A stretch of 64,000 bases of DNA from Exiguobacterium sp. FSL W8-0210. Lineage in GTDB: Bacteria > Bacillota > Bacilli > Exiguobacteriales > Exiguobacteriaceae. Below are positions 1-64,000 of this stretch, one piece after another. A program made the translations under genes and the position numbers. Location: positions 1,529,001 through 1,593,000 of the forward strand of contig NZ_JBBOUK010000001.1 of assembly GCF_038006045.1 (NCBI RefSeq). The letters run 5' to 3'. Each line of letters opens with the position of its first letter. Position 1 is the stretch's first letter. The notes below the pieces were generated by a model. It searched no databases. It had not been told where the DNA came from and worked only from the letters and a program-made list of their open reading frames with translations.

Positions 1-140
1 GCTACTCCTACAGAAAAAGCGCATCTTTTCGCTGTCAGAGACAAACAAGACCCGATTTCCTGCTTGAATAAGGCTGGAAAACTGGCTTGTGTCTCGCCTG
101 AGGAAAGGGCGTGAAAAGACGCGTCATTCTTTTTGTTACG
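1..140 (+). ncRNA. Rod-shaped structured RNA, 3' part (6S-like candidate)
   Basis: No reading frame fits here, but the sequence folds into one long rod. Positions 20-32 pair with 111-123 with a single mismatch, 10-18 pair with about 127-136, 38-42 plus 45-49 pair with 86-95, and 56-60 pair with 76-80. An asymmetric internal loop (33-37 opposite 96-110, containing GCCTGAGG) lies between the two long stems. A terminator follows directly. A rod with one central bubble is the architecture of 6S RNA, but the 5' end lies outside the window and the fold was done by eye. That it is a structured RNA is fairly likely; that it is 6S is only a suggestion. Confidence 0.4.
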
Positions 141-180
141 AGATAAGGTTGGCAGAATGATGATCTGCCAACCTTATCTT
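141..180 (+). terminator. Strong hairpin terminator
   Basis: A perfect 16-bp inverted repeat (141-156 with 164-179) with a 7-nt loop. It closes the structured RNA on its left. The T-run after it is short, so it may work in both directions. Confidence 0.75.
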
Positions 181-264
181 TGTAAAAACTGACTTTTGAA
201 TCAGTCCCGTCTGTATGAACATATAATTATTTCAGATACCATAATTAATATAAAAAACAAAAAA

Positions 265-290
265 CCAGCCGAGAGTAAACCTCAGGCTGG
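265..290 (-). terminator. Terminator of ohr
   Basis: CCAGCC (265-270) pairs with GGCTGG (285-290) with further pairing inside. Read on the minus strand it is followed by a T-run, just downstream of the ohr stop codon. Confidence 0.75.
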
Positions 291-305
291 CTAGAAATGC
301 TACAC

Positions 306-728
306 TTATTCTGCGTCAGTCGTACGTGTGTAGACGTCGACTTGAATGTTTCCAGCAGTTGCACGTGAGTAAGGGCAGACCGTATGCGCGACTTTCGCGA
401 GTTCAGCGGCCGCTTCTTCTGAGATCCCGCGGACGAGAACATCAAGTTCGACTGAAAGCATGAATCCGTCAGCTGCTTCGTTTAACGTCACGTGTGCTGT
501 AACTTCACTGCCATCATGTTTGATCCCTTGTTTGCGAGCGACCATGTTTAAAGCAGAGTCGAAGCAAGCAGAGTATCCTGCAGCAAAGAGTTGTTCTGGG
601 TTCGTTGCTTGTTTTTTCGATCCTGGTACTGGCATTGCGAGGGCGACGTCAAGGATTCCGTCCTCCGATACGACGCGTCCGTCGCGACCTCCGACAGCTG
701 TTGCAGATGATGTGAACATTGGTTTCAT
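306..728 (-). CDS. ohr: Organic hydroperoxide resistance protein Ohr
   Basis: 140-residue OsmC/Ohr-family thiol peroxidase that reduces organic hydroperoxides in the cytoplasm, normally using lipoyl thiols. The two redox cysteines are visible: C55 in the AAGYSACF motif and C118 in VCPYSRAT. The supporting E45 of NPEQLFAAGY is also present. Length is typical. It is divergent from an ohrR-type repressor gene, with the predicted operator between them, the classical Ohr/OhrR arrangement. Regulation by peroxide-sensing OhrR is inferred from that layout. Ohr rather than OsmC is favoured by the length and the OhrR neighbour. Confidence 0.95.
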   Translation of the reverse strand: MKPMFTSSATAVGGRDGRVVSEDGILDVALAMPVPGSKKQATNPEQLFAAGYSACFDSALNMVARKQGIKHDGSEVTAHVTLNEAADGFMLSVELDVLVRGISEEAAAELAKVAHTVCPYSRATAGNIQVDVYTRTTDAE

Positions 729-768
729 GTGTGTAACTCCCTTTCGTTGTTAGATTCAAATAAGTAGC

Positions 769-796
769 TTACAATTAGATTGTATACAATTTAAAT
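769..796. promoter_or_regulatory. OhrR operator between ohr and ohrR
   Basis: A palindromic AT-rich element of TACAATT and TATACAATTT half-sites lies between the divergent genes. It closely resembles the known B. subtilis OhrR operator (repeated TACAATT-type sites). It lies about 40 bp from each start codon, so it could cover both promoters. Confidence 0.75.
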
Positions 797-836
797 CGAA
801 ATGCAACTCGTTTGCTCACGATAGGAGGAATTTTTT

Positions 837-1268
837 ATGAACCCGTTAGCTTTAGATGAACAACTCTGTTTTCCGTTTTATGCGATTTCGCGTGAGATCA
901 CGCGTCGTTATCGTCCGTTACTTGAACCCCTCGGTCTGACGTATCCACAATATCTCGTCATGCTCGTCGTCTGGGAGGAGGAGGGACAATCGCTTAAAGC
1001 CATCGGCGAACGGCTCCATCTTGACTCCGGTACGTTGACGCCGTTACTAAAGAAACTCGAAGCAGCAGATTTGTTGCGACGCGTCCGTAAGCCGGAAGAC
1101 GAACGACACATCCAGATTTTTTTGACAGATGCCGGTCGTGCGTTACGGAAACAAGCAGAGACCGTTCCGCTTGATCTCGTCCAAACACTCGACGTCGATG
1201 AAGAAGATCTTCAAGTCGTCAAAGCGGCACTGAATCGTCTCGTCATGAAAATGAGCGACCCGGATTAA
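837..1268 (+). CDS. ohrR: MarR-family organic peroxide sensor OhrR
   Basis: 143-residue winged-helix MarR repressor. The N-terminal LDEQLCFPFYAISRE stretch carries the single reactive cysteine (C11) that is oxidised by organic peroxides in one-cysteine OhrR proteins. The LTYPQYLVM segment and the wing region (LDSGTLTPLLKKLE, EDERHIQI) match the family. ATGs were judged by the ribosome binding site: AGGAGGA lies about 8 nt before the ATG at 837. It should repress ohr, and probably itself, through the operator upstream. A hairpin overlaps its stop codon. Confidence 0.95.
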   Translation: MNPLALDEQLCFPFYAISREITRRYRPLLEPLGLTYPQYLVMLVVWEEEGQSLKAIGERLHLDSGTLTPLLKKLEAADLLRRVRKPEDERHIQIFLTDAGRALRKQAETVPLDLVQTLDVDEEDLQVVKAALNRLVMKMSDPD

Positions 1269-1281
1269 CCGGATCGCTCAT
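1250..1281. terminator. Bidirectional terminator after ohrR
   Basis: AATGAGCGA..CCGG pairs with CCGG..TCGCTCATT across the ohrR stop codon with one mismatch. The minus-strand gene that follows converges on it, so it can serve both. Confidence 0.7.
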
Positions 1282-1285
1282 TGTC

Positions 1286-1741
1286 TTATTTACGGCGGAA
1301 GCCTTCTTCTTCAAGATAGTTCGCTGCTTCCTTATACGAGTTGAATGCACCGTCTAAAAGATCACCGGCGTAGACGAGCCACGTGTCGATGTCTTCATTG
1401 AGCAACGTCAATTCGAACTGGTTATCGTTGACCCATGTTTCTTCGAGTGTTTCGACCGATTGGACTGTTGAGAGTGCTTTGATTGCATCTTCTAATAAGA
1501 GAATTAAAGCAGGTTCTGAGAATTCACGGATGTTGACGAAACCTTTTTCGTCCGTTTCATAACCTGGTAGACCAGCGGCATAGACGAAGCCGTTACCGTT
1601 CGGATGCAAATGATAGACGAGATTCTTCTTCTCATACTGACTGTCCGGAAATTGGAAATTGACGCGCTTCAGCGAGACATCTTTTCGGACGAGTTGTGGG
1701 AAGGTCTCGATAATTCGTAGTTTTTCTTCAAAAGTTAACAT
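1286..1741 (-). CDS. Conserved-looking protein of unknown function (151 aa)
   Basis: I do not recognise this family. It is a soluble, acidic 151-residue protein without signal peptide or membrane segment. The middle (VYHLHPNGNGFVYAAGLPGY) looks like a conserved beta-rich core, and the C-terminus is charged and helical. GGAGGA lies just upstream of the ATG. It is monocistronic, convergent with ohrR and divergent from ydbS. Codon use matches its neighbours, so I regard it as a real gene. Confidence 0.75.
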   Translation of the reverse strand: MLTFEEKLRIIETFPQLVRKDVSLKRVNFQFPDSQYEKKNLVYHLHPNGNGFVYAAGLPGYETDEKGFVNIREFSEPALILLLEDAIKALSTVQSVETLEETWVNDNQFELTLLNEDIDTWLVYAGDLLDGAFNSYKEAANYLEEEGFRRK

Positions 1742-1867
1742 GGTTCCTCCTTGGTGTTACAGTTCTTCACTTCTATATATGCGATGAAATCAAACAAAAT
1801 GTCAACCGCTGTCTGAAACCAAGCGACGTTTTTAACCGTAAATGGAAACGAAAGGAAGTGTTTTTTG

Positions 1868-2359
1868 ATGTCTACTGTACAATGGCATACGCTGCCAGAA
1901 CGATCGATTCGAGCAGAACGGCTCGGATTGTTGCCGTTACATGGCTTGATCGCCGTCATCTTGATCGGAACGACGATCACCCAAGTCATGTGGCTCGACC
2001 TGACACCTTGGTGGATGGGCATCGTCGGTCTGCTTTGGCTGATCTATTTCATTCCCCGTATCGTCTACATACCCGTTCTTCGCTTGAAGTATATGCGTTA
2101 TCGCATCGATGAGGAATTTCTCGTCGTCCGCAACGGCATCTTCTTCCGCCGCGAAGTCACCGTGCCGCTCGTCAAGGTGCAATTGATCGATAGCCAAACG
2201 GGACCGATCCTGCGTCGCTATGATTTGATCACACTTGATATTCGAACGGCATCCGGCTTCGTCACGTTGTCAAGACTCGATCGTGCTCAAGGAGACTCGC
2301 TACGCACACAAGTCGAACGATTCGCGAAACTCGAGGAGCGGGAGGAGGAATCGTTATGA
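1868..2359 (+). CDS. ydbS: PH-domain membrane protein YdbS
   Basis: 163-residue bacterial PH-domain (bPH2) membrane protein. Two N-terminal transmembrane helices (about 22-42 and 48-66) are followed by a soluble bPH2 domain (MRYRIDEEFLVVRNGIFFRREVTVPLVKVQ...). The ATG at 1868 is preferred over the TTG just upstream because AGGAAG then sits at a normal distance. It overlaps ydbT by 4 nt (ATGA), so the two are translationally coupled, as in the B. subtilis ydbST pair linked to tolerance of some antimicrobial compounds. The exact role here is unknown. Confidence 0.85.
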   Translation: MSTVQWHTLPERSIRAERLGLLPLHGLIAVILIGTTITQVMWLDLTPWWMGIVGLLWLIYFIPRIVYIPVLRLKYMRYRIDEEFLVVRNGIFFRREVTVPLVKVQLIDSQTGPILRRYDLITLDIRTASGFVTLSRLDRAQGDSLRTQVERFAKLEEREEESL

Positions 2360-3804
2360 CCCGGCGCGTCCACCCGCTGTTCATCGTGATGTCGAGTATC
2401 TCGATCATCCGCTCGCTCCTGATTCCGTTCGCCGCCTTGATTTTAAATGCGATCCGAAAAGGCGAGATCAACACCTATACGTGGATCGGGATCAGTGTTG
2501 GGATTGTGTTCGTCCTCTTATACGGGATCGCCTCCTGGTATTTCTATACGTTCACGATTGATGCCGAGACGATTCGGGTCCGCAAAGGAATTCTCCAAAA
2601 AAGTGAACGGACGACGCAACGTAAACGGATCGAGTCGATCGGCATTCAGCAAAACGTCATCGAAAGACTGTTGCGTCTTGCGACGTTGACCGTCGAGACA
2701 TCGTCTGAGAGCGGAACACCGGAAGTCGAACTGAAGGGGATCCGTCTTGATTTTGCGAAAGAACTGAAGTCGTCGATCAAAAACGAGGGACAGCTCGTCG
2801 TCGAAGAACAACAGGCGGAAGTCGCCTATACGATCCCTGTCCGCGATTTGGCATTAGCCGGTGCCTTGTCAGGACGCGTCGGACTAGCGCTCGTCGGGAT
2901 CGGGACCGCCTATCAATTCATCGATCAGTTCATTGAACGTTATGTCGATCGACTGTTCTCGGAACTCGCTCATTTATCGTTGTTCGTTTTGACGGGACTT
3001 GGCGTACTCGTCTTACTCGTCATCTACATCGGCTCGATCATCGTCTATATCTTGAAATACGGTTCCTACCGTGCCGTCTTGCAAAACAACCGATTGTTGA
3101 TCGGGTACGGGATGTTGAACCGGACCGAGGTTGCGTTTCATGCCGATAAGATTCAAGCCCTCGTCATTCAAGAAAGCTGGATTCAGCGTTTGATCGGACG
3201 AGCGAGCCTGTCCTTACACATCATCTCGGCGACTGGAGAGAAGGAGCGACTGCTGCTCCATCCGTTCATCCGAACGAACGAGATTGATGCGTTCCTGGCG
3301 ACGTATCTGCCGCGCTTTCGTCAGTTCCGCCCACAGTATGAAGTCGCACCGATTGGCTTTCGCTACCGGGTCCGGTGGCCGTTACTCGGTTATGCGCTGT
3401 TGTTTACTGCATTAAGCAGTGTCTTCATCATCGTCCTTGATTCCTCATGGCGCTTCCTGATCTTGCTTCTGTTCATCTGGTTACCGTTCTATTACTTCGC
3501 TGTGCGCAGCGGTTACCGAAAGACCCGTTTCGGAACCGGTTACGATCTCTTGATGTTACGCAAACAATGGGTCCAAAAAGAGACCGTCTATACGCCACGA
3601 CTGAAGATCGAGGAACTGACCTGGTCCGTCTCCCGCTGGCTCGAAGCAAAGGAGATTGCCCGGATTGAGATTCAACTGCGGGGTAATACTGCCTTTAACG
3701 CGCTCTATTTTGAAAGAACGGATATCGATACCTTACAGCGCTGGTATAAACAATCGTTCCTTTCGACCCCGTTAGCAGGGGAAGTGAAAACCGACGACGA
3801 ATAA
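2356..3804 (+). CDS. ydbT: PH-domain membrane protein YdbT
   Basis: 482-residue partner of YdbS. It has several transmembrane helices (about 10-50, 170-235 and 350-390) and three cytoplasmic bPH2-like segments, recognised by repeated ETIRVRKGIL..., NNRLLIGYGMLNRTEVAFHADKIQALVI and FGTGYDLLMLRKQWVQKETVYTPRLKIEEL blocks. Length and domain order fit the YdbT family. It begins inside the ydbS stop codon. A hydrolase and a PP2C-like gene follow with short gaps, suggesting a four-gene operon. Confidence 0.85.
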   Translation: MTRRVHPLFIVMSSISIIRSLLIPFAALILNAIRKGEINTYTWIGISVGIVFVLLYGIASWYFYTFTIDAETIRVRKGILQKSERTTQRKRIESIGIQQNVIERLLRLATLTVETSSESGTPEVELKGIRLDFAKELKSSIKNEGQLVVEEQQAEVAYTIPVRDLALAGALSGRVGLALVGIGTAYQFIDQFIERYVDRLFSELAHLSLFVLTGLGVLVLLVIYIGSIIVYILKYGSYRAVLQNNRLLIGYGMLNRTEVAFHADKIQALVIQESWIQRLIGRASLSLHIISATGEKERLLLHPFIRTNEIDAFLATYLPRFRQFRPQYEVAPIGFRYRVRWPLLGYALLFTALSSVFIIVLDSSWRFLILLLFIWLPFYYFAVRSGYRKTRFGTGYDLLMLRKQWVQKETVYTPRLKIEELTWSVSRWLEAKEIARIEIQLRGNTAFNALYFERTDIDTLQRWYKQSFLSTPLAGEVKTDDE

Positions 3805-3838
3805 GGAAAGACTCACTGTCGGAAAGGAAGCGAAGCAC

Positions 3839-4758
3839 ATGCGCAAATGGGGAATCGGCATCGTGTTGCTCGTCACGTGTCTGCTACTGTTCATCGTCTA
3901 TGATGGATACCGGATGCAAGAAACATTGATCGGTCAGTCGGACGCTTCTCCGATTCTGAAGACGACGAGAACGGACGGACAGGTGACGAAAGACGAGACA
4001 TGGTTCAAACAAACGAGCGAGACACAGCAATGGTCGAAGGACGGGCTCGTCCGCTTCGGTCGTTATCTACCGGTTGACGGTAGCAAACAGACAGTCCTCC
4101 TCGTCCCGGATGAGATGATGTTTTCACAGACCGGTGTTTATGCGCTTACCCGCTATTACCATGAGGCTGATTTCAATGTCCTACTCATCGAACGGCGTGG
4201 GCAGGATCGAAGCGGTGGCGTCCGGAACTACGGTTGGCTCGATCGACTGGATGTCTTGGAATGGACGAAACGCCTGCTTGCTGAAAACGGAGACGATACA
4301 CGGATCGTCTATCACGGACTCGGTGTCGGCGCAGCGACCGTCTTACTCGCTTCTGGCGAGACCGTACCGACACAAGTCCGGGCGATCGTTGCTGAAGGAG
4401 CTTACGCCCGACTCGACGACTGGTTCAGTCTACTCGCGGACGAACAGATCCGTTACCCGGCACTGCCGTCTCTGACGGTCGCAAGCATGTGGAACAAAGG
4501 GGAACAGGACTTCTTCTTCGGCGACTCTCGGTGACGCGCCAAGCGACGAAAATCCGGGTTCCAACGCTGTTCATCCATGGACTGAAGGACGACCTCGTCC
4601 CGGTTCGGATGATGTACGAGCTGTATCAAGCAAAAACCGGATTAAAACAATTGTATCCGGTTCGTGATGCCGGACATGGTGAGACATATACGATTGATCC
4701 GGACAACTATGAAAAACGATTGCGTTTGTTCCTGCAACCTTACTTGCGGGATATGTAA
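3839..4758 (+). pseudogene. Alpha/beta hydrolase, frameshifted
   Basis: Two overlapping frames together make one membrane-anchored alpha/beta hydrolase. The first (3839-4534) has an N-terminal anchor helix, a LLVPDEMMFS oxyanion region and a GLGVGAA nucleophile-elbow-like segment in which glycine stands where Ser is expected. The second frame (to 4758) supplies RVPTLFIHGLKDDLVP (acid residue) and DAGHGETY (catalytic His). The frames join near 4520-4530, where one missing base would explain the break. It lies between ydbT (34 nt) and the PP2C-like gene (18 nt). It may be a real mutation or a sequencing error. Even intact, the elbow residue looks atypical. Confidence 0.75.
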
Positions 4759-4776
4759 AGAAGGGAAGACGGAAGC

Positions 4777-5568
4777 ATGCAGACGAGACAATCATCCTAC
4801 TACTGGGTCGGATCCGACGAATCATTCGTCGACACGAAGCAGATTGACCAGATTGGTCGGATAACGCTTGGGCGATTCGGAGGCTGCTCAAGAAGCGGAC
4901 AATATAAAAACGAAGACGGGGCTGCCATCTTGATCGGCGACGATTGGGAGATGACCGTCGTCTTAGACGCTCATAAGACAGCGGATAGTGCGGCACTTGT
5001 CTTACAGCAGTTAGCGCAACACGAGTCGCGCATTCGGACTGATCTTGATGCCCCACTTACGGACGCATTCCGACGAATCGAAACGACCGTGCTGGATCTA
5101 TTTCAAGATCCGGACTTTTTAGCGGCGTGTGCGACATTGCAAGGGGAGACGGCGTGTCTGATTGCGGTCCGGAAAGGGCGTTTCATCTGGTGGTTCTCGG
5201 TCGGTGACGTCGTCTTGTATCTGTTTCACCCGGAGCTGATGAAGATGGGACAAGCCGCCTTGAACCAGCGTCAATTCTATGAATGGATTGGACACGCGAA
5301 CACGTTTGCGTTACCGGTCCCGAGTTACGCGCGTGGGATCCGCGAATTGCGCCAAGGCGAGAATCAGTTGTTCGTGACGACGGATGGTTTGCTTGAGTGC
5401 CCGGGAACCCCATATGCTGACGCGATGCAGATCGAGGAAACTTTACGATCAGGTGGTGTCAAAGAACTTCTCTCGACGATCGAGGTACAGGGCGTTCGTG
5501 ACAGCACGACGGTCGTCACGTGGACGGTCACGATTAACGAACGCGTAACCCAACCAAGTGATACATGA
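4777..5568 (+). CDS. PP2C-like protein phosphatase
   Basis: 263-residue soluble PP2C-family (PPM) phosphatase-like protein. The family landmarks are present but diverged: GQYKNEDGA (first metal aspartate), TVVLDAHKTADSA (in place of the canonical DGxGG), GETACLIAVRKGRFIWWFSVGDVVLYLF and LFVTTDGLLE (metal aspartate). The absence of the usual glycine pair after D may alter activity. The substrate is unknown. It is the last gene of the ydbS-ydbT-hydrolase unit, 18 nt after the hydrolase, and is followed by a strong terminator. Confidence 0.8.
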   Translation: MQTRQSSYYWVGSDESFVDTKQIDQIGRITLGRFGGCSRSGQYKNEDGAAILIGDDWEMTVVLDAHKTADSAALVLQQLAQHESRIRTDLDAPLTDAFRRIETTVLDLFQDPDFLAACATLQGETACLIAVRKGRFIWWFSVGDVVLYLFHPELMKMGQAALNQRQFYEWIGHANTFALPVPSYARGIRELRQGENQLFVTTDGLLECPGTPYADAMQIEETLRSGGVKELLSTIEVQGVRDSTTVVTWTVTINERVTQPSDT

Positions 5569-5602
5569 AATAACCCGCGCTCCTGCTTGAGCGCGGGTTA
5601 TT
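5569..5602. terminator. Strong bidirectional terminator
   Basis: A perfect 14-bp GC-rich stem (5569-5582 with 5589-5602) directly after the PP2C stop codon. It also closes the small minus-strand gene that ends at 5604. Confidence 0.85.
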
Positions 5603-5603
5603 G

Positions 5604-5750
5604 TTATTCTGTTTCAGGCGTTTGTTCCTGTTGCTGATCGAGTTCGACCGGTTCTTGGTCAACGGGTGGCTTCGTTTCAGCCAACGGGAAGGCGATGCCC
5701 GCACTTGTCAGTAAGGTGATCAAGGCGGCGCTCGTCAATGTTTGACGCAT
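5604..5750 (-). CDS. Small exported or anchored peptide (48 aa)
   Basis: A 48-codon gene. The product has a short basic start (MRQ), a hydrophobic core (LTSAALITLLTSAGIAFPLA) and an acidic, proline- and glutamine-rich tail ending QEQTPETE. AAAGGA lies upstream of the ATG at 5750, and a shared terminator follows the stop. The hydrophobic segment could be a signal peptide or an anchor. I do not recognise a family. Codon use and flanking signals support it as real, but so short a frame remains uncertain. Confidence 0.55.
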   Translation of the reverse strand: MRQTLTSAALITLLTSAGIAFPLAETKPPVDQEPVELDQQQEQTPETE

Positions 5751-5898
5751 GGTCCGACACGTCCTTTCTGTCTGATTTCGACACTATATTTTAATAATTC
5801 TGAACATTCTTCATCGTTTCGTCAAGCAATCTTTTACTTCCACTACGTATTTTTCCCAAAAACCCAGTATACTTAAACATGAAAAAGGGGGAAATCGA

Positions 5899-6495
5899 TT
5901 GAAATTAACGAAAGCCAACACACGTTTATTAGAAACCGTTTTACCACGATTGAATCTGAACGTTGCAGAACCGGACCGGACGGAAATCGAAGATCGCCTG
6001 CGGGCAGACATCTATGAAGCTCAGCGAAAACAACGACCATTCGAAGAGGTCCACGGTCTATCCGTCGAGGCACGTCTTGACCAGATGATCGCCGAGTTAC
6101 CGCAGCGGCACCGGATGGAGACGCAGAAACGCTGGACACGCAACTACGTCTCCTCGATCTTGATGTTCATTTTCATTGAAGGGATTGACGGATTGTTCCA
6201 GTTTGCCTTGATTGATTACTTATTCTTCTCAATCATCGCCTTGTTCTTGATCGATGCGATGTCTCAAGTCATCACGGCACCGAAGCTTAAACAAGTCAAG
6301 TCGCGGGTCTGGATTCAATTCGTCATCAGTTTCATTCTATTTTCAACCTATAAGGCACTGCTCGTGACGATCTTCCCGGCACCGGACGTCTTGATTCAGG
6401 TCAGTGGATTGCCGTCTTATATCATAGGCATTGCAGGGCTGGTCGGTCTTTATATCTACTGGTCGAAGAATCCGTTACGAAAACGCGGCGCGTAA
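5899..6495 (+). CDS. DUF1129/HAAS-like membrane protein
   Basis: 198 residues. The N-terminal third is a charged helical domain (LTKANTRLLETVLPRLNLNVAEPDRTEIEDRL...) resembling the HAAS-type cytoplasmic domain found ahead of DUF1129-like membrane regions. Four transmembrane helices follow (about 85-105, 112-130, 142-160, 172-190). The start is TTG at 5899, chosen because AAGGGGGAA precedes it at the right distance. 21 nt separate it from the next gene, so they probably share a transcript. Function unknown. Confidence 0.75.
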   Translation: MKLTKANTRLLETVLPRLNLNVAEPDRTEIEDRLRADIYEAQRKQRPFEEVHGLSVEARLDQMIAELPQRHRMETQKRWTRNYVSSILMFIFIEGIDGLFQFALIDYLFFSIIALFLIDAMSQVITAPKLKQVKSRVWIQFVISFILFSTYKALLVTIFPAPDVLIQVSGLPSYIIGIAGLVGLYIYWSKNPLRKRGA

Positions 6496-6516
6496 TTTGC
6501 GAGAGGGGATGGTTGC

Positions 6517-7701
6517 GTGGAATTCACACATTGGAAACGACGGCTGCAAGATCATTTCGAACGAATGGGCTTTTCCTTACTGACGGAACGCCTAGCGATG
6601 CAAGACATGGTCAAACTCGAAGCGACACATGGTGCCTTCCTGTTCTTCCCGGTGACGATTCATCTCTATGAACGGTCCGGCTGGAAGATGGTCGCGTTTG
6701 AGGCAGAGACGGGGGAGGATCCGCAACTCGTCGAGCAGCAGATTGCCTCGTTGTTCCAACTCTTGATGGTGACGTTCCAAGAAGAAGAGCGGGAATTTCT
6801 GCTCGGTTTCCATGCTAATACCGGTCGTTACCTGACGGACCGTAATGCACCCGTCGGACGGCTCGTCCGTCTGATCGAAGAGTGCTGGTATGACGGTGAC
6901 GTCCTGCGAGTCGACACATTCGATCCGTTTCCGGGACTGTTCGTCGCACCACCTTTTGCCCATCAAAGTTATGCCTTCATGCCGGAAGAACGGACGTGGC
7001 GCTTATCCGTCGGGCGTACTGGACGTCCGGCGAACGATTATCGTTTCGACGGAACGATTTTGTCCCCACACCGCTTACCGGAATCGGAATTATTTACTGT
7101 GACACCAAAGTCGGTACCGTTAGAGGATGAAGAGGCGATCCGAAACTTACTGGAAACGGAACGACAGACGATCGCTAAGTTCCATGATCGTGCCATGGCG
7201 ACGATTCGGGCGTACGACCCATCATTTGGTTTTGCTTGGCGCGGGACGCAGACATTTTTCCACGGTGTTCCGGTCAATCCATTCGCACAGCGCTTGTGGC
7301 TCGAGAACGGCGTGACGCGTTACCGGATTCTACAACAAGGATCGACGCGATTGCTTGCTTCCGGTGAGACTTGTGACGCTGTCATCGAAATGCTCGATGC
7401 TGCCGTCAGCAGTGAAGAACCGGATGGTCAATCCGTCAGTCCGATTGGTCAACTGATCCTCGGGATTTGGCAACAGATCGAGTCGGACGAAGCAACGTAT
7501 ATCACGAACGTTGATTGCCGCGGCATCTCGCGTACACAAGCCGATAACCGGATCCGCCACGCGCTAGCAAGGCAAGAGACGATCGAGTGGGTGCACCGGG
7601 CACCGAACGAAGATGATATTTGTCGCTTTGCCGGTCTGACGTTGACCTTCCCACATCGTCCACCGGGTGTCATCACGATTGAACGAACGGAAGCAGAATA
7701 A
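6517..7701 (+). CDS. Uncharacterised 394-residue soluble protein
   Basis: I do not recognise this family. The GTG start at 6517 follows a GAGAGGGG ribosome binding site. The protein is acidic and soluble with no membrane segment. The last 70-80 residues (GQLILGIWQQIESDEATYITNVDCRGISRTQADNRIRHAL...) look helical and could be a small helix-turn-helix-like tail, but this is weak. Co-directional with the DUF1129-like gene and followed by a strong terminator. Codon use is normal for the region. Confidence 0.7.
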   Translation: MEFTHWKRRLQDHFERMGFSLLTERLAMQDMVKLEATHGAFLFFPVTIHLYERSGWKMVAFEAETGEDPQLVEQQIASLFQLLMVTFQEEEREFLLGFHANTGRYLTDRNAPVGRLVRLIEECWYDGDVLRVDTFDPFPGLFVAPPFAHQSYAFMPEERTWRLSVGRTGRPANDYRFDGTILSPHRLPESELFTVTPKSVPLEDEEAIRNLLETERQTIAKFHDRAMATIRAYDPSFGFAWRGTQTFFHGVPVNPFAQRLWLENGVTRYRILQQGSTRLLASGETCDAVIEMLDAAVSSEEPDGQSVSPIGQLILGIWQQIESDEATYITNVDCRGISRTQADNRIRHALARQETIEWVHRAPNEDDICRFAGLTLTFPHRPPGVITIERTEAE

Positions 7702-7703
7702 CA

Positions 7704-7750
7704 CGAACAGGCACGTCCGCGAGTAAGCAGACGTGTCTGTTCGTTTTTTT
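7704..7750 (+). terminator. Terminator
   Basis: A 14-bp stem (CGAACAGGCACGTC with GACGTGTCTGTTCG, one G-T type pair) followed by seven T residues, directly after the 394-residue protein gene. Confidence 0.9.
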
Positions 7751-8159
7751 AGTGCGCGTGCTGTGACAATCGATTAAAGACGACGGACAGACTGTAATAG
7801 ATCATTGCTGTCAGAGCAGCGATCGTAAAAGAAAGCGGCAGGTCAAATGCGTCCTTCGTCGTCAAGAGAATCAGGAGACTCGCGATCACGATACCGTACA
7901 CTCCGTAACCGAGGACTGTCGGCACATACGCTAATGTCGTCGATCACCGGTTGATGATCATGCCGATAAGGAAGTCGAGTAAGAAGCCGGACAGCAAGAT
8001 GATCGGCAAGGTCGCTAAGACGTAAAACAAAAATGTTGAACCGAATGATTCATACATCGTATCCGATGTCCGATCTCGGAGCGGTGTATAGGATATGTAT
8101 GCTAGGACGGTGCAAACGAGCGTGGTGGTCAAGATGACGGCAAGTAATCGGTTTAACAT
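7749..8159 (-). pseudogene. Small four-helix membrane protein gene interrupted by in-frame TGA
   Basis: The ATG at 8159 is preceded by AGGAGGAA. The frame runs 71 codons, meets a TGA at 7944-7946, then stays open in the same frame for 64 more codons to TAA at 7749. Both halves are hydrophobic and together give four transmembrane helices (LLAVILTTTLV..., FLFYVLATLPIILLSGFL..., VLGYGVYGIVIASLLILL, FTIAALTAMIYYSLSVV), so the TGA splits what was one protein. A TGG-to-TGA or CGA-to-TGA change would explain it. Family unknown. The acquired AT-rich island begins just upstream. Confidence 0.75.
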
Positions 8160-8204
8160 CAAGGTTCCTCCTTTATTTTCCTTATTGAGGGGTCCCCCCA
8201 ACAA

Positions 8205-8549
8205 AACGCGGAAAACATACGCTAAGTCAATTTCTGGATGAAATAAATCGACTTTTTCCTATGCTAAGGAATTAATAGCCTTTCATATTGGCTAAATAAT
8301 CTTAGAATTCTAAGCGATGATATACTCCTTTTTTCTAAAACTCAACCTTATTTAACCCCCGAATCCTAGGGTCTTTTTTTATGTAGAGTAATTGGCTTTG
8401 ATAATGTCTTCTGTATATTTGAGATGGGGTATATCCACTTAGTTGCTTAATATGATTTTAAAAATGCCCCTATTAATAGTATTGAAGATAAAAGTTAGTG
8501 ATATCTTTTATCTTTTTTCGCTTAGAATGTTAAACCTTAAAGCAAGTTA
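8205..8549. other. Left arm of the island: non-coding, decayed sequence
   Basis: 345 bp without an intact gene. It holds a 14-bp perfect palindrome (CTTAGAATTCTAAG, about 8300-8313), a small ACCC...GGGT hairpin followed by a T-run near 8358-8380, and a possible degraded AraC-type fragment on the minus strand. It looks like decayed foreign DNA. Confidence 0.5.
8383..8466 (-). pseudogene. Possible decayed AraC-type regulator C-terminus
   Basis: One minus-strand frame reads IKQLSGYTPSQIYRRHY, which resembles the end of an AraC/XylS helix-turn-helix domain (typically FKxxTGYTPSQYR). It has no start and upstream frames contain stops, so at best it is a remnant. The match is short and made from memory. 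An IS3-type transposase tail was considered and fits less well. Confidence 0.25.
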
Positions 8550-8858
8550 TTTACGAAAGCAGATTACAAAGAGAAGAAATTAGGAAATACAGGTGGAAGC
8601 AGTTCTTTTGAACAATTAGCTGAATACTTTTTAGCAGATTTAGATGGCGCTGCAAATATTCAAGATATTACAAACTGTGCAACGAGATTACGTGTTACAG
8701 TAAAAGATCCTGAAAAACTAGAAAGTGAACAAGTTTTTAGAAAACATGGAGCACATGGCTTAGTTCGAAATAAACAAGCGATCCAAATAATAGTTGAACT
8801 ATCAGTTGGTCAAGTTCGAGATAAAATGGAAGAAAAGATTAAAAGTGTTCGAAAGTAA
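8550..8858 (+). pseudogene. 3' remnant of a PTS alpha-glucoside/glucose-type EIICB permease
   Basis: The last 102 codons of an EIICB permease: a linker (KKLGNTGGSSSFEQLAEYFL) and a complete EIIB domain with the phosphorylated cysteine in the ITNCATRLRV motif. The membrane EIIC part is absent. A TAA lies four codons upstream (8538-8540), and there is no ATG, GTG or TTG before the conserved region, so it cannot be translated normally. Its position ahead of the 6-phospho-alpha-glucosidase gene mirrors MalP-type permeases of maltose operons. The truncation coincides with the decayed left arm of the island. Confidence 0.8.
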
Positions 8859-8982
8859 AATAGGATGTAAGAAGGTTAAAGAAATCTCCCAATGAGTGAA
8901 ACCTTTCCCATCATCTTTCCAAACTATTACGATGAAGGAAAAATCGCAGTATACTAACCTTAAAGAAATATTTATACACTAA

Positions 8983-10350
<1,368 letters not shown>

Positions 10351-10377
10351 GGAAAAAGGGTTTGCTAAACTAGTAGC

Positions 10378-10400
10378 GGGTATGAGGTGTTTTCATACCC
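10378..10400 (+). other. Intercistronic hairpin after malA
   Basis: An 8-bp perfect stem (GGGTATGA with TCATACCC) with a 7-nt loop between malA and the regulator gene. No T-run follows, so it is more likely an mRNA-stabilising or attenuating hairpin than a full terminator. Confidence 0.5.
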
Positions 10401-10434
10401 TGTTGCCTGGTAATTAAGTTAGGAGGATCTCCTT

Positions 10435-11205
10435 GTGAATCTTGAAGAGTTAATTAATAAAAATTATGAGTATTTGAGTGATACTGATTTTACTATTGCT
10501 AGGTACGTTCTTGCTAATAAAGATAAAATTGGGAACATGGGTATTAATCAGTTAGCTAAAAATAGTTTAGCATCCAAATCATCTGTATTAAGATTTGCTC
10601 AAAAATTAGGTTTTAGTGGATATAGTGAATTTAAAAACTTTGTAAAATGGGAAAATGCCAGCCCAAATGAGGAACTTAAACCAAATGAATTGTTTGAACA
10701 AGTTCTTTATGATGTCAATAAAACGTTAGACTATTTAAATAGTGTGGATTTTGAACCTATTTATAAAGCAATTGATACTAGCGAAAATATTTATGTCATT
10801 TCAACAGGAATAGCCCAGAAAAATCAAGCTGCAGAACTGCAACGACTATTCCTACTTATTGGCAAACCCGTTCAAATTATTCCTGCAATGGCCCACGCAA
10901 ATGAATATAGGCTTATAATTGAAAAGTTAACTTCTAAAGATTTAATTATTTTGTTTTCACTATCCGGTGAAAATCCAAACTTACAAGGGTTACCTGATAT
11001 TCCTGCTGTTAAGGGTGCAAAAATGATTTCCCTTACCAATTTTAAAAGTAATTGGTTGTCAGGACATGCTGATTTTAATTTATATTCTTCCAGTACGATG
11101 AATCCTATTCCGAAAAATTGGTGGGTACGATCTGCCTCTTCCTTTTTTATTGTGGTAGAAGCATTGGCATTTGGATACTTAGATTATATAAATAGTAAAA
11201 GATAG
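10435..11205 (+). CDS. malR: RpiR/MurR-family regulator, MalR (GlvR)-like
   Basis: 256 residues. The N-terminal helix-turn-helix (MGINQLAKNSLASKSSVLRFAQKLGFSGYSEFKNFVKW, about 39-77) is typical of RpiR regulators. A SIS sugar-phosphate-binding domain (about 105-250; IYVISTGIAQKN..., LIILFSLSGENPN) follows. The N-terminus resembles B. subtilis GlvR/MalR, the activator of the maltose operon. The GTG start at 10435 follows AGGAGGAT. It lies between malA and the EIIA gene, so it probably senses a phosphorylated alpha-glucoside and controls this island. Confidence 0.85.
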   Translation: MNLEELINKNYEYLSDTDFTIARYVLANKDKIGNMGINQLAKNSLASKSSVLRFAQKLGFSGYSEFKNFVKWENASPNEELKPNELFEQVLYDVNKTLDYLNSVDFEPIYKAIDTSENIYVISTGIAQKNQAAELQRLFLLIGKPVQIIPAMAHANEYRLIIEKLTSKDLIILFSLSGENPNLQGLPDIPAVKGAKMISLTNFKSNWLSGHADFNLYSSSTMNPIPKNWWVRSASSFFIVVEALAFGYLDYINSKR

Positions 11206-11223
11206 ACATTGAGGTGTGAAATG

Positions 11224-11712
11224 ATGTTTTTTAAGAAGAGTAAAAAAGAAAAAAATATATTCATCCATAGCCCTTTAAAGGGCGAGGTTATTCCATTAGG
11301 AAGTGTTCCAGATCCCGTTTTTTCCCAGAAAATGATGGGCGAAGGGCTAGCCTTTATTCCAACTAACGGCGAAGTTTTTTCTCCTGTAAATGGGAAGGTT
11401 ACACAAGTGTTTCCTACTAAACATGCAATTGGAATGGTAACGGAAGATGGCCTTGAAATGCTATTACATTTAGGACTTGAAACAGTTGAATTAAAAGGTG
11501 AAGGATTTAATATCAAAATTAATGCTGGAGATATAGTTAGTGTTAATGACCACATTGGTACTTTTGATCTTTCCTATATTGAGGAGAAGGGAAAAGAAAT
11601 TATTTCAGTCCTTGTTTTCCCGAATTTTGAAGAAAAAATCTCTGAAATGATTCCGTTAAAGTCAGATGAAGTTGAAAGTGGAACGGAAATTGCTCAATTG
11701 ATTTTTAAATAA
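11224..11712 (+). CDS. PTS glucose-family EIIA component
   Basis: 162-residue EIIA of the glucose family (IIA-Glc/Crr type), which passes phosphate from HPr to an EIIB domain. The two active-site histidines are seen in PTKHAIGMV and in MLLHLGLETVELKGEGF, the latter being the phosphorylated one. SPLKGEVIPLGSVPDPVFSQKMMGEG is the typical N-terminal signature. ATGs at 11221 and 11224 are both possible, and 11224 gives better spacing from GAGGTG. With its own EIICB truncated, it would have to phosphorylate another permease encoded elsewhere. This is inference. Confidence 0.88.
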   Translation: MFFKKSKKEKNIFIHSPLKGEVIPLGSVPDPVFSQKMMGEGLAFIPTNGEVFSPVNGKVTQVFPTKHAIGMVTEDGLEMLLHLGLETVELKGEGFNIKINAGDIVSVNDHIGTFDLSYIEEKGKEIISVLVFPNFEEKISEMIPLKSDEVESGTEIAQLIFK

Positions 11713-11909
11713 CTCAAATTTCATATTTGAAAATCGATTTGTGATGGGGCTCTCAATAATTTAAGACCCAGCCAAATTCGTAGCTTGAACTGATTTTAAA
11801 AAGCGAAACAGCCTCCATTCTTGGTAAGGAAGATTCTCATGCCATAGTTGTTATTTATTTTTGACAACCTAATTCTTAGATCAAAAAGTGAATTTATTAA
11901 GTAATAATT
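11713..11909. other. Right arm of the island: no gene seen
   Basis: An AT-rich spacer after the EIIA gene. A short minus-strand open frame ends in it but has no ribosome binding site or recognisable family. It may be decayed foreign sequence. Confidence 0.4.
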
Positions 11910-11944
11910 AGCCTGTATGATACTTCCTTCATTCAGGCTTTTAT
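11910..11944 (+). terminator. Terminator at the right end of the island
   Basis: AGCCTG plus ATGA (11910-11920) pairs with TCAT plus CAGGCT (11929-11939) around one T-T mismatch, followed by a T-rich stretch. It lies just before the antiporter stop codon and is convergent with it. Confidence 0.65.
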
Positions 11945-11958
11945 TATGTTCCTCTGAT

Positions 11959-13422
11959 CTATAATCCGAGCGACGCAATCAGCCGTCGCACGTCCTGATC
12001 CGCTTGTTTAGGTGTTAAAATCAACAGTTGATCGTCTACGAGGACACGTGTCTGACCACGCGGCGTCAGGATTTCATCTTCACGAATGATCGCAACGACG
12101 AGCACATCCTGGGGCATCTCGATATCCTGTAACGTTCTTCCGGCAATCACACTGTTTGTCGAGACCCTGACCTCGATGATCTCCGCTTGCGGATGGGTGA
12201 CGGTCATGAATTTCAGGAACGGTTCGACCGTCGTGTCGGGCTGTGTCTCTAGCCCCATTCGCCGGACGATCCACGGCAAGGCCGTTCCTTGCAAAAGAGC
12301 AGACGTCATGACGGTGAAGAAGACGATATTGAAAAGAAGCGGCGCTTCAGAAAGACCACTCGAAAGCGGATAGGTCGCGAGAATGATCGGAACGGCTCCA
12401 CGTAGACCAGCTGCCGTGATGACACTCTGTTCTTTGACCGTGTACCGAAACGGAAGTAGCGATAAGACGACGGCAAGTGGACGAGCGAGCAGGATCAACG
12501 TCAGGACGATGACAGCCGAGACGAACAAAGTCCGAGAATCAAGTAATTGTTTTGGAAAGACGAGCAATCCGAGCATGATGAACATGCCGATCTCTGCTAA
12601 ATGCGACAAGCTACCACTGAATCGTTTGAGCGTCTCGCGGTAGATCATATCATGATTGTTGATCCAGATTCCGGTCAGATAGACGGCGAGAAACCCACTG
12701 GCGTGCAAAATCGTCGCGAGACCATACGAGAAGAGCGCCCCACTGAACAGAAGCGTTGGATAAAGGGCGGACGATGGCAACTCGATCCGGTTCAGCAGTT
12801 GCGTGACGAGATACCCGATCGCAAGACCAACTAGTGTCCCGAGTCCCATCTCATAGAGGAAGGAAAGGATGCTGGCACCGATCGAGAATGATTCCGGTGC
12901 CAATGCAAACGATGTGAATAAGATCGTGAGAAAGACAGCCATCGGGTCATTCGTTCCAGACTCCGCTTCAAGCGTATGTTTGACCTTAGCATCGACCGGT
13001 CGTCCACTTAACAGAGAAAAGACAGCCGCCGCATCGGTTGAGCCGACGAGTGCGCCGATCAATAACGCGACCGGCCAAGAAAAATCAAGCAGATAATGTG
13101 CGACGAAAGCGATGATTCCTGTCGTTGCGAGGACTCCGATGGTCGCGAGCGACAGGGCAGCAGGGAGAATCTTTCGGAAATGCGTCCATTTTGTATGCAA
13201 GCCACCGTCAAATAGAATCAAGACGAGCGCCATTGTTCCATAGAGACGGGCTTGTTCGAAATCACCGAAGTTGATGATTCCTGAAACGTCGGACCCTGCG
13301 ATGATACCTACAACGACGAATAGGATCAACGTCGGTACATTTAACCGGACAGCGAACTTCGTCGTGATGATTGCAATCAGTAATAGTGTGCCTGCGATGA
13401 ACAAAATCGTACCTTCTTCCAT
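11959..13422 (-). CDS. CPA1 cation/proton antiporter with C-terminal TrkA-C domain
   Basis: 487-residue NhaP2/CvrA-type antiporter, exchanging K+ or Na+ for protons across the membrane. About 12-13 transmembrane helices span residues 5-395. The conserved core SGTNDPMAVFLT and AAGLRGAVPIILA segments are present. The C-terminal 90 residues (EIIEVRVSTNSVIAGRTLQDIEMP...LLILTPKQADQDV) form a TrkA-C regulatory domain that usually binds nucleotides. The ATG at 13422 is chosen because AGAGGTGG precedes it. A longer upstream open frame lacks such a site. Ion specificity cannot be read from sequence. Confidence 0.88.
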   Translation of the reverse strand: MEEGTILFIAGTLLLIAIITTKFAVRLNVPTLILFVVVGIIAGSDVSGIINFGDFEQARLYGTMALVLILFDGGLHTKWTHFRKILPAALSLATIGVLATTGIIAFVAHYLLDFSWPVALLIGALVGSTDAAAVFSLLSGRPVDAKVKHTLEAESGTNDPMAVFLTILFTSFALAPESFSIGASILSFLYEMGLGTLVGLAIGYLVTQLLNRIELPSSALYPTLLFSGALFSYGLATILHASGFLAVYLTGIWINNHDMIYRETLKRFSGSLSHLAEIGMFIMLGLLVFPKQLLDSRTLFVSAVIVLTLILLARPLAVVLSLLPFRYTVKEQSVITAAGLRGAVPIILATYPLSSGLSEAPLLFNIVFFTVMTSALLQGTALPWIVRRMGLETQPDTTVEPFLKFMTVTHPQAEIIEVRVSTNSVIAGRTLQDIEMPQDVLVVAIIREDEILTPRGQTRVLVDDQLLILTPKQADQDVRRLIASLGL

Positions 13423-13582
13423 CCCACCACCTCTTTCTTGATGACATGCTCTCTTCTTAGTATACGTTATTTTTTGAAAATTCCGAAAAATAATACCGAA
13501 ATAATGTGTATAAACGAATAGAAAAAGGAAAACTAGAAGCAGGACTAGTGCATTCAAAATGGAACATCAAGGAGGAAGAGGG

Positions 13583-14455
13583 ATGAACATCTGTATCGTC
13601 ACGGGTGCCAATTCTGGTATGGGAATGGTCACGATTCAAGAATTACTGGAGCGGGGAGATCGTGTCATCGCGACCGTCCGGTCTCAGAAAAAAGTGACGG
13701 CACTCGTTCAACTGTTGCGGGAAAACGGTGTATCGCATACACAACTGGAAATCGAGATTGTGCAACTGGATCAACTTGACTCCGTCCGTCGTTTTGCGGA
13801 TCGCCTGTTCGACATGATGGGTCGAATCGACCGTTTGATCCTAAATGCTGGAGTCATGGTACCGCCGTATCATGTCACGAAGGACGGCTTTGAATCGCAA
13901 TTCCAAGTCAATTACTTGAGTCACTTCTACTTGATCGAGCGATTGTTACCTTTACTCGAAAAAGGACGAGATCCGCGCGTCATCTCGATTTCCTCTCTCG
14001 CCGGTGAAGGCGGCTTGATCCGGACCGACGTCGAACTTGAGGCGATCGCGCACGTCAAAAAAGAACACTACAGCCCGATGCGTTCTTACCGCGAATCGAA
14101 GCTCCTGCAAATGATTCATATGCGTGAGCTAGCTGAAAAGCACGGCGACCGGATCACGTTCGTCAGCGTCCACCCCGGGATCGTCAATACGGATTTGTTC
14201 TATCGCGGCAAGTACGGCAAAGTGATGAAGACGTTACTCAAACCAGTCGCGCAAGTCGGATACTGGACCGGAAAACTTTATACACCGGAATACGGTGCGA
14301 AGACGGCGCTCTATCTTGCAACAACCGACGATCCACTTGACAACGGCGGCTATTATGCGGATTCCGCTCCTCGACTCAGCAATCCGATCGTTGAAGATGA
14401 CGAGTACCGGGCACAAGCACGGAATTTGTCGCGCCGCTGGGTCGAATTATCCTGA
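13583..14455 (+). CDS. Short-chain dehydrogenase/reductase
   Basis: 290-residue classical SDR. The cofactor loop TGANSGMG (about 7-14), LNAGVMV in the NAG position, SISSLAGE with the catalytic serine, and YRESK (Y-x3-K) are all present. The form resembles retinol dehydrogenase/WW-domain-like SDRs that use NADP(H), but the substrate is unknown. The ATG at 13583 follows GGAGGAAG. It is divergent from the antiporter gene. Confidence 0.85.
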   Translation: MNICIVTGANSGMGMVTIQELLERGDRVIATVRSQKKVTALVQLLRENGVSHTQLEIEIVQLDQLDSVRRFADRLFDMMGRIDRLILNAGVMVPPYHVTKDGFESQFQVNYLSHFYLIERLLPLLEKGRDPRVISISSLAGEGGLIRTDVELEAIAHVKKEHYSPMRSYRESKLLQMIHMRELAEKHGDRITFVSVHPGIVNTDLFYRGKYGKVMKTLLKPVAQVGYWTGKLYTPEYGAKTALYLATTDDPLDNGGYYADSAPRLSNPIVEDDEYRAQARNLSRRWVELS

Positions 14456-14464
14456 ACGCCAAAA

Positions 14465-14495
14465 AAACGACCGGCTCGTGGGAAGCAGGTCGTTT
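14465..14495 (+). terminator. Weak terminator after the SDR gene
   Basis: AAACGACC pairs with GGTCGTTT across a 15-nt loop shortly after the SDR stop codon. There is no T-run beyond TTTA, so efficiency is doubtful. Confidence 0.45.
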
Positions 14496-14677
14496 ACCGT
14501 TGTGACGACTGGGGGTCAGATCACTCCTAAAGAATACGTTACATCGAAATAAAATTGTGGAATATGAAAAAAATCACAAAATAATGGGCAAACATGAAAT
14601 CTTGAAGCAAAAAGGTTTTCTTCTCGCTTCGCATTCGTTAGGATAGAGAAGAATTTTTTTGTAACAGGAGGAATAAC

Positions 14678-15163
14678 ATGATACGACAAGCTACATCAAA
14701 AGACGTTCGAAACATCGCAACCCTACTTGAGCAAAAAGCGCTCTCCCTTAAAGCCGGTGGCAGTAGCCAGTGGTCAGCTTATCTTGAGCAAGACATCGAG
14801 CAACTCGTCGTGCGAGATTTAGAAGCCGGTCGCCTGTATGTCTTTGAGGATCAGAACGAGCTGCTTGGTTCCGTTGCCCTGCTTCCTTCGCTCGAATGGG
14901 ATCAATCCTTGTGGGATGATGTAGAAGGTCTGTATATCCATCGAATCGTCGTCAGCGACCGCGCAAAAGGACGTGGAGTCGGTCGGAAACTGCTGGAACA
15001 TGCGATTGCTGTGACAGAGGACGAAGGGGAAATCCTACGACTCGACTGTGTCGCTTCAAACGAGTTTCTCAATGCGTATTACACGTCATTCGGCTTCGTC
15101 TATCAAGGAACACGGGACGGGTTCGCGATTTACGAGTATGAACACATCGAAGCGACGGCCTGA
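14678..15163 (+). CDS. GNAT-family N-acetyltransferase
   Basis: 161-residue single-domain GNAT acetyltransferase. The acetyl-CoA loop is visible as IVVSDRAKGRGVGRKLLEHAI (motif A, about 90-110), followed by LRLDCVASNEFLNAYYTSFGFVYQG (motif B region), typical of family members acting on small molecules. Acceptor substrate unknown. AGGAGGAA precedes the ATG. Monocistronic or cotranscribed with the oxidoreductase 73 nt downstream. Confidence 0.85.
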   Translation: MIRQATSKDVRNIATLLEQKALSLKAGGSSQWSAYLEQDIEQLVVRDLEAGRLYVFEDQNELLGSVALLPSLEWDQSLWDDVEGLYIHRIVVSDRAKGRGVGRKLLEHAIAVTEDEGEILRLDCVASNEFLNAYYTSFGFVYQGTRDGFAIYEYEHIEATA

Positions 15164-15236
15164 AGCGGTTCAATCAAGACAACGGTCGTTTCGTTTGGTA
15201 TGGTAAGAGAAAAAGAACGGTTCAAGGAGTGATCGG

Positions 15237-16286
15237 ATGCGATTGAATATCGGCTTCATCGGCTTTGGCAAAAGTACGACCCGTTACCATTTACCGTACG
15301 TGATGATCGAGGACAACTATCACGTCATCTGGATTTACAATCGGAAGGAAAAACCGGAGCTGTTCGCGTCCTATCAAAATCGACTGCCAGATGCACGTTT
15401 TACGACGGATGTGTCTGAGATGCTCGCTGACCCGGCACTTGATGTCGTCGTCATCAATACACCACCGGCGACACATTTCGAATACGCGTTGCTCGCCTTG
15501 CAACATCAAAAGCATGTTCTCGTCGAAAAGCCGTTTACCGTGACTGAAGAGGAGACGAAGCATTTATTTGCGGAAGCAGATGCGCAAGGCGTCAAAATTC
15601 TCGCTTATCAAAACCGCCGTTACGACAGCGACTTCCAAGTCGTCGCCCAAATCATCCGTTCCGGAAAACTCGGACGACTTGTCGAAGTCGTCTCGCAGTT
15701 TGATTTGTTTCGTCCCGAAGCAGCGTCAGCTGATGCGCGCCATGAGAACGGCGCACTCTACGGACTCGGTGTTCATACGCTTGACCAAATCATCGCCTTA
15801 TTCGGAAAACCGGACAAAGTCGCCTTTGACGTGCGCAGTGTTCGACTGCCGCACAATCCCGATGACGCGTTTGCGATTGATCTCTATTATCCGGAGCTCA
15901 AGGTCAGCGTCCGGACGAGTCATGTCGCACTTGCCCCGGCACCCCGGTGGATGTTACACGGCACGAACGGCACGTTCATCAAACAACACGTCGATCGGCA
16001 AGAGCTCGACCTGAAAGCGAACTACTTCCCGGGAGAAGAGGGGTTCGGTGAGGATTCGGAAGACGATTATGGGCGTTTGATTTATCATGATGAACACGGT
16101 CATCTGCAAGACGTCCGGATCCCGAGTCCTGTTGGCGATTACGGTAAAATGTATCGCGCCTTTTACCGCAGTATCGTCGAAGATGCACCGCTTCCAGTGA
16201 AAGAAGAGGATACCTTGTTTGTTGCCCACCTGCTCGAACAAGCTTTTGCGCAACCGTCTCCTTATATCTTGACGATCCAAAATTAA
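15237..16286 (+). CDS. Gfo/Idh/MocA-family oxidoreductase
   Basis: 349-residue NAD(P)-dependent dehydrogenase of the Gfo/Idh/MocA family. The N-terminal Rossmann domain starts NIGFIGFGKSTTRYHLPYV. VVINTPPATHFEYALLAL leads to the EKPF motif (residues about 98-101), and the C-terminal alpha/beta domain carries GLGVHTLDQIIALFG. The GFGKST...H N-terminus resembles the YhhX/YdgJ subgroup. The substrate is probably a sugar-like polyol, unassigned. AAGGAGTG lies before the ATG, and a terminator follows. Confidence 0.88.
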   Translation: MRLNIGFIGFGKSTTRYHLPYVMIEDNYHVIWIYNRKEKPELFASYQNRLPDARFTTDVSEMLADPALDVVVINTPPATHFEYALLALQHQKHVLVEKPFTVTEEETKHLFAEADAQGVKILAYQNRRYDSDFQVVAQIIRSGKLGRLVEVVSQFDLFRPEAASADARHENGALYGLGVHTLDQIIALFGKPDKVAFDVRSVRLPHNPDDAFAIDLYYPELKVSVRTSHVALAPAPRWMLHGTNGTFIKQHVDRQELDLKANYFPGEEGFGEDSEDDYGRLIYHDEHGHLQDVRIPSPVGDYGKMYRAFYRSIVEDAPLPVKEEDTLFVAHLLEQAFAQPSPYILTIQN

Positions 16287-16314
16287 ATTTTAATTTGATT
16301 GCAGGTTGATGACA

Positions 16315-16350
16315 ACTCGACTGTGCCCATAGGCATGGTCGGGTTTTTTT
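16315..16350 (+). terminator. Terminator
   Basis: CTCGAC..GTGCC pairs with GGCAT..GTCGGG, followed by seven T residues, after the oxidoreductase gene. Confidence 0.8.
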
Positions 16351-16469
16351 GATATAAAGAACAGGTACATTCCTGATTTTTCAGATTTTTCTAAAGAAAT
16401 GTTGATTATTTTTTCAAAAAGTTGGGAATAAGGGAATGTCTCACCAAATCAAAACATAGGGGGTCTATC

Positions 16470-17546
16470 ATGAAACGATTCTTATCCGTATTGCTCGTAG
16501 CGGCTGTCATCGTTGGGGTACTCAGCCCTTCGTTGATCGCTGAGGCCGCGACGAAGTTGACCGTGACGACGGATGTCTTGCGCGTCCGCGAAAAACCGTC
16601 GACATCGAGTAAGATTCTCGGTAACGTCTACAAAGGGAATGTCTACACATCAAAGGGAACGTCCGGCAGCTGGTATAAAATCAGCTACAAATCCCGCACA
16701 GGCTACATACACAAGAACTACGTCAAATCGTCCTCGTCGAAATACACGTCGACAGGGACGAAGTATACGACGGTCGGCACGCTCAACGTCCGGACGGGTG
16801 CCGGAACGAAGTATAAAGTCGTAGGACAGCTGAACAAAGGGGTTGCCGTCGCGACGTACGGAACATCGGGCAGTTGGACACGGATTCTCTACAAGGGAAG
16901 CTACCGCTATATCTCGACGCAATACGTCTCGAAGTCGAAACCATCGACGACGACGAAAAAGTTAAATGTTCCGTACTACAACCAATATTCACTCGGTTAT
17001 CCATCTGGTTGTGAGTTCGTCTCGTTGAAGATGGCACTCGAATATAAGAAAAAAGCCGTCTCTGCTGCGTCACTCTACAATCAAATGCCGAAAAGCATGA
17101 AGAACGCGACGTATAAGAACGGAAAGTATTACTGGGCAGATCCGGAAAAAATGTTCACGGGGAATCCAGCCGGAACGCTCGACTACTACAAGAACTGGGG
17201 TATCTACCCGAAAGGAATCCTACCACTCGCGAAAAAATACCGCAGTGGTGCCGTCGATATCTCGAAACAAGGCGTCTCGAAGATTGAACGTGAAATCCGC
17301 AGCGGTAACCCGGTCATCGTCTGGGCAACGGTCGATTTTAAGAATCCATATGGCTACTTCTCTTGGATCAAACCGGACGGTAAAACATTCACAGGTTACC
17401 GGAACTATCACGTCATGCTCGTGACAGGTGTCTCAAGCGGTTCGTTTTATGTTTCGGATCCATACCGCGGCAAGTATAGTGTCAGTCGTTCGCAGTTCAC
17501 ATCCGTTTTCAATCAAACGGGACAATATGCGTTATCTGTTCGTTAA
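16470..17546 (+). CDS. Secreted protein with two SH3b domains and a C39-like peptidase domain
   Basis: 358 residues. A Sec signal peptide (MKRFLSVLLVAAVIVGVL...AEA, cleavage near 28) is followed by two SH3b repeats (LRVREKPSTSSKILGNVYKG... at about 37-88 and LNVRTGAGTKYKVVGQLNKG... at about 100-155) that usually bind cell-wall peptides. The C-terminal papain-like C39_2 domain has Cys in YPSGCEFVS, His in YHVMLVTG and Asp in VSDPY. It is probably exported and wall-associated; target unknown. The ATG at 16470 follows AGGGGG. A terminator follows. Confidence 0.87.
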   Translation: MKRFLSVLLVAAVIVGVLSPSLIAEAATKLTVTTDVLRVREKPSTSSKILGNVYKGNVYTSKGTSGSWYKISYKSRTGYIHKNYVKSSSSKYTSTGTKYTTVGTLNVRTGAGTKYKVVGQLNKGVAVATYGTSGSWTRILYKGSYRYISTQYVSKSKPSTTTKKLNVPYYNQYSLGYPSGCEFVSLKMALEYKKKAVSAASLYNQMPKSMKNATYKNGKYYWADPEKMFTGNPAGTLDYYKNWGIYPKGILPLAKKYRSGAVDISKQGVSKIEREIRSGNPVIVWATVDFKNPYGYFSWIKPDGKTFTGYRNYHVMLVTGVSSGSFYVSDPYRGKYSVSRSQFTSVFNQTGQYALSVR

Positions 17547-17553
17547 TTCCTCA

Positions 17554-17582
17554 TCCGGTCGCCCCCACGCGACCGGATTTTT
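17554..17582 (+). terminator. Terminator
   Basis: A perfect 9-bp stem, TCCGGTCGC with GCGACCGGA, plus five T residues. Confidence 0.9.
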
Positions 17583-17685
17583 GTCATTTTCATGCATATT
17601 GATACGAAAACTACTGTAAAATGAAGGAGTTCACCTGCTAGGTGTGTAAAAGAATGACAATGTATCCATGAAAGGAAGTGAAGAG

Positions 17686-19389
17686 ATGGAAGATCCACGG
17701 ATCACGCGTCTCGAGCAGGAGGTCGCGGCGTTACGACAACGAGTAGCTGCCCTTGAAGGACAGCACACTTCGCCTGTCGCACCTGAACCGAGCGAACCAG
17801 AAGTGAGTACGGTCGCTCGCCCAGCCCCGCGCCCTGCTTATACGAAACGAAAACCGGTTGTTCCTCAACCAACATTTAAGGAAAAACGCTCCCGCGAAGA
17901 ATGGGAACAGGTCATCGCGACCGTCTGGTTACCCCGGATTGGAGCGATATTCGCTGCACTCGGAGCCTTGTTCCTGTTCTCCTACGCCTCGGTTGCCGGT
18001 CTGATCAGTCCTCCTGTCCGCATCGGAAGTGGGGTATTGATCGGTCTACTCGTCATCGCCCTTGGAGAATACCAGTATGAGAAGAAACGACGCGAGCTCG
18101 GGGTCGGACTCGTCGCGACCGGTACGATCGTCGCCTTGGCGGCACTGTTCGCCGGGATGGCCTTATATCAATTCTATCCACCGTCTTTAGCCTTCTTACT
18201 TGAGCTCGTCGTCGTCTTCATCGCGTACGGTCTGATGCTCTGGATGCGATCGCAAGCCTTACTCGTCCTCGTATCCATCACCGGTTTCTTATTACCGTAT
18301 CTACAATTATCGGACGACCCGAACTTACCGCTCTTCTTATTGTACGAAGTCGTCTTGTTCGCAGCGATCTTCTTTGCGGTTGACCGACTGAAGGCAAAAA
18401 AAGCGTTCGTCTTCGCTTGGGTGATCTTTACGATCGCACTCGCGTTCGGCCTACTCTCGTTAGAGCTCTACTGGCTTGATGAACAGGTACCACGACTTGA
18501 TGAATGGTCTCTCTTACTTGCGACATTCTTCGGTTACGGTGCGACATCGTTCGTCGGACGACGGATCCAGTTTCAGCCAAACGTGCCAAGCTGGCTTGCC
18601 GGAGTTGTCGTCTTACTGACGTTACTGATCCTCGACTGGTCGTTCGGTACGCTGATCGCGATTCTGTTCGCTGGCACTGCCTACCTGCTCGCTGAACGAT
18701 TGAAGGATTCCGCTCAAAATGGTGTCGGTCACGTCGCCTTACTCGTCGCCGTCCTCTTGATTCCGGCAGATGCCCTCAGCTGGACGTATCAACTGCGCTA
18801 CTTTTTGATTGCCGGGTTGATCGCCGCATTTTGGTTCGTTCCGCGGGCGCGAATGCCACACCAACGGTTGTTTAACGTCGGGTTGTATGTCGTCTTTATC
18901 TTTTCAGCCGTCGTTGATTATGAATCTTATCAAAGCATAGGGCTGTCGTATGCGTTGACGGTGCTCGCGATGGTCATTGCTTCGACGGCATTCGTCTTGC
19001 TCCTCGTTCAGACACATCGTGATCCGGTTTGGAGAGGGTCATGGCAACTTGTCCTCGTCTTAGCTGCAATCGGTGTCTTTACGACCTACACGTTGATCAT
19101 CATGGAGTTACCATTCTACCGCGGTCTTGAAGAGACGGCGCGTAGTACGACGTTGTCCGCGGCCTATATCGTCCTCGCACTCGTCCTTGTCGCGATTGGT
19201 CGGATGCGGACGTCGTCGACGTGGCGATTATCCGGGTTGTTGCTACTGACCATCAGTGCCGTCAAGCTTTTACTATTCGATTTGTCGTTCCTGAGCTTAT
19301 TCCAAAAAGCATTTGTCTTCATTGGCTTCGGAATCGTCACGTTCATCATTTCACGGACGTACTTCAAAAAACGCAAAGAACAAGCCTGA
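17686..19389 (+). CDS. DUF2339 polytopic membrane protein
   Basis: 567-residue DUF2339-family protein. A short N-terminal coiled coil (ITRLEQEVAALRQRVAALEGQ) and a proline-rich linker lead to a WLPRIGAIFAALGALF segment and roughly 18 closely packed transmembrane helices through to the C-terminus. The family occurs widely in bacteria with unknown function, and nothing here assigns one. The ATG at 17686 is chosen because AAAGGAAGTGA precedes it. The terminator at 19391 ends the unit, so it is probably monocistronic. Confidence 0.85.
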   Translation: MEDPRITRLEQEVAALRQRVAALEGQHTSPVAPEPSEPEVSTVARPAPRPAYTKRKPVVPQPTFKEKRSREEWEQVIATVWLPRIGAIFAALGALFLFSYASVAGLISPPVRIGSGVLIGLLVIALGEYQYEKKRRELGVGLVATGTIVALAALFAGMALYQFYPPSLAFLLELVVVFIAYGLMLWMRSQALLVLVSITGFLLPYLQLSDDPNLPLFLLYEVVLFAAIFFAVDRLKAKKAFVFAWVIFTIALAFGLLSLELYWLDEQVPRLDEWSLLLATFFGYGATSFVGRRIQFQPNVPSWLAGVVVLLTLLILDWSFGTLIAILFAGTAYLLAERLKDSAQNGVGHVALLVAVLLIPADALSWTYQLRYFLIAGLIAAFWFVPRARMPHQRLFNVGLYVVFIFSAVVDYESYQSIGLSYALTVLAMVIASTAFVLLLVQTHRDPVWRGSWQLVLVLAAIGVFTTYTLIIMELPFYRGLEETARSTTLSAAYIVLALVLVAIGRMRTSSTWRLSGLLLLTISAVKLLLFDLSFLSLFQKAFVFIGFGIVTFIISRTYFKKRKEQA

Positions 19390-19390
19390 C

Positions 19391-19433
19391 AAAACGCTTG
19401 AATCGGTTGAAATGAACCGGTTCAAGCGTTTTT
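19391..19433 (+). terminator. Strong terminator
   Basis: A long hairpin, AAAACGCTTGAA..CGGTT with AACCG..TTCAAGCGTTTT, immediately after the DUF2339 stop codon and ahead of the iron operon promoter. Confidence 0.9.
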
Positions 19434-19452
19434 AATTGCTCAAAAATTTTTA

Positions 19453-19482
19453 TTGATAACGATTATCATTGTCGTCTATACT
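19453..19482 (+). promoter_or_regulatory. Sigma-A promoter with overlapping Fur box
   Basis: TTGATA (19453-19458) and TATACT (19477-19482) form -35 and -10 boxes with an 18-bp spacer. The 19-bp palindrome TGATAACGATTATCATTGT (19454-19472) matches the Fur consensus GATAATGATTATCATTATC and covers the promoter core, so iron-loaded Fur should block transcription of efeOBU. Confidence 0.88.
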
Positions 19483-19523
19483 ATTTAAGGAACTGACTTA
19501 ATTAGTAACAGGGGGAATCATAC

Positions 19524-20342
19524 ATGAAACAAGCATTATTGATGACAGGGGCGCTCGCCGTCGTTTTAGCAGGTTGCAGTGAAGCGAAACAAGCGGAGAC
19601 ACCAGCACCGAAAAAGATGAATTTTGACCAGGTCGTCACGGATTACCGGACGTATGCGATCAACGAAATCGATACGTTCGTCCGCGAGACGGAAAAGTTC
19701 ACGGATGCCGTACAAGCCGGGAAGCTTGAAGAAGCGAAAGCGTTGTACGCACCGACGCGGATGTATTACGAACGCGCAGAACCAATCGCGGAAGTATTCG
19801 GTGACCTTGATCCGAAGATCGATGCGCGAGCAGGCGACGTGAAAGCGTCGGAGTGGGGTGGCTACCACCGGATCGAGCAAGGATTATTCGAAAAAGGAAC
19901 GACAAAAGGTTATGAAGCATACGCGAAACAATTGATGAAGGACGTTCATTTACTGCGGGCAAAGGTCGAGACGGTCGAGGTGACACCAGAATTACTCGTC
20001 ACGGGGGCGACGGATTTGTTAAACGAAGTCTCGACCTCAAAAGTGACAGGGGAAGAAGACCGTTATTCGCATACCGATTTATATGACTTCGCGGCAAACG
20101 TCGAAGGGGCTGAAAAGATTTACGAACTGTTGAACCCGGCGCTGAAAAAACAAGATGCGGCGTTATCAAAAGAGATTGCTGCTCGCTTCAAGGATGTCTA
20201 CGCGTTACTCGATGCGAAGAAACAGGGTGACGGCTATGTTCTCTATACGAGTCTCTCGAAACAAGACGTCAAACAGATGAGTGTCGCCATCAATGAACTC
20301 GCGGAACCGCTCTCGAAGATGGGCATCGTACTGGAGGGATAA
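19524..20342 (+). CDS. efeO: Iron-uptake lipoprotein EfeO/EfeM
   Basis: 272-residue imelysin-domain lipoprotein of the Efe ferrous/ferric iron importer. The lipobox VLAGC anchors it at C18. The GGYHRIEQG segment carries the HxxE metal-binding motif of the M75/imelysin family. It lacks the N-terminal cupredoxin domain of longer EfeO proteins, so it is the short EfeM form, as in B. subtilis YwbM. First gene of a Fur-box-controlled operon, 2 nt ahead of efeB. GGGGGAA precedes the ATG. Confidence 0.93.
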   Translation: MKQALLMTGALAVVLAGCSEAKQAETPAPKKMNFDQVVTDYRTYAINEIDTFVRETEKFTDAVQAGKLEEAKALYAPTRMYYERAEPIAEVFGDLDPKIDARAGDVKASEWGGYHRIEQGLFEKGTTKGYEAYAKQLMKDVHLLRAKVETVEVTPELLVTGATDLLNEVSTSKVTGEEDRYSHTDLYDFAANVEGAEKIYELLNPALKKQDAALSKEIAARFKDVYALLDAKKQGDGYVLYTSLSKQDVKQMSVAINELAEPLSKMGIVLEG

Positions 20343-20344
20343 GC

Positions 20345-21577
20345 ATGAAACCAATCCAAGAAGGCGTCACGCGGCGTGACGTCCTGAAGGTCGCAGGCTT
20401 GACGAGTCTCGGGGCCGCCCTGTATGCCAGTGGTCTTGAGAAGTTTCTTCCACGGACATTGACTGTTGAAGCAAGTGATCAAGAGCCGTTCTACGGGACG
20501 TATCAAGCAGGCATTTTGACACCACCACAAAACCACGTCCAAGTCGTAGCGTTTGATATCAAGACGGAGCGACGCGATGAACTCGTTGATTTATTAAAAC
20601 GCTGGACACGGTTATGTGCCCGACTTGCGGCTGGGTTACCATATGGCGATTCCGACTCCCGTTACGTCCCACCGGAAGATACGGGGGAAGCGGACGGATT
20701 ATCGGCCGGTCATTTGACGTTTACGTTCGGGTGCGGTCCAAGTCTATTTGACGGTCGCTTTGGTATTCAGCATAAACGACCGGAGGCGCTTAAACCGTTG
20801 CCGACGTTCGATCTCGATCGTTTAGATGAAAAATGGGGCGGAGGTGATCTTGTCGTTCAAGTTTGCGGTGATGATGCGCAAGTCGTCTTCCATGCAATTC
20901 GTAACCTCGTCCGTGTCGGGCGCGGAACGGTCGCGATGCGATGGTCGCAAGCTGGCTTCCAGCGCAGTAAAGCAGCAGATGCCTCTGGCGGGACGCCGCG
21001 CAATCTATTCGGCTTCAAGGATGGCACGGGAAATCCCGACGTCTCGAAGCAACAAGTCCGGAAAGAATCGCTCTTTTGTCAGTGGCAGGACGGGACGCCG
21101 TGGTTAACGAACGGCTCGTTCCTCGTCGTCCGCCGCATTCAGATGCATCTCGAGGTCTGGGACCGGACGATCCTGAAGGAACAGGAACGGACCTTCGGAC
21201 GCGAACGTGCTTCCGGGGCACCGCTCGGCTCAACAGACGAGTTCGCTTCCGTCACCCCAGCGAAACGACAAGCTCGTGGCGAAGCTGCCTTACCGGTTGA
21301 CTCGCATACCGCTGTCGCGCATGGAGACGGGAAGACAGCGATCCTACGCCGTTCCTACTCGTATCAAGACGGCATTGATGAGAAGACAGGTGCCCTCGAT
21401 GCTGGACTACTCTTTTTATCGTATCAGCGTTCGCCAAAACAATTCATCGCGATTCAGCGCCGTCTTGCCGCGCAGGATCGACTGAATGAATACATCACGC
21501 ACCGTGGAAGTGCCATTTTCGCCTGCTTCGGTGGGATCTCGAAAGGAGGCTACATCGGTGATGCGTTATTTGCGTAA
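20345..21577 (+). CDS. efeB: Dyp-type peroxidase EfeB
   Basis: 410-residue haem-dependent Dyp-type peroxidase, exported by the Tat pathway. The twin arginines are R10-R11 in TRRDVLK, followed by a hydrophobic stretch. The GxxDG motif appears as FGFKDGTGNP, and the proximal histidine lies in HTAVAHGDGKTAILRRSYSY. With EfeO and EfeU it oxidises Fe(II) for uptake, or, as proposed for some family members, helps extract iron from haem. It overlaps efeU by 17 nt, so translation is coupled. Confidence 0.93.
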   Translation: MKPIQEGVTRRDVLKVAGLTSLGAALYASGLEKFLPRTLTVEASDQEPFYGTYQAGILTPPQNHVQVVAFDIKTERRDELVDLLKRWTRLCARLAAGLPYGDSDSRYVPPEDTGEADGLSAGHLTFTFGCGPSLFDGRFGIQHKRPEALKPLPTFDLDRLDEKWGGGDLVVQVCGDDAQVVFHAIRNLVRVGRGTVAMRWSQAGFQRSKAADASGGTPRNLFGFKDGTGNPDVSKQQVRKESLFCQWQDGTPWLTNGSFLVVRRIQMHLEVWDRTILKEQERTFGRERASGAPLGSTDEFASVTPAKRQARGEAALPVDSHTAVAHGDGKTAILRRSYSYQDGIDEKTGALDAGLLFLSYQRSPKQFIAIQRRLAAQDRLNEYITHRGSAIFACFGGISKGGYIGDALFA

Positions 21578-23234
21578 TCTCGTCCTTGTACTTGTACTCC
21601 TTATAGCCGGTCAAAACTCGGTGCCTGTCCATGCTGCTTCGACGGATGATCTTTATGTCGCGATTGGACAAGCCCTGTCTGCCATCGCAAGTGAAGATCG
21701 CGCGGCACTGAATCAAGCAATCGATGAACTAGGACAAGCTGCTCAAGACTTACCTGATCAACAAGCGGCAATCACGAAAGCCGTGAAACAGGTCGATACG
21801 CAACGGGAGGCAACGTTTCCGGAAGTCCGCGATCAATTGAAGGCTCTCTCTGCTGCCGTCCGGAATCAAGAAGAAGCAACGAAACCGAAGACGGATCCGG
21901 TCGCGAAAGCAAAGGTGAAGCAATTGCTTTCGTTGACGAAAGAAATGCGGCAGGTCAAAGCGGGCGACCGTCCGACAGCGGAGCAACGGTTGTTGACCGC
22001 ATGGGCGACGCACGAGAGTCTTGTTCGCAACGACAGTGTCGGTCACTATGGCAACATCGAGATGGCACTTGCGTCAATCCGGATCGCGGCAGCGCGAAAA
22101 CCTTCGGATACGAAGGAATGGAAAGCCGCACTTGATCAGTTCGATACGGCCGTCCAGTCCTTCCTCGACGGAAAGCAGGTCCAGGCGAAGAAAACGGGAC
22201 TGCAGTCACTGCTGACGCCACTTGAGGAGGCGCAAACCGCACTTGCGGCAAATGAACTGCCGAAAGCAAAAGAAGCGCTTGAAGCGTTTCTGAAAACTTG
22301 GCCACGTGCGGAAGGTGAGGTTCGGACACGTAATGAAGGTCTCTATTCCCAGCTTGAATCCGATGTACCACTGTTACTTGCCCGACTGAAGCCGGAAACG
22401 CGTGAAAAGACGGCACAAGAACTCCAGTCGTTTGAGAATGCTATCGCACAATTACAAACGAAGACGCATTATACGTTCGTCGATGCAATGCTCGTCATGC
22501 TGCGGGAAGGTCTCGAAGCGTTATTGATCGTCAGCGCGCTTGTTGCTTTCGCGCGGAAAAGTCGAACCAAACAAGAAGGTAAGGTTTGGGCAGGCGCCGG
22601 GCTTGGTCTGATCGCAAGCGGTCTGTTAGCGCTTATCCTCCAAACCGTCTTCCAGGCCTCGTTCGCAGCGACAGGTCGGGAACAAATCGAAGGCTATACA
22701 GGAATCGTCGCGGTCGTCGTCATGTTATTCGTCGGCTACTGGTTGCACTCGAAAAGCGCCGTCGCGAAACGCAAACACTTTTTGTCGACGCTTTCGACGA
22801 CGTCCTTGTTCTTCGTCAGCTTCTTGACGATCTTCCGAGAAGGCGCCGAGACGTTGTTATTTTATATCGGAATGGCACCAGCGATGACGAAGACTGCCTT
22901 GTTATCCGGGATTGGTCTCGCAATCGTCATCATCGGTCTCGTCTCGTATGCGGTCATTCAGATCGGTGTCCGTTTACCGATTCATCGCCTGTTCCAAGTC
23001 GCATCCTGGTTAATCTATCTGATGGCGTTCAAGATTCTTGGTACGAGTCTGCACGCGTTGCAGCTGACGAACGTCTTACCGATTCATCCGATCAATGGAC
23101 TCGGAACTGCCGGGTGGATTGGCTTTTATCCGACGCTCGAGACGCTCCTCCCGCAAATCGTCCTGATGATTCTGATTGCCTTGTTTACAATTTGGCAAAA
23201 GCGGCGTGCGTCTTTAATCCAGACTGCTGCTTAA
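21561..23234 (+). CDS. efeU: Iron permease EfeU (FTR1 family)
   Basis: 557 residues. A signal sequence and a long extracytoplasmic helical region (about 25-305) precede seven transmembrane helices. The two iron-binding REGxE motifs of FTR1-type permeases are present: MLREGLEALL in the first helix and FREGAETLLF later. The ATG at 21561 follows AAAGGAGGC with normal spacing. A longer upstream open frame is an overlap with efeB. Gene order is efeO-efeB-efeU rather than U-O-B. Confidence 0.93.
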   Translation: MRYLRNLVLVLVLLIAGQNSVPVHAASTDDLYVAIGQALSAIASEDRAALNQAIDELGQAAQDLPDQQAAITKAVKQVDTQREATFPEVRDQLKALSAAVRNQEEATKPKTDPVAKAKVKQLLSLTKEMRQVKAGDRPTAEQRLLTAWATHESLVRNDSVGHYGNIEMALASIRIAAARKPSDTKEWKAALDQFDTAVQSFLDGKQVQAKKTGLQSLLTPLEEAQTALAANELPKAKEALEAFLKTWPRAEGEVRTRNEGLYSQLESDVPLLLARLKPETREKTAQELQSFENAIAQLQTKTHYTFVDAMLVMLREGLEALLIVSALVAFARKSRTKQEGKVWAGAGLGLIASGLLALILQTVFQASFAATGREQIEGYTGIVAVVVMLFVGYWLHSKSAVAKRKHFLSTLSTTSLFFVSFLTIFREGAETLLFYIGMAPAMTKTALLSGIGLAIVIIGLVSYAVIQIGVRLPIHRLFQVASWLIYLMAFKILGTSLHALQLTNVLPIHPINGLGTAGWIGFYPTLETLLPQIVLMILIALFTIWQKRRASLIQTAA

Positions 23235-23252
23235 TCCATTTTTCAATTTCAG

Positions 23253-23277
23253 GTTTCAACTATTATGTTTCGGGTAT
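23253..23277 (+). promoter_or_regulatory. Sigma-B-type promoter
   Basis: GTTTCA (23253-23258) and GGGTAT (23272-23277), 13 bp apart, match the general-stress sigma-B consensus GTTTAA-N12-15-GGGTAT. The element lies 44 bp upstream of a YflT-type general stress gene. Confidence 0.75.
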
Positions 23278-23320
23278 AACTTCTTATCAGCAGCTTGCTG
23301 CATGAAAGAGAGGGATTTTT

Positions 23321-23782
23321 ATGCTTGAAACACGCATCGTACGAAACATGACCGCTGTCGACGCAGAAGTGACGAGCCTCAAATCAAGTGGTTATTCGAA
23401 TAAACAGATCTACATCTTTGCGAAAGACGAAGAACTCGCGGAACGGATCGCGAATGACACACAGACGTTACCGTACCGCGTGACGAAGAAGTCGTTCTTC
23501 GAGACGTTATTATCAGCCGTCCGGAGTAACCGAAATGACCGGATCGAGCAGTTGTCCGAGCTTGGCATGACGAAGGATGTCGCTGAGAATCTAGAAGATG
23601 AAGTCCGACACGGTCGGATCGTCATCGTCGGTTCGAAATCCGATTTACTGAATCCAGCGTTCGCGGCGTCGTACGTGACGGATGAAGCAACCGATTATGG
23701 TGCTGGCGTCCCGAAACTCGAAGATGAGGAAACGACAACAACGTTACCAGCTGATCAAAATGTCAAATTAAAAGATGAATGA
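23321..23782 (+). CDS. yflT: YflT-domain general stress protein
   Basis: 153-residue protein with the YflT (GSP17M-like) fold at the N-terminus (about 5-105: VDAEVTSLKSSGYSNKQIYIFAKDEE..., IEQLSELGMTKDVAENLEDEVRHGRIVIVG) and a disordered acidic tail. B. subtilis relatives are sigma-B-dependent general stress proteins of unknown biochemical role, and a sigma-B-like promoter lies directly upstream. AGAGAGGGA precedes the ATG. A strong terminator follows, so it is monocistronic. Confidence 0.82.
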   Translation: MLETRIVRNMTAVDAEVTSLKSSGYSNKQIYIFAKDEELAERIANDTQTLPYRVTKKSFFETLLSAVRSNRNDRIEQLSELGMTKDVAENLEDEVRHGRIVIVGSKSDLLNPAFAASYVTDEATDYGAGVPKLEDEETTTTLPADQNVKLKDE

Positions 23783-23787
23783 TACGT

Positions 23788-23826
23788 AAGCCTCCTGTTT
23801 CTCAGCATAGAGACAGGAGGCTTTTG
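23788..23826 (+). terminator. Strong terminator
   Basis: AAGCCTCCTGTTTCTC pairs with GAGACAGGAGGCTT (one bulge), followed by a T-run. Confidence 0.9.
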
Positions 23827-23867
23827 TTTAACGGAAGGGAATGGAAAGGGTGAAAGGAGAAAAGACG

Positions 23868-24233
23868 ATGCAATTCTTATATGTCGGTTATTACGATGCT
23901 GAGCGGATGGATGCTTTATCGAAGGAAGAGATCGATGCTTTGATGTCGCGTTGTGATGCGTTGATGAACACCTTCAATAAACAAGTCGATGTCCTATCAG
24001 ACTGGCACCCCGGTCTTACGACACAAGCATTTTACTGGCAGGATGGGGTCGTACAGAAGAAAGTAGAGCCGGATCGAACGCATGGAGAGCAGATTGGCAG
24101 TTTGATTGTCTTTGAAGCACGTGATTTGGATCATGCGATGGAACTGGCTTCCCTTCATCCGACGACTCAAGTCGCAGAAGGGGAATCTTACGGTTGGCGC
24201 GCAGAAATCCGTCCATTATCAGGTACCTCTTGA
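23868..24233 (+). CDS. YCII/DGPF-like small protein
   Basis: 121 residues. It starts MQFLYVGYYDAERMDALSKEEIDALM and ends with a beta-alpha unit (GSLIVFEARDLDHAMELASLHPTTQVAEGESYGWRAEIRPL) typical of the YCII/DGPF dimeric alpha-beta barrel superfamily. No catalytic function can be assigned. The ATG at 23868 follows AAAGGAGA. It ends in TGATG overlapping the start of the next gene. Confidence 0.75.
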   Translation: MQFLYVGYYDAERMDALSKEEIDALMSRCDALMNTFNKQVDVLSDWHPGLTTQAFYWQDGVVQKKVEPDRTHGEQIGSLIVFEARDLDHAMELASLHPTTQVAEGESYGWRAEIRPLSGTS

Positions 24234-24532
24234 TGTATGGATTATGGACGACATTTACGACTCAAGCCGGACAACGCGACCACGTCATCGCCCTGTTACT
24301 TGAAGCTGCGGCTTCTTTAGAGACTCATCCGAGTTGTCTACACTACATCATCAGTAGTTCTGACGAACCGAATGTGCTACATGTCCGTGAAATCTGGACG
24401 GATGCCGCTGCACACCTCGCGTCTTTAGAGTTACCGGTGACGCGGCGTTTGATTACGCAAGCGCGTCCGTTGCTCGAGCATGTTGAACGCGTGCTCGAAG
24501 ACCACCCGCTCGGTGGCAAAGGACTCACGTAA
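24233..24532 (+). CDS. Antibiotic-biosynthesis-monooxygenase-fold protein
   Basis: 99-residue ABM-domain protein (dimeric alpha-beta barrel). MYGLWTTFTTQAGQRDHVIALLLEAAASLETHPSCLHYIIS...VLHVREIWTDAAAH is the standard ABM pattern. Such proteins include quinol monooxygenases and many of unknown role. The ATG at 24233 overlaps the preceding stop (TGATG), so it is coupled to the YCII-like gene. Both belong to the same fold superfamily and may act together. Confidence 0.8.
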   Translation: MYGLWTTFTTQAGQRDHVIALLLEAAASLETHPSCLHYIISSSDEPNVLHVREIWTDAAAHLASLELPVTRRLITQARPLLEHVERVLEDHPLGGKGLT

Positions 24533-24536
24533 ACCA

Positions 24537-24564
24537 AAACCCCTCCTCTAGTCGAGAAGGGATT
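24537..24564. terminator. Bidirectional terminator
   Basis: AACCCCTCCTC pairs with GAGAAGGGATT. On the minus strand it is followed by a T-run; it lies between two convergent genes. Confidence 0.7.
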
Positions 24565-24572
24565 ACATACTG

Positions 24573-24890
24573 TTAGGTTGTCTTCCACTCGATATCGATG
24601 ACGTCCGCTGCTCGTACCATCCGGCGCATACCTGTCGATGTGACGAGTTCGATCGTTCCGCGGTCATGAAAAATCGCTTGGATCGAACCGGATACCGTAT
24701 CGAGTTGTTTCAATCGGACGTGGACTGTCTGTCCGGTCCGGACTGCACGTTCCATGATGTGTTGTAAGGAGAGGCGATCACGAACGATCGTCTCTTCGCG
24801 TGATTGATACAGATGCTCAAGATGAAGGATATGCTGGCGTGAAGTCAGTTGTTTCCACTTGCGATTCGATCGTTTTTTAGATGCGAACAT
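24573..24890 (-). CDS. YolD-like protein (tentative)
   Basis: 105 residues, strongly basic N-terminus (MFASKKRSNRKWKQL), helical middle and a beta-rich C-terminal half (VRLKQLDTVSGSIQAIFHDRGTIELVTSTGMRRMVRAADVIDIE). The layout resembles YolD-like proteins, often found near Y-family DNA polymerase genes, but no such gene is adjacent, so the assignment is weak. AGGAGGTG lies upstream of the ATG. Confidence 0.6.
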   Translation of the reverse strand: MFASKKRSNRKWKQLTSRQHILHLEHLYQSREETIVRDRLSLQHIMERAVRTGQTVHVRLKQLDTVSGSIQAIFHDRGTIELVTSTGMRRMVRAADVIDIEWKTT

Positions 24891-24969
24891 GGCTGACCAC
24901 CTCCTGAATTGAGTCGTACGCTAGATAGTCGTGCGCTCTGCTTCAGTTATTTCCCTTCACGAATAGTGC

Positions 24970-25506
24970 TTAAACACGTGCTCCTGACATTTTTTCACGA
25001 AACGCCGCGATTGCCGCAACCGCTTCTTGATCGTACTCGACCTCTCCCGGTGCATTCCCTTCGGCAAGAATCGCTGTCTCAAGCGTCGCGTCAAGGAATG
25101 ATGCGATATGCTCGAACTGCGTGACGAGCGCTTGTCCTTTGACGCGTGGATTATCTCCTCCGACCGCAATCAAGTGAAATCGTTTCCCCGCCATCCGGCT
25201 TTTGAAGTCAAGTTCTTCGTCGCGCAGTGACTCGCTGAATCGGTCGATGAATAATTTCATCTTCGTCGACATCGAGTACCAGTAAATCGGAGTGATGAAC
25301 AGGATGTCATCGTGTTCAAGCATCTCTTCGACGATCCGGCGATAGTCATCGCCAATCGGCAAAAATCATCCATGATGACGGCGGTCTTCAATCGGCTGAA
25401 TCGAGACGTTCGCTAAATCGACAGCAACATGAGGGATTCCTTTCAATGCTCGTTCCCCGAGCCATTCACTGTTTCCTTTGCGTGAGCTACCAAAAATCGT
25501 ATACAT
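24970..25506 (-). pseudogene. NADPH-dependent FMN reductase-like flavoprotein with in-frame TGA
   Basis: The ATG at 25506 follows AAAGGAGATG. 46 codons encode a flavodoxin-like start (MYTIFGSSRKGNSEWLGE, phosphate loop GSSRKGNS), then TGA occurs at 25366-25368. The same frame continues for 131 codons with PIGDDYRRIVEEMLEHDDILFITPIYWYSMSTKMKLFIDR, the typical FMN reductase core. Homologous proteins run through this point without a break, so the TGA interrupts one gene; TGG to TGA would be a simple cause. The downstream part alone lacks the FMN phosphate loop and would not fold as a complete enzyme. Confidence 0.8.
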
Positions 25507-25651
25507 ATCGTGCATCTCCTTTTGAATTCGATTGTTCTATTCTATTCCAAACTGCACTGTCAATACACCGATATGCTCACAATTGGTTTTGAATAAGGGT
25601 TTTGCGGAAAAAGACAAGAAGACGAAAAACAAATAGGGGAGGAACGGTCGA

Positions 25652-26320
25652 ATGGAGAGAAGTACGCTCATTGCGCTAGAAAAACACTTATATGCCATCC
25701 ACCTCGAGATGGATGGACTGGCGCGACTCATTACGAAACAATTAATTCATTTGAGCCAAGTGGCTGCATCCGTCGAACATTTTCGACGGATGAGCTTTGA
25801 TATCTATAAACATCGGACGTCACTCGAGCAGATTCCGTCACAAGTCTTGTATGAGACGGCACTCGACTACGAAGACTGGCTTGAGGAAGAGTTTGATGAG
25901 ATTCCTGCTAGCTGGCAACTGGCGACGAAAGAAGAGGAGGCACTCGAGCAGCTTTGGTGGTTCGAATTCTCACGAATTCAAGCGGAGCTCGAAGAATGGC
26001 TTAGTCTCTATCTGATTCGCCGGATTCGAGAAGACGTTCGTTACATGCCGCCGGTGATCGAGAAAAATGCCTATGCTTTATCAGAGGATGCCCGTCATGT
26101 CTTTTGGCGTCTCTTACAACGCTCCGTTGCGAAGCCTTCATCAAAGATTAAGGCGAACCAACTGTCATGTCGAATGGGCATCGCTGAGATTGCCCGCTGT
26201 GCCCGACTTAATCAAGACCGGACACGTCGTGCGATTGGTGAATTGACGCGTCGTGGTCTGATTGCAATCGAAGAGGATGATGAGAAGCTAAAAATGCGGC
26301 TTCGCCTTCAAGTCATCTGA
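25652..26320 (+). CDS. Uncharacterised protein with C-terminal winged-helix-like segment
   Basis: 222 residues, mostly helical. The last 65 residues (SSKIKANQLSCRMGIAEIARCARLNQDRTRRAIGELTRRGLIAIEEDDEKL) look like a winged helix-turn-helix with a recognition helix and wing. The N-terminal 150 residues are acidic and not recognised. AGGGGAGG lies upstream of the ATG. Its 3' end overlaps the convergent hydrolase gene by 13 bp. A transcription factor is possible but unproven. Confidence 0.65.
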   Translation: MERSTLIALEKHLYAIHLEMDGLARLITKQLIHLSQVAASVEHFRRMSFDIYKHRTSLEQIPSQVLYETALDYEDWLEEEFDEIPASWQLATKEEEALEQLWWFEFSRIQAELEEWLSLYLIRRIREDVRYMPPVIEKNAYALSEDARHVFWRLLQRSVAKPSSKIKANQLSCRMGIAEIARCARLNQDRTRRAIGELTRRGLIAIEEDDEKLKMRLRLQVI

Positions 26321-27159
26321 TTTAAAGCTATGAACCGTTCGATCATCCGTTCATCCCGACGCGCGGATGGACCGATCCAAATCAGGTGACCGGGACTTTT
26401 CGATTCAATGAACTGCGCGTGAGGAATACTCCGTCGTGCGTGTTCCGCATGCTCGAACGGAACAGCACGGTCTGACTTCGAATGGACGATCAAGACGGGA
26501 CACGTGACGGCTTCAAGCCGTTCTCGTTCGATGTCTTGTGTGATATCAAACAAGACACCTCGCCCAGGACCATTTTGAAGACCAACCTCATATAATAACG
26601 ACGCATCCGTCTCACTAATGTGGGTACGGATCGTTTCGCGTGGTAACAGACTCGTCTTCTCGACCATCCGCACCGCAGCTTCTTCAGGAAACTTGCGAAT
26701 CTTATCCTTCACATACGTCCAAAGCCCCCACTGGATGAACTGCAGGGGACGTTGTAAGACCGGTTGGATCAGAAGACGATGATACGGAAGCGAGATCCGG
26801 TGCGTCATCGCACACGCTAAAACGAGGGCATGGACGCCTGGATCCATTCCAGCAAGCGCGATTGCCGTCGGTCCGCCGGCAGAGATGCCGTAAACGGTGT
26901 ACTGTTTAATCTGGCGGGAAGCAAGCCACCCAGCGTAGAACGTCGCAAGCGCCTCTGGACTATCCGCGAGCTGAAGCGGCGTTCTTCCATATCCCGGACG
27001 TGACGGTACGATGACACGATATCCTGCCGTGATTAACTTCTCGACATGGTAGACTTCTCGGTAATCCGACTGCGTGCCATGAATCAAAAGAATGACAGGA
27101 CCGCTCCCGCTATCCCGGTAATCAAAGCGCTGACCATTCCATTCTGCGATATAATGCAT
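26308..27159 (-). CDS. Alpha/beta hydrolase
   Basis: 283-residue serine hydrolase of the alpha/beta fold. LIHGTQSD is the oxyanion segment, GISAGG (S in the nucleophile elbow, near residue 93) the nucleophile, HSKSDRAVP supplies the aspartate, and SPGHLIW the histidine, giving a complete triad. It has no signal peptide. Substrate unknown. It is convergent with the preceding gene (13-bp overlap) and divergent from the WYL regulator. Confidence 0.88.
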   Translation of the reverse strand: MHYIAEWNGQRFDYRDSGSGPVILLIHGTQSDYREVYHVEKLITAGYRVIVPSRPGYGRTPLQLADSPEALATFYAGWLASRQIKQYTVYGISAGGPTAIALAGMDPGVHALVLACAMTHRISLPYHRLLIQPVLQRPLQFIQWGLWTYVKDKIRKFPEEAAVRMVEKTSLLPRETIRTHISETDASLLYEVGLQNGPGRGVLFDITQDIERERLEAVTCPVLIVHSKSDRAVPFEHAEHARRSIPHAQFIESKSPGHLIWIGPSARRDERMIERFIALNQMT

Positions 27160-27220
27160 CCAAATTCTCCTATCTCTTAGTTTTTACCATTTTATTGTTA
27201 ATTTAATATTCATTTTCATG

Positions 27221-27236
27221 TATACTGTAAAGTATA
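27221..27236. promoter_or_regulatory. Palindrome over the -10 region ahead of the WYL regulator
   Basis: TATACT-GTAA-AGTATA is a perfect inverted repeat. TATACT could also be a -10 box about 45 bp before the WYL gene start. This would suit autoregulation or control of the divergent hydrolase gene. No factor is identified. Confidence 0.4.
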
Positions 27237-27272
27237 ACCAAACCATTGTGACTTAGGAAATGAGGATGCGTA

Positions 27273-28277
27273 GTGTCTAACGAAAAATTAACGAACCGTG
27301 ACCGCTTACTTGCTGTACGAGAAATCTTCGAACGTCAGTCGGATGAAGACCATACGTTAACGCTTGAGGAATTGAGCATGGAACTCTCGAAACGAGGACT
27401 GATCGAGAAGCTATCCCGAAAATCGTTGAAGGATGATATTGCGGCACTTGCCAAATCAGGTTTCGACGTCGTGGCGGAAGAGACGAAGAATGGACTTGCC
27501 ATTCCGTATCATCTCGTCAGTCGTCCTTTTGAGCATCATCAGCTCCGATTGCTGGTCGATGCCATCGCCAGTGCGAAGTTCATCTCGGAGAGTGAGACGA
27601 CGTCTCTCGTTCAAACGATTCAGTCGTTGACGAGTGATAAGATGGCGGAATCACTCCAACCGGTGCTACATACTGTCAAAAAACCAAAAGGAATGACGTC
27701 CCGCTCGATCGATACGATCCAGAAAGCCATCAGCGATGGTTTCGTCATCAGTTTCCAGTACCAAGGAAAGTTCAATGAACGGACGCGGAAGTTCGAGTTA
27801 CGGAAGGATGGCGAGCATTATCTCGTTTCTCCGGCTCACCTGTTGATGGATAACGGAAATTACTATTTGATTGGACGCGATGAGCGGATCAAAGAGATCC
27901 GGACGTACCGGGTCGACCGAATCGTCGATTGTAAAGCGTTCGAACCGATGGAAGAACCGGTTCACGTCGAGCCGAGTTACTTAAGTAACATGTTCAACAT
28001 GTACGGGGGAGAAAACGAGCAATTGACGCTTAAATTCCAGGAGAGTCTGATGCCAACCGTCGTCGACCGGTTCGGGACAGATATCCGCTGCCGTCGCCTC
28101 GATGACCTCTGGTTCGAGGTCAAGGTCGATGCGCTCTTTTCCGACGGGTTCATGATGTGGCTGATTCAATTCGGCAACCAGGCGGAAATCATCGCACCTG
28201 TCGAACGTCGGGAGACATTCAAGAACAAGGTGGCAGGTCTTGCGACGATGTACCAAGTCGTAACACCTGCTCTTTAA
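27273..28277 (+). CDS. WYL-domain transcriptional regulator
   Basis: 334 residues. An N-terminal HTH_11-type winged helix (RLLAVREIFERQSDEDHTLTLEELSMELSKRG..., about 10-75) is followed by a WYL domain (about 150-235: GFVISFQYQGK..., LVSPAHLLMDNGNYYLIGRDERIKEIRTYRVDRI) and a WCX C-terminal extension. WYL proteins sense nucleic acids or nucleotides and control stress or defence genes in several systems. No defence genes are adjacent. The GTG start at 27273 follows GAGGATG. Terminator downstream. Confidence 0.87.
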   Translation: MSNEKLTNRDRLLAVREIFERQSDEDHTLTLEELSMELSKRGLIEKLSRKSLKDDIAALAKSGFDVVAEETKNGLAIPYHLVSRPFEHHQLRLLVDAIASAKFISESETTSLVQTIQSLTSDKMAESLQPVLHTVKKPKGMTSRSIDTIQKAISDGFVISFQYQGKFNERTRKFELRKDGEHYLVSPAHLLMDNGNYYLIGRDERIKEIRTYRVDRIVDCKAFEPMEEPVHVEPSYLSNMFNMYGGENEQLTLKFQESLMPTVVDRFGTDIRCRRLDDLWFEVKVDALFSDGFMMWLIQFGNQAEIIAPVERRETFKNKVAGLATMYQVVTPAL

Positions 28278-28283
28278 GGGCTG

Positions 28284-28320
28284 AAGCAAGGTTCACTTGA
28301 CCGTGGATCTTGCTTTTTTT
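28284..28320 (+). terminator. Terminator
   Basis: AAGCAAG..CAC pairs with GTG..CTTGCTT and is followed by seven T residues after the WYL gene. Confidence 0.85.
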
Positions 28321-28436
28321 ATTTGTCGAGAAAAAAACTTTTTGTCGTTTTTTGTCGGATATTCATATTTGAATATTTTAAGCGAATAGTTCCAGTTACT
28401 ATTAAGGATATCTGATACTTATGTAGGAGGAACGAC

Positions 28437-28763
28437 ATGCAACAGATGGAAAAAAGCCAATCAAACGGGATGCGGAAACTAGCTGCTTTCCTCTTCTTCG
28501 TTTGTCTATCCTATACATCGTGGTACTTATTTTCACTTTTTGTCTTTCATCTCGTGTTTCCAGAAGATGTCGTGACATCCTTAGATATCGTCGTGTTCGG
28601 ATTCAGTCCGGTCGTCGCTCTTGTCGTCACCATCGGCTCATTACGCTTGATTGAACGACGCATGAAACCTAAATTCACACCCCTTTTATTCATCGGGTAT
28701 ACGTTCTCGACAAGCATCTTGATTTATTACGCGATCGTGAACGAACTTCTGCCCCGACTGTGA
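28437..28763 (+). CDS. Small three-helix membrane protein
   Basis: 108 residues with three transmembrane helices (about 15-37, 49-68, 80-100), a basic N-terminus (MQQMEKSQSNGMRK) and a RLIERRMKPK cytoplasmic loop. I do not recognise a family. TAGGAGGAACG lies before the ATG at 28437. Confidence 0.7.
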   Translation: MQQMEKSQSNGMRKLAAFLFFVCLSYTSWYLFSLFVFHLVFPEDVVTSLDIVVFGFSPVVALVVTIGSLRLIERRMKPKFTPLLFIGYTFSTSILIYYAIVNELLPRL

Positions 28764-28826
28764 CTTGCAACTCCCCAGCAATTGGCATATGCTACGCTTA
28801 TAGCTTGCTAGGTAAGGGGGGATACG

Positions 28827-28937
28827 ATGAACGCACAGTATATCCTCGACTGGATGCCGCTCGTGATTCCTGTCGGTGCCATCGTCTTTATTGTCGTCAT
28901 TGCAAAAAAAGCTTCGAAAATCGATGCTGAAAAGTAA
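28827..28937 (+). CDS. Single-helix membrane microprotein (36 aa)
   Basis: A 36-residue frame with one transmembrane helix (about 10-26: MPLVIPVGAIVFIVVIA) and a basic tail (KKASKIDAEK). AAGGGGGG lies 6-7 nt before the ATG, and a terminator follows the stop at once, so it appears to be a complete transcription unit. Function unknown. Confidence 0.65.
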   Translation: MNAQYILDWMPLVIPVGAIVFIVVIAKKASKIDAEK

Positions 28938-28939
28938 GG

Positions 28940-28965
28940 AGACTCCAATCAGGGAGTCTTTTTTT
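28940..28965 (+). terminator. Terminator
   Basis: GACTCC pairs with GGGAGTC and is followed by seven T residues, directly after the microprotein gene. Confidence 0.85.
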
Positions 28966-29089
28966 ATTGGCTTCTGTTGGTACTTTATTCACGCGATTTG
29001 CCTATTGTGCAAAAACATAACGTCACCCATTTCTATGGTATAAAGGAACTAGGCGAAAGACCTAATATTAGGAAATCATGGAGGGACAG

Positions 29090-29608
29090 ATGAGACAAAG
29101 AACCATCATGACTTTACTTGCACTCAGTCTACTGCTTACCGTATGTATGATGAAAAAACCAACGTTGACGCCAAAAGCCAGTACCATCGATCTCACCATC
29201 GCCGTCGTCGGAACGGCTCCAGTACTTACGCAATCCCCAGACTTCCATTCGATTGATCTGCAGGAGATCAAAGGAGATTTACGACGATACGACGCCGTCA
29301 TGATTATGCCGGAGTACTTACATCAGGTAGCGGGACGTGACTATGCTACCGTCTACCGGAAGGCGCAGATTCCCTTTTTCTTTATCGGCTCTCAAAAATC
29401 CATCGAACCGTTTCTTGATCCGAGTCTATCCTATGAGGAAAGCATCTCGGTGCCGAATCCGACGTTTGCGGCTGGTATGCTCTATGACGGTACACAAAAG
29501 ACGACCTGGTTGTTTGGTGAGGGAATCGAACGACCGAATCGTTCAGAGCAACTGAAGATCTATCAATCGATCTTTCAAACGATTGAACAGAGTCACTTAG
29601 CAAAGTAA
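29090..29608 (+). CDS. Exported or membrane-anchored protein of unknown function
   Basis: 172 residues. An N-terminal hydrophobic segment (IMTLLALSLLLTVCMM) precedes a soluble Rossmann-like alpha/beta domain (IDLTIAVVGTAPVL..., YDAVMIMPEYL, IPFFFIGSQ). The cysteine in LTVC is not a good lipobox, so I favour a signal anchor. The ATG at 29090 follows GGAGGGAC; an earlier ATG lies inside this site. Family not recognised. Confidence 0.7.
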   Translation: MRQRTIMTLLALSLLLTVCMMKKPTLTPKASTIDLTIAVVGTAPVLTQSPDFHSIDLQEIKGDLRRYDAVMIMPEYLHQVAGRDYATVYRKAQIPFFFIGSQKSIEPFLDPSLSYEESISVPNPTFAAGMLYDGTQKTTWLFGEGIERPNRSEQLKIYQSIFQTIEQSHLAK

Positions 29609-29618
29609 CGCTTGAATG

Positions 29619-29676
29619 AAACAGACCGAAGCGCTCGGAAGTACATCTACTTCCAAACACTTCGATCTGTTTTTTC
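29619..29676. terminator. Large bidirectional terminator
   Basis: AAACAGACCGAAGCG..GGAAGTA pairs with TACTTCC..CACTTCGATCTGTTT, with T or A runs on both sides, between convergent genes. Confidence 0.85.
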
Positions 29677-29677
29677 G

Positions 29678-30400
29678 TCAATCGAGTTGTTTCGTCGGGG
29701 CTAAGACGATTTCCCGGATGTTCACATGTTGCGGTTGCTCGAAGGCGAATAAGACGGTGTCCGCGACGACTTGCGGATCGAGTCCACCGTCAATCGACTG
29801 TTTCCATTTGTTATAGCCGTCCTTGATCGCATCACTTGTCGTATGACCGAGTAATTCCGTCTCGACGACACCTGGTGCGATCGTCATGACGCGGACACCG
29901 TGAGACACGACTTCACCTCGGACGTTCTCACTCATCGCGTGGACGGCGAATTTCGTACCGACGTACGCGGCATGGTCTGCGAACGTCTTTTTACCCGCAA
30001 TCGAACTGATATTGATGATCGTGCCGGTCTTGCGCTCTACCATCGAGGGAAGGACGGCTTGCATGCCGTGTAAGACACCGAGCGCGTTGACGTCAAACAT
30101 CTCTTCCCATTCTTCCGCGTCTTGTGTCTCGATTTGACCGAGTAACATCCGTCCTGCATTATTGATGATGGCTTCGACCGGTCCGAACGCTTCCGTCGCG
30201 TCTGCTAAAGCAGCATCGAGGGCAACTCGGTCGGTGGCTGCGACTTGGCGGATCAAGACATCGTCTGAAGCAAGGCTCGTAAGACGATCAATCCGTCGTC
30301 CGAGCAATAAGACGCGGTACCCTTTCTGAATGAACGTTCGCGCAATCGCATGCCCGATTCCTGACGTAGCACCGGTGATGGCAATGAATCCTGTTTTCAT
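29678..30400 (-). CDS. Short-chain dehydrogenase/reductase
   Basis: 240-residue classical SDR: TGATSGIG cofactor loop (about 9-16), NNAG (about 86-89), catalytic serine in INISSIAGKK and Y-x3-K in YVGTK. The basic residues after the second strand (LLLGRRIDRL) suggest NADP(H). Divergent from an HxlR-type regulator, which probably controls it. The physiological substrate is unknown. Confidence 0.88.
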   Translation of the reverse strand: MKTGFIAITGATSGIGHAIARTFIQKGYRVLLLGRRIDRLTSLASDDVLIRQVAATDRVALDAALADATEAFGPVEAIINNAGRMLLGQIETQDAEEWEEMFDVNALGVLHGMQAVLPSMVERKTGTIINISSIAGKKTFADHAAYVGTKFAVHAMSENVRGEVVSHGVRVMTIAPGVVETELLGHTTSDAIKDGYNKWKQSIDGGLDPQVVADTVLFAFEQPQHVNIREIVLAPTKQLD

Positions 30401-30484
30401 GATATCGTCTCCTTATTTGATATGATAAATTGAAGATAACAGAGGGAAACCAATCCGAGAAGTACGCACTTTTAGGTCAGTCGG

Positions 30485-30498
30485 TTACCTTTTGGTAA
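30485..30498. promoter_or_regulatory. Probable HxlR operator
   Basis: An inverted repeat TTACC-TTTT-GGTAA lies between the divergent SDR and HxlR-type genes, 14 bp before the regulator start. Position and symmetry fit an operator for the dimeric regulator; binding is untested. Confidence 0.5.
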
Positions 30499-30511
30499 GG
30501 GAGGGAACGGT

Positions 30512-30853
30512 ATGCCGTATCTAAATGAGTTCGATGCGACGATGCGTCAGATTCAAGGCAAGTGGAAAGTGATGATCTTGTACGAGCTGCATGAGGAAGG
30601 CGCGGTACGTTTTAATACACTGGAGCGTTATATCCAGGACGTCTCACCGAAGACGCTGACACAGCAGCTGAAGCAACTCGAACAAGATGGCTTGATTACG
30701 CGGACCGTCTACCCGGAAATCCCACCTCGTGTTGAGTATGCGTTAAGTGCGAAAGGTACGTCCTTGATTCCACTACTCGATGCGATCTGCGACTGGGGAC
30801 TCGCGACGACACCACGCAACCAATTATGCGACGAGGAAGCCCCTGCTCCATGA
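30512..30853 (+). CDS. HxlR-family transcriptional regulator
   Basis: 113-residue winged-helix HxlR protein: IQGKWKVMILYELHEEGAVRFNTLERYIQDVSPKTLTQQLKQLEQDGLITRTVYPEIPPRVEYALSAKG is the canonical domain. Cysteines occur only near the C-terminus (AICDWG, NQLCDEE); the N-terminal redox cysteine of HypR/QorR-type members is absent. AAGGGAGGG precedes the ATG. It probably regulates the divergent SDR gene. A terminator overlaps its stop codon. Confidence 0.88.
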   Translation: MPYLNEFDATMRQIQGKWKVMILYELHEEGAVRFNTLERYIQDVSPKTLTQQLKQLEQDGLITRTVYPEIPPRVEYALSAKGTSLIPLLDAICDWGLATTPRNQLCDEEAPAP

Positions 30854-30866
30854 GCAGGGGCTTTTC
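30837..30866. terminator. Bidirectional terminator
   Basis: A perfect 12-bp stem AAGCCCCTGCTC with GAGCAGGGGCTT and a 3-nt loop, between the HxlR gene and the convergent DUF4129-like gene. Confidence 0.9.
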
Positions 30867-30867
30867 G

Positions 30868-31842
30868 TTAACGTTCGATTTGTTCTCGTACTTGACGGCG
30901 GAACGTCTGAATGTCGTAGGCCGGTTCACTTGGACTGAACTCAATCCCGTCAATCAGACGAGCGTTTTGCACCGTATCCGGGAACTCGATCCGTGTCAGC
31001 CATTCAAGCGTCGTCTCTTCATGGCGTCTTGGGAAAGCTTGCTCGAGCTGAGAAGCAATCTTCAGAAGCGGATGATGACTATGCCGTTTTGGCGCATGTG
31101 CCCGTACTTGTTTGGAGTGCTTGACGGTTTGTTCTCTTTCGATCGCTATGACTTTTCGCTTCCGGATGACATAAAGCGTAACCGCAACTAAGATCACTGT
31201 CAGAAGCGTCGTTGCGATCCAAATCCAATCCGGTGTTCCTGCCTGGACGGCAGCTTGCTCCACGTCTTGAACACCTTTGATATTCTCTAGCCCCATTGCC
31301 CGGTTCGTCATCGTGTCCGCTTCCCGACCAAGTGGTTCCGTCCAAAGGAACAATGAACCGAATGCTTCAAATAGCGGACGAATCGCACTCATGACGGATC
31401 CGACGAGCGCTTCTTTCGTGAGACGGAAGACAACAGCGATGATCAGCCCCGCGCTGAGGACCAGCGCGATCGTCGGGAAGATACGCCGCCATTCTGTCAT
31501 GTAGGTGACGACGAATGGATACGCAAGAACGAAGACCAAAATTAAAAATGCGCCAATTGGTGGTGTCACTCCCGGGAACAATACCATCACGACGCCGATG
31601 ACCATCGCACTCGTAGCGTAACGCCACGCCGAATCGATCGTATCAAGAAACGCGGTCCAGGCGACGAAGACAAGGGTTAAGACGCTAGCTACGGGAGAGA
31701 GGAAAAACAAGGACCCCGCTACGAGTAACTGTAATCCGATTCGAAGCGAACGATGTGGTACGAAAGCGAGTACCGGAAGAGCGATCGCGAGATAGAACGG
31801 AACCGGTAACAGACTCGCAAGGAATATCCACCAGAGAATCAT
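30868..31842 (-). CDS. DUF4129-like membrane protein
   Basis: 324 residues. About six transmembrane helices fill residues 1-155, with another at about 208-228. A basic cytoplasmic linker leads to a C-terminal domain (HPLLKIASQLEQAFPRRHEETTLEWLTRIEFPDT) resembling DUF4129. It overlaps the DUF58 gene upstream by 4 nt. In many bacteria moxR-DUF58 is followed by a transglutaminase/DUF4129 protein; here no transglutaminase core is visible. Last gene of the operon. Confidence 0.75.
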   Translation of the reverse strand: MILWWIFLASLLPVPFYLAIALPVLAFVPHRSLRIGLQLLVAGSLFFLSPVASVLTLVFVAWTAFLDTIDSAWRYATSAMVIGVVMVLFPGVTPPIGAFLILVFVLAYPFVVTYMTEWRRIFPTIALVLSAGLIIAVVFRLTKEALVGSVMSAIRPLFEAFGSLFLWTEPLGREADTMTNRAMGLENIKGVQDVEQAAVQAGTPDWIWIATTLLTVILVAVTLYVIRKRKVIAIEREQTVKHSKQVRAHAPKRHSHHPLLKIASQLEQAFPRRHEETTLEWLTRIEFPDTVQNARLIDGIEFSPSEPAYDIQTFRRQVREQIER

Positions 31843-32885
31843 GCGCTCACTCCTTTCTGCCGGTGACCGAGATGAATCTCCGCCGTCGTCGACGGCACAC
31901 TACGTTGCAATCGCTTCGTGAAGTACCGTCGCTCGAGCGGTAGATCGTATTCGGAAATCCGGGCAAGGCATTCCATCGTCCGTAGGAATTGATGTTTTCC
32001 CATACCAGACGGAACATGGTACCACTGACCGGATCGGTTGACCATCGAAATCCAGAGGCTGTAGGAAGCCCCTTGTTTCTCGAGTTCACGGATGATCGTC
32101 GCGGCACGCGATAATAGTTTCTCGAAGTCCGAGCGGAGGGCGAGTCCGTCTGCGGACAAGCCATCGACGATGACGGCATAATCATGGTTACGTTTCCGAT
32201 CATATTGATACGAGTACAGCTCATTCGTCTTCGCATAAGCGGACCAGTAGATCGACTTCGCATCTCCGGAGTAGGGGACGACGGAGTGGAAACTCGAGCG
32301 ATCGGTGAACGGACTCGAGCGATCAATCGTCTCACCGGGAATCATCCGCTCATTCCACTCGACTGACGCTGGTGCAAAGTCAGGGAAGACGTGACCCAGC
32401 TCTTGGATATCAAGCGTCACATAGATTGTGATCAAATGAAACGGATCCAAGATCATGACGTCAAACGACTGAATCCGAATCGTTCCCCGGTGAGCGGCAA
32501 TGACATCGATTGAAAACGGCACAATCGTCTGTTTGCTGACATATAAGTGTTGACGCCAAAATTGACTACTCGCATCAGGAAGCTTGATCTGATCCCCGAG
32601 CAAGCCAGAAATCGTGATGCGACCGAGTGGTAACTTCGTTGGGTTCGACAATTCGAACGGTATCTGGATCGTTTCCTCTCGAAAAGCGCGAACCGTCTCA
32701 AGGAGGCGGACGCGAATCCGCTTCGCAACGTATTCGAGATAATACGGCATCACCCAGCCATATAATGTATAGGCGAGTAATAAAGCCGCAATCCAGACAG
32801 GACCATAGAGTCCCACGATGACGCCGCTTGCACCTGTCATCGTAAGAATGATGAGGTTAAAGCCTTTTGGTATGATCAATTGCAT
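31839..32885 (-). CDS. DUF58 protein
   Basis: 348-residue DUF58 protein, two N-terminal transmembrane helices (about 10-50), a beta-rich extracytoplasmic-like region, and the conserved DUF58 block near 220-260 (SSFHSVVPYSGDAKSIYWSAYAKTNELYSYQY) followed by a VWA-like segment (DYAVIVDGLS). DUF58 proteins act with MoxR ATPases, possibly in envelope protein maturation. It starts 2 nt after the moxR stop and overlaps the DUF4129-like gene, a tight operon. Confidence 0.87.
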   Translation of the reverse strand: MQLIIPKGFNLIILTMTGASGVIVGLYGPVWIAALLLAYTLYGWVMPYYLEYVAKRIRVRLLETVRAFREETIQIPFELSNPTKLPLGRITISGLLGDQIKLPDASSQFWRQHLYVSKQTIVPFSIDVIAAHRGTIRIQSFDVMILDPFHLITIYVTLDIQELGHVFPDFAPASVEWNERMIPGETIDRSSPFTDRSSFHSVVPYSGDAKSIYWSAYAKTNELYSYQYDRKRNHDYAVIVDGLSADGLALRSDFEKLLSRAATIIRELEKQGASYSLWISMVNRSGQWYHVPSGMGKHQFLRTMECLARISEYDLPLERRYFTKRLQRSVPSTTAEIHLGHRQKGVSA

Positions 32886-32887
32886 GA

Positions 32888-33796
32888 TTACACCTCAGTC
32901 GGAACAGTGAGTGAATCGAGGACTTGCTCGACGAGACGTTCGTTCGATAGCTTCAGCGTCGCTTCGAGCGTCAAGACGAGACGGTGGGCAAGCAATGGCG
33001 TCGCCAAGTGCTTGACGTCCTCTGGTGTGACGTACGTCCGCTCCTGCATCCAGGCCCGTGCTTTTGCTGCTTTTAAGAGTGCGAGCGTCGCTCGTGGACT
33101 CGGTCCGATCTCAACGTCACGATGGGCGCGGAGTGCGTCACAGACATCGAGTAAGTAGTTTTCGACGCTATCCTCGATCGAGACGGCAACGACTTCCTCT
33201 TTCCAGTCATTGAGTTGTTCGAGCGGAATCTGTAGTTCGGCTGCTGTTAAGTGCACCCCGCGTAATAATGCTTTTTCCGCTTGACGTGTCAGCGGAGCGA
33301 ACGATAACTTGAACAAGAAACGGTCGAGTTGGGCATGCGGTAATGGGAATGTACCGTGTCCATCGAACGGATTTTGTGTCGCGATGACAAGAAAGTGTTG
33401 CGGTAACGTATAAGATGTATCCCCGATCGTCACTTGCCCTTCCGCCATTGCCTCGAGCAATGCTGACTGTGTCCGTGGAGTCGTCCGGTTGATTTCATCG
33501 ACGAGGACGATGTTCGCGAACAGCGGACCAAACCGTTGTTCAAACGATCCTGTCAGCGGGTTGAACAGCTCCATCCCAAGTAGGTCGGTCGGTAACGTAT
33601 CCGCTGTACATTGAACACGTGAGAACTTCGCTTCGAGTGTCTGCGCCAGTGCTTTTGCTAATGTCGTCTTACCGGTCCCCGGACGGTCTTCGAGCAACAC
33701 ATGACCTTCTGCGAGTAAGCCCATCAATAAATGATCAATCACATCGTCCTGACCAAGGACAGATTGTTTGAGTGATGTACGTAACGTTTGAAACAT
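32888..33796 (-). CDS. MoxR-family AAA+ ATPase
   Basis: 302-residue MoxR AAA+ ATPase, a chaperone-like ATPase. Walker A is EDRPGTGKTT (about 36-45), Walker B ANIVLVDEINRT, sensor 1 LVIATQNP, and sensor 2 falls in the GPSPRATLALLKAAKA region. The ATG at 33796 is chosen because AAGGGGGAA lies upstream; a longer open frame lacks one. First gene of moxR-DUF58-DUF4129-like; the substrate of the complex is unknown. Confidence 0.92.
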   Translation of the reverse strand: MFQTLRTSLKQSVLGQDDVIDHLLMGLLAEGHVLLEDRPGTGKTTLAKALAQTLEAKFSRVQCTADTLPTDLLGMELFNPLTGSFEQRFGPLFANIVLVDEINRTTPRTQSALLEAMAEGQVTIGDTSYTLPQHFLVIATQNPFDGHGTFPLPHAQLDRFLFKLSFAPLTRQAEKALLRGVHLTAAELQIPLEQLNDWKEEVVAVSIEDSVENYLLDVCDALRAHRDVEIGPSPRATLALLKAAKARAWMQERTYVTPEDVKHLATPLLAHRLVLTLEATLKLSNERLVEQVLDSLTVPTEV

Positions 33797-34018
33797 AGAT
33801 GATTCCCCCTTTAAGATGCATCGTATTTCTAAAGTGTACGAAAATTCAGAAAAAACTGCTAGTGATTTTCCAGGAATCACGCATAAAGAAATACGTCTAT
33901 CTTTTATACTACCAGTTTCATCCAAAAGTTTCGTAAAATATCAAAAAAATTGAAACAGGATTATGAAGTCACTTAGCGAATAGAAGGATATAGTCATTGG
34001 AATAGGGAGGATGGACAG

Positions 34019-34246
34019 ATGAAATCACATACTACCGAATCGAACTCTACTCTAAACCAGCAACAGGATGTTGCTCACAGTCCTATTGACGAGTATCAAC
34101 GTATTGTTGCCGGAGGACCTCCGAATCGTCGAGCCTTTTCCGCGATTCGTCGGCTCCCATTCGGATTACGTTTGCTGACGTATACGATCGGTTCCTTATT
34201 CACAGCAGGCATCCTCGCTGGACTCGTCATCAGTCTACTCGGTTAA
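34019..34246 (+). CDS. Small single-helix membrane protein (75 aa)
   Basis: 75 residues with a polar, disordered N-terminal half (SHTTESNSTLNQQQDVAHSP), a basic stretch (PNRRAFSAIRRLPFG) and one C-terminal transmembrane helix (LLTYTIGSLFTAGILAGLVISLL). AGGGAGGA precedes the ATG and a terminator follows. It is divergent from moxR. No family recognised. Confidence 0.7.
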   Translation: MKSHTTESNSTLNQQQDVAHSPIDEYQRIVAGGPPNRRAFSAIRRLPFGLRLLTYTIGSLFTAGILAGLVISLLG

Positions 34247-34250
34247 AAAA

Positions 34251-34276
34251 GACTCCCTCAGCATTCCGAGGGAGTC
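34251..34276. terminator. Bidirectional terminator
   Basis: Perfect 9-bp stem GACTCCCTC with GAGGGAGTC, A-run on its left, between convergent genes. Confidence 0.8.
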
Positions 34277-34279
34277 TCA

Positions 34280-34495
34280 TCATTCTTCAAAGAGATCATC
34301 CATCAACTCGGAGATCTCTTTTTTACGTGCGTTCGTCTCATCGCGTAAGATCCGAATCGAGCGCCCGGTCCAGTCGAGTCGGTCGCCAATCGTCGCCTGG
34401 CGCGGCAAACGACTTTTCGGTAATGTGATCGTCTCGCGGTCGTCGGTCTCGCAAATCGCTAGATCGTCTTCAAAATCAGCTAGGGTCAATCGCAT
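34280..34495 (-). CDS. DUF3006 protein
   Basis: 71 residues, a compact beta-rich DUF3006 domain (LTLADFEDDLAICETDDRETITLPKSRLPRQATIGDRLDW) with a helical acidic tail. DUF3006 genes commonly follow ComEC-like metallo-beta-lactamase genes, as here. The ATG at 34495 is preferred over an upstream GTG because GGAGG then lies 8 nt before it. Function unknown. Confidence 0.8.
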   Translation of the reverse strand: MRLTLADFEDDLAICETDDRETITLPKSRLPRQATIGDRLDWTGRSIRILRDETNARKKEISELMDDLFEE

Positions 34496-34516
34496 CTGAT
34501 GCACCTCCACGTCTCG

Positions 34517-35380
34517 TTATTCCGGCCGTAAATCGGTCCGGTTCGATTCCTTGATGCCGTCACCGGTCGAGATATACTGGATCGTTCCACTTTGATCGGT
34601 CCGGTCAATCGTAATCCGTTCTGTCTTTAGCTCCTGTAAGACGGAGGGGCGTGGGTGACGATAGGCATTGTCCTTCCCGGCTGAGATCAACGCTCGCTTC
34701 GGATCAACGGCTTTTAGGAAGGCCAGGGAGGACGATGTGTCTGCTCCGTGATGCCCAAGCTTCAAGACATCGGTGCTAAGATCGACATCTGACTCGAGCA
34801 ATTGTCGTTCCGTCCGGATCGGAGCGTCACCCATGAAGAGGAACCGATCCTGTCCATGTTCGACCCGCAGAACGGCACTCCAACTGTTGAGATCCTGCGT
34901 TCCGTCCGTTAGGGGCGCAAGGAACGTAAAGCGTGCGGCTTCACTCGGTATCTCAAGACCTGCCTTAACCGACTTGATCGTCACCCCTTCGCGCTTGACG
35001 GCAAGGAGGAAATCGCGGTATGTCTCTGTCGTATGCGTGACACGAGGGGCATAGACGCTATCGACTGGAAAGGCATCGAGGACGGTATCAAGTCCACCGA
35101 TATGATCGGCGTCCGGATGTGTCGCGATGACTGCTGTTAAGCGTTTGACACCCAATTCTTGCAGGTAGCGGACGACATCTTCGCCTTTGCCGTTATTCCC
35201 ACCGTCAATCAAGATCGCGTCTTCCTTCGTCCGGATGAACGTGCTATCCCCTTGACCGACGTCAAAACCATATACCTCCATTTGTCCCGCGGTTGGGGCA
35301 GGGGGCTCTTCATCCCGGGTCGTGTAGAAGATGACAATCAGGCAGAGTGCTAACAGAATCGTTGATCCCCACTTCAACAT
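34517..35380 (-). CDS. ComEC-like metallo-beta-lactamase-fold hydrolase
   Basis: 287 residues. An N-terminal signal or anchor helix (GSTILLALCLIVIFY) precedes an extracytoplasmic metallo-beta-lactamase domain related to the C-terminal part of the DNA-uptake protein ComEC. Metal-binding motifs are visible: DGGNNGKG, THPDADHIGG (HxDADH) and KLGHHGADTSSS. It lacks the ComEC channel, so it is a stand-alone exported nuclease- or phosphatase-like enzyme. It overlaps the upstream histidine-phosphatase gene by 7 nt. Confidence 0.85.
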   Translation of the reverse strand: MLKWGSTILLALCLIVIFYTTRDEEPPAPTAGQMEVYGFDVGQGDSTFIRTKEDAILIDGGNNGKGEDVVRYLQELGVKRLTAVIATHPDADHIGGLDTVLDAFPVDSVYAPRVTHTTETYRDFLLAVKREGVTIKSVKAGLEIPSEAARFTFLAPLTDGTQDLNSWSAVLRVEHGQDRFLFMGDAPIRTERQLLESDVDLSTDVLKLGHHGADTSSSLAFLKAVDPKRALISAGKDNAYRHPRPSVLQELKTERITIDRTDQSGTIQYISTGDGIKESNRTDLRPE

Positions 35381-35943
35381 GTCGGTTCCTCTCTCTCGAA
35401 CAGATAGAGCATGCCGTTACGCGGATGACCGAACCGCGGTCCGCGGTAACCGCGCCGTTTCAAGGCAGCCCGCATCAAAATCATCATGCCGCCGTGACCG
35501 ACGAGCAATACTCGTTCATCGTCCTCGAACATCAATTGATTCAATAGGACCTCAATCCGTTCGTTCGCTTCCTTGATCTCCGCCTGAATCCGTTTGCTGA
35601 ACGGGGCTGCGAGTCGACCGAGGACCGCCCAGCCAAGAAACGGTAACCGTAGATTCGACTGAATCGTCGGAAACGGTACTTCCCGTAGTAGATCCGTCAC
35701 GATGATCTCTTTATCGTAGACACTCTTCGCCGTCTGGACGGCGCGTGGCATGCTACTGGCATAACAGACTGTCCAGTCGATCTGACCGAGCTCGACCGGT
35801 TGAATATCGATGTCTGACGTATCATACCGTTCAATCCATTTTTCAATATCGCTGGCACTGATCCAGCCTTTCGTCGGGTATCCTTCCGTCACCCGGTGAT
35901 GTCTCACTAATCCAATTTGTTTCATACTTCGTGCGACGGTCAA
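35374..35943 (-). CDS. Histidine phosphatase superfamily protein
   Basis: About 189 residues of the phosphoglycerate mutase-like family. The RH motif appears as IGLVRHHRV, and the second catalytic histidine as VLLVGHGGMM. CYASSMPRAVQTAKSVY is the usual middle motif. Three starts are possible: ATG 35964, TTG 35943 and ATG 35925. TTG is favoured because AGGGAG lies 6-7 nt before it. Substrate unknown. It overlaps the next gene, so the two are coupled. Confidence 0.8.
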   Translation of the reverse strand: MTVARSMKQIGLVRHHRVTEGYPTKGWISASDIEKWIERYDTSDIDIQPVELGQIDWTVCYASSMPRAVQTAKSVYDKEIIVTDLLREVPFPTIQSNLRLPFLGWAVLGRLAAPFSKRIQAEIKEANERIEVLLNQLMFEDDERVLLVGHGGMMILMRAALKRRGYRGPRFGHPRNGMLYLFEREEPTC

Positions 35944-35971
35944 GACCGTCTCCCTCACTTTCATTCATCGT

Positions 35972-36766
35972 TTAGAGTGCGACGCGAATCGCGAGTCCAC
36001 ATAAAATCGCACCTAAGATACTGAGCAAGCTCCCGATGATGTAATATTCCGCAAAGCGGCGATCTTCAAACTGTTTAAAACGGGCCAGTGCCTTCAAAGC
36101 AATGATGAACCCGATGGCTCCGGTTGCGTTCGTGACGACGAGCAAGGTAATGATCGCCCGTTCGACGAGACCGATATAACGCCCGATTCCGTTTAATTCC
36201 GTCGTATAACTGCGCGCAGAATCTTCGACTTCATGTGTGACGGTCCGCGAAACGCCGTCTAATTGCTCCTTACGTGTCACTTTTCGCTCGAAATGCGCTT
36301 CGATCAAGCGCGGAGCAAATGGTGCGAGCATTAAGGCAATCCCGTGGCCGAGTAACTCCGTTGTCACTAAACTAAAGCATAGAATCCAGAGGACCTGCTC
36401 GGGTCGTGAGAACGACAACGACCAATCGATCGGGATGAATATCCATGTCAAAGCGATGATAGCAGCGATATGTAACGCTTGATCGATCCAGTACGCCGCC
36501 GCTTGCTTGACGCGACGTTTGAGCGGGGAGGCATCGAGTAGGGCGTGAAACACGAGAATACTTCCTCCAAGCCATCCGGCGATGTCGATGGTTAATCCCC
36601 CTCGGATGCCGAAGAACGCAAGGACAAGTAGCATCAGAGCCGCATGAACGGCAATATGTTGGAATAAGATCCGTTGGTGTCGGTGTTTCAGTAGCGCCAT
36701 CCGTCTCGTCTGTAATGGAAAATCAGCAAGTAGGTGGACAAGTATAAGGCTAAGTAAGATGGTCAC
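35972..36766 (-). CDS. DUF3307 membrane protein
   Basis: 264 residues with about seven transmembrane helices. The N-terminal DUF3307 signature includes HLLADFPLQT, conserved histidines in LFQHIAVHA, and WIDQALHI. DUF3307 genes are typically paired with SatD genes, as here, overlapping by 4 nt (36763-36766). The role of the pair is unknown. Confidence 0.82.
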   Translation of the reverse strand: MTILLSLILVHLLADFPLQTRRMALLKHRHQRILFQHIAVHAALMLLVLAFFGIRGGLTIDIAGWLGGSILVFHALLDASPLKRRVKQAAAYWIDQALHIAAIIALTWIFIPIDWSLSFSRPEQVLWILCFSLVTTELLGHGIALMLAPFAPRLIEAHFERKVTRKEQLDGVSRTVTHEVEDSARSYTTELNGIGRYIGLVERAIITLLVVTNATGAIGFIIALKALARFKQFEDRRFAEYYIIGSLLSILGAILCGLAIRVAL

Positions 36767-37410
36767 CGAATCGCCTCCCAGACTTGGAATTGCTCCAGTG
36801 CCTGTGTCAAGGCAGCTTCAAGACGCTTCCGTTGCTTACGCTGCGAGCGGGAAACGAGTTTTGCGACATTCGCGCGGGCATCTTGTTCTTTAAAGCCCAT
36901 CTTCAGACCGATCTCTTCATACGTATCATCTGGATATTGATCCATCAACCGGTGCAGTTCAATCTGACGGTCCGTCTTCCCGAAATACGCCGGATAAAGC
37001 ATCTCGAGATAGCCATTCAGCAGGGCGGTCGGTAAGTAGGGCGGTCCAGCAAACGCAATCCGTGACGGAAGCGTCTTCGCCAATTCCTGTGCTTCAAAGG
37101 CATGAATGATCGCACTGCCATTGGCTTCTTCGGCTTGGGTCGTTGAAATCGTCTCATATTGACCAAATCCGATCCCGATGTAACCTGGCAATTCTTGATT
37201 CAATAAGTGCAGCATGACCGGATAACTAACCGGATAATCCGCAAATACCGCTAGTAAGCTATCACCGGATTTGATTTGGAACGGAACGATACTCGTTGGA
37301 AATGCCGTATTTAGATCGTTCGCGAGTTCTCGGAGCGCTTGAAGTAATGCTTCTTTGCTCGGATAATCGCGGGAGCCTTTGACATCAAACGACAAGGCAA
37401 CAGCTTGCAT
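36763..37410 (-). CDS. SatD-family protein
   Basis: 215 residues. The N-terminal ALSFDVKGSRDYPSKEALLQALRELANDLN...PFQIKSGDSLLAVF matches the SatD family, which resembles nucleotide-cyclase/GGDEF-like folds. The C-terminal part (YEEIGLKMGFKEQDARANVAKLVSRSQRKQRKRLEAAL) is a SatD-type helix-turn-helix-like region. It is coupled to the DUF3307 gene. Two identical-architecture palindromes lie just upstream, suggesting tight repression. Biological role unknown. Confidence 0.8.
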   Translation of the reverse strand: MQAVALSFDVKGSRDYPSKEALLQALRELANDLNTAFPTSIVPFQIKSGDSLLAVFADYPVSYPVMLHLLNQELPGYIGIGFGQYETISTTQAEEANGSAIIHAFEAQELAKTLPSRIAFAGPPYLPTALLNGYLEMLYPAYFGKTDRQIELHRLMDQYPDDTYEEIGLKMGFKEQDARANVAKLVSRSQRKQRKRLEAALTQALEQFQVWEAIR

Positions 37411-37459
37411 GACGATTCCTCCTGTTCATTTGTTGCCACAATCATGGAAACATTTGATT

Positions 37460-37481
37460 TGTTACCGTTAAAAAGGTAACA
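37460..37481. promoter_or_regulatory. Palindromic operator 1 upstream of satD
   Basis: TGTTACC (37460-37466) and GGTAACA (37475-37481) form a perfect 7-bp inverted repeat with an 8-bp spacer. It sits 50 bp upstream of the satD start and is matched by a second copy. Confidence 0.65.
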
Positions 37482-37488
37482 TTCGCGG

Positions 37489-37510
37489 TGTTACTGTTAT
37501 TAGAGTAACA
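37489..37510. promoter_or_regulatory. Palindromic operator 2 upstream of satD
   Basis: TGTTACT and AGTAACA, again 7-bp arms with an 8-bp spacer. Its centre lies 29 bp from that of the first palindrome, close to three helical turns, which suits cooperative binding by one regulator. Confidence 0.65.
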
Positions 37511-37686
37511 AAGAATGAAGAAGAAGACCAACAGGACGATAGACCGATTTTTACACGACAGGGGGGATGGATGAATCTGACTAAAAAATCATTTTTTTAT
37601 TCAAGTTAACATAACATATATTATCAATAGTTATAAGATTTTGTCTCATAATCAGGGTAAACTTAAGATAGTGAGACAAAACAAAA

Positions 37687-37710
37687 AAAACACGGAATTA
37701 ACCGTGTTTT
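37687..37710 (-). terminator. Terminator of the Nudix gene
   Basis: AAAACACGG pairs with CCGTGTTTT across the Nudix stop codon; on the minus strand a long T-run follows. Confidence 0.8.
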
Positions 37711-38168
37711 CGACAATCATACGGACGTGTCCGTTCCAATCGATGAATCAAACGATCCAGGAATATATGATGGCGGCGTTCAAGTTGCGTGATCCGATCA
37801 AGTGGCAACCACGCGAAATCAAAGAAATCACCGCAATCCTGACCGTCACCAGCCACACAATGCGTCCAGCGGTTCTCTTGGCATTCGATGTGCGCATGGT
37901 AGAAATACGTGTAATGCACCCGCATTCGCTCCGGATAGCGCATCTCTTCTTCGCCGATGTACTGGACGTATGCTAACGAGAGACCACTTTCCTCAAGCGT
38001 CTCACGGACAGCCGCTTCTTTTGCGATTTCAGCATCTTCGATCGTACCTGCGGGGATCTGCCAATCACTCTCAGGAGCCGATTGTGGATGAAAAACAAGT
38101 AGTTCCCATCCGTGAGGTTTTTCCCGAGTGATATAGATTGCTACTTTTTCGCGACGTCTGAATTTCAT
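37698..38168 (-). CDS. Nudix hydrolase
   Basis: 156-residue Nudix pyrophosphohydrolase. The Nudix box GTIEDAEIAKEAAVRETLEESGL fits GX5EX7REUXEEXGU exactly. Substrates of such enzymes are nucleoside diphosphates linked to another group; here unassigned. The ATG at 38168 is favoured because GAGAGGTG then lies 7 nt upstream; the ATG six bases earlier directly follows it. Confidence 0.87.
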   Translation of the reverse strand: MKFRRREKVAIYITREKPHGWELLVFHPQSAPESDWQIPAGTIEDAEIAKEAAVRETLEESGLSLAYVQYIGEEEMRYPERMRVHYTYFYHAHIECQENRWTHCVAGDGQDCGDFFDFAWLPLDRITQLERRHHIFLDRLIHRLERTRPYDCRKHG

Positions 38169-38204
38169 CTTCATCACCTCTCCAAGGTCGGCAGATTGCA
38201 CAAC

Positions 38205-38236
38205 AAGCAGCTAAAGGGACGGTCCCGTAGCTGCTT
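38205..38236. other. GC-rich hairpin upstream of the Nudix gene
   Basis: AAGCAGCT (38205-38212) pairs with AGCTGCTT (38229-38236), and GGGA with TCCC inside. There is no T-run on either strand, so it is not a simple terminator. It may lie in the Nudix 5' untranslated region. The remaining 38240-38430 holds no gene that I can see. Confidence 0.45.
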
Positions 38237-38431
38237 GATCAATTGACGCTATAAGCAAAGCTGCGGAGACGCGTGACCCGACGCTTGTTCGTGACGAATC
38301 TTGACCTGACTATTTCTTCTATTGTAGCCGTTATTGGTCAGTGTTTCAATTTGTAAACGATATTTATAGCGATAAATCTCAAAATTCCGAGCATTCGTCT
38401 CAAAATTCCCCTCTCCTGCCCCGCTAAATCT

Positions 38432-38460
38432 AAAAAAGCTCCCCCGTTATCCGGAGGAGC
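38432..38460 (-). terminator. Terminator of parEC
   Basis: Read on the minus strand, GCTCCTCCGG pairs with the CGGGGGAGC arm (mismatched top) followed by six T residues, just after the parC stop codon. Confidence 0.85.
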
Positions 38461-38466
38461 CTCATC

Positions 38467-40872
38467 TTATCGTGTATACCAGTCGAGTAAGGGACCGAAT
38501 TTCTCTTCATCGTAGGCAAATGAACCGTTCGATAAGCGGTCGAGGAACGATAATGAACCGATTTGGATCGCTTTCTCTTGCTCTTTTCCGCTGAGGACCA
38601 ATTCTTTCGCTTGTGTGACGTCGATCAATGCTGCGACTTGGTGTGGTTTCGATTTCAAATCACGGAGCAACTGTAAGCCACGGAGCGCACGGCTCGAGAC
38701 TTGGAACTGATCCGCGAGGCGCATCTTCTTCAAGGCACCCCGTTGCGTCAAGAGAACGATCTGTGGTGCTTCCTTGAAGCCAATTGCACCCGCGACAACA
38801 TCTTGATCCTTCAGGTTGATCGCTTTAACACCGGCAGCCCGAACACCGACGACAGGAACGTCGTCTTCCGTGAACCAGAGACCGAAACCGTTCTGTGTCG
38901 CAAGGAACAGTTCCGTTTGACCTGTTGAGACCTGAGCATACAAAACTTCGTCGTCTGCCTTCAAACGGACACCTTGAAGCGGTTTTGACTTCCGCTGGGC
39001 GTTGTAGTCACTCAGTTTCGAGCGTTTGACCATCCCTTGACGAGTCACGAACAAGCAATGCTGTGCTTCGTCGAACGAACGAACGAGATCCGCTGAGAGA
39101 ACCCGGTCACCCGGTTCGAGTGGAACGAGGTTCGCGACGTGTTGACCGCCATCTTTCCACTTCGTATCCGGCAATTGATGGACCGGAATCAGCAAGTAAT
39201 TCCCGCGAACGGTCCAGACGATCAAGTGATCCGTCGTCATCGCTTGCCCTTGGAGCAACGGACGATCCTTTTCCTTCAAATCCGGTAAGTCGTTCGAAGC
39301 ACCGAATGAACGGAGCGACGAGCGTTTGACGTACCCGTTTTTCGACAGGAAGACCATCGTTTCTTCGACAGCGATCATGACTTCCGTCTTCAGCTTCAGT
39401 TCTTCAACTTCCGCTTCGATCGTCGAGCGACGTTTGTCTGCGACTTGTTCCTTCAAGACTGTCAATTCCTTGATGATAAGACGATTCCGTGTCTTTTCAT
39501 CGTTAAGGATCTTCTCAAGACGAGCGATTTCCTTCTCGAGTTTCGCTGCTTCTTCCTGCAACTCGACGATATCGGTATTCGTTAACCGGTAAAGTTGGAG
39601 CATGACGACAGCTTCCGCTTGGCGATCCGTGAAGTTGAAGCGCGCGATCAGCTTCTCCTTTGCGTCCGCTTTGTTCGACGCAGAACGGATCAAAGCAAGC
39701 GTCTCATCGAGGACAGAAATTGCTGTCATCAAGGCAGAAACGACTTCCTGACGGCGTTTCGCTTGTTCGAGATCAAACGCTGTCCGGCGGATGACGACTT
39801 CCTTGACGTGTGCAAGATACGCATCAAGTAGTGTCAAGACGCCCATTTGCCGCGGTGTCCGTTCATGGATCGCGACCATGTTGTAGTTATAGGCAATTTG
39901 TAAGTCAGTCTGTTTGAGGTAGAAGTGTAAGACACCTTCTGCGTCCGCTTCCTTCTTCAACTCGATGACGACGCGTAAGCCGTCGCGGTCGGTCTCATCA
40001 CGAACTTCCGCAACCCCTTCAACCTTTTTGTCGAGACGGAGTTCTTCCATCCGTTTGACGAGATTCGCTTTATTGACCTCATACGGGAGCTCCGTGATGA
40101 CGATTTGCTGACGACCGCCCCGCAGTGTCTCAATCGTTGAGCGCGAGCGGATGATGACTTTCCCGCGTCCTGTCTCGAACGCCTTCTTGATGCCGTCAAG
40201 CCCTTGGACAACACCACCAGTCGGGAAATCCGGACCTTGCATGTGCGTCAATAGATCATCGACGTTCTGGACTGTCCCGGAGATCCGACCGATTGCAGCA
40301 TCGAGGACTTCTCCCGCGTGGTGCGGTGGAATCTCGGTTGCGTAACCGGCGGAAATTCCCGTCGAACCGTTCATCAGCAAGTTTGGCAGGAGTGACGGTA
40401 AGACGAGCGGTTCTTCCGTCGTATCATCGAAGTTGAGCGTGTAATCGACGGTTTGTTTGTTGATCCCATCGAGAATCAAGCTCGAGACTTTCGAAAGACG
40501 AGCTTCCGTATACCGCATTGCTGCCGCGCTATCGCCGTCGATTGATCCGTTGTTCCCTTGCATATCAATCAACGGATAGCGCAGTTTCCACTCTTGGCTC
40601 AAGCGGACCATTGCTTCATAGACCGATGAATCACCGTGCGGATGGTAGTTACCGATGACGACCCCGACCGTCTTCGCCGATTTCCGGTAGGCCCGGTCGA
40701 ACAGGTTGCCTTCCGTATGCATCGCATACAAGATCCGGCGTTGAACCGGTTTCAGACCATCACGGGCATCCGGTAAGGCACGATCTTGGATGATATATTT
40801 CGAATAACGACCAAACCGGTCGCCGACGACTTGCTCGAGCGACAGGTTCAGGATGTTTTGTAGATTAGACAT
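38467..40872 (-). CDS. parC: DNA topoisomerase IV subunit A
   Basis: 801-residue breakage-reunion subunit of topoisomerase IV, which decatenates daughter chromosomes. The catalytic tyrosine is Y121 in [12 protein letters not shown]. The quinolone-determining region reads [12 protein letters not shown] with S82 and E86, the wild-type residues equivalent to S80 and E84 of S. aureus Grl[10 protein letters not shown] is ParC-like, and no GyrA-box is seen in the C-terminal beta-pinwheel, so it is not gyrA. It overlaps parE by 8 nt. Confidence 0.96.
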
Positions 40873-42835
40873 GTTCGTTCACACTCTCTTTCGTCACGTG
40901 CTCATTCTCGATGATCGAGAGGTCTTCCGCAAGACCGAAGGCGACATTGTCCTCGATCCACGTTCGGCGGTGCCCGACGTTATCGCCCATCAGGACAGAG
41001 ACGCGTTTTTCAGCAACAGCAGCATCGTCGATCGTGACCCGAATCAACGTCCGTGTCTCAGGATCCATCGTCGTTTCCCAGAGCTGTGGTGCGTTCATCT
41101 CCCCAAGTCCTTTGTAACGCTGGATCATATAACCTTTACCGAACTTCTTCGTCGTTTTCTTGAGCGTCTCTTCGTCCCAGACATATTCGAACTTCTCCGA
41201 TTTGCCTTTCCCTTTGGAGACACGATAGAGCGGTGGTAAGGCAACGAAGACCTTCCCAGCGTCGATCAACGGGCGCATGTAGCGGAAGAAGAACGTCAAT
41301 AGCAAGACTTGGATGTGCGCGCCATCGGTATCGGCATCGGTCATGATGATGACTTTATCGAAATTACAATCCGATAAGTCGAAATCAGCTCCGACACCGC
41401 CGCCAATCGCATGAATGATCGTGTTGATCTCTTCATTCTTCATGATATCGGCGAGTTTCGCTTTTTCCGTATTCAAGACCTTCCCACGGAGAGGAAGGAT
41501 CGCTTGGAACGTCCGGTTTCGTCCTTGTTTCGCAGAACCACCGGCAGAATCACCCTCGACGAGGAACAATTCATTCTTGTCCGCGTTTTTCGAAGCAGCA
41601 GGCGTCAGTTTCCCGTTCAAGATGCTCGAACGTTTCTTCTTTTTCCCGTTTCGTGCTTCTTCGCGGGCTTTCCGCGCTGCTTCACGCGCTTGTGCTGCGC
41701 GAATCGCTTTTTTGATCAATAGTGTCGCCGTTTGCGGGTTCTCTTCCAAGTACGTCGAGAGACGACGGCTGATGACAGCGTCGCAGCTCGTCCGTGCTTC
41801 CGGCGAACCGAGTTTCGACTTCGTTTGTCCTTCGAACTGGAGGAACTCTTCCGGAATCCGGATTGAGACGATCATCGTCAACCCTTCGCGGATATCGTTT
41901 CCGTCAAGGTTCTTATCCTTTTCCTTCAAGAGCGTGTTCTTCCGGGCATATTCATTCATGACCCGTGTCATCGCTGTCTTCGCACCGACTTCGTGTGTTC
42001 CACCGTCGCGTGTCCGGACGTTGTTGACGAACGACAGGACGTTTTCCGAGTACGCATCCGTGAACTGGAAGGCGATATCGACTTCGATCTCGTTTTCCGT
42101 ACCTTCGAACGCAACCGTCGGATGCAGTGTATCTTTATCATCGTTCAAGTACTGGACGAATTCGCTGACACCGTCTTGGTACTGGAAGATGTCCTGTTTA
42201 TCGGACCGTTCGTCCGTCAGCGTAATCTTCAGACCTTTCAGCAAGAAAGCGGATTCGCGTAAGCGTTCCGCGAGCGTATCGTAGTTGTATGTCAACGTAC
42301 TGAAGATCGAGCCATCTGGTTTAAAGTAAACGCTCGTTCCTTTTTGACGCGTCGTACCCGTTTCAAGCAACGTCGTCTTCGGCATCCCACCGTTTTCAAA
42401 CGTTTGCTCATATTGTTTCCCGTCACGGAAGATCGTTACTTTCAAATCCGTTGATAAGGCGTTAACGACCGACGCCCCGACGCCGTGTAAGCCACCGGAC
42501 GTCTTATATCCACCTTGTCCGAACTTACCACCGGCGTGAAGGACCGTGAAGATGACTTCAGCAGTCGGTTTTCCAGACGCATGCATCCCCGTCGGCATCC
42601 CACGTCCATGGTCACGGACCGTGATCGCATTATCTTTATGGATCGTGACATCAATTTGTTCCCCGAATCCTGCGAGTGCTTCATCGATCGCGTTATCAAC
42701 GATCTCGTAGACGAGATGGTGAAGTCCACGGTGATCGGTAGAACCGATATACATACCTGGGCGCTTCCGGACTGCTTCGAGTCCTTCGAGCACCTGTATG
42801 GCATCATCATTGTAGTTATTTAAGTCTGTCGCCAT
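40865..42835 (-). CDS. parE: DNA topoisomerase IV subunit B
   Basis: 656-residue ATPase subunit of topoisomerase IV. The GHKL ATP-binding motifs NAIDEALAG (N box) and DHGRGMPTG (G1), and [14 protein letters not shown] (G2) lie in the first 120 residues. The TOPRIM domain follows with [15 protein letters not shown] and [13 protein letters not shown]-type metal aspartates ([12 protein letters not shown]). Length and the parC partner downstream exclude gyrB. Probably transcribed with parC from its own promoter. Confidence 0.96.
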
Positions 42836-42962
42836 TCATTTCACCTCAAAATTCGAAATTACGATGTCGTTTTTACAAACGTTCGTTCGTTATTTCGAGT
42901 AGTCTGTCTCTAATTGTAGGCATCTTCTTGCTTCCTGACAAGCATAACCTGTAAAGCGCATG

Positions 42963-42994
42963 AAAAAAGACACCTTCACGAACGGGTGAAGATG
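42963..42994 (-). terminator. Terminator of the CoA-binding protein gene
   Basis: On the minus strand CATCTTCAC pairs with GTGAAGGTG and is followed by six T residues, between yneT and parE. Confidence 0.85.
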
Positions 42995-43013
42995 CCTGAA
43001 ATCGTGCGATGAC

Positions 43014-43415
43014 TCACAGATATTGATGCTCGATTTTGATGCAACGATTCTCGATATATGGAATACCAGCACCAAGTGCGAGACTTTCTGCTTCGACACT
43101 CGAGAGACCAAGCTGATTCCAAATCATCCCGACGTCACCGTGAGCAACAGCATCTTTCGCGACGTCCGCTAAAAACTCAGACCGACGGAAAACGTCGACG
43201 ATATCGATGTGTCCTGGAATGCTTGCGACACTCGGGTAGACTTTTTGACCGTTCCACTCGTTTAACGTCGGATTGACTGGAATGACTTCGTATCCATGCT
43301 GGACTAAGTAGTCAGCAATCCAGTTCGCTGTCTTTCCGGAATCACTCGAGACGCCGACGACGGCAATGCGTTTCGCATCCTTCAAATATTGACGTGCTTG
43401 TTGATCAGTAATCAT
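43014..43415 (-). CDS. yneT: CoA-binding domain protein YneT
   Basis: 133-residue single-domain CoA-binding (Rossmann) protein: IAVVGVSSDSGKTANWIADYLVQHGYEVIPVNP is the dinucleotide fold, with VDVFRRSEF and WNQLGLSS typical of the YccU/YneT family. Biochemical role unknown. B. subtilis yneT is likewise next to parE-parC, and that synteny supports both assignments. Confidence 0.9.
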   Translation of the reverse strand: MITDQQARQYLKDAKRIAVVGVSSDSGKTANWIADYLVQHGYEVIPVNPTLNEWNGQKVYPSVASIPGHIDIVDVFRRSEFLADVAKDAVAHGDVGMIWNQLGLSSVEAESLALGAGIPYIENRCIKIEHQYL

Positions 43416-43532
43416 CTAGAACTCCCCCTTATGAAAATAACTCTTACCTAACACTCTATACCCGAACCAAGATGAAGTATGCGAAATCGAGCACGTTTTC
43501 GACGTTTTTCAGAAATCGTCTTGAAATCAAAT

Positions 43533-43579
43533 GAGTCGACCAATGACCCATCAGACGTCTTCTCGATGCAACTGAGAGC
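43533..43579. repeat. 47-bp repeat, copy 1
   Basis: It begins GAGTCGACCAATGACCC and ends TCGATGCAACTGAGAGC. It is conserved at both ends with copy 2 at 43695, while the central 10-12 bp differ. It lies in the spacer between yneT and the xerS-like gene. Confidence 0.7.
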
Positions 43580-43694
43580 GAAATTGACTATTCATTCTTT
43601 TTTAGTGATTTAGGTGACATAATACTATTATTGTTATTAAATAGACTCCACAACCCTTAAACCTCTAAAAATAAGTTAAATTCTCACGTGCATC

Positions 43695-43741
43695 GAGTTG
43701 ACCAACGACCCGTCTATCACCTTGTCGATGCAACTGAGCGC
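43695..43741. repeat. 47-bp repeat, copy 2
   Basis: It begins GAGTTGACCAACGACCC and ends TCGATGCAACTGAGCGC. Same spacing as copy 1, 162 bp away, same orientation. GCATCGA just before it pairs with TCGATGC inside it. Confidence 0.7.
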
Positions 43742-43762
43742 TCCCTGTCTGACAATTTAACA

Positions 43763-43788
43763 TTGCGTGAAATAACTATTTCACGCAA
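43763..43788. promoter_or_regulatory. 26-bp perfect palindrome upstream of xerS (operator or dif-like site)
   Basis: Arms TTGCGTGAAATA and TATTTCACGCAA with a 2-bp centre (AC), 57 bp before the recombinase start codon. Possible readings are an operator or a recombination site. The core GAAATAACTATTTC resembles the centre of streptococcal difSL, which also lies just upstream of xerS. Confidence 0.6.
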
Positions 43789-43844
43789 ATAAGTGACTGA
43801 CGTATCAACGTTTGGTATACTACTACTAGAGGGGTGATTGTCGG

Positions 43845-44885
43845 ATGAGTTTATTTAAAAACCTAGGAAAAACAATACATAAATCGACCGTTTCGGCTAC
43901 AGCACCAGCGATTCCCGGTTATGAGCGGATGCCACGCTTCATTCAGTCCTATTTAGATCAGTTAGCAGCCAAACATTTCTCATTAGCAACGATGCGTCGG
44001 TACGTCTATGACTATGAAGCGTTCTTCCAATTCGTCGCTGCGGCGTCAGGTGAAGAGGTAACAGCGCGAGATATTCCACTTGAAGCATTTGTCGAGATCG
44101 ATGCAGCAGGAATCGAAGCCTACGCCGAATACCTTGCCTTAACGAAACAAAATGCACCGAGCGTCATCAACCGGAAGTTATCAGCGTTACAGTCACTGTT
44201 TCGTTATTTGGTCGATACCGGTCAGTTGTCGGAAAACCCGGTCGCCAAAGTCAATCGACCGAAACAAACCAAACGGGAACCGGTTTATCTGACAAAACGC
44301 GAATGGGACGAATTGATTCAATTATTACCATCGAACGTCGAAATGAACGCGCGCGAAGCATCGCATTATGAACGGGATCGTGTCCGCGACGTGACGTTAT
44401 TCCAATTACTTGGCTATAGCGGGATGCGTTTAAGTGAGATGACGCAACTCGTCTGGAACGATGTCGATTTCCACGAAAATACGCTCCGCGTCATCGGGAA
44501 AGGCAATAAAGAACGATTGATTCCACTTGCGAAACCAGCACGAATTGCCTTACGCAAATACGCGATCCATTATCAGATGCCAACGAGCGGCGCCGTACCT
44601 GTCTTCCAAAAACACGGGAAACCACTCAGCCCACGGGCAGTCCAGCATATTTTGCAGCGGCACACGGAACGGCTGAAGCCAGTCCTCCCCTTTTTAGAGC
44701 GCAAAAAAATTACGCCACATAAACTACGGCATACGTTTGCGACACGACTTGCGACCGGCGGGGTCGACGTCCTGACGATCCAGCAGTTACTCGGTCACGA
44801 ATCCGTCGCAACAACGCAGGTCTATGCCCATATCGGTGATTCGGAGAAAAAACGCGCCGTCGATTTATTTGATGGTGAACGATAA
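43845..44885 (+). CDS. xerS: XerS-like tyrosine recombinase
   Basis: 346-residue tyrosine recombinase. An N-terminal SAM-like core-binding domain (about 30-125: FIQSYLDQLAAKHFSLATMRRYVYDYEAFFQFV) is followed by the catalytic domain, with R195 (GYSGMRLSEM), H292 and R295 (TPHKLRHTFATRL), H318 (LLGHES) and nucleophile Y327 (VYAHI) all present. Length and N-terminus fit single-recombinase XerS more than XerC/D. No phage or island genes are adjacent, so chromosome-dimer resolution is likely. AGGGGTG precedes the ATG. Confidence 0.82.
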   Translation: MSLFKNLGKTIHKSTVSATAPAIPGYERMPRFIQSYLDQLAAKHFSLATMRRYVYDYEAFFQFVAAASGEEVTARDIPLEAFVEIDAAGIEAYAEYLALTKQNAPSVINRKLSALQSLFRYLVDTGQLSENPVAKVNRPKQTKREPVYLTKREWDELIQLLPSNVEMNAREASHYERDRVRDVTLFQLLGYSGMRLSEMTQLVWNDVDFHENTLRVIGKGNKERLIPLAKPARIALRKYAIHYQMPTSGAVPVFQKHGKPLSPRAVQHILQRHTERLKPVLPFLERKKITPHKLRHTFATRLATGGVDVLTIQQLLGHESVATTQVYAHIGDSEKKRAVDLFDGER

Positions 44886-44915
44886 TAATATTATGTTAAC
44901 TAAAGGGGGGATCTC

Positions 44916-47525
44916 ATGAATTACGGGCTCAGTGAACGTAAAATCAAACAGATGTCTGATGCCTATGCCTTTCGACGGGGAAAGAAGTATGTCGCTGCCC
45001 GAAAGGTCACGTTACACAATTACCGGATGGGTGACGAGCTAATTGAAGCGAGCGTAGACGGTGAGGAACGATTCACGGTGACGGTCCGCGTCAAGGCGCA
45101 CGGCGTCGACGCTGGCTGTAACTGTCCGTCGCTTGCGATGGATACGTCATTTTGTGGACACATCGTCGCTGTTTTGCTGGCGATGCATTATGTGCAGGCA
45201 CACGGCACACCAACACCGCTCTCGCCGCAAATCCGCCCTTTTACGGCAATTCAAGTCGACGACGCAGGCGCGCGCAACTATTTACGCAGTCTCACACCTG
45301 ATCGTCGGGTGGCGATTCATTTCGAACTGACTGGACCCGTCGTGACGCTCAAACGATTGACGGATAAACAGCAGCATCAACTGTCCCTGCCCTACTTCGA
45401 TCGTTTGCTTGGACAGACAGAGTATTTGCAGCGGGTTGCGGATGTTTCGTTCAGTCCTGATTTACAGGAACGAATTGTTTCCGGTACGCCGATCGTTAAG
45501 CTCCATCTCGATCGAACGGCTCTGAAAGTTGAAGTCCGCGTGTCGTTTGATTATCAAGGGATTCAGCTGAATCCACTCGACGAGACGATTTATGCTGGAC
45601 GGGATCAAGTAACGGAGCAAAGTGTCTTACGCTATTTACGTGAATTCCAAGCAACACCATCGAATTCGCACTATGTCATCACCAGTGACGCCGCGCAGTA
45701 TGCTTTTTTGCGGAGTCTGCTTGACGAACGGGTTGCGCTCGGTCAACTGGTGTTATTTGCAACGCAAGCCATCCGAACGACGTTACCAAAAGGACCATTT
45801 CATCCGCGGATCGAAGTCGACGTGACAGACCGCCTCGACTGGCTTGTGTTCAACTTTTCGATGGACGGAATTCCGGAAGACGAACTGAAACTTGTCCTGA
45901 AGTCGCTCATCTTACAAAAACGCTATCACCGCTTGAAATCCGGACAGTTCGTATCTTTAGAGGCACGGGCCTTTCAGCAGTTGCAACGGGTTCTCGCCCA
46001 GATGGAAGCGAGTGAACGCGACTTACGCGACGGACGACTCGTCTTACCTGCCGTCCGGAACATGAAGCATCTGATTGGCGCTTCCATCCTCCATCTTCAC
46101 GCTGATTTGCTCGAGAAATGGTTCGAATTGAAATCCGGACAAGGATTCCGGCTCGACTTGCCGAATTCGTTAGAGTCACAACTCTATCCGTATCAACGGA
46201 CGGGCATTCAATTTCTGAAGAATTTGGACGCGCACGGATGTCACGGCATCTTGGCCGATGAGATGGGGCTTGGAAAGACGATTCAAGCGATTGGTTATAT
46301 AGCAACGATTTCGGATAGTCGTGCACTGATCGTCGCACCAGCATCACTGCTCCGCAACTGGGAGGCGGAACTGAAGCGCTTTTTACCCGGTCGACCGGTT
46401 CATGTCGTGACGGGTTCTCAAACTAGCCGACTTTCCGAACTGGAGTACTTGGCTGAAAACACAGTGACGATCGTCTCCTATACGACTCTTCGGACCGACG
46501 TCCGTCGCCACCCTGTATATGACGTCGTTTTCTTTGATGAAGCACAGCACTTGAAGAATCCGCAGTCACAAACGGTCAGTCAACTGCGACATCTGCAAGC
46601 AAAACGCCGGTTCGCCTTGACGGGAACTCCACTTGAGAATCGACCGCGCGATATCTGGTCGATTTTCCATGTCTTGTTTCCGGAATTACTGCCGGATTTA
46701 GCGACGTTTGAGAAATGGTCGTTTGATGACATGCAACAATTCATTCAACCATTTTTATTACGGCGTGAGAAAAAAGATGTCTTACAGGACTTACCAAAGA
46801 AGCAGATCGAGCATCATTATGTCGAGCTCGGACCGAATCAAAAACGGTTATATGCGTCGTATCTCGCCAAATTGCAACTCGAGACGTTGCAGCATTTAGA
46901 CGAAACGAAACGTGAAGATCGTTTGAAGTTACTGGCGGGCTTAACGCGGTTGCGGCAAATTTGCAACGATCCGGGATTATTCGTCGAGGGGTACACAGGG
47001 GAAGCAACGAAACGAACGCGTCTGCTCTCACTGATTGCAGAAAAACGAGCAGCCGGAAAACGGATCTTGATCTTCTCACAGTATACGCAAATGCTCGAGC
47101 GCATTCGTTCGGATCTCGCGCAACGTCACCTCCCCCACTTCCTATTGACGGGTGAGACACCGCTCGAAGACCGGGTCGCGTTATGCGACCGGTTCAATGA
47201 CGGTGAAGTCGATCTCTTCTTGATTTCGCTTAAAGCTGGCGGAACGGGACTCAACCTCGCCTCCGCTGATACCGTCATCCTCTTTGACAGCTGGTGGAAT
47301 CCGGCCGTCGAACAACAGGCAGCCGATCGCGCCCATCGGCTTGGACAACAGTCTGACGTGACCGTCATCAAATTGCTGACACGCGGAACGATCGAAGAGA
47401 AGATGACGGAATTACAAGATCGAAAAGCCAAAATGGTCGATGCCGTCCTGACGGCTCCAGACAGTGACGCTTTGACCGTCAAGGAACTCGTTCATCTCGT
47501 AACGACAAAGGAGGAACAACGGTGA
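44916..47525 (+). CDS. SWIM zinc-finger SNF2-family ATPase
   Basis: 869 residues. The N-terminal SWIM finger has C68, C70, C80 and H82 (CxC...CxH), which bind nucleic acid or protein. The C-terminal half is a Snf2 motor: ADEMGLGKTIQAIG (Walker A), FDEAQHLKN (DEAH-like), LTGTPLENRPRDIWSIF, then helicase C with GGTGLNLASADTVILFDSWWNP and QQAADRAHRLGQ. Bacterial members of this type are DNA translocases of poorly known role, some linked to RNA polymerase recycling or defence. It overlaps the next gene by 4 nt. Confidence 0.9.
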   Translation: MNYGLSERKIKQMSDAYAFRRGKKYVAARKVTLHNYRMGDELIEASVDGEERFTVTVRVKAHGVDAGCNCPSLAMDTSFCGHIVAVLLAMHYVQAHGTPTPLSPQIRPFTAIQVDDAGARNYLRSLTPDRRVAIHFELTGPVVTLKRLTDKQQHQLSLPYFDRLLGQTEYLQRVADVSFSPDLQERIVSGTPIVKLHLDRTALKVEVRVSFDYQGIQLNPLDETIYAGRDQVTEQSVLRYLREFQATPSNSHYVITSDAAQYAFLRSLLDERVALGQLVLFATQAIRTTLPKGPFHPRIEVDVTDRLDWLVFNFSMDGIPEDELKLVLKSLILQKRYHRLKSGQFVSLEARAFQQLQRVLAQMEASERDLRDGRLVLPAVRNMKHLIGASILHLHADLLEKWFELKSGQGFRLDLPNSLESQLYPYQRTGIQFLKNLDAHGCHGILADEMGLGKTIQAIGYIATISDSRALIVAPASLLRNWEAELKRFLPGRPVHVVTGSQTSRLSELEYLAENTVTIVSYTTLRTDVRRHPVYDVVFFDEAQHLKNPQSQTVSQLRHLQAKRRFALTGTPLENRPRDIWSIFHVLFPELLPDLATFEKWSFDDMQQFIQPFLLRREKKDVLQDLPKKQIEHHYVELGPNQKRLYASYLAKLQLETLQHLDETKREDRLKLLAGLTRLRQICNDPGLFVEGYTGEATKRTRLLSLIAEKRAAGKRILIFSQYTQMLERIRSDLAQRHLPHFLLTGETPLEDRVALCDRFNDGEVDLFLISLKAGGTGLNLASADTVILFDSWWNPAVEQQAADRAHRLGQQSDVTVIKLLTRGTIEEKMTELQDRKAKMVDAVLTAPDSDALTVKELVHLVTTKEEQR

Positions 47526-48052
47526 TCCTGGATCTCCTGCTTGGTTATCTCATCGGTAGTATTTTAGGTGGTACGCTCTTTAAGTACATTAGTCGTACCG
47601 ATTTGGCACAGGTCGGTTCCGGAAACATCGGTGCCCGCAATGCCCATCGTGCCGGTGGGCTTCCGGCTTTTTTATTCGTTTATCTGTTTGATGCCGCGAA
47701 GACAGTCTTTGCGTTGCAGATCACTGACACGTTTTATCCGGTCGCCCTCGCCGTGCTCATCGGTCACTTGTTTCCGTTGTTTCACCCACGACGCGGCGGT
47801 AAAGGGTACGCTGTATTTTCCGGAATCGTCTTCGCTATCACGCCATGGGCATATCTTGCCGGATTAGGCATGCTCGGTTTGTCTTATCTCGTAACGAAAG
47901 ATAGTGTCAAAGCGGGGCTTATTCCGGTCGTTTTACTTCCGTTACTACCCGTCTTCTTAGACGCAGGGTCAGTCAATATCTTGTGTACCGTTGCCGTAAG
48001 TCTACTTGTCCTGTGGGCTCATGATGCACTCCACAAGCCAGCCATTACATAA
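47522..48052 (+). CDS. plsY: PlsY-type acyl-phosphate:glycerol-3-phosphate acyltransferase
   Basis: 176-residue integral membrane enzyme of the PlsY family, which transfers acyl groups from acyl phosphate to glycerol-3-phosphate, the first step in phospholipid synthesis. Motifs GSGNIGARNAHRAGG (near 37-51) and GHLFPLFHPRRGGKGYA are present, with about five transmembrane helices. The GTG start at 47522 overlaps the SNF2 stop. PlsY is often encoded near parE in Bacilli; here it is tied into an operon with an ATPase and a GNAT-aminotransferase, so it may be a second, specialised copy. Confidence 0.83.
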   Translation: MILDLLLGYLIGSILGGTLFKYISRTDLAQVGSGNIGARNAHRAGGLPAFLFVYLFDAAKTVFALQITDTFYPVALAVLIGHLFPLFHPRRGGKGYAVFSGIVFAITPWAYLAGLGMLGLSYLVTKDSVKAGLIPVVLLPLLPVFLDAGSVNILCTVAVSLLVLWAHDALHKPAIT

Positions 48053-48065
48053 GGAGGACGTCTCC

Positions 48066-49616
48066 ATGATCGACTTTTCCATTGCAACTGCGGACGACGC
48101 GGAAGCAATCCATGAATTGAACTACCTCACCTTCACAGAAGAGATTCCACAACATCAACCGAACACCGAACGCAAACGGATTGACCGGTTTCATGATCAA
48201 AATACTTATCTGATCGGCAAGGAAGACGATCGACTCGTCGCGATGATCGCCATTCGAAAGCATCGTCCCTTTTCGCTTGAGGAAAAGGGCGTGACGCTAG
48301 ACGAGACACTGACGGATCCAGCAGAAATCCGCTTACTTAGCGTTCGTCCCGAATACCGCAATAGTCGTACGTTCATGCAATTGATGCGCTTTTTAATGGT
48401 CTACCTCGAGCGGGAGACGATTGATCATGTCTATATCAGTGGTACGACGCGAGAAGCAAAACTATACGCGCGGTTCGGCTTCACACCGATTGCACCAACG
48501 CTTGGCAGTGGCGATGCTCAGTTTGTACCGATGTTGTTGTCGCGCGCAACATATGAACGATCCGTCATCGCGGATGTCTTACGTCCCCTGCATTTTCTAG
48601 CCGGTCCGGTCGAGGTTGCGCCGACGGTCCGTCAAGCGGCGCAACAAGCACCGCGTCCACACCGTACGGCCTCGATGCGGCAGCTCGATCAAGATTTACG
48701 TGGCCGAATGTGTCAGTTGCTGGATTTGCCACATGTCTCGATGGCCGTCGGCAGCGGTACGCTCGTCAATGATATTGTCGCGCAACAACTCACTGGACAT
48801 GGATTGATCCTGAACGGCGGCGAGTTCGGTCAACGCTTGATTGATCACGCGGCACGTGCCGGCAAGTCCTTTGATGTCCATACGCTTCCCCCCGGTCACC
48901 CGATCGACTTGAAGCAACTCGCTCATCAATTGAGGCAAACGGCATACAACTGGATCTGGTTGACGCATTGTGAGACGTCAACGGGTGTTCTCTATGATCT
49001 TGATGCAGTAAAAGTGCTGTTAGATGAACGAACCGCACTCGTCGTCGATGCGATCAGCGCTGTTGGAACCGGACATTTCTCATACGATGGCTGCACTTTC
49101 GTCACGACTGTTTCCGGGAAAGCGATTGGTGGTTTACCGGGTCTTGCGTTCATTGGTCACGCAGATCGCGTCCTACCTTCTCTCTGTATTCCCCGTTATC
49201 TGGATTTAGGACTCTACGCAGAAGGGGTTGCCTTTTCCGGCTCGTCGAACCTGTTGCTTGCCTGTCAGGCAGCGCTTGATGCCCTCGATCTTAATCAAGC
49301 AGCAATCAAGATGACCTATCTCGAACAAGCCGTCCGCGCAACTGGATTACAACTCCTCGCACAACAAGAAGCACAAGCGCCGGGAATACTGACGATCGTT
49401 CATCCGTCCGCAACTGATTTAGGCGACGCTCTGCGTATTCAGGGGTATCACGTCCAGTACGAAAGCGACTATCTTGTTTACAATCAGTGGCTTCAAATTT
49501 CGACGATGGGACAGACGACGATGCGACAAATTGAACGTCTCGTTCGTGTTTTAGTTCGTGAAAATGAACGAATCACCATAAAGAATGAAAAAAATGAAAG
49601 ACCTCTCAACCCTTGA
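48066..49616 (+). CDS. GNAT-class V aminotransferase fusion protein
   Basis: 516 residues in two domains. Residues 1-165 are a GNAT-type acyltransferase (IRLLSVRPEYRNSRTFMQLMRFLMVYLE, LYARFGFTPI), similar in layout to N-acyl amino acid or autoinducer synthase-like GNATs. Residues 200-500 are a PLP-dependent class V aminotransferase like PhnW or serine-glyoxylate aminotransferase: VGSGT (228-232), HCETSTG (301-307), VDAISAVG with D328, and Schiff-base K352 in VSGKAIGG. AAGGAGGA precedes the ATG at 48066, 13 nt after plsY. Its reaction is unknown; neighbours suggest an acylated amino compound. Confidence 0.85.
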   Translation: MIDFSIATADDAEAIHELNYLTFTEEIPQHQPNTERKRIDRFHDQNTYLIGKEDDRLVAMIAIRKHRPFSLEEKGVTLDETLTDPAEIRLLSVRPEYRNSRTFMQLMRFLMVYLERETIDHVYISGTTREAKLYARFGFTPIAPTLGSGDAQFVPMLLSRATYERSVIADVLRPLHFLAGPVEVAPTVRQAAQQAPRPHRTASMRQLDQDLRGRMCQLLDLPHVSMAVGSGTLVNDIVAQQLTGHGLILNGGEFGQRLIDHAARAGKSFDVHTLPPGHPIDLKQLAHQLRQTAYNWIWLTHCETSTGVLYDLDAVKVLLDERTALVVDAISAVGTGHFSYDGCTFVTTVSGKAIGGLPGLAFIGHADRVLPSLCIPRYLDLGLYAEGVAFSGSSNLLLACQAALDALDLNQAAIKMTYLEQAVRATGLQLLAQQEAQAPGILTIVHPSATDLGDALRIQGYHVQYESDYLVYNQWLQISTMGQTTMRQIERLVRVLVRENERITIKNEKNERPLNP

Positions 49617-49640
49617 TTTCAAGCGGTTTGGAGGTCTTTC
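49596..49640 (+). terminator. Terminator of the SNF2-plsY-fusion operon
   Basis: GAAAGACCTC (49596-49605) pairs with GAGGTCTTTC (49631-49640) with partial inner pairing. It overlaps the 3' end of the fusion gene. Confidence 0.75.
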
Positions 49641-49663
49641 GACTTCGAAAAGATAAAAAAGAG

Positions 49664-49690
49664 GTTTATGGATTTAAAACATAGGGGTAT
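49664..49690 (+). promoter_or_regulatory. Sigma-B-type promoter of ctc
   Basis: GTTTAT (49664-49669) and GGGTAT (49685-49690), 15 bp apart, fit the sigma-B consensus, with the spacer at the long limit. B. subtilis ctc is a classical sigma-B gene. The leader to the start codon is about 210 nt and holds no other gene. Confidence 0.65.
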
Positions 49691-49906
49691 AAACTCATTA
49701 GCACCGCATCAAACCGGTGACTTACTCACACATGTTTCTCAATATCAGCGTAATGACCTGGGAGAGAAATGCAAAGTCACGAAAGCGTCAGATTCATGAG
49801 AGTCTGAAACCGATTGTCTTAGCATGTTTCATATTGTTCAGGACTTGTCCTGCTCCTACATTCATTACCTTTTGAGGGCTATACCAAATTCAAGGGGGAA
49901 ATGAAC

Positions 49907-50584
49907 ATGTCAGTTAAATTAACAGCCGAAAAACGCGAGGTACGTCCACGCTCACTCCGTAAACAATTACGTCATGAAGGAAAAGCTCTTGGTGTCGTGT
50001 ATGGTTACAAAGTGGAAAGTACACCAATCGCGTTTGAAGAAAAAGAATTGCTTAAAATCGTTCGAGAAAACGGTGAGAACGTCTTGATTTCACTGAAACT
50101 CGACGGTAAAAATATTAACGTCTTGATCAACCGTCGTGATATGGATGTCTTCACATCAACTGTCGATCACGTTGAATTCATCGCCGTTAAAATGGATGAA
50201 GAGACAGAAGTCGAAGCAGACGTCGTACTCGTCGGCGAAGCAGCTGGCGCTAAAGTCGGTGGATTCCTGTCACAGACACTCTTTAAAGTAACAGTCGCAG
50301 CTACACCAGATAAATTACCAGAGAACGTCGAAGTCGACGTCACGAACCTCGAAATCGGCGATTCGATTTCTGTTGCTGATCTTCCAGAACAAAAAGATTT
50401 CCGTATCGTCACAGAAGGCGACATTCAAGTCGCAGCTGTCGTCGAATCAACGCTTGAACAAGAGCTTGAGGAAATCGAAGAAGCAGAAGCTGAGGCACAA
50501 GCGGAAGCTGGTGAAGACAACGAAGCGGAAGCTACGGAAGAGTCTTCAGAAGAAGCAAAAGAAGAGAACGAAGACAACAAATAA
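49907..50584 (+). CDS. ctc: Ribosomal protein bL25/general stress protein Ctc
   Basis: 225-residue TL5/CTC-type bL25, which binds 5S rRNA in the large subunit. The L25 beta-barrel domain covers about 1-95 ([31 protein letters not shown]), followed by the TL5 C-terminal beta domain ([23 protein letters not shown]) and a very acidic glutamate-alanine tail. Of two close ATGs, 49907 gives correct spacing from AGGGGGA. A sigma-B-type promoter upstream fits stress control. Confidence 0.93.
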
Positions 50585-50592
50585 GTCGTTTG

Positions 50593-50624
50593 ACGATACG
50601 CCCTTCGTGGCGTATCGTTTTTTT
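50593..50624 (+). terminator. Terminator of ctc
   Basis: Perfect 10-bp stem ACGATACGCC with GGCGTATCGT, 6-nt loop, then a T-run. Confidence 0.93.
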
Positions 50625-50684
50625 GTGTCTTGACAATAGACAGAAGATTGCCTAAAGTGAACAGCGTATCACCTATTACCATAT

Positions 50685-50767
50685 CCACTAGGGGAGCCCA
50701 TTTGGCTGAGACGATTCACTTCGGACCCTTCGAACCTGATCTAGTTCATACTAGCGTAGGAAAGTGG
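50685..50767 (+). promoter_or_regulatory. TPP riboswitch (THI element)
   Basis: All conserved parts of the TPP aptamer are present: ACTAGGGGAGCCC, GGCTGAGACG, GACCCTTCGAACCTGATC and TAGTTCATACTAGCGTAGGAAAG, closed by CCAC/GTGG. It should sense thiamine pyrophosphate and control the ykoEDC operon downstream. Confidence 0.95.
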
Positions 50768-50810
50768 AGCGATCACATCCAATGACTCCTGCTGCGCGCA
50801 GTTTTTCTGA

Positions 50811-50846
50811 GGACCGCTCTCTTTTTTACGGAGGGCGGTCTTTTTT
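50811..50846 (+). terminator. Riboswitch-controlled terminator
   Basis: GACCGCTCTC pairs with GAGGGCGGTC and is followed by TTTTTT, between the TPP aptamer and ykoE. It is the likely off-state expression platform: TPP binding favours termination. Confidence 0.85.
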
Positions 50847-50879
50847 GGCGTCTCCCCCATTCTAAGGAGGACGTACCTA

Positions 50880-51452
50880 ATGCAACAATGGAAAATGAAA
50901 GAAATCATGGTCATGATGATGCTCGCCGTCGCTTGCGGGGTCATCTATCTTGGTTGGTCAACACTCTGGTTACCAATCTCAGCGATCTTCGGTCCTGTCG
51001 GTGCCAACTGGATGTTTGGGATCTGGATCATCGCGAGCCCGCTCGTCGCAGCAATCATTCAAAAGCCAGGTGCCGCTTTAATTGCGGAAGTCGTCGCGGC
51101 AGCCGTCGAACTGTTCACAGGTAGTCATTTTGGTTTATCCGCTCTTCTGATCGGAGTCTGCCAAGGACTTGGTGCGGAAATCGTCTTCGCGATGACGCGT
51201 TACCGTCGTTATGACACATGGACCTTGATGTTATCGGGTGTCGGAGCCGCGATTGGTAGCATCGTTTATAGTCTAATCGCGAACGGATTCGGTTACTACA
51301 CAACGACGACGTTGCTTGCGACAACTGGCTTACAATTGATCAGCGGCGCATTACTCGGTGGCTTGCTTGCAGCCATTCTCGTCCGTCGCCTTGTTGCGAC
51401 TGGTGTCTTGAACGGGTTTGCGGCAGGACGTGCGAAACGAGAAGTCGCATGA
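50880..51452 (+). CDS. ykoE: ECF transporter S component YkoE (thiamine precursor)
   Basis: 190-residue substrate-binding membrane subunit of an ECF transporter for thiamine or its hydroxymethylpyrimidine precursor. About five to six transmembrane helices; segments WLPISAIFGPVGANWMFGIWII and LIGVCQGLGAEIVFAMTRYRRY are typical of YkoE. A TPP riboswitch directly upstream supports the substrate. AAGGAGGAC precedes the ATG. It overlaps ykoD by 4 nt. Confidence 0.9.
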   Translation: MQQWKMKEIMVMMMLAVACGVIYLGWSTLWLPISAIFGPVGANWMFGIWIIASPLVAAIIQKPGAALIAEVVAAAVELFTGSHFGLSALLIGVCQGLGAEIVFAMTRYRRYDTWTLMLSGVGAAIGSIVYSLIANGFGYYTTTTLLATTGLQLISGALLGGLLAAILVRRLVATGVLNGFAAGRAKREVA

Positions 51453-52978
51453 TTACTGTCGACGACCTCAGCATCCGCTATCCCGGTCAGATGAAATCGG
51501 TGCTCAATCATGTATCGCTGACGATTGAGCAAGGGACGACCCTTCTGCTCGGACGAAGTGGGAGTGGCAAGACGACATTACTTCATGCCCTTGCCGGACT
51601 GACACCGGAAACGATTGAAGTCGAACAGACTGGTACCGTTACCCGGTCCGGTTCGGTCGGAATCTTGTTTCAAAATCCAGAAGAACAGTTCTGCATGGAG
51701 ACGATCGGACGCGAAATCGCTTTTAGTTTAGAAAATCGCTCGATTCCGCGCGTGGAGATGGATGAACGAATTGAACGCTTACTCGCACTCGTCGGTCTCC
51801 CCCTCCCCTTCTCGACACCGATCGCGAGTCTATCCGGTGGAATGAAACAGCGTCTCGCGCTCGCAGCGGTCCTAGCACTTGAGCCGACGATCTTATTACT
51901 CGATGAACCAACGGCTCAGATTGATCCAATCGGACAACATGAGCTGATGGCGTTGATTTTTCGAATTCAAAAAGAACACGATTTAACGATCGTCTTGATC
52001 GAACACCAACTCGATGTCTGTTTGCCGTACGTCGACCAGGTCGTCTTACTTGAGGACGGATCGATTACTGCGACAGCAGATCCACGGGATCTGTTCCCGC
52101 AGGATTACAAAGAGCTTCAAACGAAAGGTATTGCCGTTCCCTCTTTGTATCCGTATACGTTAGAGACGTTACCCATAGATGGACCGCAAGCGGCGCGACT
52201 TCATGTGCCTTCCCCCGTCGCTACAGCTGGTCGCTCTTTGTTACACGTCGCTGCATTATCGACGAAAGCACCATATCCGCTGACCGATGCGACATTTTCC
52301 CTGCAGACAGGAGAATGGGTGATGCTGCTTGGGGCAAATGGATCCGGGAAAAGTACACTGCTTGCGACACTCGGGCGGTTGCTTCCCAATCGTGGAACGT
52401 ATCAGCTCCAGGGGCGACCGGTTCATCGTTACTCCCGGCGTCGCTTTTATGAGCACGTTGGCTATGTCTTTCAACAACCGGATCTGCAGTTTCTTAAGCT
52501 GACGGTCGAAGCGGAAATCGACTGGAGCCACCGGGCAGCGACGAACGTTAAGCGCGCGGCGTTGCTCGAACGGCTGGAACTGACATCTGTCAAACAGCAG
52601 TCACCCCTTGCTCTTAGTACGGGGCAACAACGACGGCTCAGCGTCGCAACGATGCTCGGACAAACGAAAGACTTATTGTTGCTCGATGAACCGACCTTCG
52701 GACAAGATGGATTGACGACACGACGCTTAATGGAACAGTTACAGATGGAACAACAGAACGGTACGACACTCGTCATGGCGACGCATGATATGGAGCTCGT
52801 CGCCCGGTATGCGGATCGTGTCCTCGTCATGGAGCAAGGACGGATTGCTTTTGACGGTCGCCCAAGCGAGTTATTCGCTGACGTTCCATTACTCGAGCGC
52901 TGTCAGCTACAACGTCCACTTTCGTACCAATTCCAGGAGGTGAAACGTGATGCAAACGAACGTGTCCCCGTTCGCTAA
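51449..52978 (+). CDS. ykoD: ECF transporter ATPase YkoD (two ABC domains)
   Basis: 509 residues with two ABC ATPase domains in one chain, powering the YkoEDC transporter. Domain 1 (about 1-230): Walker A GRSGSGKTT, signature LSGGMKQR, Walker B LLLDEPTAQ. Domain 2 (about 265-495): Walker A GANGSGKST, signature LSTGQQRR, Walker B LLLDEPTFGQ. The ATG lies in the ykoE stop region (ATGA). The C-terminus overlaps ykoC by 29 nt. Confidence 0.93.
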   Translation: MITVDDLSIRYPGQMKSVLNHVSLTIEQGTTLLLGRSGSGKTTLLHALAGLTPETIEVEQTGTVTRSGSVGILFQNPEEQFCMETIGREIAFSLENRSIPRVEMDERIERLLALVGLPLPFSTPIASLSGGMKQRLALAAVLALEPTILLLDEPTAQIDPIGQHELMALIFRIQKEHDLTIVLIEHQLDVCLPYVDQVVLLEDGSITATADPRDLFPQDYKELQTKGIAVPSLYPYTLETLPIDGPQAARLHVPSPVATAGRSLLHVAALSTKAPYPLTDATFSLQTGEWVMLLGANGSGKSTLLATLGRLLPNRGTYQLQGRPVHRYSRRRFYEHVGYVFQQPDLQFLKLTVEAEIDWSHRAATNVKRAALLERLELTSVKQQSPLALSTGQQRRLSVATMLGQTKDLLLLDEPTFGQDGLTTRRLMEQLQMEQQNGTTLVMATHDMELVARYADRVLVMEQGRIAFDGRPSELFADVPLLERCQLQRPLSYQFQEVKRDANERVPVR

Positions 52979-53672
52979 ACTCAATCCCGTCATTAAGGGA
53001 AGCGGATTGTTTTTGATCATGTTTGCCTTGATTGCAACGAATGACTGGGTCAAAACGTTAGTATTCCTGAGTTTTGCTATCGCACTGCTACTCCTCTCCG
53101 GATGGGGTCCTTTTGATTTCTTGAAGCGACTTGCGCCGTATAGTCTATTATTCTTATTGACGTTCTGGATGATGGCGGCTTTCGGCAAAGGAACGAATAT
53201 TCTTTGGTCGTTTGGTTGGTTTCATGTCACGTCGGAAAGCGTCGCGCACGGCTGGTTACTTGCCTTGCGGATGGCCACGTTCGTCTGCTTGAGCCTCGCT
53301 TTCGTCACGACGACCGACGCGACCCGTTTCGTAATGAGCTTGATCCATCAGGCGAAGTTATCGCCCCGCTTTGCTTACGGATTCCTTGCCGGGATTCGCT
53401 TTCTGCCGCAACTGGTCGAAGAAGTCCGCGTTTTGCGGCAAGTCCGGATGATTCGCAATGTGCACAGTCGCTTTCCTGGTGATGGATTTCTTTCAATTGG
53501 CTTGCCGCTCTTCTCACGATCGATCCAGCGGGCAGAACGGATGGCGATTGCTCTCGAAGCCCGTCACTTTTCAGCAGAGCGAACGTATTACGAGGTACCG
53601 GTCGTTCAGCGTCAGGATATTATTTATCTCGTGGTCATCCTCCTATTCATCAGTCTTGTCTTTTGGCTATGA
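52950..53672 (+). CDS. ykoC: ECF transporter T component YkoC
   Basis: 240-residue membrane coupling subunit (EcfT/CbiQ family) joining YkoE to the ATPase. About five transmembrane helices. The cytoplasmic coupling helix contains the A-R-G-like ALEARHFSAERTYY and IRFLPQLVEEVRVLRQVRMIR segments. ATG 52950 is preferred over GTG 52947, both following AGGAGG. Completes the three-gene thiamine-precursor importer. Confidence 0.9.
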   Translation: MQTNVSPFAKLNPVIKGSGLFLIMFALIATNDWVKTLVFLSFAIALLLLSGWGPFDFLKRLAPYSLLFLLTFWMMAAFGKGTNILWSFGWFHVTSESVAHGWLLALRMATFVCLSLAFVTTTDATRFVMSLIHQAKLSPRFAYGFLAGIRFLPQLVEEVRVLRQVRMIRNVHSRFPGDGFLSIGLPLFSRSIQRAERMAIALEARHFSAERTYYEVPVVQRQDIIYLVVILLFISLVFWL

Positions 53673-53727
53673 TTACCGTCACCCGTATCCGGGTACACTC
53701 TAGCAAGACAGATTGAAGGAGAACGAC

Positions 53728-54759
53728 ATGAAACGTATCCTCTTGATTGGTGCAGGTCACGCTCACCTGCATTGCATTACACACGGACCAACAGAAGACG
53801 TCGAGTGGCTGGTCCTGAACGCCTCGACGTACCAATATTACTCGGGCATGTACTCTGGGCTTGCTGACGGAACATACGACATGGATGAGATCCGTATCGA
53901 CGTCGCCGTCTTATGTCGCGCCTATGATAAACCATTCATCGAGGAGACCGTCATCAAAATCGACCCCGTTGAAAAAGTCGTCTTCGGTGCATCCGGCAGA
54001 CACTATACTTATGACGTCGTCTCAACGAATATCGGCTCGTTCGACTGGTCGGAAGATACGACGCGATTATCGATTAAACCGAACTACCGGTTACCGGATA
54101 CATTAAAGCGACTGCAACAAGCAAAGCGTCCGGTCGTGATTGGGAGCGGAGCAGCTGCCGTCGAGGTGGCGGCGTCCTTGAAAGCGGCGGGTGTACCGAT
54201 CACATTGATCACGGATCCAGATATCCTTTCTCGTCATCCGGCAGCGGAAGCCATTACGAGACGGTTAAAAGAACTCGAAGTGTACTGGATCCGGGAACGT
54301 CCTATAGATGACGAACTACCATTCCGCTTTATGCATCATCCACCAATCGAGTCAGATGCAATCGTCCGCTTGACGGGTGCCAAAGCTCCGGCATTGTTTG
54401 CAGACAGCAATCTCTTCACGGAAAACGGATTTTTACTCGTCAATGAACAGTTACAAGCGCTCGATCATCCAAGTTTGTTTGCTGCGGGTGACGCTGCGAC
54501 CCTCGTCGCCTACCCCGACATTCCGAAGAATGGTGTCACGGCTGTCCGGCAAGCGCCAATTTTGCTTACGAACCTTTTACGATACCTAGAGGAAGAAGCA
54601 CTGCAAACCTATCGTCCGCAAACGAACTATTTGACGATTTTATCGATGGGACCGCGTCATGCGGTTTCCCTGTATGGTCGTCATTATTCGACGCACCCGT
54701 TCGGTTGGTACCTGAAGCGCTGGATTGATCAACGGTTCATGCGGAAGTATCGCTCATAA
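53728..54759 (+). CDS. FAD-dependent pyridine nucleotide-disulphide oxidoreductase family protein
   Basis: 343 residues. The N-terminal FAD loop LLIGAGHAHLHCI has the GxGHAH variant of NDH-2-like proteins and of the oxidoreductase domain fused to some SelD. A second Rossmann motif RPVVIGSGAAAVEVAASLKA (about 130-150) binds NAD(P)H, and LFAAGDAATLV is the second FAD motif. There are no redox cysteine pairs. It follows ykoC by 55 nt without a clear terminator, so it may share the TPP-controlled transcript. Acceptor unknown. Confidence 0.85.
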   Translation: MKRILLIGAGHAHLHCITHGPTEDVEWLVLNASTYQYYSGMYSGLADGTYDMDEIRIDVAVLCRAYDKPFIEETVIKIDPVEKVVFGASGRHYTYDVVSTNIGSFDWSEDTTRLSIKPNYRLPDTLKRLQQAKRPVVIGSGAAAVEVAASLKAAGVPITLITDPDILSRHPAAEAITRRLKELEVYWIRERPIDDELPFRFMHHPPIESDAIVRLTGAKAPALFADSNLFTENGFLLVNEQLQALDHPSLFAAGDAATLVAYPDIPKNGVTAVRQAPILLTNLLRYLEEEALQTYRPQTNYLTILSMGPRHAVSLYGRHYSTHPFGWYLKRWIDQRFMRKYRS

Positions 54760-54785
54760 AAGTGTGCGCCGGCGCACACTTTTTC
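54759..54785 (+). terminator. Terminator
   Basis: Perfect palindromic stem AAAGTGTGCGCC with GGCGCACACTTT, followed by T residues, right at the oxidoreductase stop codon. Confidence 0.85.
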
Positions 54786-54790
54786 TGTAC

Positions 54791-54827
54791 ACAAAAACAA
54801 GCCATGGACGCGTGTCCATGGCTTGTT
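54791..54827 (-). terminator. Terminator of the downstream hydrolase
   Basis: AACAAGCCATGGAC pairs perfectly with GTCCATGGCTTGTT; on the minus strand a T-run follows. Confidence 0.88.
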
Positions 54828-54830
54828 GGA

Positions 54831-55649
54831 TTAGACGGTTTCATTTCCTTTAACGTACGTCAGTAATGTCTCGTTGAACTTCTCTTGTTCGTCAAGCAAC
54901 ATCCCGTGTCCACTCTCTTCGAAGACTTCGAGTCGTGCATGTGGGATTTCTTTTTGCATCTCTTCCGCAAACTCGAACGGACAGACTCGGTCTTTTTTAC
55001 CGTGGATGATTAACGTATCGACTTTAATGTTTTCGAGTTTTCCACGTAAGTCTTCGTCACGCAAGGCGATTGCTGACTGAATCGTTCCGTGGGACGAAGC
55101 GGCGATGCTAAGACCATGGAACCATTGTTGTAGCGGTTCTGGATGTTCCTTCGCAAAGAAGATTTCACCGAATCCTTTGAGCATCGACGGACGATCCTGT
55201 TTCGTATCAGCAATCAACGCATCGACTTCTTCTTTCGTCATCCCATATGGGTAACCGTCTCGTTGCGTAAAGACTGGTGCCGCAGCTCCTGCGAGAACGA
55301 GCTTACTGACTTTTGAATCCCCATAGTGCAAGAGATAGGATAAGGCGATCCCTCCTCCCATCGAGAAGCCGAGCAACGTGACATTCGTTAATTTGAGCTG
55401 TTCGATGACTTCATTGACATCGGACGCCATCGTCTTATAGTCGTATCCCGTTGCCGGTGCATCTGATTTGCCATAACCACGATAATCGATTCCGACGTAA
55501 CGGTACCCTTCTTCGACGAGCAGGTTCTTTTGATACTCGAACATGTTATTGTTTGCCGGCCAGCCGTGTAAAAAGACGACCGGTTGACCCGACCCGACAT
55601 CCTCGACATAAATTTTCGTGCCATCAACTGCTTGAATGAATGTACCCAT
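54831..55649 (-). CDS. Alpha/beta hydrolase (non-haem haloperoxidase-like)
   Basis: 272-residue alpha/beta hydrolase. Oxyanion segment FLHGWPANN, nucleophile S in GFSMGGG (about residue 95), aspartate in HGKKDRVCP and histidine in SGHGMLLDE. The pattern IYVEDVGSGQPVVFLHGWP is usual for the chloroperoxidase-like/esterase group. Substrate unknown. Of two adjacent ATGs, 55649 gives better spacing from GGGGG. Confidence 0.88.
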   Translation of the reverse strand: MGTFIQAVDGTKIYVEDVGSGQPVVFLHGWPANNNMFEYQKNLLVEEGYRYVGIDYRGYGKSDAPATGYDYKTMASDVNEVIEQLKLTNVTLLGFSMGGGIALSYLLHYGDSKVSKLVLAGAAAPVFTQRDGYPYGMTKEEVDALIADTKQDRPSMLKGFGEIFFAKEHPEPLQQWFHGLSIAASSHGTIQSAIALRDEDLRGKLENIKVDTLIIHGKKDRVCPFEFAEEMQKEIPHARLEVFEESGHGMLLDEQEKFNETLLTYVKGNETV

Positions 55650-55802
55650 CATAAAACCCCCATAGTAATAGATTGCCGTGCATGCATCTATTATTCCCGA
55701 GTCAAGAGATGTCAAACATCTTGATGCTAAAGTATTATAGAAAATTCTGTCTATTCTAGAAATTATGGTAAAATATAGTCACTAGGATAAAGGAGGTTTT
55801 CC

Positions 55803-57071
55803 ATGAGACGCTATATACATACCGGTATTCTCGCAGGCGTAGTCTTACTTGCCGGATGCGGTAAAGAACAATACTTAGACCTTACATACGATGTTAATTA
55901 CTGGGGCGGTATTTCGACTACCTTTGATGGGCAAGAGATACCGGATCTCCCGAAAAAACAAACCGCTGCTTTGTTGAAGATTTGTCAGCAAAAACCGGAC
56001 TTGACGCGCTTACCTGACCGATACGTGCAACACGAAGGGTTTGACTTATACTTCCTGCCTCCGAGTATCCAAGGTCGTGAGTTCCAACACGTCCGTTTCC
56101 TGTCAGACGAAAAAAAGGACTATCTGGCTTGTCAGCCGATTCGCCATGCGGATTATGCGGTCCATCAGATCAAGCGAAGTGATTATCCATTCGTCGATTG
56201 GTCAAAACAACCGGTTAAAGCTAAATCGACAGTCGTTCGCTTTGGACCCGTTCCAAAAGAAGTGACAGATCAACAAAAACAGGAAAACGAAGATCGTAAA
56301 GAAGTAAAAGAGCTCGGACGGTACCTTTTCCCGTCCTATCAACTATCTTTGCCACCGGAAGGACAACTCGTCGTCTACATGAAAGAGAAAGGCAAAGATA
56401 AAGAACAAACACTCTTTGAGACGACCGAGTCACTATCCGGTTCCGAATTGAATTTAGCTTTTCGCGCTAGTCCGGATGGTGGTGTCCAACAATCGTCGAT
56501 CGAGCTGATGTTCAGTGGTGACCGTGTCGGATTCCCTTCGACGATTCAAGAATATATGAATGGACAAGCCTATCAGATTGAGCGAAAGCAACTGCCGGAT
56601 ACGATTGCGACAGGTCAGACTGTCCCGTTCGCAACCGTTCGGAAACAAGAGGACGGAAAAGTCGTCCAAGAAACATCGATATATTTGCGTTTTAATAAAA
56701 CCTACACAAAACCAGTGAATTACGATTATGGATTCCTTCAAGCATCCACAAGCGATTATGTCGGTTTCATCCATCAATCACCGAAACAGCTCATCGATAG
56801 CGATTATAAGTTCGTCTCAGCAATACCGGATAAACTAGCGAAAAAAATCGCTCAGGAATTAAAAGAGACCGACGTCATGGAGCCACAAGGCACAAAACTA
56901 AAGCAGAAAAAATTAACGTTGATGCGCGAAGGGAAAAGCCAAATGTTCGAGCTATTCGAACGCAAACGCGCTAAAAAGCTTGAAATCTATGTCGTCAAAC
57001 CAGGATCAAAGAACGGTGCCAAGCTGTCAGGTACGACCAGTGAAGCACTTAGTGAGGTGCTCAATCAATGA
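55803..57071 (+). CDS. Lipoprotein of unknown function, paralogue 1
   Basis: 422 residues. A signal peptide ends in the lipobox LLAGC (C19), so it is an extracytoplasmic lipoprotein. The rest is beta-rich and not recognised. The C-terminal block (KLTLMREGKSQMFELFERKRAKKLEIYVVKPGSKNGAKLSG, split here for description) matches the end of the next protein in pattern, pointing to tandem duplication. AAAGGAGG precedes the ATG. It overlaps paralogue 2 by 4 nt. Confidence 0.8.
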   Translation: MRRYIHTGILAGVVLLAGCGKEQYLDLTYDVNYWGGISTTFDGQEIPDLPKKQTAALLKICQQKPDLTRLPDRYVQHEGFDLYFLPPSIQGREFQHVRFLSDEKKDYLACQPIRHADYAVHQIKRSDYPFVDWSKQPVKAKSTVVRFGPVPKEVTDQQKQENEDRKEVKELGRYLFPSYQLSLPPEGQLVVYMKEKGKDKEQTLFETTESLSGSELNLAFRASPDGGVQQSSIELMFSGDRVGFPSTIQEYMNGQAYQIERKQLPDTIATGQTVPFATVRKQEDGKVVQETSIYLRFNKTYTKPVNYDYGFLQASTSDYVGFIHQSPKQLIDSDYKFVSAIPDKLAKKIAQELKETDVMEPQGTKLKQKKLTLMREGKSQMFELFERKRAKKLEIYVVKPGSKNGAKLSGTTSEALSEVLNQ

Positions 57072-58324
57072 ATCGACGTTACTGGATCGGACTAACACTC
57101 GGTGCAACGCTAGCATTAAGCGGTTGTCAAAGTGATGCGCCGAATTTTAAATGGGATTACTTATCACAACTATATGATGGAGGACAATTTAGTGATCAAG
57201 GTCCAAGAACCTTGTCAGCGAAGGAACGAATCGTCATCCAAAAAACGTGCGCGTCGAAAGCGAGCGATGCACCCGAAGATTACTCTGTCGGCGGCATCTA
57301 TTCCGTCATGATGGCGAATCCATTCGATGACTATGCAGGTCAAACCGTTCGTTACGTTCAATCCGGAAAGAAGACCTACTTATATTGCGAAACGCCATTA
57401 AAAAGTGGATATTATCCGCTAGCAAAGAAAGACGATGTCTTCAAGAAAACAGCTCTGACTACACAACGACAGAACTTTAACATGAAGCCTACTGTATTAA
57501 AAAAAGACGATCGGTTCATTCGTAATGAGAAGGTTGCCGATCACTCCGCTCGAACATTAGAGCTCCCAGGTTCAGGTTACCTTGTCATCGACGCGACGGA
57601 TGTCACGAAAAAAGATACACGGACGACGATCTTTACGTACACGCATTCACTCACGCCATTTACACGTGACGTCAAACTCTATCTCGTCTACAATCAACAA
57701 TTCGGTTCGACTTATGACGTGATGGTGCGCTTACCCGAGTTATACGGTGGACGTCATGTGGAACGCCCGATTCATTCGATGAAACAACCGGGCAAGGTCC
57801 GGTTCATCCCGGGTGACGGGACACCGGAACATTACGGAACGCTCATCGCAACGGAGAAAAACGGACGCGAATTCCGCTATGAATTATCGATTCGACATAC
57901 GATGGAACGACCGCCTGAACTTCAAGAGCCGGAACAGACAGCAGACGACGTCGTAGCGGATAACTTGGAAGTGACGCTATTCCATCAAGAGCAGTTCCAG
58001 CATATCCGTTTTGAAGAAGATGATTTTACTTCGGAAAAAGGCTTCGATTGGGACAAAATGATCATGATGACGAGTGATGAATCCGGAAAATTACAAAAAG
58101 CCATCAAGACGAGTGAACAGTCTGATGTGCGGGGAAAACGGGCGAAGTGGAAATACCTGACGTTCCGAGAAGGGACGAAAGGACAGCAATACGAAGTTTA
58201 TCTCGACAAGCGTGTCAAAAAGACCGACATTTACTTGAAGGATCCGAAACGTGACGTGTCGATTCACTTATCAGCAACAGGTCGTGACATCATCCTTCCT
58301 TTGTTCGAGCAATACGAAAAATGA
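57068..58324 (+). CDS. Lipoprotein of unknown function, paralogue 2
   Basis: 418 residues, lipobox LALSGC (C19). The C-terminus (KYLTFREGTKGQQYEVYLDKR..KKTDIYLKDP) parallels the same region in the upstream lipoprotein, and both have an early KxxC followed by a second Cys in a YxxCxxP-like context, so they are paralogues. ATGA overlap with paralogue 1 implies coupled translation and perhaps a complex on the membrane surface. Family not recognised. Confidence 0.8.
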   Translation: MNRRYWIGLTLGATLALSGCQSDAPNFKWDYLSQLYDGGQFSDQGPRTLSAKERIVIQKTCASKASDAPEDYSVGGIYSVMMANPFDDYAGQTVRYVQSGKKTYLYCETPLKSGYYPLAKKDDVFKKTALTTQRQNFNMKPTVLKKDDRFIRNEKVADHSARTLELPGSGYLVIDATDVTKKDTRTTIFTYTHSLTPFTRDVKLYLVYNQQFGSTYDVMVRLPELYGGRHVERPIHSMKQPGKVRFIPGDGTPEHYGTLIATEKNGREFRYELSIRHTMERPPELQEPEQTADDVVADNLEVTLFHQEQFQHIRFEEDDFTSEKGFDWDKMIMMTSDESGKLQKAIKTSEQSDVRGKRAKWKYLTFREGTKGQQYEVYLDKRVKKTDIYLKDPKRDVSIHLSATGRDIILPLFEQYEK

Positions 58325-58325
58325 C

Positions 58326-58562
58326 TCACGCCATGAAGACGAGATGCTGGAGCAAATAAATCAAGGAACACCAGAAGATAAAAGCAATCCCCTCTCGTAA
58401 CCACTCTTTACGTGTCAACGGTTCACGTAAGAAGGAGACGCAAGCGAACAGTAAGACGAAGAAGTAGAGATAAATGAATCCACCGCTCGTCAAGAAACCA
58501 AAGAGCAGGATCATACCACAGAGGATGGAAAGACTAGAGACGACAGGTTTACGATAGACCAT
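58326..58562 (-). CDS. Small membrane protein (78 aa)
   Basis: 78 residues with two to three transmembrane helices (LSILCGMILLFGFL, GFIYLYFFVLLFACV, GIAFIFWCSLIYLLQHLVF) and a short charged loop (LREPLTRKEWLRE). The ATG at 58562 follows GAGGTGG at good spacing; a longer upstream frame has no such site. Convergent with paralogue 2, 1-2 bp apart. Function unknown. Confidence 0.65.
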   Translation of the reverse strand: MVYRKPVVSSLSILCGMILLFGFLTSGGFIYLYFFVLLFACVSFLREPLTRKEWLREGIAFIFWCSLIYLLQHLVFMA

Positions 58563-58637
58563 GCGATACCACCTCATTTCGTCTATTTTGTTAGAATATA
58601 CCCAGATTACGGAAAAACAATCTAATATATTATTACA

Positions 58638-58676
58638 GACAACACCCCTGAGAAGATGCCTCTCAGGGGTGTTGTC
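58638..58676. terminator. Strong hairpin terminator
   Basis: A perfect 16-bp stem (58638-58653 with 58661-58676) directly after the stop codon of the IsdG-like gene, read on the minus strand. Confidence 0.85.
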
Positions 58677-58677
58677 T

Positions 58678-59007
58678 TTATTCTGTTGCGGCGCTGTGGT
58701 CGGCGACGATCGCATATTCCGTGACCGTATTCGACGTCACGAGCGGTTTGACTTCGGACGTTCCGTTATCCCGCTTATGGTGCACGCCTTTGTACGCTTG
58801 ACTCTCTTGCCACGCATGGAATGCTGCTTGATTCGACCACGTCGTCATGATCGTGACGATGTCTTCTTCTTCCTGACTGATATCGACGAGGACTTGCATC
58901 CGGTGGAACCCTTCCATCCGTTCGATTCCTTTCGTCGTCTTAAAACGCGCTGCGACTTGATCTGCTGCACCTTTGACAACGTGTAACTGGTTCATGACGA
59001 TCCACAT
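58678..59007 (-). CDS. IsdG-type haem-degrading monooxygenase
   Basis: 109-residue dimeric alpha-beta barrel protein of the IsdG/HmoB group, which opens haem to release iron. The catalytic triad of IsdG (Asn, Trp, His) is matched by N6 in MNQLH, W66 in AFHAW and H76 in YKGVH, with the same 10-residue W-to-H spacing. KGIERMEGFHRMQVL is the usual IsdG segment. AAGGGGGA precedes the ATG. Together with efeUOB it suggests haem-iron use; no Fur box was seen here. Confidence 0.82.
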   Translation of the reverse strand: MWIVMNQLHVVKGAADQVAARFKTTKGIERMEGFHRMQVLVDISQEEEDIVTIMTTWSNQAAFHAWQESQAYKGVHHKRDNGTSEVKPLVTSNTVTEYAIVADHSAATE

Positions 59008-59039
59008 GTTCTTTTCCCCCTTTTTTCGTCTTCAGTATA

Positions 59040-59663
59040 CTAGAAGTCACGGGTCGTAGAAAACACGAATGCGTTATCGCTTGGTAACGTCAAGCGTTGG
59101 ATTGTCTCTTTTCCGTCTACGCTCGTCGCGATCATCTCGAAGTAGAGCGAATGCGGGAACGCATCCGGTAACGGTTGAACGGTATGGAAACGTTCCTGAT
59201 CTGCTACAGACAATGAGCGCTGCATTGGACGTAGTGGTGCCTCCCCATCAGCCGTCGTCTTATACGGCTCGAACCGGATCGATTTCATTTGCTTCGAACC
59301 ATTCATGCCGTAGGCGACAAGGTATCGCCCTTCGTCCGTCGTCAACAAGCGACCTTCGAACCAATCCGTCTCCATCGTCTGTTTCGAGCGAATGATTCGA
59401 TCAATCCGCTCGGATTCGTCGGTTTGGTGGATGAGCAGAAACAAGCGGTCGTGGTTCGCTTCAAGATACGCGACGGCATAATGCCCAGACAGTCGTTCGA
59501 CGAAATAGACGTCGCGCGCTTCGACCGGTGTGTTCGTCATCTGTGTATATAACCGGGCGGCTTGCTTCGCCGTAAAGGAAGTGGTCTCTTGACGTGGCTG
59601 TATCCCCGTCAGCGTTCCGAGCACGAGACCGAACAATAAGATGAGGAGGAGACGCCGTTTCAT
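59040..59663 (-). CDS. Exported or anchored protein of unknown function
   Basis: 207 residues with an N-terminal signal or anchor (MKRRLLLILLFGLVLGTLTG) and a soluble beta-rich extracytoplasmic domain (VYFVERLSGHYAVAYLEANHDRLFLLIHQ...). I do not recognise a family. Its start overlaps the stop of the upstream GNAT gene by 4 nt, so the pair is coupled. Confidence 0.7.
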   Translation of the reverse strand: MKRRLLLILLFGLVLGTLTGIQPRQETTSFTAKQAARLYTQMTNTPVEARDVYFVERLSGHYAVAYLEANHDRLFLLIHQTDESERIDRIIRSKQTMETDWFEGRLLTTDEGRYLVAYGMNGSKQMKSIRFEPYKTTADGEAPLRPMQRSLSVADQERFHTVQPLPDAFPHSLYFEMIATSVDGKETIQRLTLPSDNAFVFSTTRDF

Positions 59664-60091
59664 CGGTCGACCTGTTTGACGAGCAGGTGATTGCTCATCC
59701 CTGGTGGATAGTCATCGATTCGTCCGACTTCGACGAATCCCTGTCGCTCATAAAACGGAAGCGCTTGAAATGAGAACGTCTCGACGCGGATTCGCTGAAC
59801 ACCCGCTGCTCGTGCCCATTCCTCCAGTTGACGGAGTAACTGAGTACCGAGCCCGCTTCCCCGTTCCTCTTCGACGACGAAGAACCATTCAATATGTAAC
59901 CAGCCCCAGTACATTTCCCCTGAGATGCCACCGATTGGTTGATCGTCACGTGTCGCAAGTAATGTGACGGCTTGTGTTCCCTCGGAGCGTTTCGTCGCAT
60001 GAAACGGTGATCGCTCGACGTTGTATTGGCGTACTTGTTGTCTGAGCCAGTCCTGTCCGTCCTCATTTTCCTTGAGTTGAAATTGCAGCAT
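59660..60091 (-). CDS. GNAT-family N-acetyltransferase
   Basis: 143-residue GNAT protein. Motif A is FFVVEEERGSGLGTQLLRQLEEWARAAG (RGSGLG pyrophosphate loop), followed by VETFSFQALPFYERQGFVEVGRI. Acts on an unknown small molecule or protein. The ATG at 60091 follows AAAGGAG. Overlaps the exported-protein gene; divergent from the pentapeptide gene. Confidence 0.85.
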   Translation of the reverse strand: MLQFQLKENEDGQDWLRQQVRQYNVERSPFHATKRSEGTQAVTLLATRDDQPIGGISGEMYWGWLHIEWFFVVEEERGSGLGTQLLRQLEEWARAAGVQRIRVETFSFQALPFYERQGFVEVGRIDDYPPGMSNHLLVKQVDR

Positions 60092-60135
60092 GTCCAAACT
60101 CCTTTCTTGTTATAGTAGTAGTGGAGGTGACTACG

Positions 60136-60921
60136 ATGGAACCTACGTTCCAGATTGATTGTACGAAGTGTTTTGGTTTATGTTGTACAGCACTCGCTTT
60201 TTCGAAATCCAGTGATTTTGGTCACGATAAACCAGAAGCGACACCGTGTCGTAATCTTGAGGCCGATTACAGCTGTCGTATCCATGACCGGTTACGCGAC
60301 AGCGGCTACAAAGGCTGTACCGTCTATGATTGTTTCGGTGCCGGACAGCATCTGTCACAGCAGACGTTTCAAGGCGATGATGCACTCAAGCGACGCCAAG
60401 CGATCTATGCTGCCTTCCCGAAGATGGTTCACTTGTTTGAGATGATGTGGTACATAACCGACGGGAAACGCGATGTCACGCGTGACATCCACGATCAACT
60501 CGATGAGACACTTGCCGCACTAACCCGGTACGCGGCATTACCAGCCGATCAATTTGAACGACTTGACTTGATACCTATTCGTCAAACCGTCCGACCACTC
60601 CTTGAAATGATTGCGTCGCGTGTTCAAGCTCAGTATAGCGGAAGACGCGACCAGACACCACGCGACTGGGTCGGAAAAAAGTTATCAGGACGTAATTTCT
60701 CAGGTGCCAGTGTTCAGAACCAGTGGTTGCTTTCGACGAACTTGTCGCGCAGTAACCTGCGCGGAGTCAACTTTCTCGGGGCGGATTTGCGAGACTGTAA
60801 CGTCAAAGATGCGGATCTGACGGATGCGCTCTTTTTGACACAGGCACAAATCAATGCGGCAATCGGCAATGCAGCGACGCAGTTACCGCGTCGCTTACTC
60901 CGTCCGTCCCATTGGCGTTAA
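60136..60921 (+). CDS. Cysteine-cluster (YkgJ-like) plus pentapeptide-repeat protein
   Basis: 261 residues. The N-terminus has a CTKCFGLCC cluster and further cysteines (TPCRNL, DYSCRIHDR, KGCTVYDCFG), resembling the CxxCxxCC YkgJ-type metal-binding family. A helical middle follows. The last 70 residues are pentapeptide repeats (LSGRNFSGASV..., LSRSNLRGVNFLGADLRDCNVKDADL), a right-handed beta-helix; such helices can mimic DNA and bind gyrase. GGAGGTG precedes the ATG. The combination's function is unknown. Confidence 0.8.
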   Translation: MEPTFQIDCTKCFGLCCTALAFSKSSDFGHDKPEATPCRNLEADYSCRIHDRLRDSGYKGCTVYDCFGAGQHLSQQTFQGDDALKRRQAIYAAFPKMVHLFEMMWYITDGKRDVTRDIHDQLDETLAALTRYAALPADQFERLDLIPIRQTVRPLLEMIASRVQAQYSGRRDQTPRDWVGKKLSGRNFSGASVQNQWLLSTNLSRSNLRGVNFLGADLRDCNVKDADLTDALFLTQAQINAAIGNAATQLPRRLLRPSHWR

Positions 60922-60936
60922 ACAGAAGCGAACGAT

Positions 60937-60983
60937 AAGGAGGCACGTTTTCGGTCGATTGATCCGAAAGCGTGCCTCCTTTT
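60937..60983. terminator. Bidirectional terminator
   Basis: AAGGAGGCACG..TTCGG pairs with CCGAA..CGTGCCTCCTT, then TTTT, between convergent genes. Confidence 0.88.
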
Positions 60984-60988
60984 GCTTG

Positions 60989-61690
60989 TTATCGTTTCCC
61001 GAGCGTAAAGCCGTCAAAATAACGCCCGCCGAATGGTGCGAGATAATCATCGACTAACGCGACGACCTCTCGTCGGTCATCCGATTGATAGTACAACTCG
61101 AATGCCATTGTGTGTCGACTAGCATAATCTTCGTCAAACTCCGCAAGAGCACGGATCGCCCACTTCCCTTGTCCGATGTAGCAACGATTGGCGCGAAGAA
61201 CGAACTCGATACTCTGTTCATATAAACGTGACACAATCGCTAGACCTTCCGCGCGGTTCGTCACACTCTCGAAATCGTCGAGCAAATCACTTAAAAAATA
61301 ACGTGCGCGCTCTTGTTCCGAAGTCGTCCACGCAATCGGTCCGTCCGCCAATTGTTGAGCCGCTTCCTGACGGATAGATGCAAGTCGCGGATGATCCTCG
61401 ATTGTCCAACTGTCAGCAATCATGCGTTGCAAGGACGGGCGACCACGTTCCCGGTCACTCTCGAAAAAATGCGCGATCGTCTCAAAGGAACGGACGAATG
61501 CTTCGATCGGGACACCGTCATGGATGAACGATTCCCGGTATGCCTGCCTTCGCCTTGCTTCAAAGATGATCAAATCGACATCTGATTGTACGGTCGCTTG
61601 TCCGCGCGTATGACTACCGGCAAGTAAGACGGCACAATGATCCGGATAACGTGACGCGACGAGCGGCATGATCCAATCACACCACTCCAT
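60989..61690 (-). CDS. Nucleotidyltransferase-domain protein
   Basis: 233 residues. The N-terminal polymerase-beta-like nucleotidyltransferase motif reads LLAGSHTRGQATVQSDVDLIIF (GS...R...SDxD), with two metal aspartates, followed by an alpha-helical C-terminal domain. Relatives include aminoglycoside adenylyltransferase-like and toxin-like enzymes; the target here is unknown. ATG 61690 lies 10 nt after the upstream stop, fitting re-initiation; an alternative TTG at 61723 would overlap. Confidence 0.8.
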   Translation of the reverse strand: MEWCDWIMPLVASRYPDHCAVLLAGSHTRGQATVQSDVDLIIFEARRRQAYRESFIHDGVPIEAFVRSFETIAHFFESDRERGRPSLQRMIADSWTIEDHPRLASIRQEAAQQLADGPIAWTTSEQERARYFLSDLLDDFESVTNRAEGLAIVSRLYEQSIEFVLRANRCYIGQGKWAIRALAEFDEDYASRHTMAFELYYQSDDRREVVALVDDYLAPFGGRYFDGFTLGKR

Positions 61691-61700
61691 GCGTGTCCAC

Positions 61701-62174
61701 TTAGTCTTCAACTTGTTCGCCAATCCCGGAGAAGACGGCTAGTTCGTCACCCGGTACGGCAACGATCGTCGCGTCGGCTTGGTGTGGCGCGAGACCGATA
61801 TCGATCGCCCACGATTCGTAATATGTATCCGACCCGTTCAGGACGAGCGTTTGTCCGTTACTGAAGGTCAAGAATAGGTGTGGTGCCGTCTTGCCGATCC
61901 GGACACCCGTGATCCGTTCCGCGTGAAGCGAGACGATCAAGTGTAACATCTCTTCCTTCGTCGCATGGCGGACGACCCAGTCCTGTGTCGTCTCGACATC
62001 GCCATAAAACAGACGATCCGTCTCGATCCGAAGTCGTAGTTCAGGCGCAGTCGTATCGAACAAATTGATGAATTCGAGCGTGACGTAGCCTGCGACATGG
62101 ACCGTCGCTAACTGTGTGCCGATGAAATAGGTCGTCAAGAGCTGACGGGCGAGTTGATGATCTTCTTTGTTCAT
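61701..62174 (-). CDS. Uncharacterised protein (157 aa)
   Basis: 157 residues, soluble, beta-rich (TVHVAGYVTLEFINLFD..., ELRLRIETDRLFYGD, HLFLTFSNGQTLVLNG). No family recognised. AATGAGGTG precedes the ATG at 62174. It is directly followed by the nucleotidyltransferase gene in the same direction, so they probably form one transcript; an antitoxin-like partnership is conceivable but unsupported. Confidence 0.68.
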   Translation of the reverse strand: MNKEDHQLARQLLTTYFIGTQLATVHVAGYVTLEFINLFDTTAPELRLRIETDRLFYGDVETTQDWVVRHATKEEMLHLIVSLHAERITGVRIGKTAPHLFLTFSNGQTLVLNGSDTYYESWAIDIGLAPHQADATIVAVPGDELAVFSGIGEQVED

Positions 62175-62373
62175 GATGAGCACCTCATTTAAAAAGAATG
62201 AATGGTATCGGGATGAGTCCGAGAAACTTACTTCCACTCAATTTACCACAAATTAGTCGATACGAACATGAGAAGAAAGGCATGTTTTCGGTTTTCTGCG
62301 GCACGGAGGTGAGAATACGGTATACTGATGAAGAACTGACGTCGATCGTGATCGACAGAGAGGAGCTCCATTC

Positions 62374-62943
62374 ATGCAATATTTCTACATGAGACCCTAT
62401 CCGAATGATCCAGACTGTTCTACGCAACAAGCGGAAGCCGACAAGATTGATGTGACGACACGTGTCATCGAGACGCATGATTCGGCCAAACGACGGACGG
62501 AATTAGAACAGATGCTCGAGACACTTCAGACGGGAGACGAAGTCATCGTCACGCATCTCTACATCTTAGCAGACTCGACGCGGCACTTGATCGAGATGCT
62601 CGAGCACATGGAGACACGCGGTGCGACGCTGTGGTCACTCCGCGAACAGATTCGGACGAGCGAGCGTGCCTCCTTGTCGTTTCTTGAAACGGCACGCCAC
62701 CTGGTCCAGCTGCAAAGTGACGTCATCAGCATGTCGACACGTGCCGGACTCTCAAAAGCAAAAGAGCAAGGAAAACAGACCGGTCGACCGCGCAAACCCG
62801 ATGAAAATGTCCGCCGCGCGATTGCGATGTATCAAAGTAAAAACTATTCACTCGCTGATATCCGCGAACAGACCGGTATTAGTAAAAGTACATTGTATCG
62901 ATATCTCGAAAGCGAGACGATCGATGCAACGGATAAAGGCTGA
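62374..62943 (+). CDS. Serine-recombinase homologue with degenerate active site
   Basis: 189 residues laid out like a Tn3-type resolvase: a catalytic-domain-like region (1-105), the AGLSKAKEQGKQTGRPRKP hinge and a helix-turn-helix (YSLADIREQTGISKSTLYRYL, 160-180). The active site is lost: the YxRVSTxxQ motif is MRPYPNDPDCSTQQ, and the RLDRLGRS arginines are replaced in THLYILADST. It may bind DNA without recombining it, comparable to B. subtilis YneB-like proteins. GAGGAG precedes the ATG; terminator follows. Confidence 0.82.
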   Translation: MQYFYMRPYPNDPDCSTQQAEADKIDVTTRVIETHDSAKRRTELEQMLETLQTGDEVIVTHLYILADSTRHLIEMLEHMETRGATLWSLREQIRTSERASLSFLETARHLVQLQSDVISMSTRAGLSKAKEQGKQTGRPRKPDENVRRAIAMYQSKNYSLADIREQTGISKSTLYRYLESETIDATDKG

Positions 62944-62968
62944 CTCCATTGTGGAATCAGCCTTTTTT
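62936..62968. terminator. Terminator
   Basis: AAGGCTGACTCCA pairs with TGGAATCAGCCTT (one mismatch) and is followed by T residues. It overlaps the recombinase stop codon. Confidence 0.88.
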
Positions 62969-62969
62969 G

Positions 62970-63377
62970 TCAGCTATTTTGCTTTAATGTGTTGCCGAGC
63001 CATTTTTGGAGGGCTTTACCGCCTTCATAGAACGAACAATCCCGTAATTCATACGTATGACCGCCTTGTTCAATCAAGTCGAGGAACGTATTCCCGACGT
63101 CCCGGTTTTCCCATTTCCGCTGATCCGTCAAATACTTGAAGCCAAAGTTACACTCGACGTTGAAGATGATGTGGAAGGGTTCCTTGAAAGATTGGACGGC
63201 GCGGATCATCTCGATCAAAATCATTCGTTTTGGTGACGACGCTTCGAACGTATCGAACAGTGTCGTCCGGCGTCCGTGAAACTCGATGACGCGGATCGCG
63301 CGACCGGTATCCGCTTTAAAATCATAACTCGTCCGAATCGAGACGATGATTTCACGTTGGTCTGGTTGTACTGGCAT
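62970..63377 (-). CDS. Uncharacterised protein (135 aa)
   Basis: 135 residues, alpha/beta, no membrane segment (MPVQPDQREIIVSIRTSY..., RVIEFHGRRTTLFDTFEASSPKRMILIEMIRAVQSF). The beta-hairpin start and the acidic ITFNVECNFG-like middle (HIIFNVECNFGFKYL) might suggest an RNase H-like fold, but this is weak. AGGAAGCG lies upstream of the ATG. Convergent with the recombinase-like gene. Confidence 0.65.
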   Translation of the reverse strand: MPVQPDQREIIVSIRTSYDFKADTGRAIRVIEFHGRRTTLFDTFEASSPKRMILIEMIRAVQSFKEPFHIIFNVECNFGFKYLTDQRKWENRDVGNTFLDLIEQGGHTYELRDCSFYEGGKALQKWLGNTLKQNS

Positions 63378-63522
63378 GGTGTATCGCTTCCTTTCTCTCG
63401 GTCGATTATAGCATGGACCTGTTCAATTTTAATAGATGTCAACGACTCGGTCTCAAGAAGGATTGTCGTAACCTAAAATTTGTCTTATACTAAAATTACC
63501 AAATACATAAAGGAGCGTTTTC

Positions 63523-63906
63523 GTGAAACATCTATTTTCGATACTCCTCTCGGCGAGCCTCTTGTTCACGGGTTGCTACTGCACTCTCGACGAACGAACG
63601 GACGAGCCACACTTCAAATCACGTGCCCGCTCCATCTCCTCGTATCATACTTTCGATATCGAATACGCGAAAGGACTACGCAAGGAACAAGTCTCAAACC
63701 GTACGGTTACCGTGACGGATTCAAATGGTGAGCGGATGCAAACGGAGATTGAAGTCCTAGACGGCAAAGAAATCCGAATCAAACCACCGCGTACTGGATA
63801 TAAAAAAGGACGTCGCTACATCATCCACATTCGGGATTCAATCGACGCCCGGAAAGAAGTACATACGAATACGATTCGGGAACGAACCTTCACTGTCGAC
63901 CGCTGA
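63523..63906 (+). CDS. Small lipoprotein with Ig-like domain
   Basis: 127 residues. GTG start at 63523 after AAGGAG; the signal peptide ends in the lipobox LFTGC (C18). The mature part (RTVTVTDSNGERMQTEIEVLDGKEIRIKPPRTGYKKGRRYIIHI, described by pieces) resembles the SbsA/Big_5 Ig-like fold common in surface proteins of Bacilli. Function unknown; a terminator overlaps its 3' end. Confidence 0.75.
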   Translation: MKHLFSILLSASLLFTGCYCTLDERTDEPHFKSRARSISSYHTFDIEYAKGLRKEQVSNRTVTVTDSNGERMQTEIEVLDGKEIRIKPPRTGYKKGRRYIIHIRDSIDARKEVHTNTIRERTFTVDR

Positions 63907-63926
63907 CAGCCAAGGTTCGTTTTTAT
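63883..63926 (+). terminator. Terminator
   Basis: CGAACCTT..CTGTC pairs with GACAG..AAGGTTCG and is followed by five T residues; it begins inside the lipoprotein gene. Confidence 0.85.
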
Positions 63927-64000
63927 TTAGAGCGAGCTGGAAAAACGGTATAACTCATCGAGATGACGCCATCGATCACAAGAACGAGTCCCCACAGTTG
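63923..64000 (-). CDS. C-terminus of a probable membrane protein (cut by window edge)
   Basis: The last 25 codons of a minus-strand gene, reading LWGLVLVIDGVISMSYTVFPARSK and ending in TAA at 63923. The hydrophobic segment suggests the final transmembrane helix of a membrane protein. The rest lies beyond the window. Confidence 0.5.
   Translation of the reverse strand, partial: QLWGLVLVIDGVISMSYTVFPARSK

Follow-up and report, generated by a model that had tools for sequence, protein, structure and literature searches.

The window, the whole 64,000-nucleotide stretch of Exiguobacterium sp. FSL W8-0210 DNA that we analysed, contains three open reading frames arranged head to tail on the plus strand, encoding an SNF2 ATPase, a PlsY-like protein and a GNAT–aminotransferase fusion. 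The first two overlap by 4 nt and the third follows after a further 13 nt, just as a sequence-only reading of this DNA had described. The features of the gene run are:

43845–44885, plus strand: Xer-like tyrosine recombinase, at the head of the run (profile searches)
44916–47525, plus strand: SWIM-SNF2 ATPase, 869 aa, a genus-wide core gene
47522–48052, plus strand: PlsY-like acyltransferase (PlsY2), 176 aa (PF02660, 4e-30; 5xj5 match, 9e-14)
48066–49616, plus strand: GNAT N-acyltransferase (residues 1–165) fused to a class V PLP fold (residues ~170–510), from profile and structure comparisons
49596–49640, plus strand: hairpin closing the gene run, a probable terminator (−27.3 kcal/mol, z −5.6)

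PlsY2 starts with GTG, and its overlap with the SNF2 gene reads GTGA. An AAGGAGG-like site precedes the ATG of the fusion gene at 48066, which lies past the PlsY-like stop. The hairpin overlaps the 3′ end of the fusion gene; of the shared terminator proposed earlier, a strong hairpin following the run is indeed present, with a weak T-run. The recombinase gene, which precedes SNF2 by 30 nt in the same orientation, was absent from the earlier reading.

The adjacency of the three genes is more than chance, because the trio is kept in 10 species of Exiguobacterium and its PlsY/fusion part occurs far beyond the genus. The conserved neighbourhood that the sequence-only reading suggested looking for therefore extends past a single strain; as a trio it is confined to the genus. 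By profile search, the SNF2 gene comprises the domains SNF2-rel_dom, Helicase_C and SNF2_assoc. A SWIM-type CxC...CxH motif (CNCPSLAMDTSFCGH) was read by eye in the N-terminus, with no SWIM model reached in the profile search. A single functional module of all three genes, defence-like versions included, would fit the SNF2/PlsY2 overlap, which is conserved in nine of the ten trio-bearing species. However, SNF2 occurs in 19 of 19 Exiguobacterium genomes searched, while the pair of PlsY2 and the fusion is absent or decayed in 9 of these; in G006, the most divergent Exiguobacterium species, SNF2 and PlsY2 have a hairpin with a T-run between them; and no SNF2 gene lay near the pair at loci read outside the genus. 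We consider the three-gene module very improbable, and these data mostly refute it. SNF2, present in all genus genomes regardless of the pair and missing beside it elsewhere, was rejected as a pathway member and is probably a bystander. The Xer-like gene adjoins SNF2 in every genus genome in which the locus was read, and we regard the two as neighbours without shared function. A defence role, also raised by the sequence-only reading, is unlikely: a search of a defence library returned the generic SNF2 ATPase domain as its sole match, and no partner gene of a known defence system was found among the other genes.

PlsY2 scores above the PF02660 cut-off (105 versus 24.1 bits) and below that of the NCBIfam PlsY equivalog TIGR00023 (87.5 versus 137.2 bits). 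In Aquifex PlsY, Thr41 binds the acyl-phosphate carbonyl, and its substitution by alanine leaves 5% activity (PMC5700162). In PlsY copies linked to the fusion, this residue is arginine in 21 of 22 cases, the motif here being GSGNIGARN. Ser142 is also changed, Asn180 is variable and often changed, and the C-terminal motif is degraded, so that Thr41 and Asn180 of the canonical acyl-phosphate and glycerol-3-phosphate (G3P) sites are not kept in PlsY2. Asn180 belongs to the clamp that holds the phosphate of G3P; as this residue is not kept, the acceptor of PlsY2 could be one without a phosphate. Residues S35, H92, K104 and H177 are retained in all 22 linked copies, and R45 in 19. A canonical plsY lies elsewhere in the same genome (C1:1194528), making PlsY2 a second PlsY-family copy and answering a check proposed earlier on whether it was the sole one; plsX is present as well. 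These features bear on a rival account. In it, PlsY2 acylates G3P, either redundantly or under particular conditions, and the fusion carries out an unrelated or regulatory acetylation or transamination; what links the two is common regulation within envelope or phospholipid homeostasis, not a substrate that they share. The retained residues mean that G3P could bind, but the Thr41-to-Arg replacement and the changes at Ser142 and, often, Asn180 count against such a role.

The N-terminal part of the fusion protein matches GNAT profiles. The structural list for this domain is topped by FeeM and acyl-homoserine-lactone synthases, with Z-scores of 17.6 to 16.9 over 161–168 of 171 residues; FeeM scores 17.6 and LasI 17.2, and ordinary GNATs come no more than 1 Z unit behind. 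The Pfam FeeM model matches 10 of 11 fusion members, with PF21926 at 27.3 bits lying right at its cut-off of 27. A search of the PDB with the GNAT sequence profile gave nothing significant and no clear solved relative. E87, R89 and R98 are invariant in the fusion proteins, and the usual R-x-x-G-x-G/A acetyl-CoA loop occurs in 0 of 36 fusion sequences. The structural closeness of ordinary acetyltransferases would suit a fusion that carries out an unrelated or regulatory acetylation, but the non-canonical acetyl-CoA loop argues against it.

The C-terminal part is a PhnW/AepZ-type class V aminotransferase by profile search, with fold matches to 2dr1 (Z 41.7), 1m32 (39.2) and 6pd1 (38.9). The Schiff-base lysine K352 and the pyridine-nitrogen aspartate D328 are present in all 36 fusion sequences. 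In the same 36, the carboxylate-binding arginine (xRIGxMG) is replaced by a glutamine, Q477, a change that speaks against a standard amino-acid transamination. The score against the NCBIfam PhnW-AepZ equivalog TIGR03301 falls below the cut-off (99.6 versus 360.8 bits). No PEP mutase above cut-off was found in 17 fusion-bearing genomes, with sub-cut-off matches in three, and a phosphonate (AEP) pathway was rejected on this basis. A methionyl-tRNA synthetase of Mycoplasma penetrans (9os7) was considered as an instance of the same GNAT–aminotransferase architecture and set aside, its N-terminal domain being nucleotidyltransferase-like instead (PMC13215547).

PlsY2 and the fusion occur together in 10 of 19 Exiguobacterium genomes, and an eleventh has degenerate remnants of each; being so often lost or broken, the pair is not essential. 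The two genes are also adjacent in sister-genus loci, in Indiicoccus, in several other families of Bacilli, on a Cytobacillus plasmid and in metagenome-assembled genomes of Planctomycetota (Phycisphaerae). At one locus (L198), they carry the annotations ‘glycerol-3-phosphate acyltransferase’ and ‘aminotransferase class V-fold enzyme’. Among 398 Bacilli genomes, 49 from 15 genera encode the fusion, and all 49 have at least two PlsY copies. Within the family, each of the 38 genomes has either both the fusion and a second PF02660 copy (23 genomes) or neither (15). Outside it, at least two PF02660 copies are found in 26 of 26 fusion-bearing Bacilli versus 79 of 334 others, the figure 79 having been counted by hand (Fisher 1e-15, a test that ignores phylogeny). 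The GARN-type PlsY motif occurs in 34 of the 49 fusion genomes and in 14 of 349 others. About a dozen genomes have a GARN-type PlsY without the fusion. Conversely, the fusion lacks an adjacent PlsY in some genomes: of twelve fusion-positive genomes examined, mostly of this kind, 11 have a GARN-type copy elsewhere and one (G139) has a degenerate copy only. This occasional separation, like the tie between FeeM-like matches and ordinary GNATs, weighs against a lipid pathway shared by the two. Protein distances of PlsY2 and the fusion agree (r 0.96; 0 of 5000 permutations), a correlation to which shared species history contributes.

Neighbouring genes of the pair in other genomes include PlsC and a cytidylate-kinase-like gene (L080, the sole locus with PlsC nearby), the acyl-[ACP]-phospholipid O-acyltransferase Aas (L077) and, directly downstream in five loci, the lipoteichoic acid synthase LtaS. 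Such neighbours would suit general phospholipid or teichoic acid metabolism, and with it a spare G3P acyltransferase; the tight co-inheritance of the pair over phyla speaks against that account, which we judge possible but lean away from. The genes adjoining the fusion include, in several genomes, one for an XRE-type regulator, as judged from sequence, and one resembling glycine oxidase. Together with the LuxI/FeeM-type fold and a patchy spread, repeated loss and plasmid copy befitting an accessory metabolite, they could indicate that the product is an N-acyl metabolite or signal, such as an N-acyl amine, which PlsY2 feeds or modifies, and not a membrane lipid. We think this unlikely, as a membrane O-acyltransferase with LtaS or PlsC neighbours indicates a lipid, and no exporter or receptor is consistently linked to the pair.

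The adjacency of the pair in unrelated genomes, its strong co-occurrence and its lipid-gene neighbours lead us to propose, with about even confidence, that PlsY2 and the GNAT–aminotransferase form a functional unit, a two-enzyme pathway to an uncommon lipid of fatty-amine type, N-acylated and O-acylated, with SNF2 and Xer outside it. The earlier reading had suggested that all three genes could serve one route to an acylated amino metabolite or a modified lipid; our proposal keeps PlsY2 and the fusion in such a route and drops SNF2. A lipid role for the pair is fairly well supported; the substrate, the acyl-ACP donor, the order of steps, the identity of the amine and a membrane lipid as product are what we infer. 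In this scheme a small amine without an alpha-carboxylate would be produced or handled by the PLP domain, and the FeeM/LuxI-like GNAT domain may add a fatty acyl chain from acyl-ACP to its nitrogen. The membrane enzyme PlsY2 would then place a second chain, presumably from acyl-phosphate made by PlsX, on a hydroxyl group of this molecule, which probably bears a phosphate. As a doubtful extension, the product may be a new class of membrane lipid common to Bacilli and Planctomycetota: a PLP-handled phosphate-bearing amino-alcohol (for example serinol phosphate, that is, aminated dihydroxyacetone phosphate), N-acylated by GNAT and O-acylated by PlsY2 from acyl-phosphate, would yield an amide analogue of phosphatidic acid.

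Searches of the open literature found no description of the PlsY/fusion pair, or of a lipid-related fusion between an N-acyltransferase and a class V aminotransferase. If the proposal is correct, a two-gene lipid pathway spanning 15 sampled genera of Bacilli and reaching Planctomycetota has so far carried only annotations such as the two at L198. PlsY paralogues would gain a role beyond phosphatidic acid and lipid synthesis a PLP–acyltransferase fusion, suggesting an undescribed lipid in organisms where LtaS sometimes shares the gene run. The pathway can be tested directly, since closely related Exiguobacterium species differ in carrying the pair.

The proposed scheme resembles ornithine-lipid synthesis by OlsB and OlsA, reviewed with GlsB/GlsA and GluB in PMC11631085. 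In both, the gene for a GNAT-superfamily N-acyltransferase adjoins one for a membrane-lipid O-acyltransferase. Here, however, the O-acyltransferase is a PlsY paralogue from the acyl-phosphate-using family (PF02660) rather than PlsC-like (PF01553), and one protein combines the N-acyltransferase with a class V PLP domain. FeeM, an N-acyl amino acid synthase, and LuxI-type acyl-homoserine-lactone synthases rank first in structure for the GNAT domain, though within 1 Z of ordinary GNATs, and the invariant E87 might correspond to the catalytic glutamate of FeeM; identity is ~15%, and the LNYxTFxEEIPQH motif and PLP fusion set our protein apart. PlsY2 belongs to the sequence family of PlsY (5xj5 and relatives) and keeps H92, K104 and H177 along with the greater part of the phosphate clamp, but differs in T41R, at S142, and in the degraded N180 and C-terminal motif, in a genome with a canonical PlsY elsewhere. 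The PLP domain has the fold, Schiff-base lysine and aspartate of AGXT/PhnW class V aminotransferases, with the substrate-carboxylate arginine exchanged for an invariant glutamine. The PntC–AEP transaminase (6pd1) is likewise a two-domain fusion of the class V aminotransferase kind, but its partner domain is a nucleotidyltransferase, where here it is a GNAT.

Pfam and NCBIfam confirmed the domains of all three genes, and the layout proposed in the sequence-only reading, in which SNF2, PlsY-like and GNAT–aminotransferase genes follow one another, was borne out. A Xer-like tyrosine recombinase gene is absent from that account.

Features of the locus (window coordinates)
43845-44885, same strand as SNF2: Xer-like tyrosine recombinase gene, 30 nt upstream of SNF2
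44916-47525: SNF2 ATPase gene
47522-48052: PlsY-like gene (PlsY2), GTGA overlap with SNF2
48066, likely ATG start: GNAT–aminotransferase fusion gene, 13 nt past PlsY2, preceded by a good ribosome-binding site
49596-49640: hairpin at the 3′ end of the fusion gene, -27.3 kcal/mol, z -5.6

The gap upstream of the Xer-like gene contains two 47-nt direct-repeat copies (43533-43579 and 43695-43741) that match imperfectly (79%) and have inverted arms, possibly a recombination or regulatory site. The Xer-like and SNF2 genes (43845-47525) adjoin in every Exiguobacterium genome where the locus was read, and may be the real pair on that side.

The window (C1:1529001-1593000 of genome G000, with Exiguobacterium as close relatives) does not hold the only plsY. 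The further copy that the sequence-only reading proposed to look for lies at C1:1194528, a canonical PlsY gene that matches PF02660 at 1.9e-54, versus 8.9e-30 for the window gene, which is therefore a second, divergent copy. The gene for PlsX, whose product is acyl-phosphate, lies at C1:1950191.

The trio did not hold as one unit: SNF2 occurs in 19/19 Exiguobacterium genomes, PlsY2 and the fusion in an identical set of 10/19, and in species G006, whose copies diverge most, a T-run hairpin (-24.6 kcal/mol, z -4.9) splits SNF2 from PlsY2. Outside those 10, G009 carries stop-riddled fragments of PlsY2 and the fusion behind SNF2; in pair-less species an L25 gene follows SNF2 at no more than about 260 bp (locus L056). 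The G006 copies and G009 relics tentatively favour an ancestral pair that was later lost. Fusion genes that are split or carry single in-frame stops (L085 in G034, L094/L095 in G019, G251:C4:34497-35993) suggest recent decay in several species.

Fusion alignment searches found relatives in 13/19 sister-genus genomes; a named collection added Indiicoccus, Phycisphaerae, another planctomycete and Dadabacteria. PlsY2 adjoins the fusion in three Phycisphaerae loci as well as in the sister genus and Indiicoccus; L076, L078 and L079 yielded no PlsY2. Among Bacilli, the fusion occurs in 49/398 genomes and 15/145 genera, with 23 of the 49 from the window's own family, which this sample favours (26/360 outside it). 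Outside the family, reading 20 regions showed PlsY2 immediately before the fusion in 13 and SNF2 in none.

In counts uncorrected for phylogeny, at least two PF02660 genes occur in 49/49 fusion genomes and, by hand count, in 79/334 fusion-negative genomes outside the family; the PlsY2-type pattern S-G-N-x-G-A-R-N-A occurs in 34/49 fusion genomes versus 14/349 others, with zero matches in a reversed control. Among the 14, G361 does carry the pair, where a contig ends, and G090 yielded no PlsY when read. Pairwise distances of PlsY2 and the fusion, likewise uncorrected, correlate at 0.96 over 19 loci.

Outside the genus, one Phycisphaerae locus has the gene order cytidylate kinase, PlsC, PlsY2, fusion, IspH-like (all names except PlsC and PlsY assigned by eye), and in another locus an acyl-[ACP]-phospholipid O-acyltransferase precedes the pair. 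A lipoteichoic acid synthase gene lies directly 3′ of the fusion in five loci, three with PlsY2 in front; one of the five is on a publicly annotated 690-kb Cytobacillus plasmid. On that Cytobacillus spongiae plasmid the run PlsY2, fusion, lipoteichoic acid synthase falls in L198 (NZ_CP089998.1 195655-213157). In some other genomes a glycine-oxidase-like gene, not PlsY2, precedes the fusion.

By Aquifex PlsY numbering (PMC5700162), all 22 linked PlsY2 copies keep S35, N37, H92, K104 and H177, and 19/22 keep R45. Thr41, which in Aquifex holds the carbonyl of the acyl-phosphate through its backbone and hydroxyl, is Arg in 21/22, a substitution found in 3.0% of 7,288 PlsY homologues (PMC5700162); the Ser142-aligned position is Gly, Met, Ala or Leu, and that of Asn180 varies. 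Given these kept and changed residues, use of acyl-phosphate and a phosphate-bearing acceptor is plausible, but the pocket for the acceptor differs. A third type of PlsY paralogue (KNAGASN / KNSGASN motif), present in several Bacilli genomes (L167, L178, L180), has as neighbours a peptidase gene and one for a PLP enzyme like cystathionine synthase.

The whole fusion was modelled at mean pLDDT 86, and in predicted-structure comparison its residues ~165-509 match aminotransferases of the AGXT/PhnW type (2dr1, Z 41.7). All 36 sequences compared keep K352 and D328, and all have Gln477 where relatives have the substrate-carboxylate-binding Arg. The separately modelled GNAT domain (pLDDT 84) best matches FeeM (Z 17.6, 2.8 Å, 161 residues), followed by LasI (Z 17.2), RpaI and BjaI, with ordinary GNATs at most one unit away (16.9). 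Pfam FeeM matches 10/11 fusion members, the window protein only at cut-off. E87, R89 and R98 never vary. The fusion GNAT domains lack the usual acetyl-CoA loop R-x-x-G-x-G/A and mostly carry RxxRxF instead.

Because PlsY2 and the fusion are co-inherited, adjacent and set among lipid genes, a shared lipid product is the simplest account; for this predicted pathway we infer the acyl donors, the amine and the product. As a working analogy, the two-step OlsB/OlsA aminolipid route (PMC11631085) comes closest, but the pair's O-acyltransferase, PlsY2, is of a different family, and for that reason we do not place the pair in the OlsB/OlsA family.
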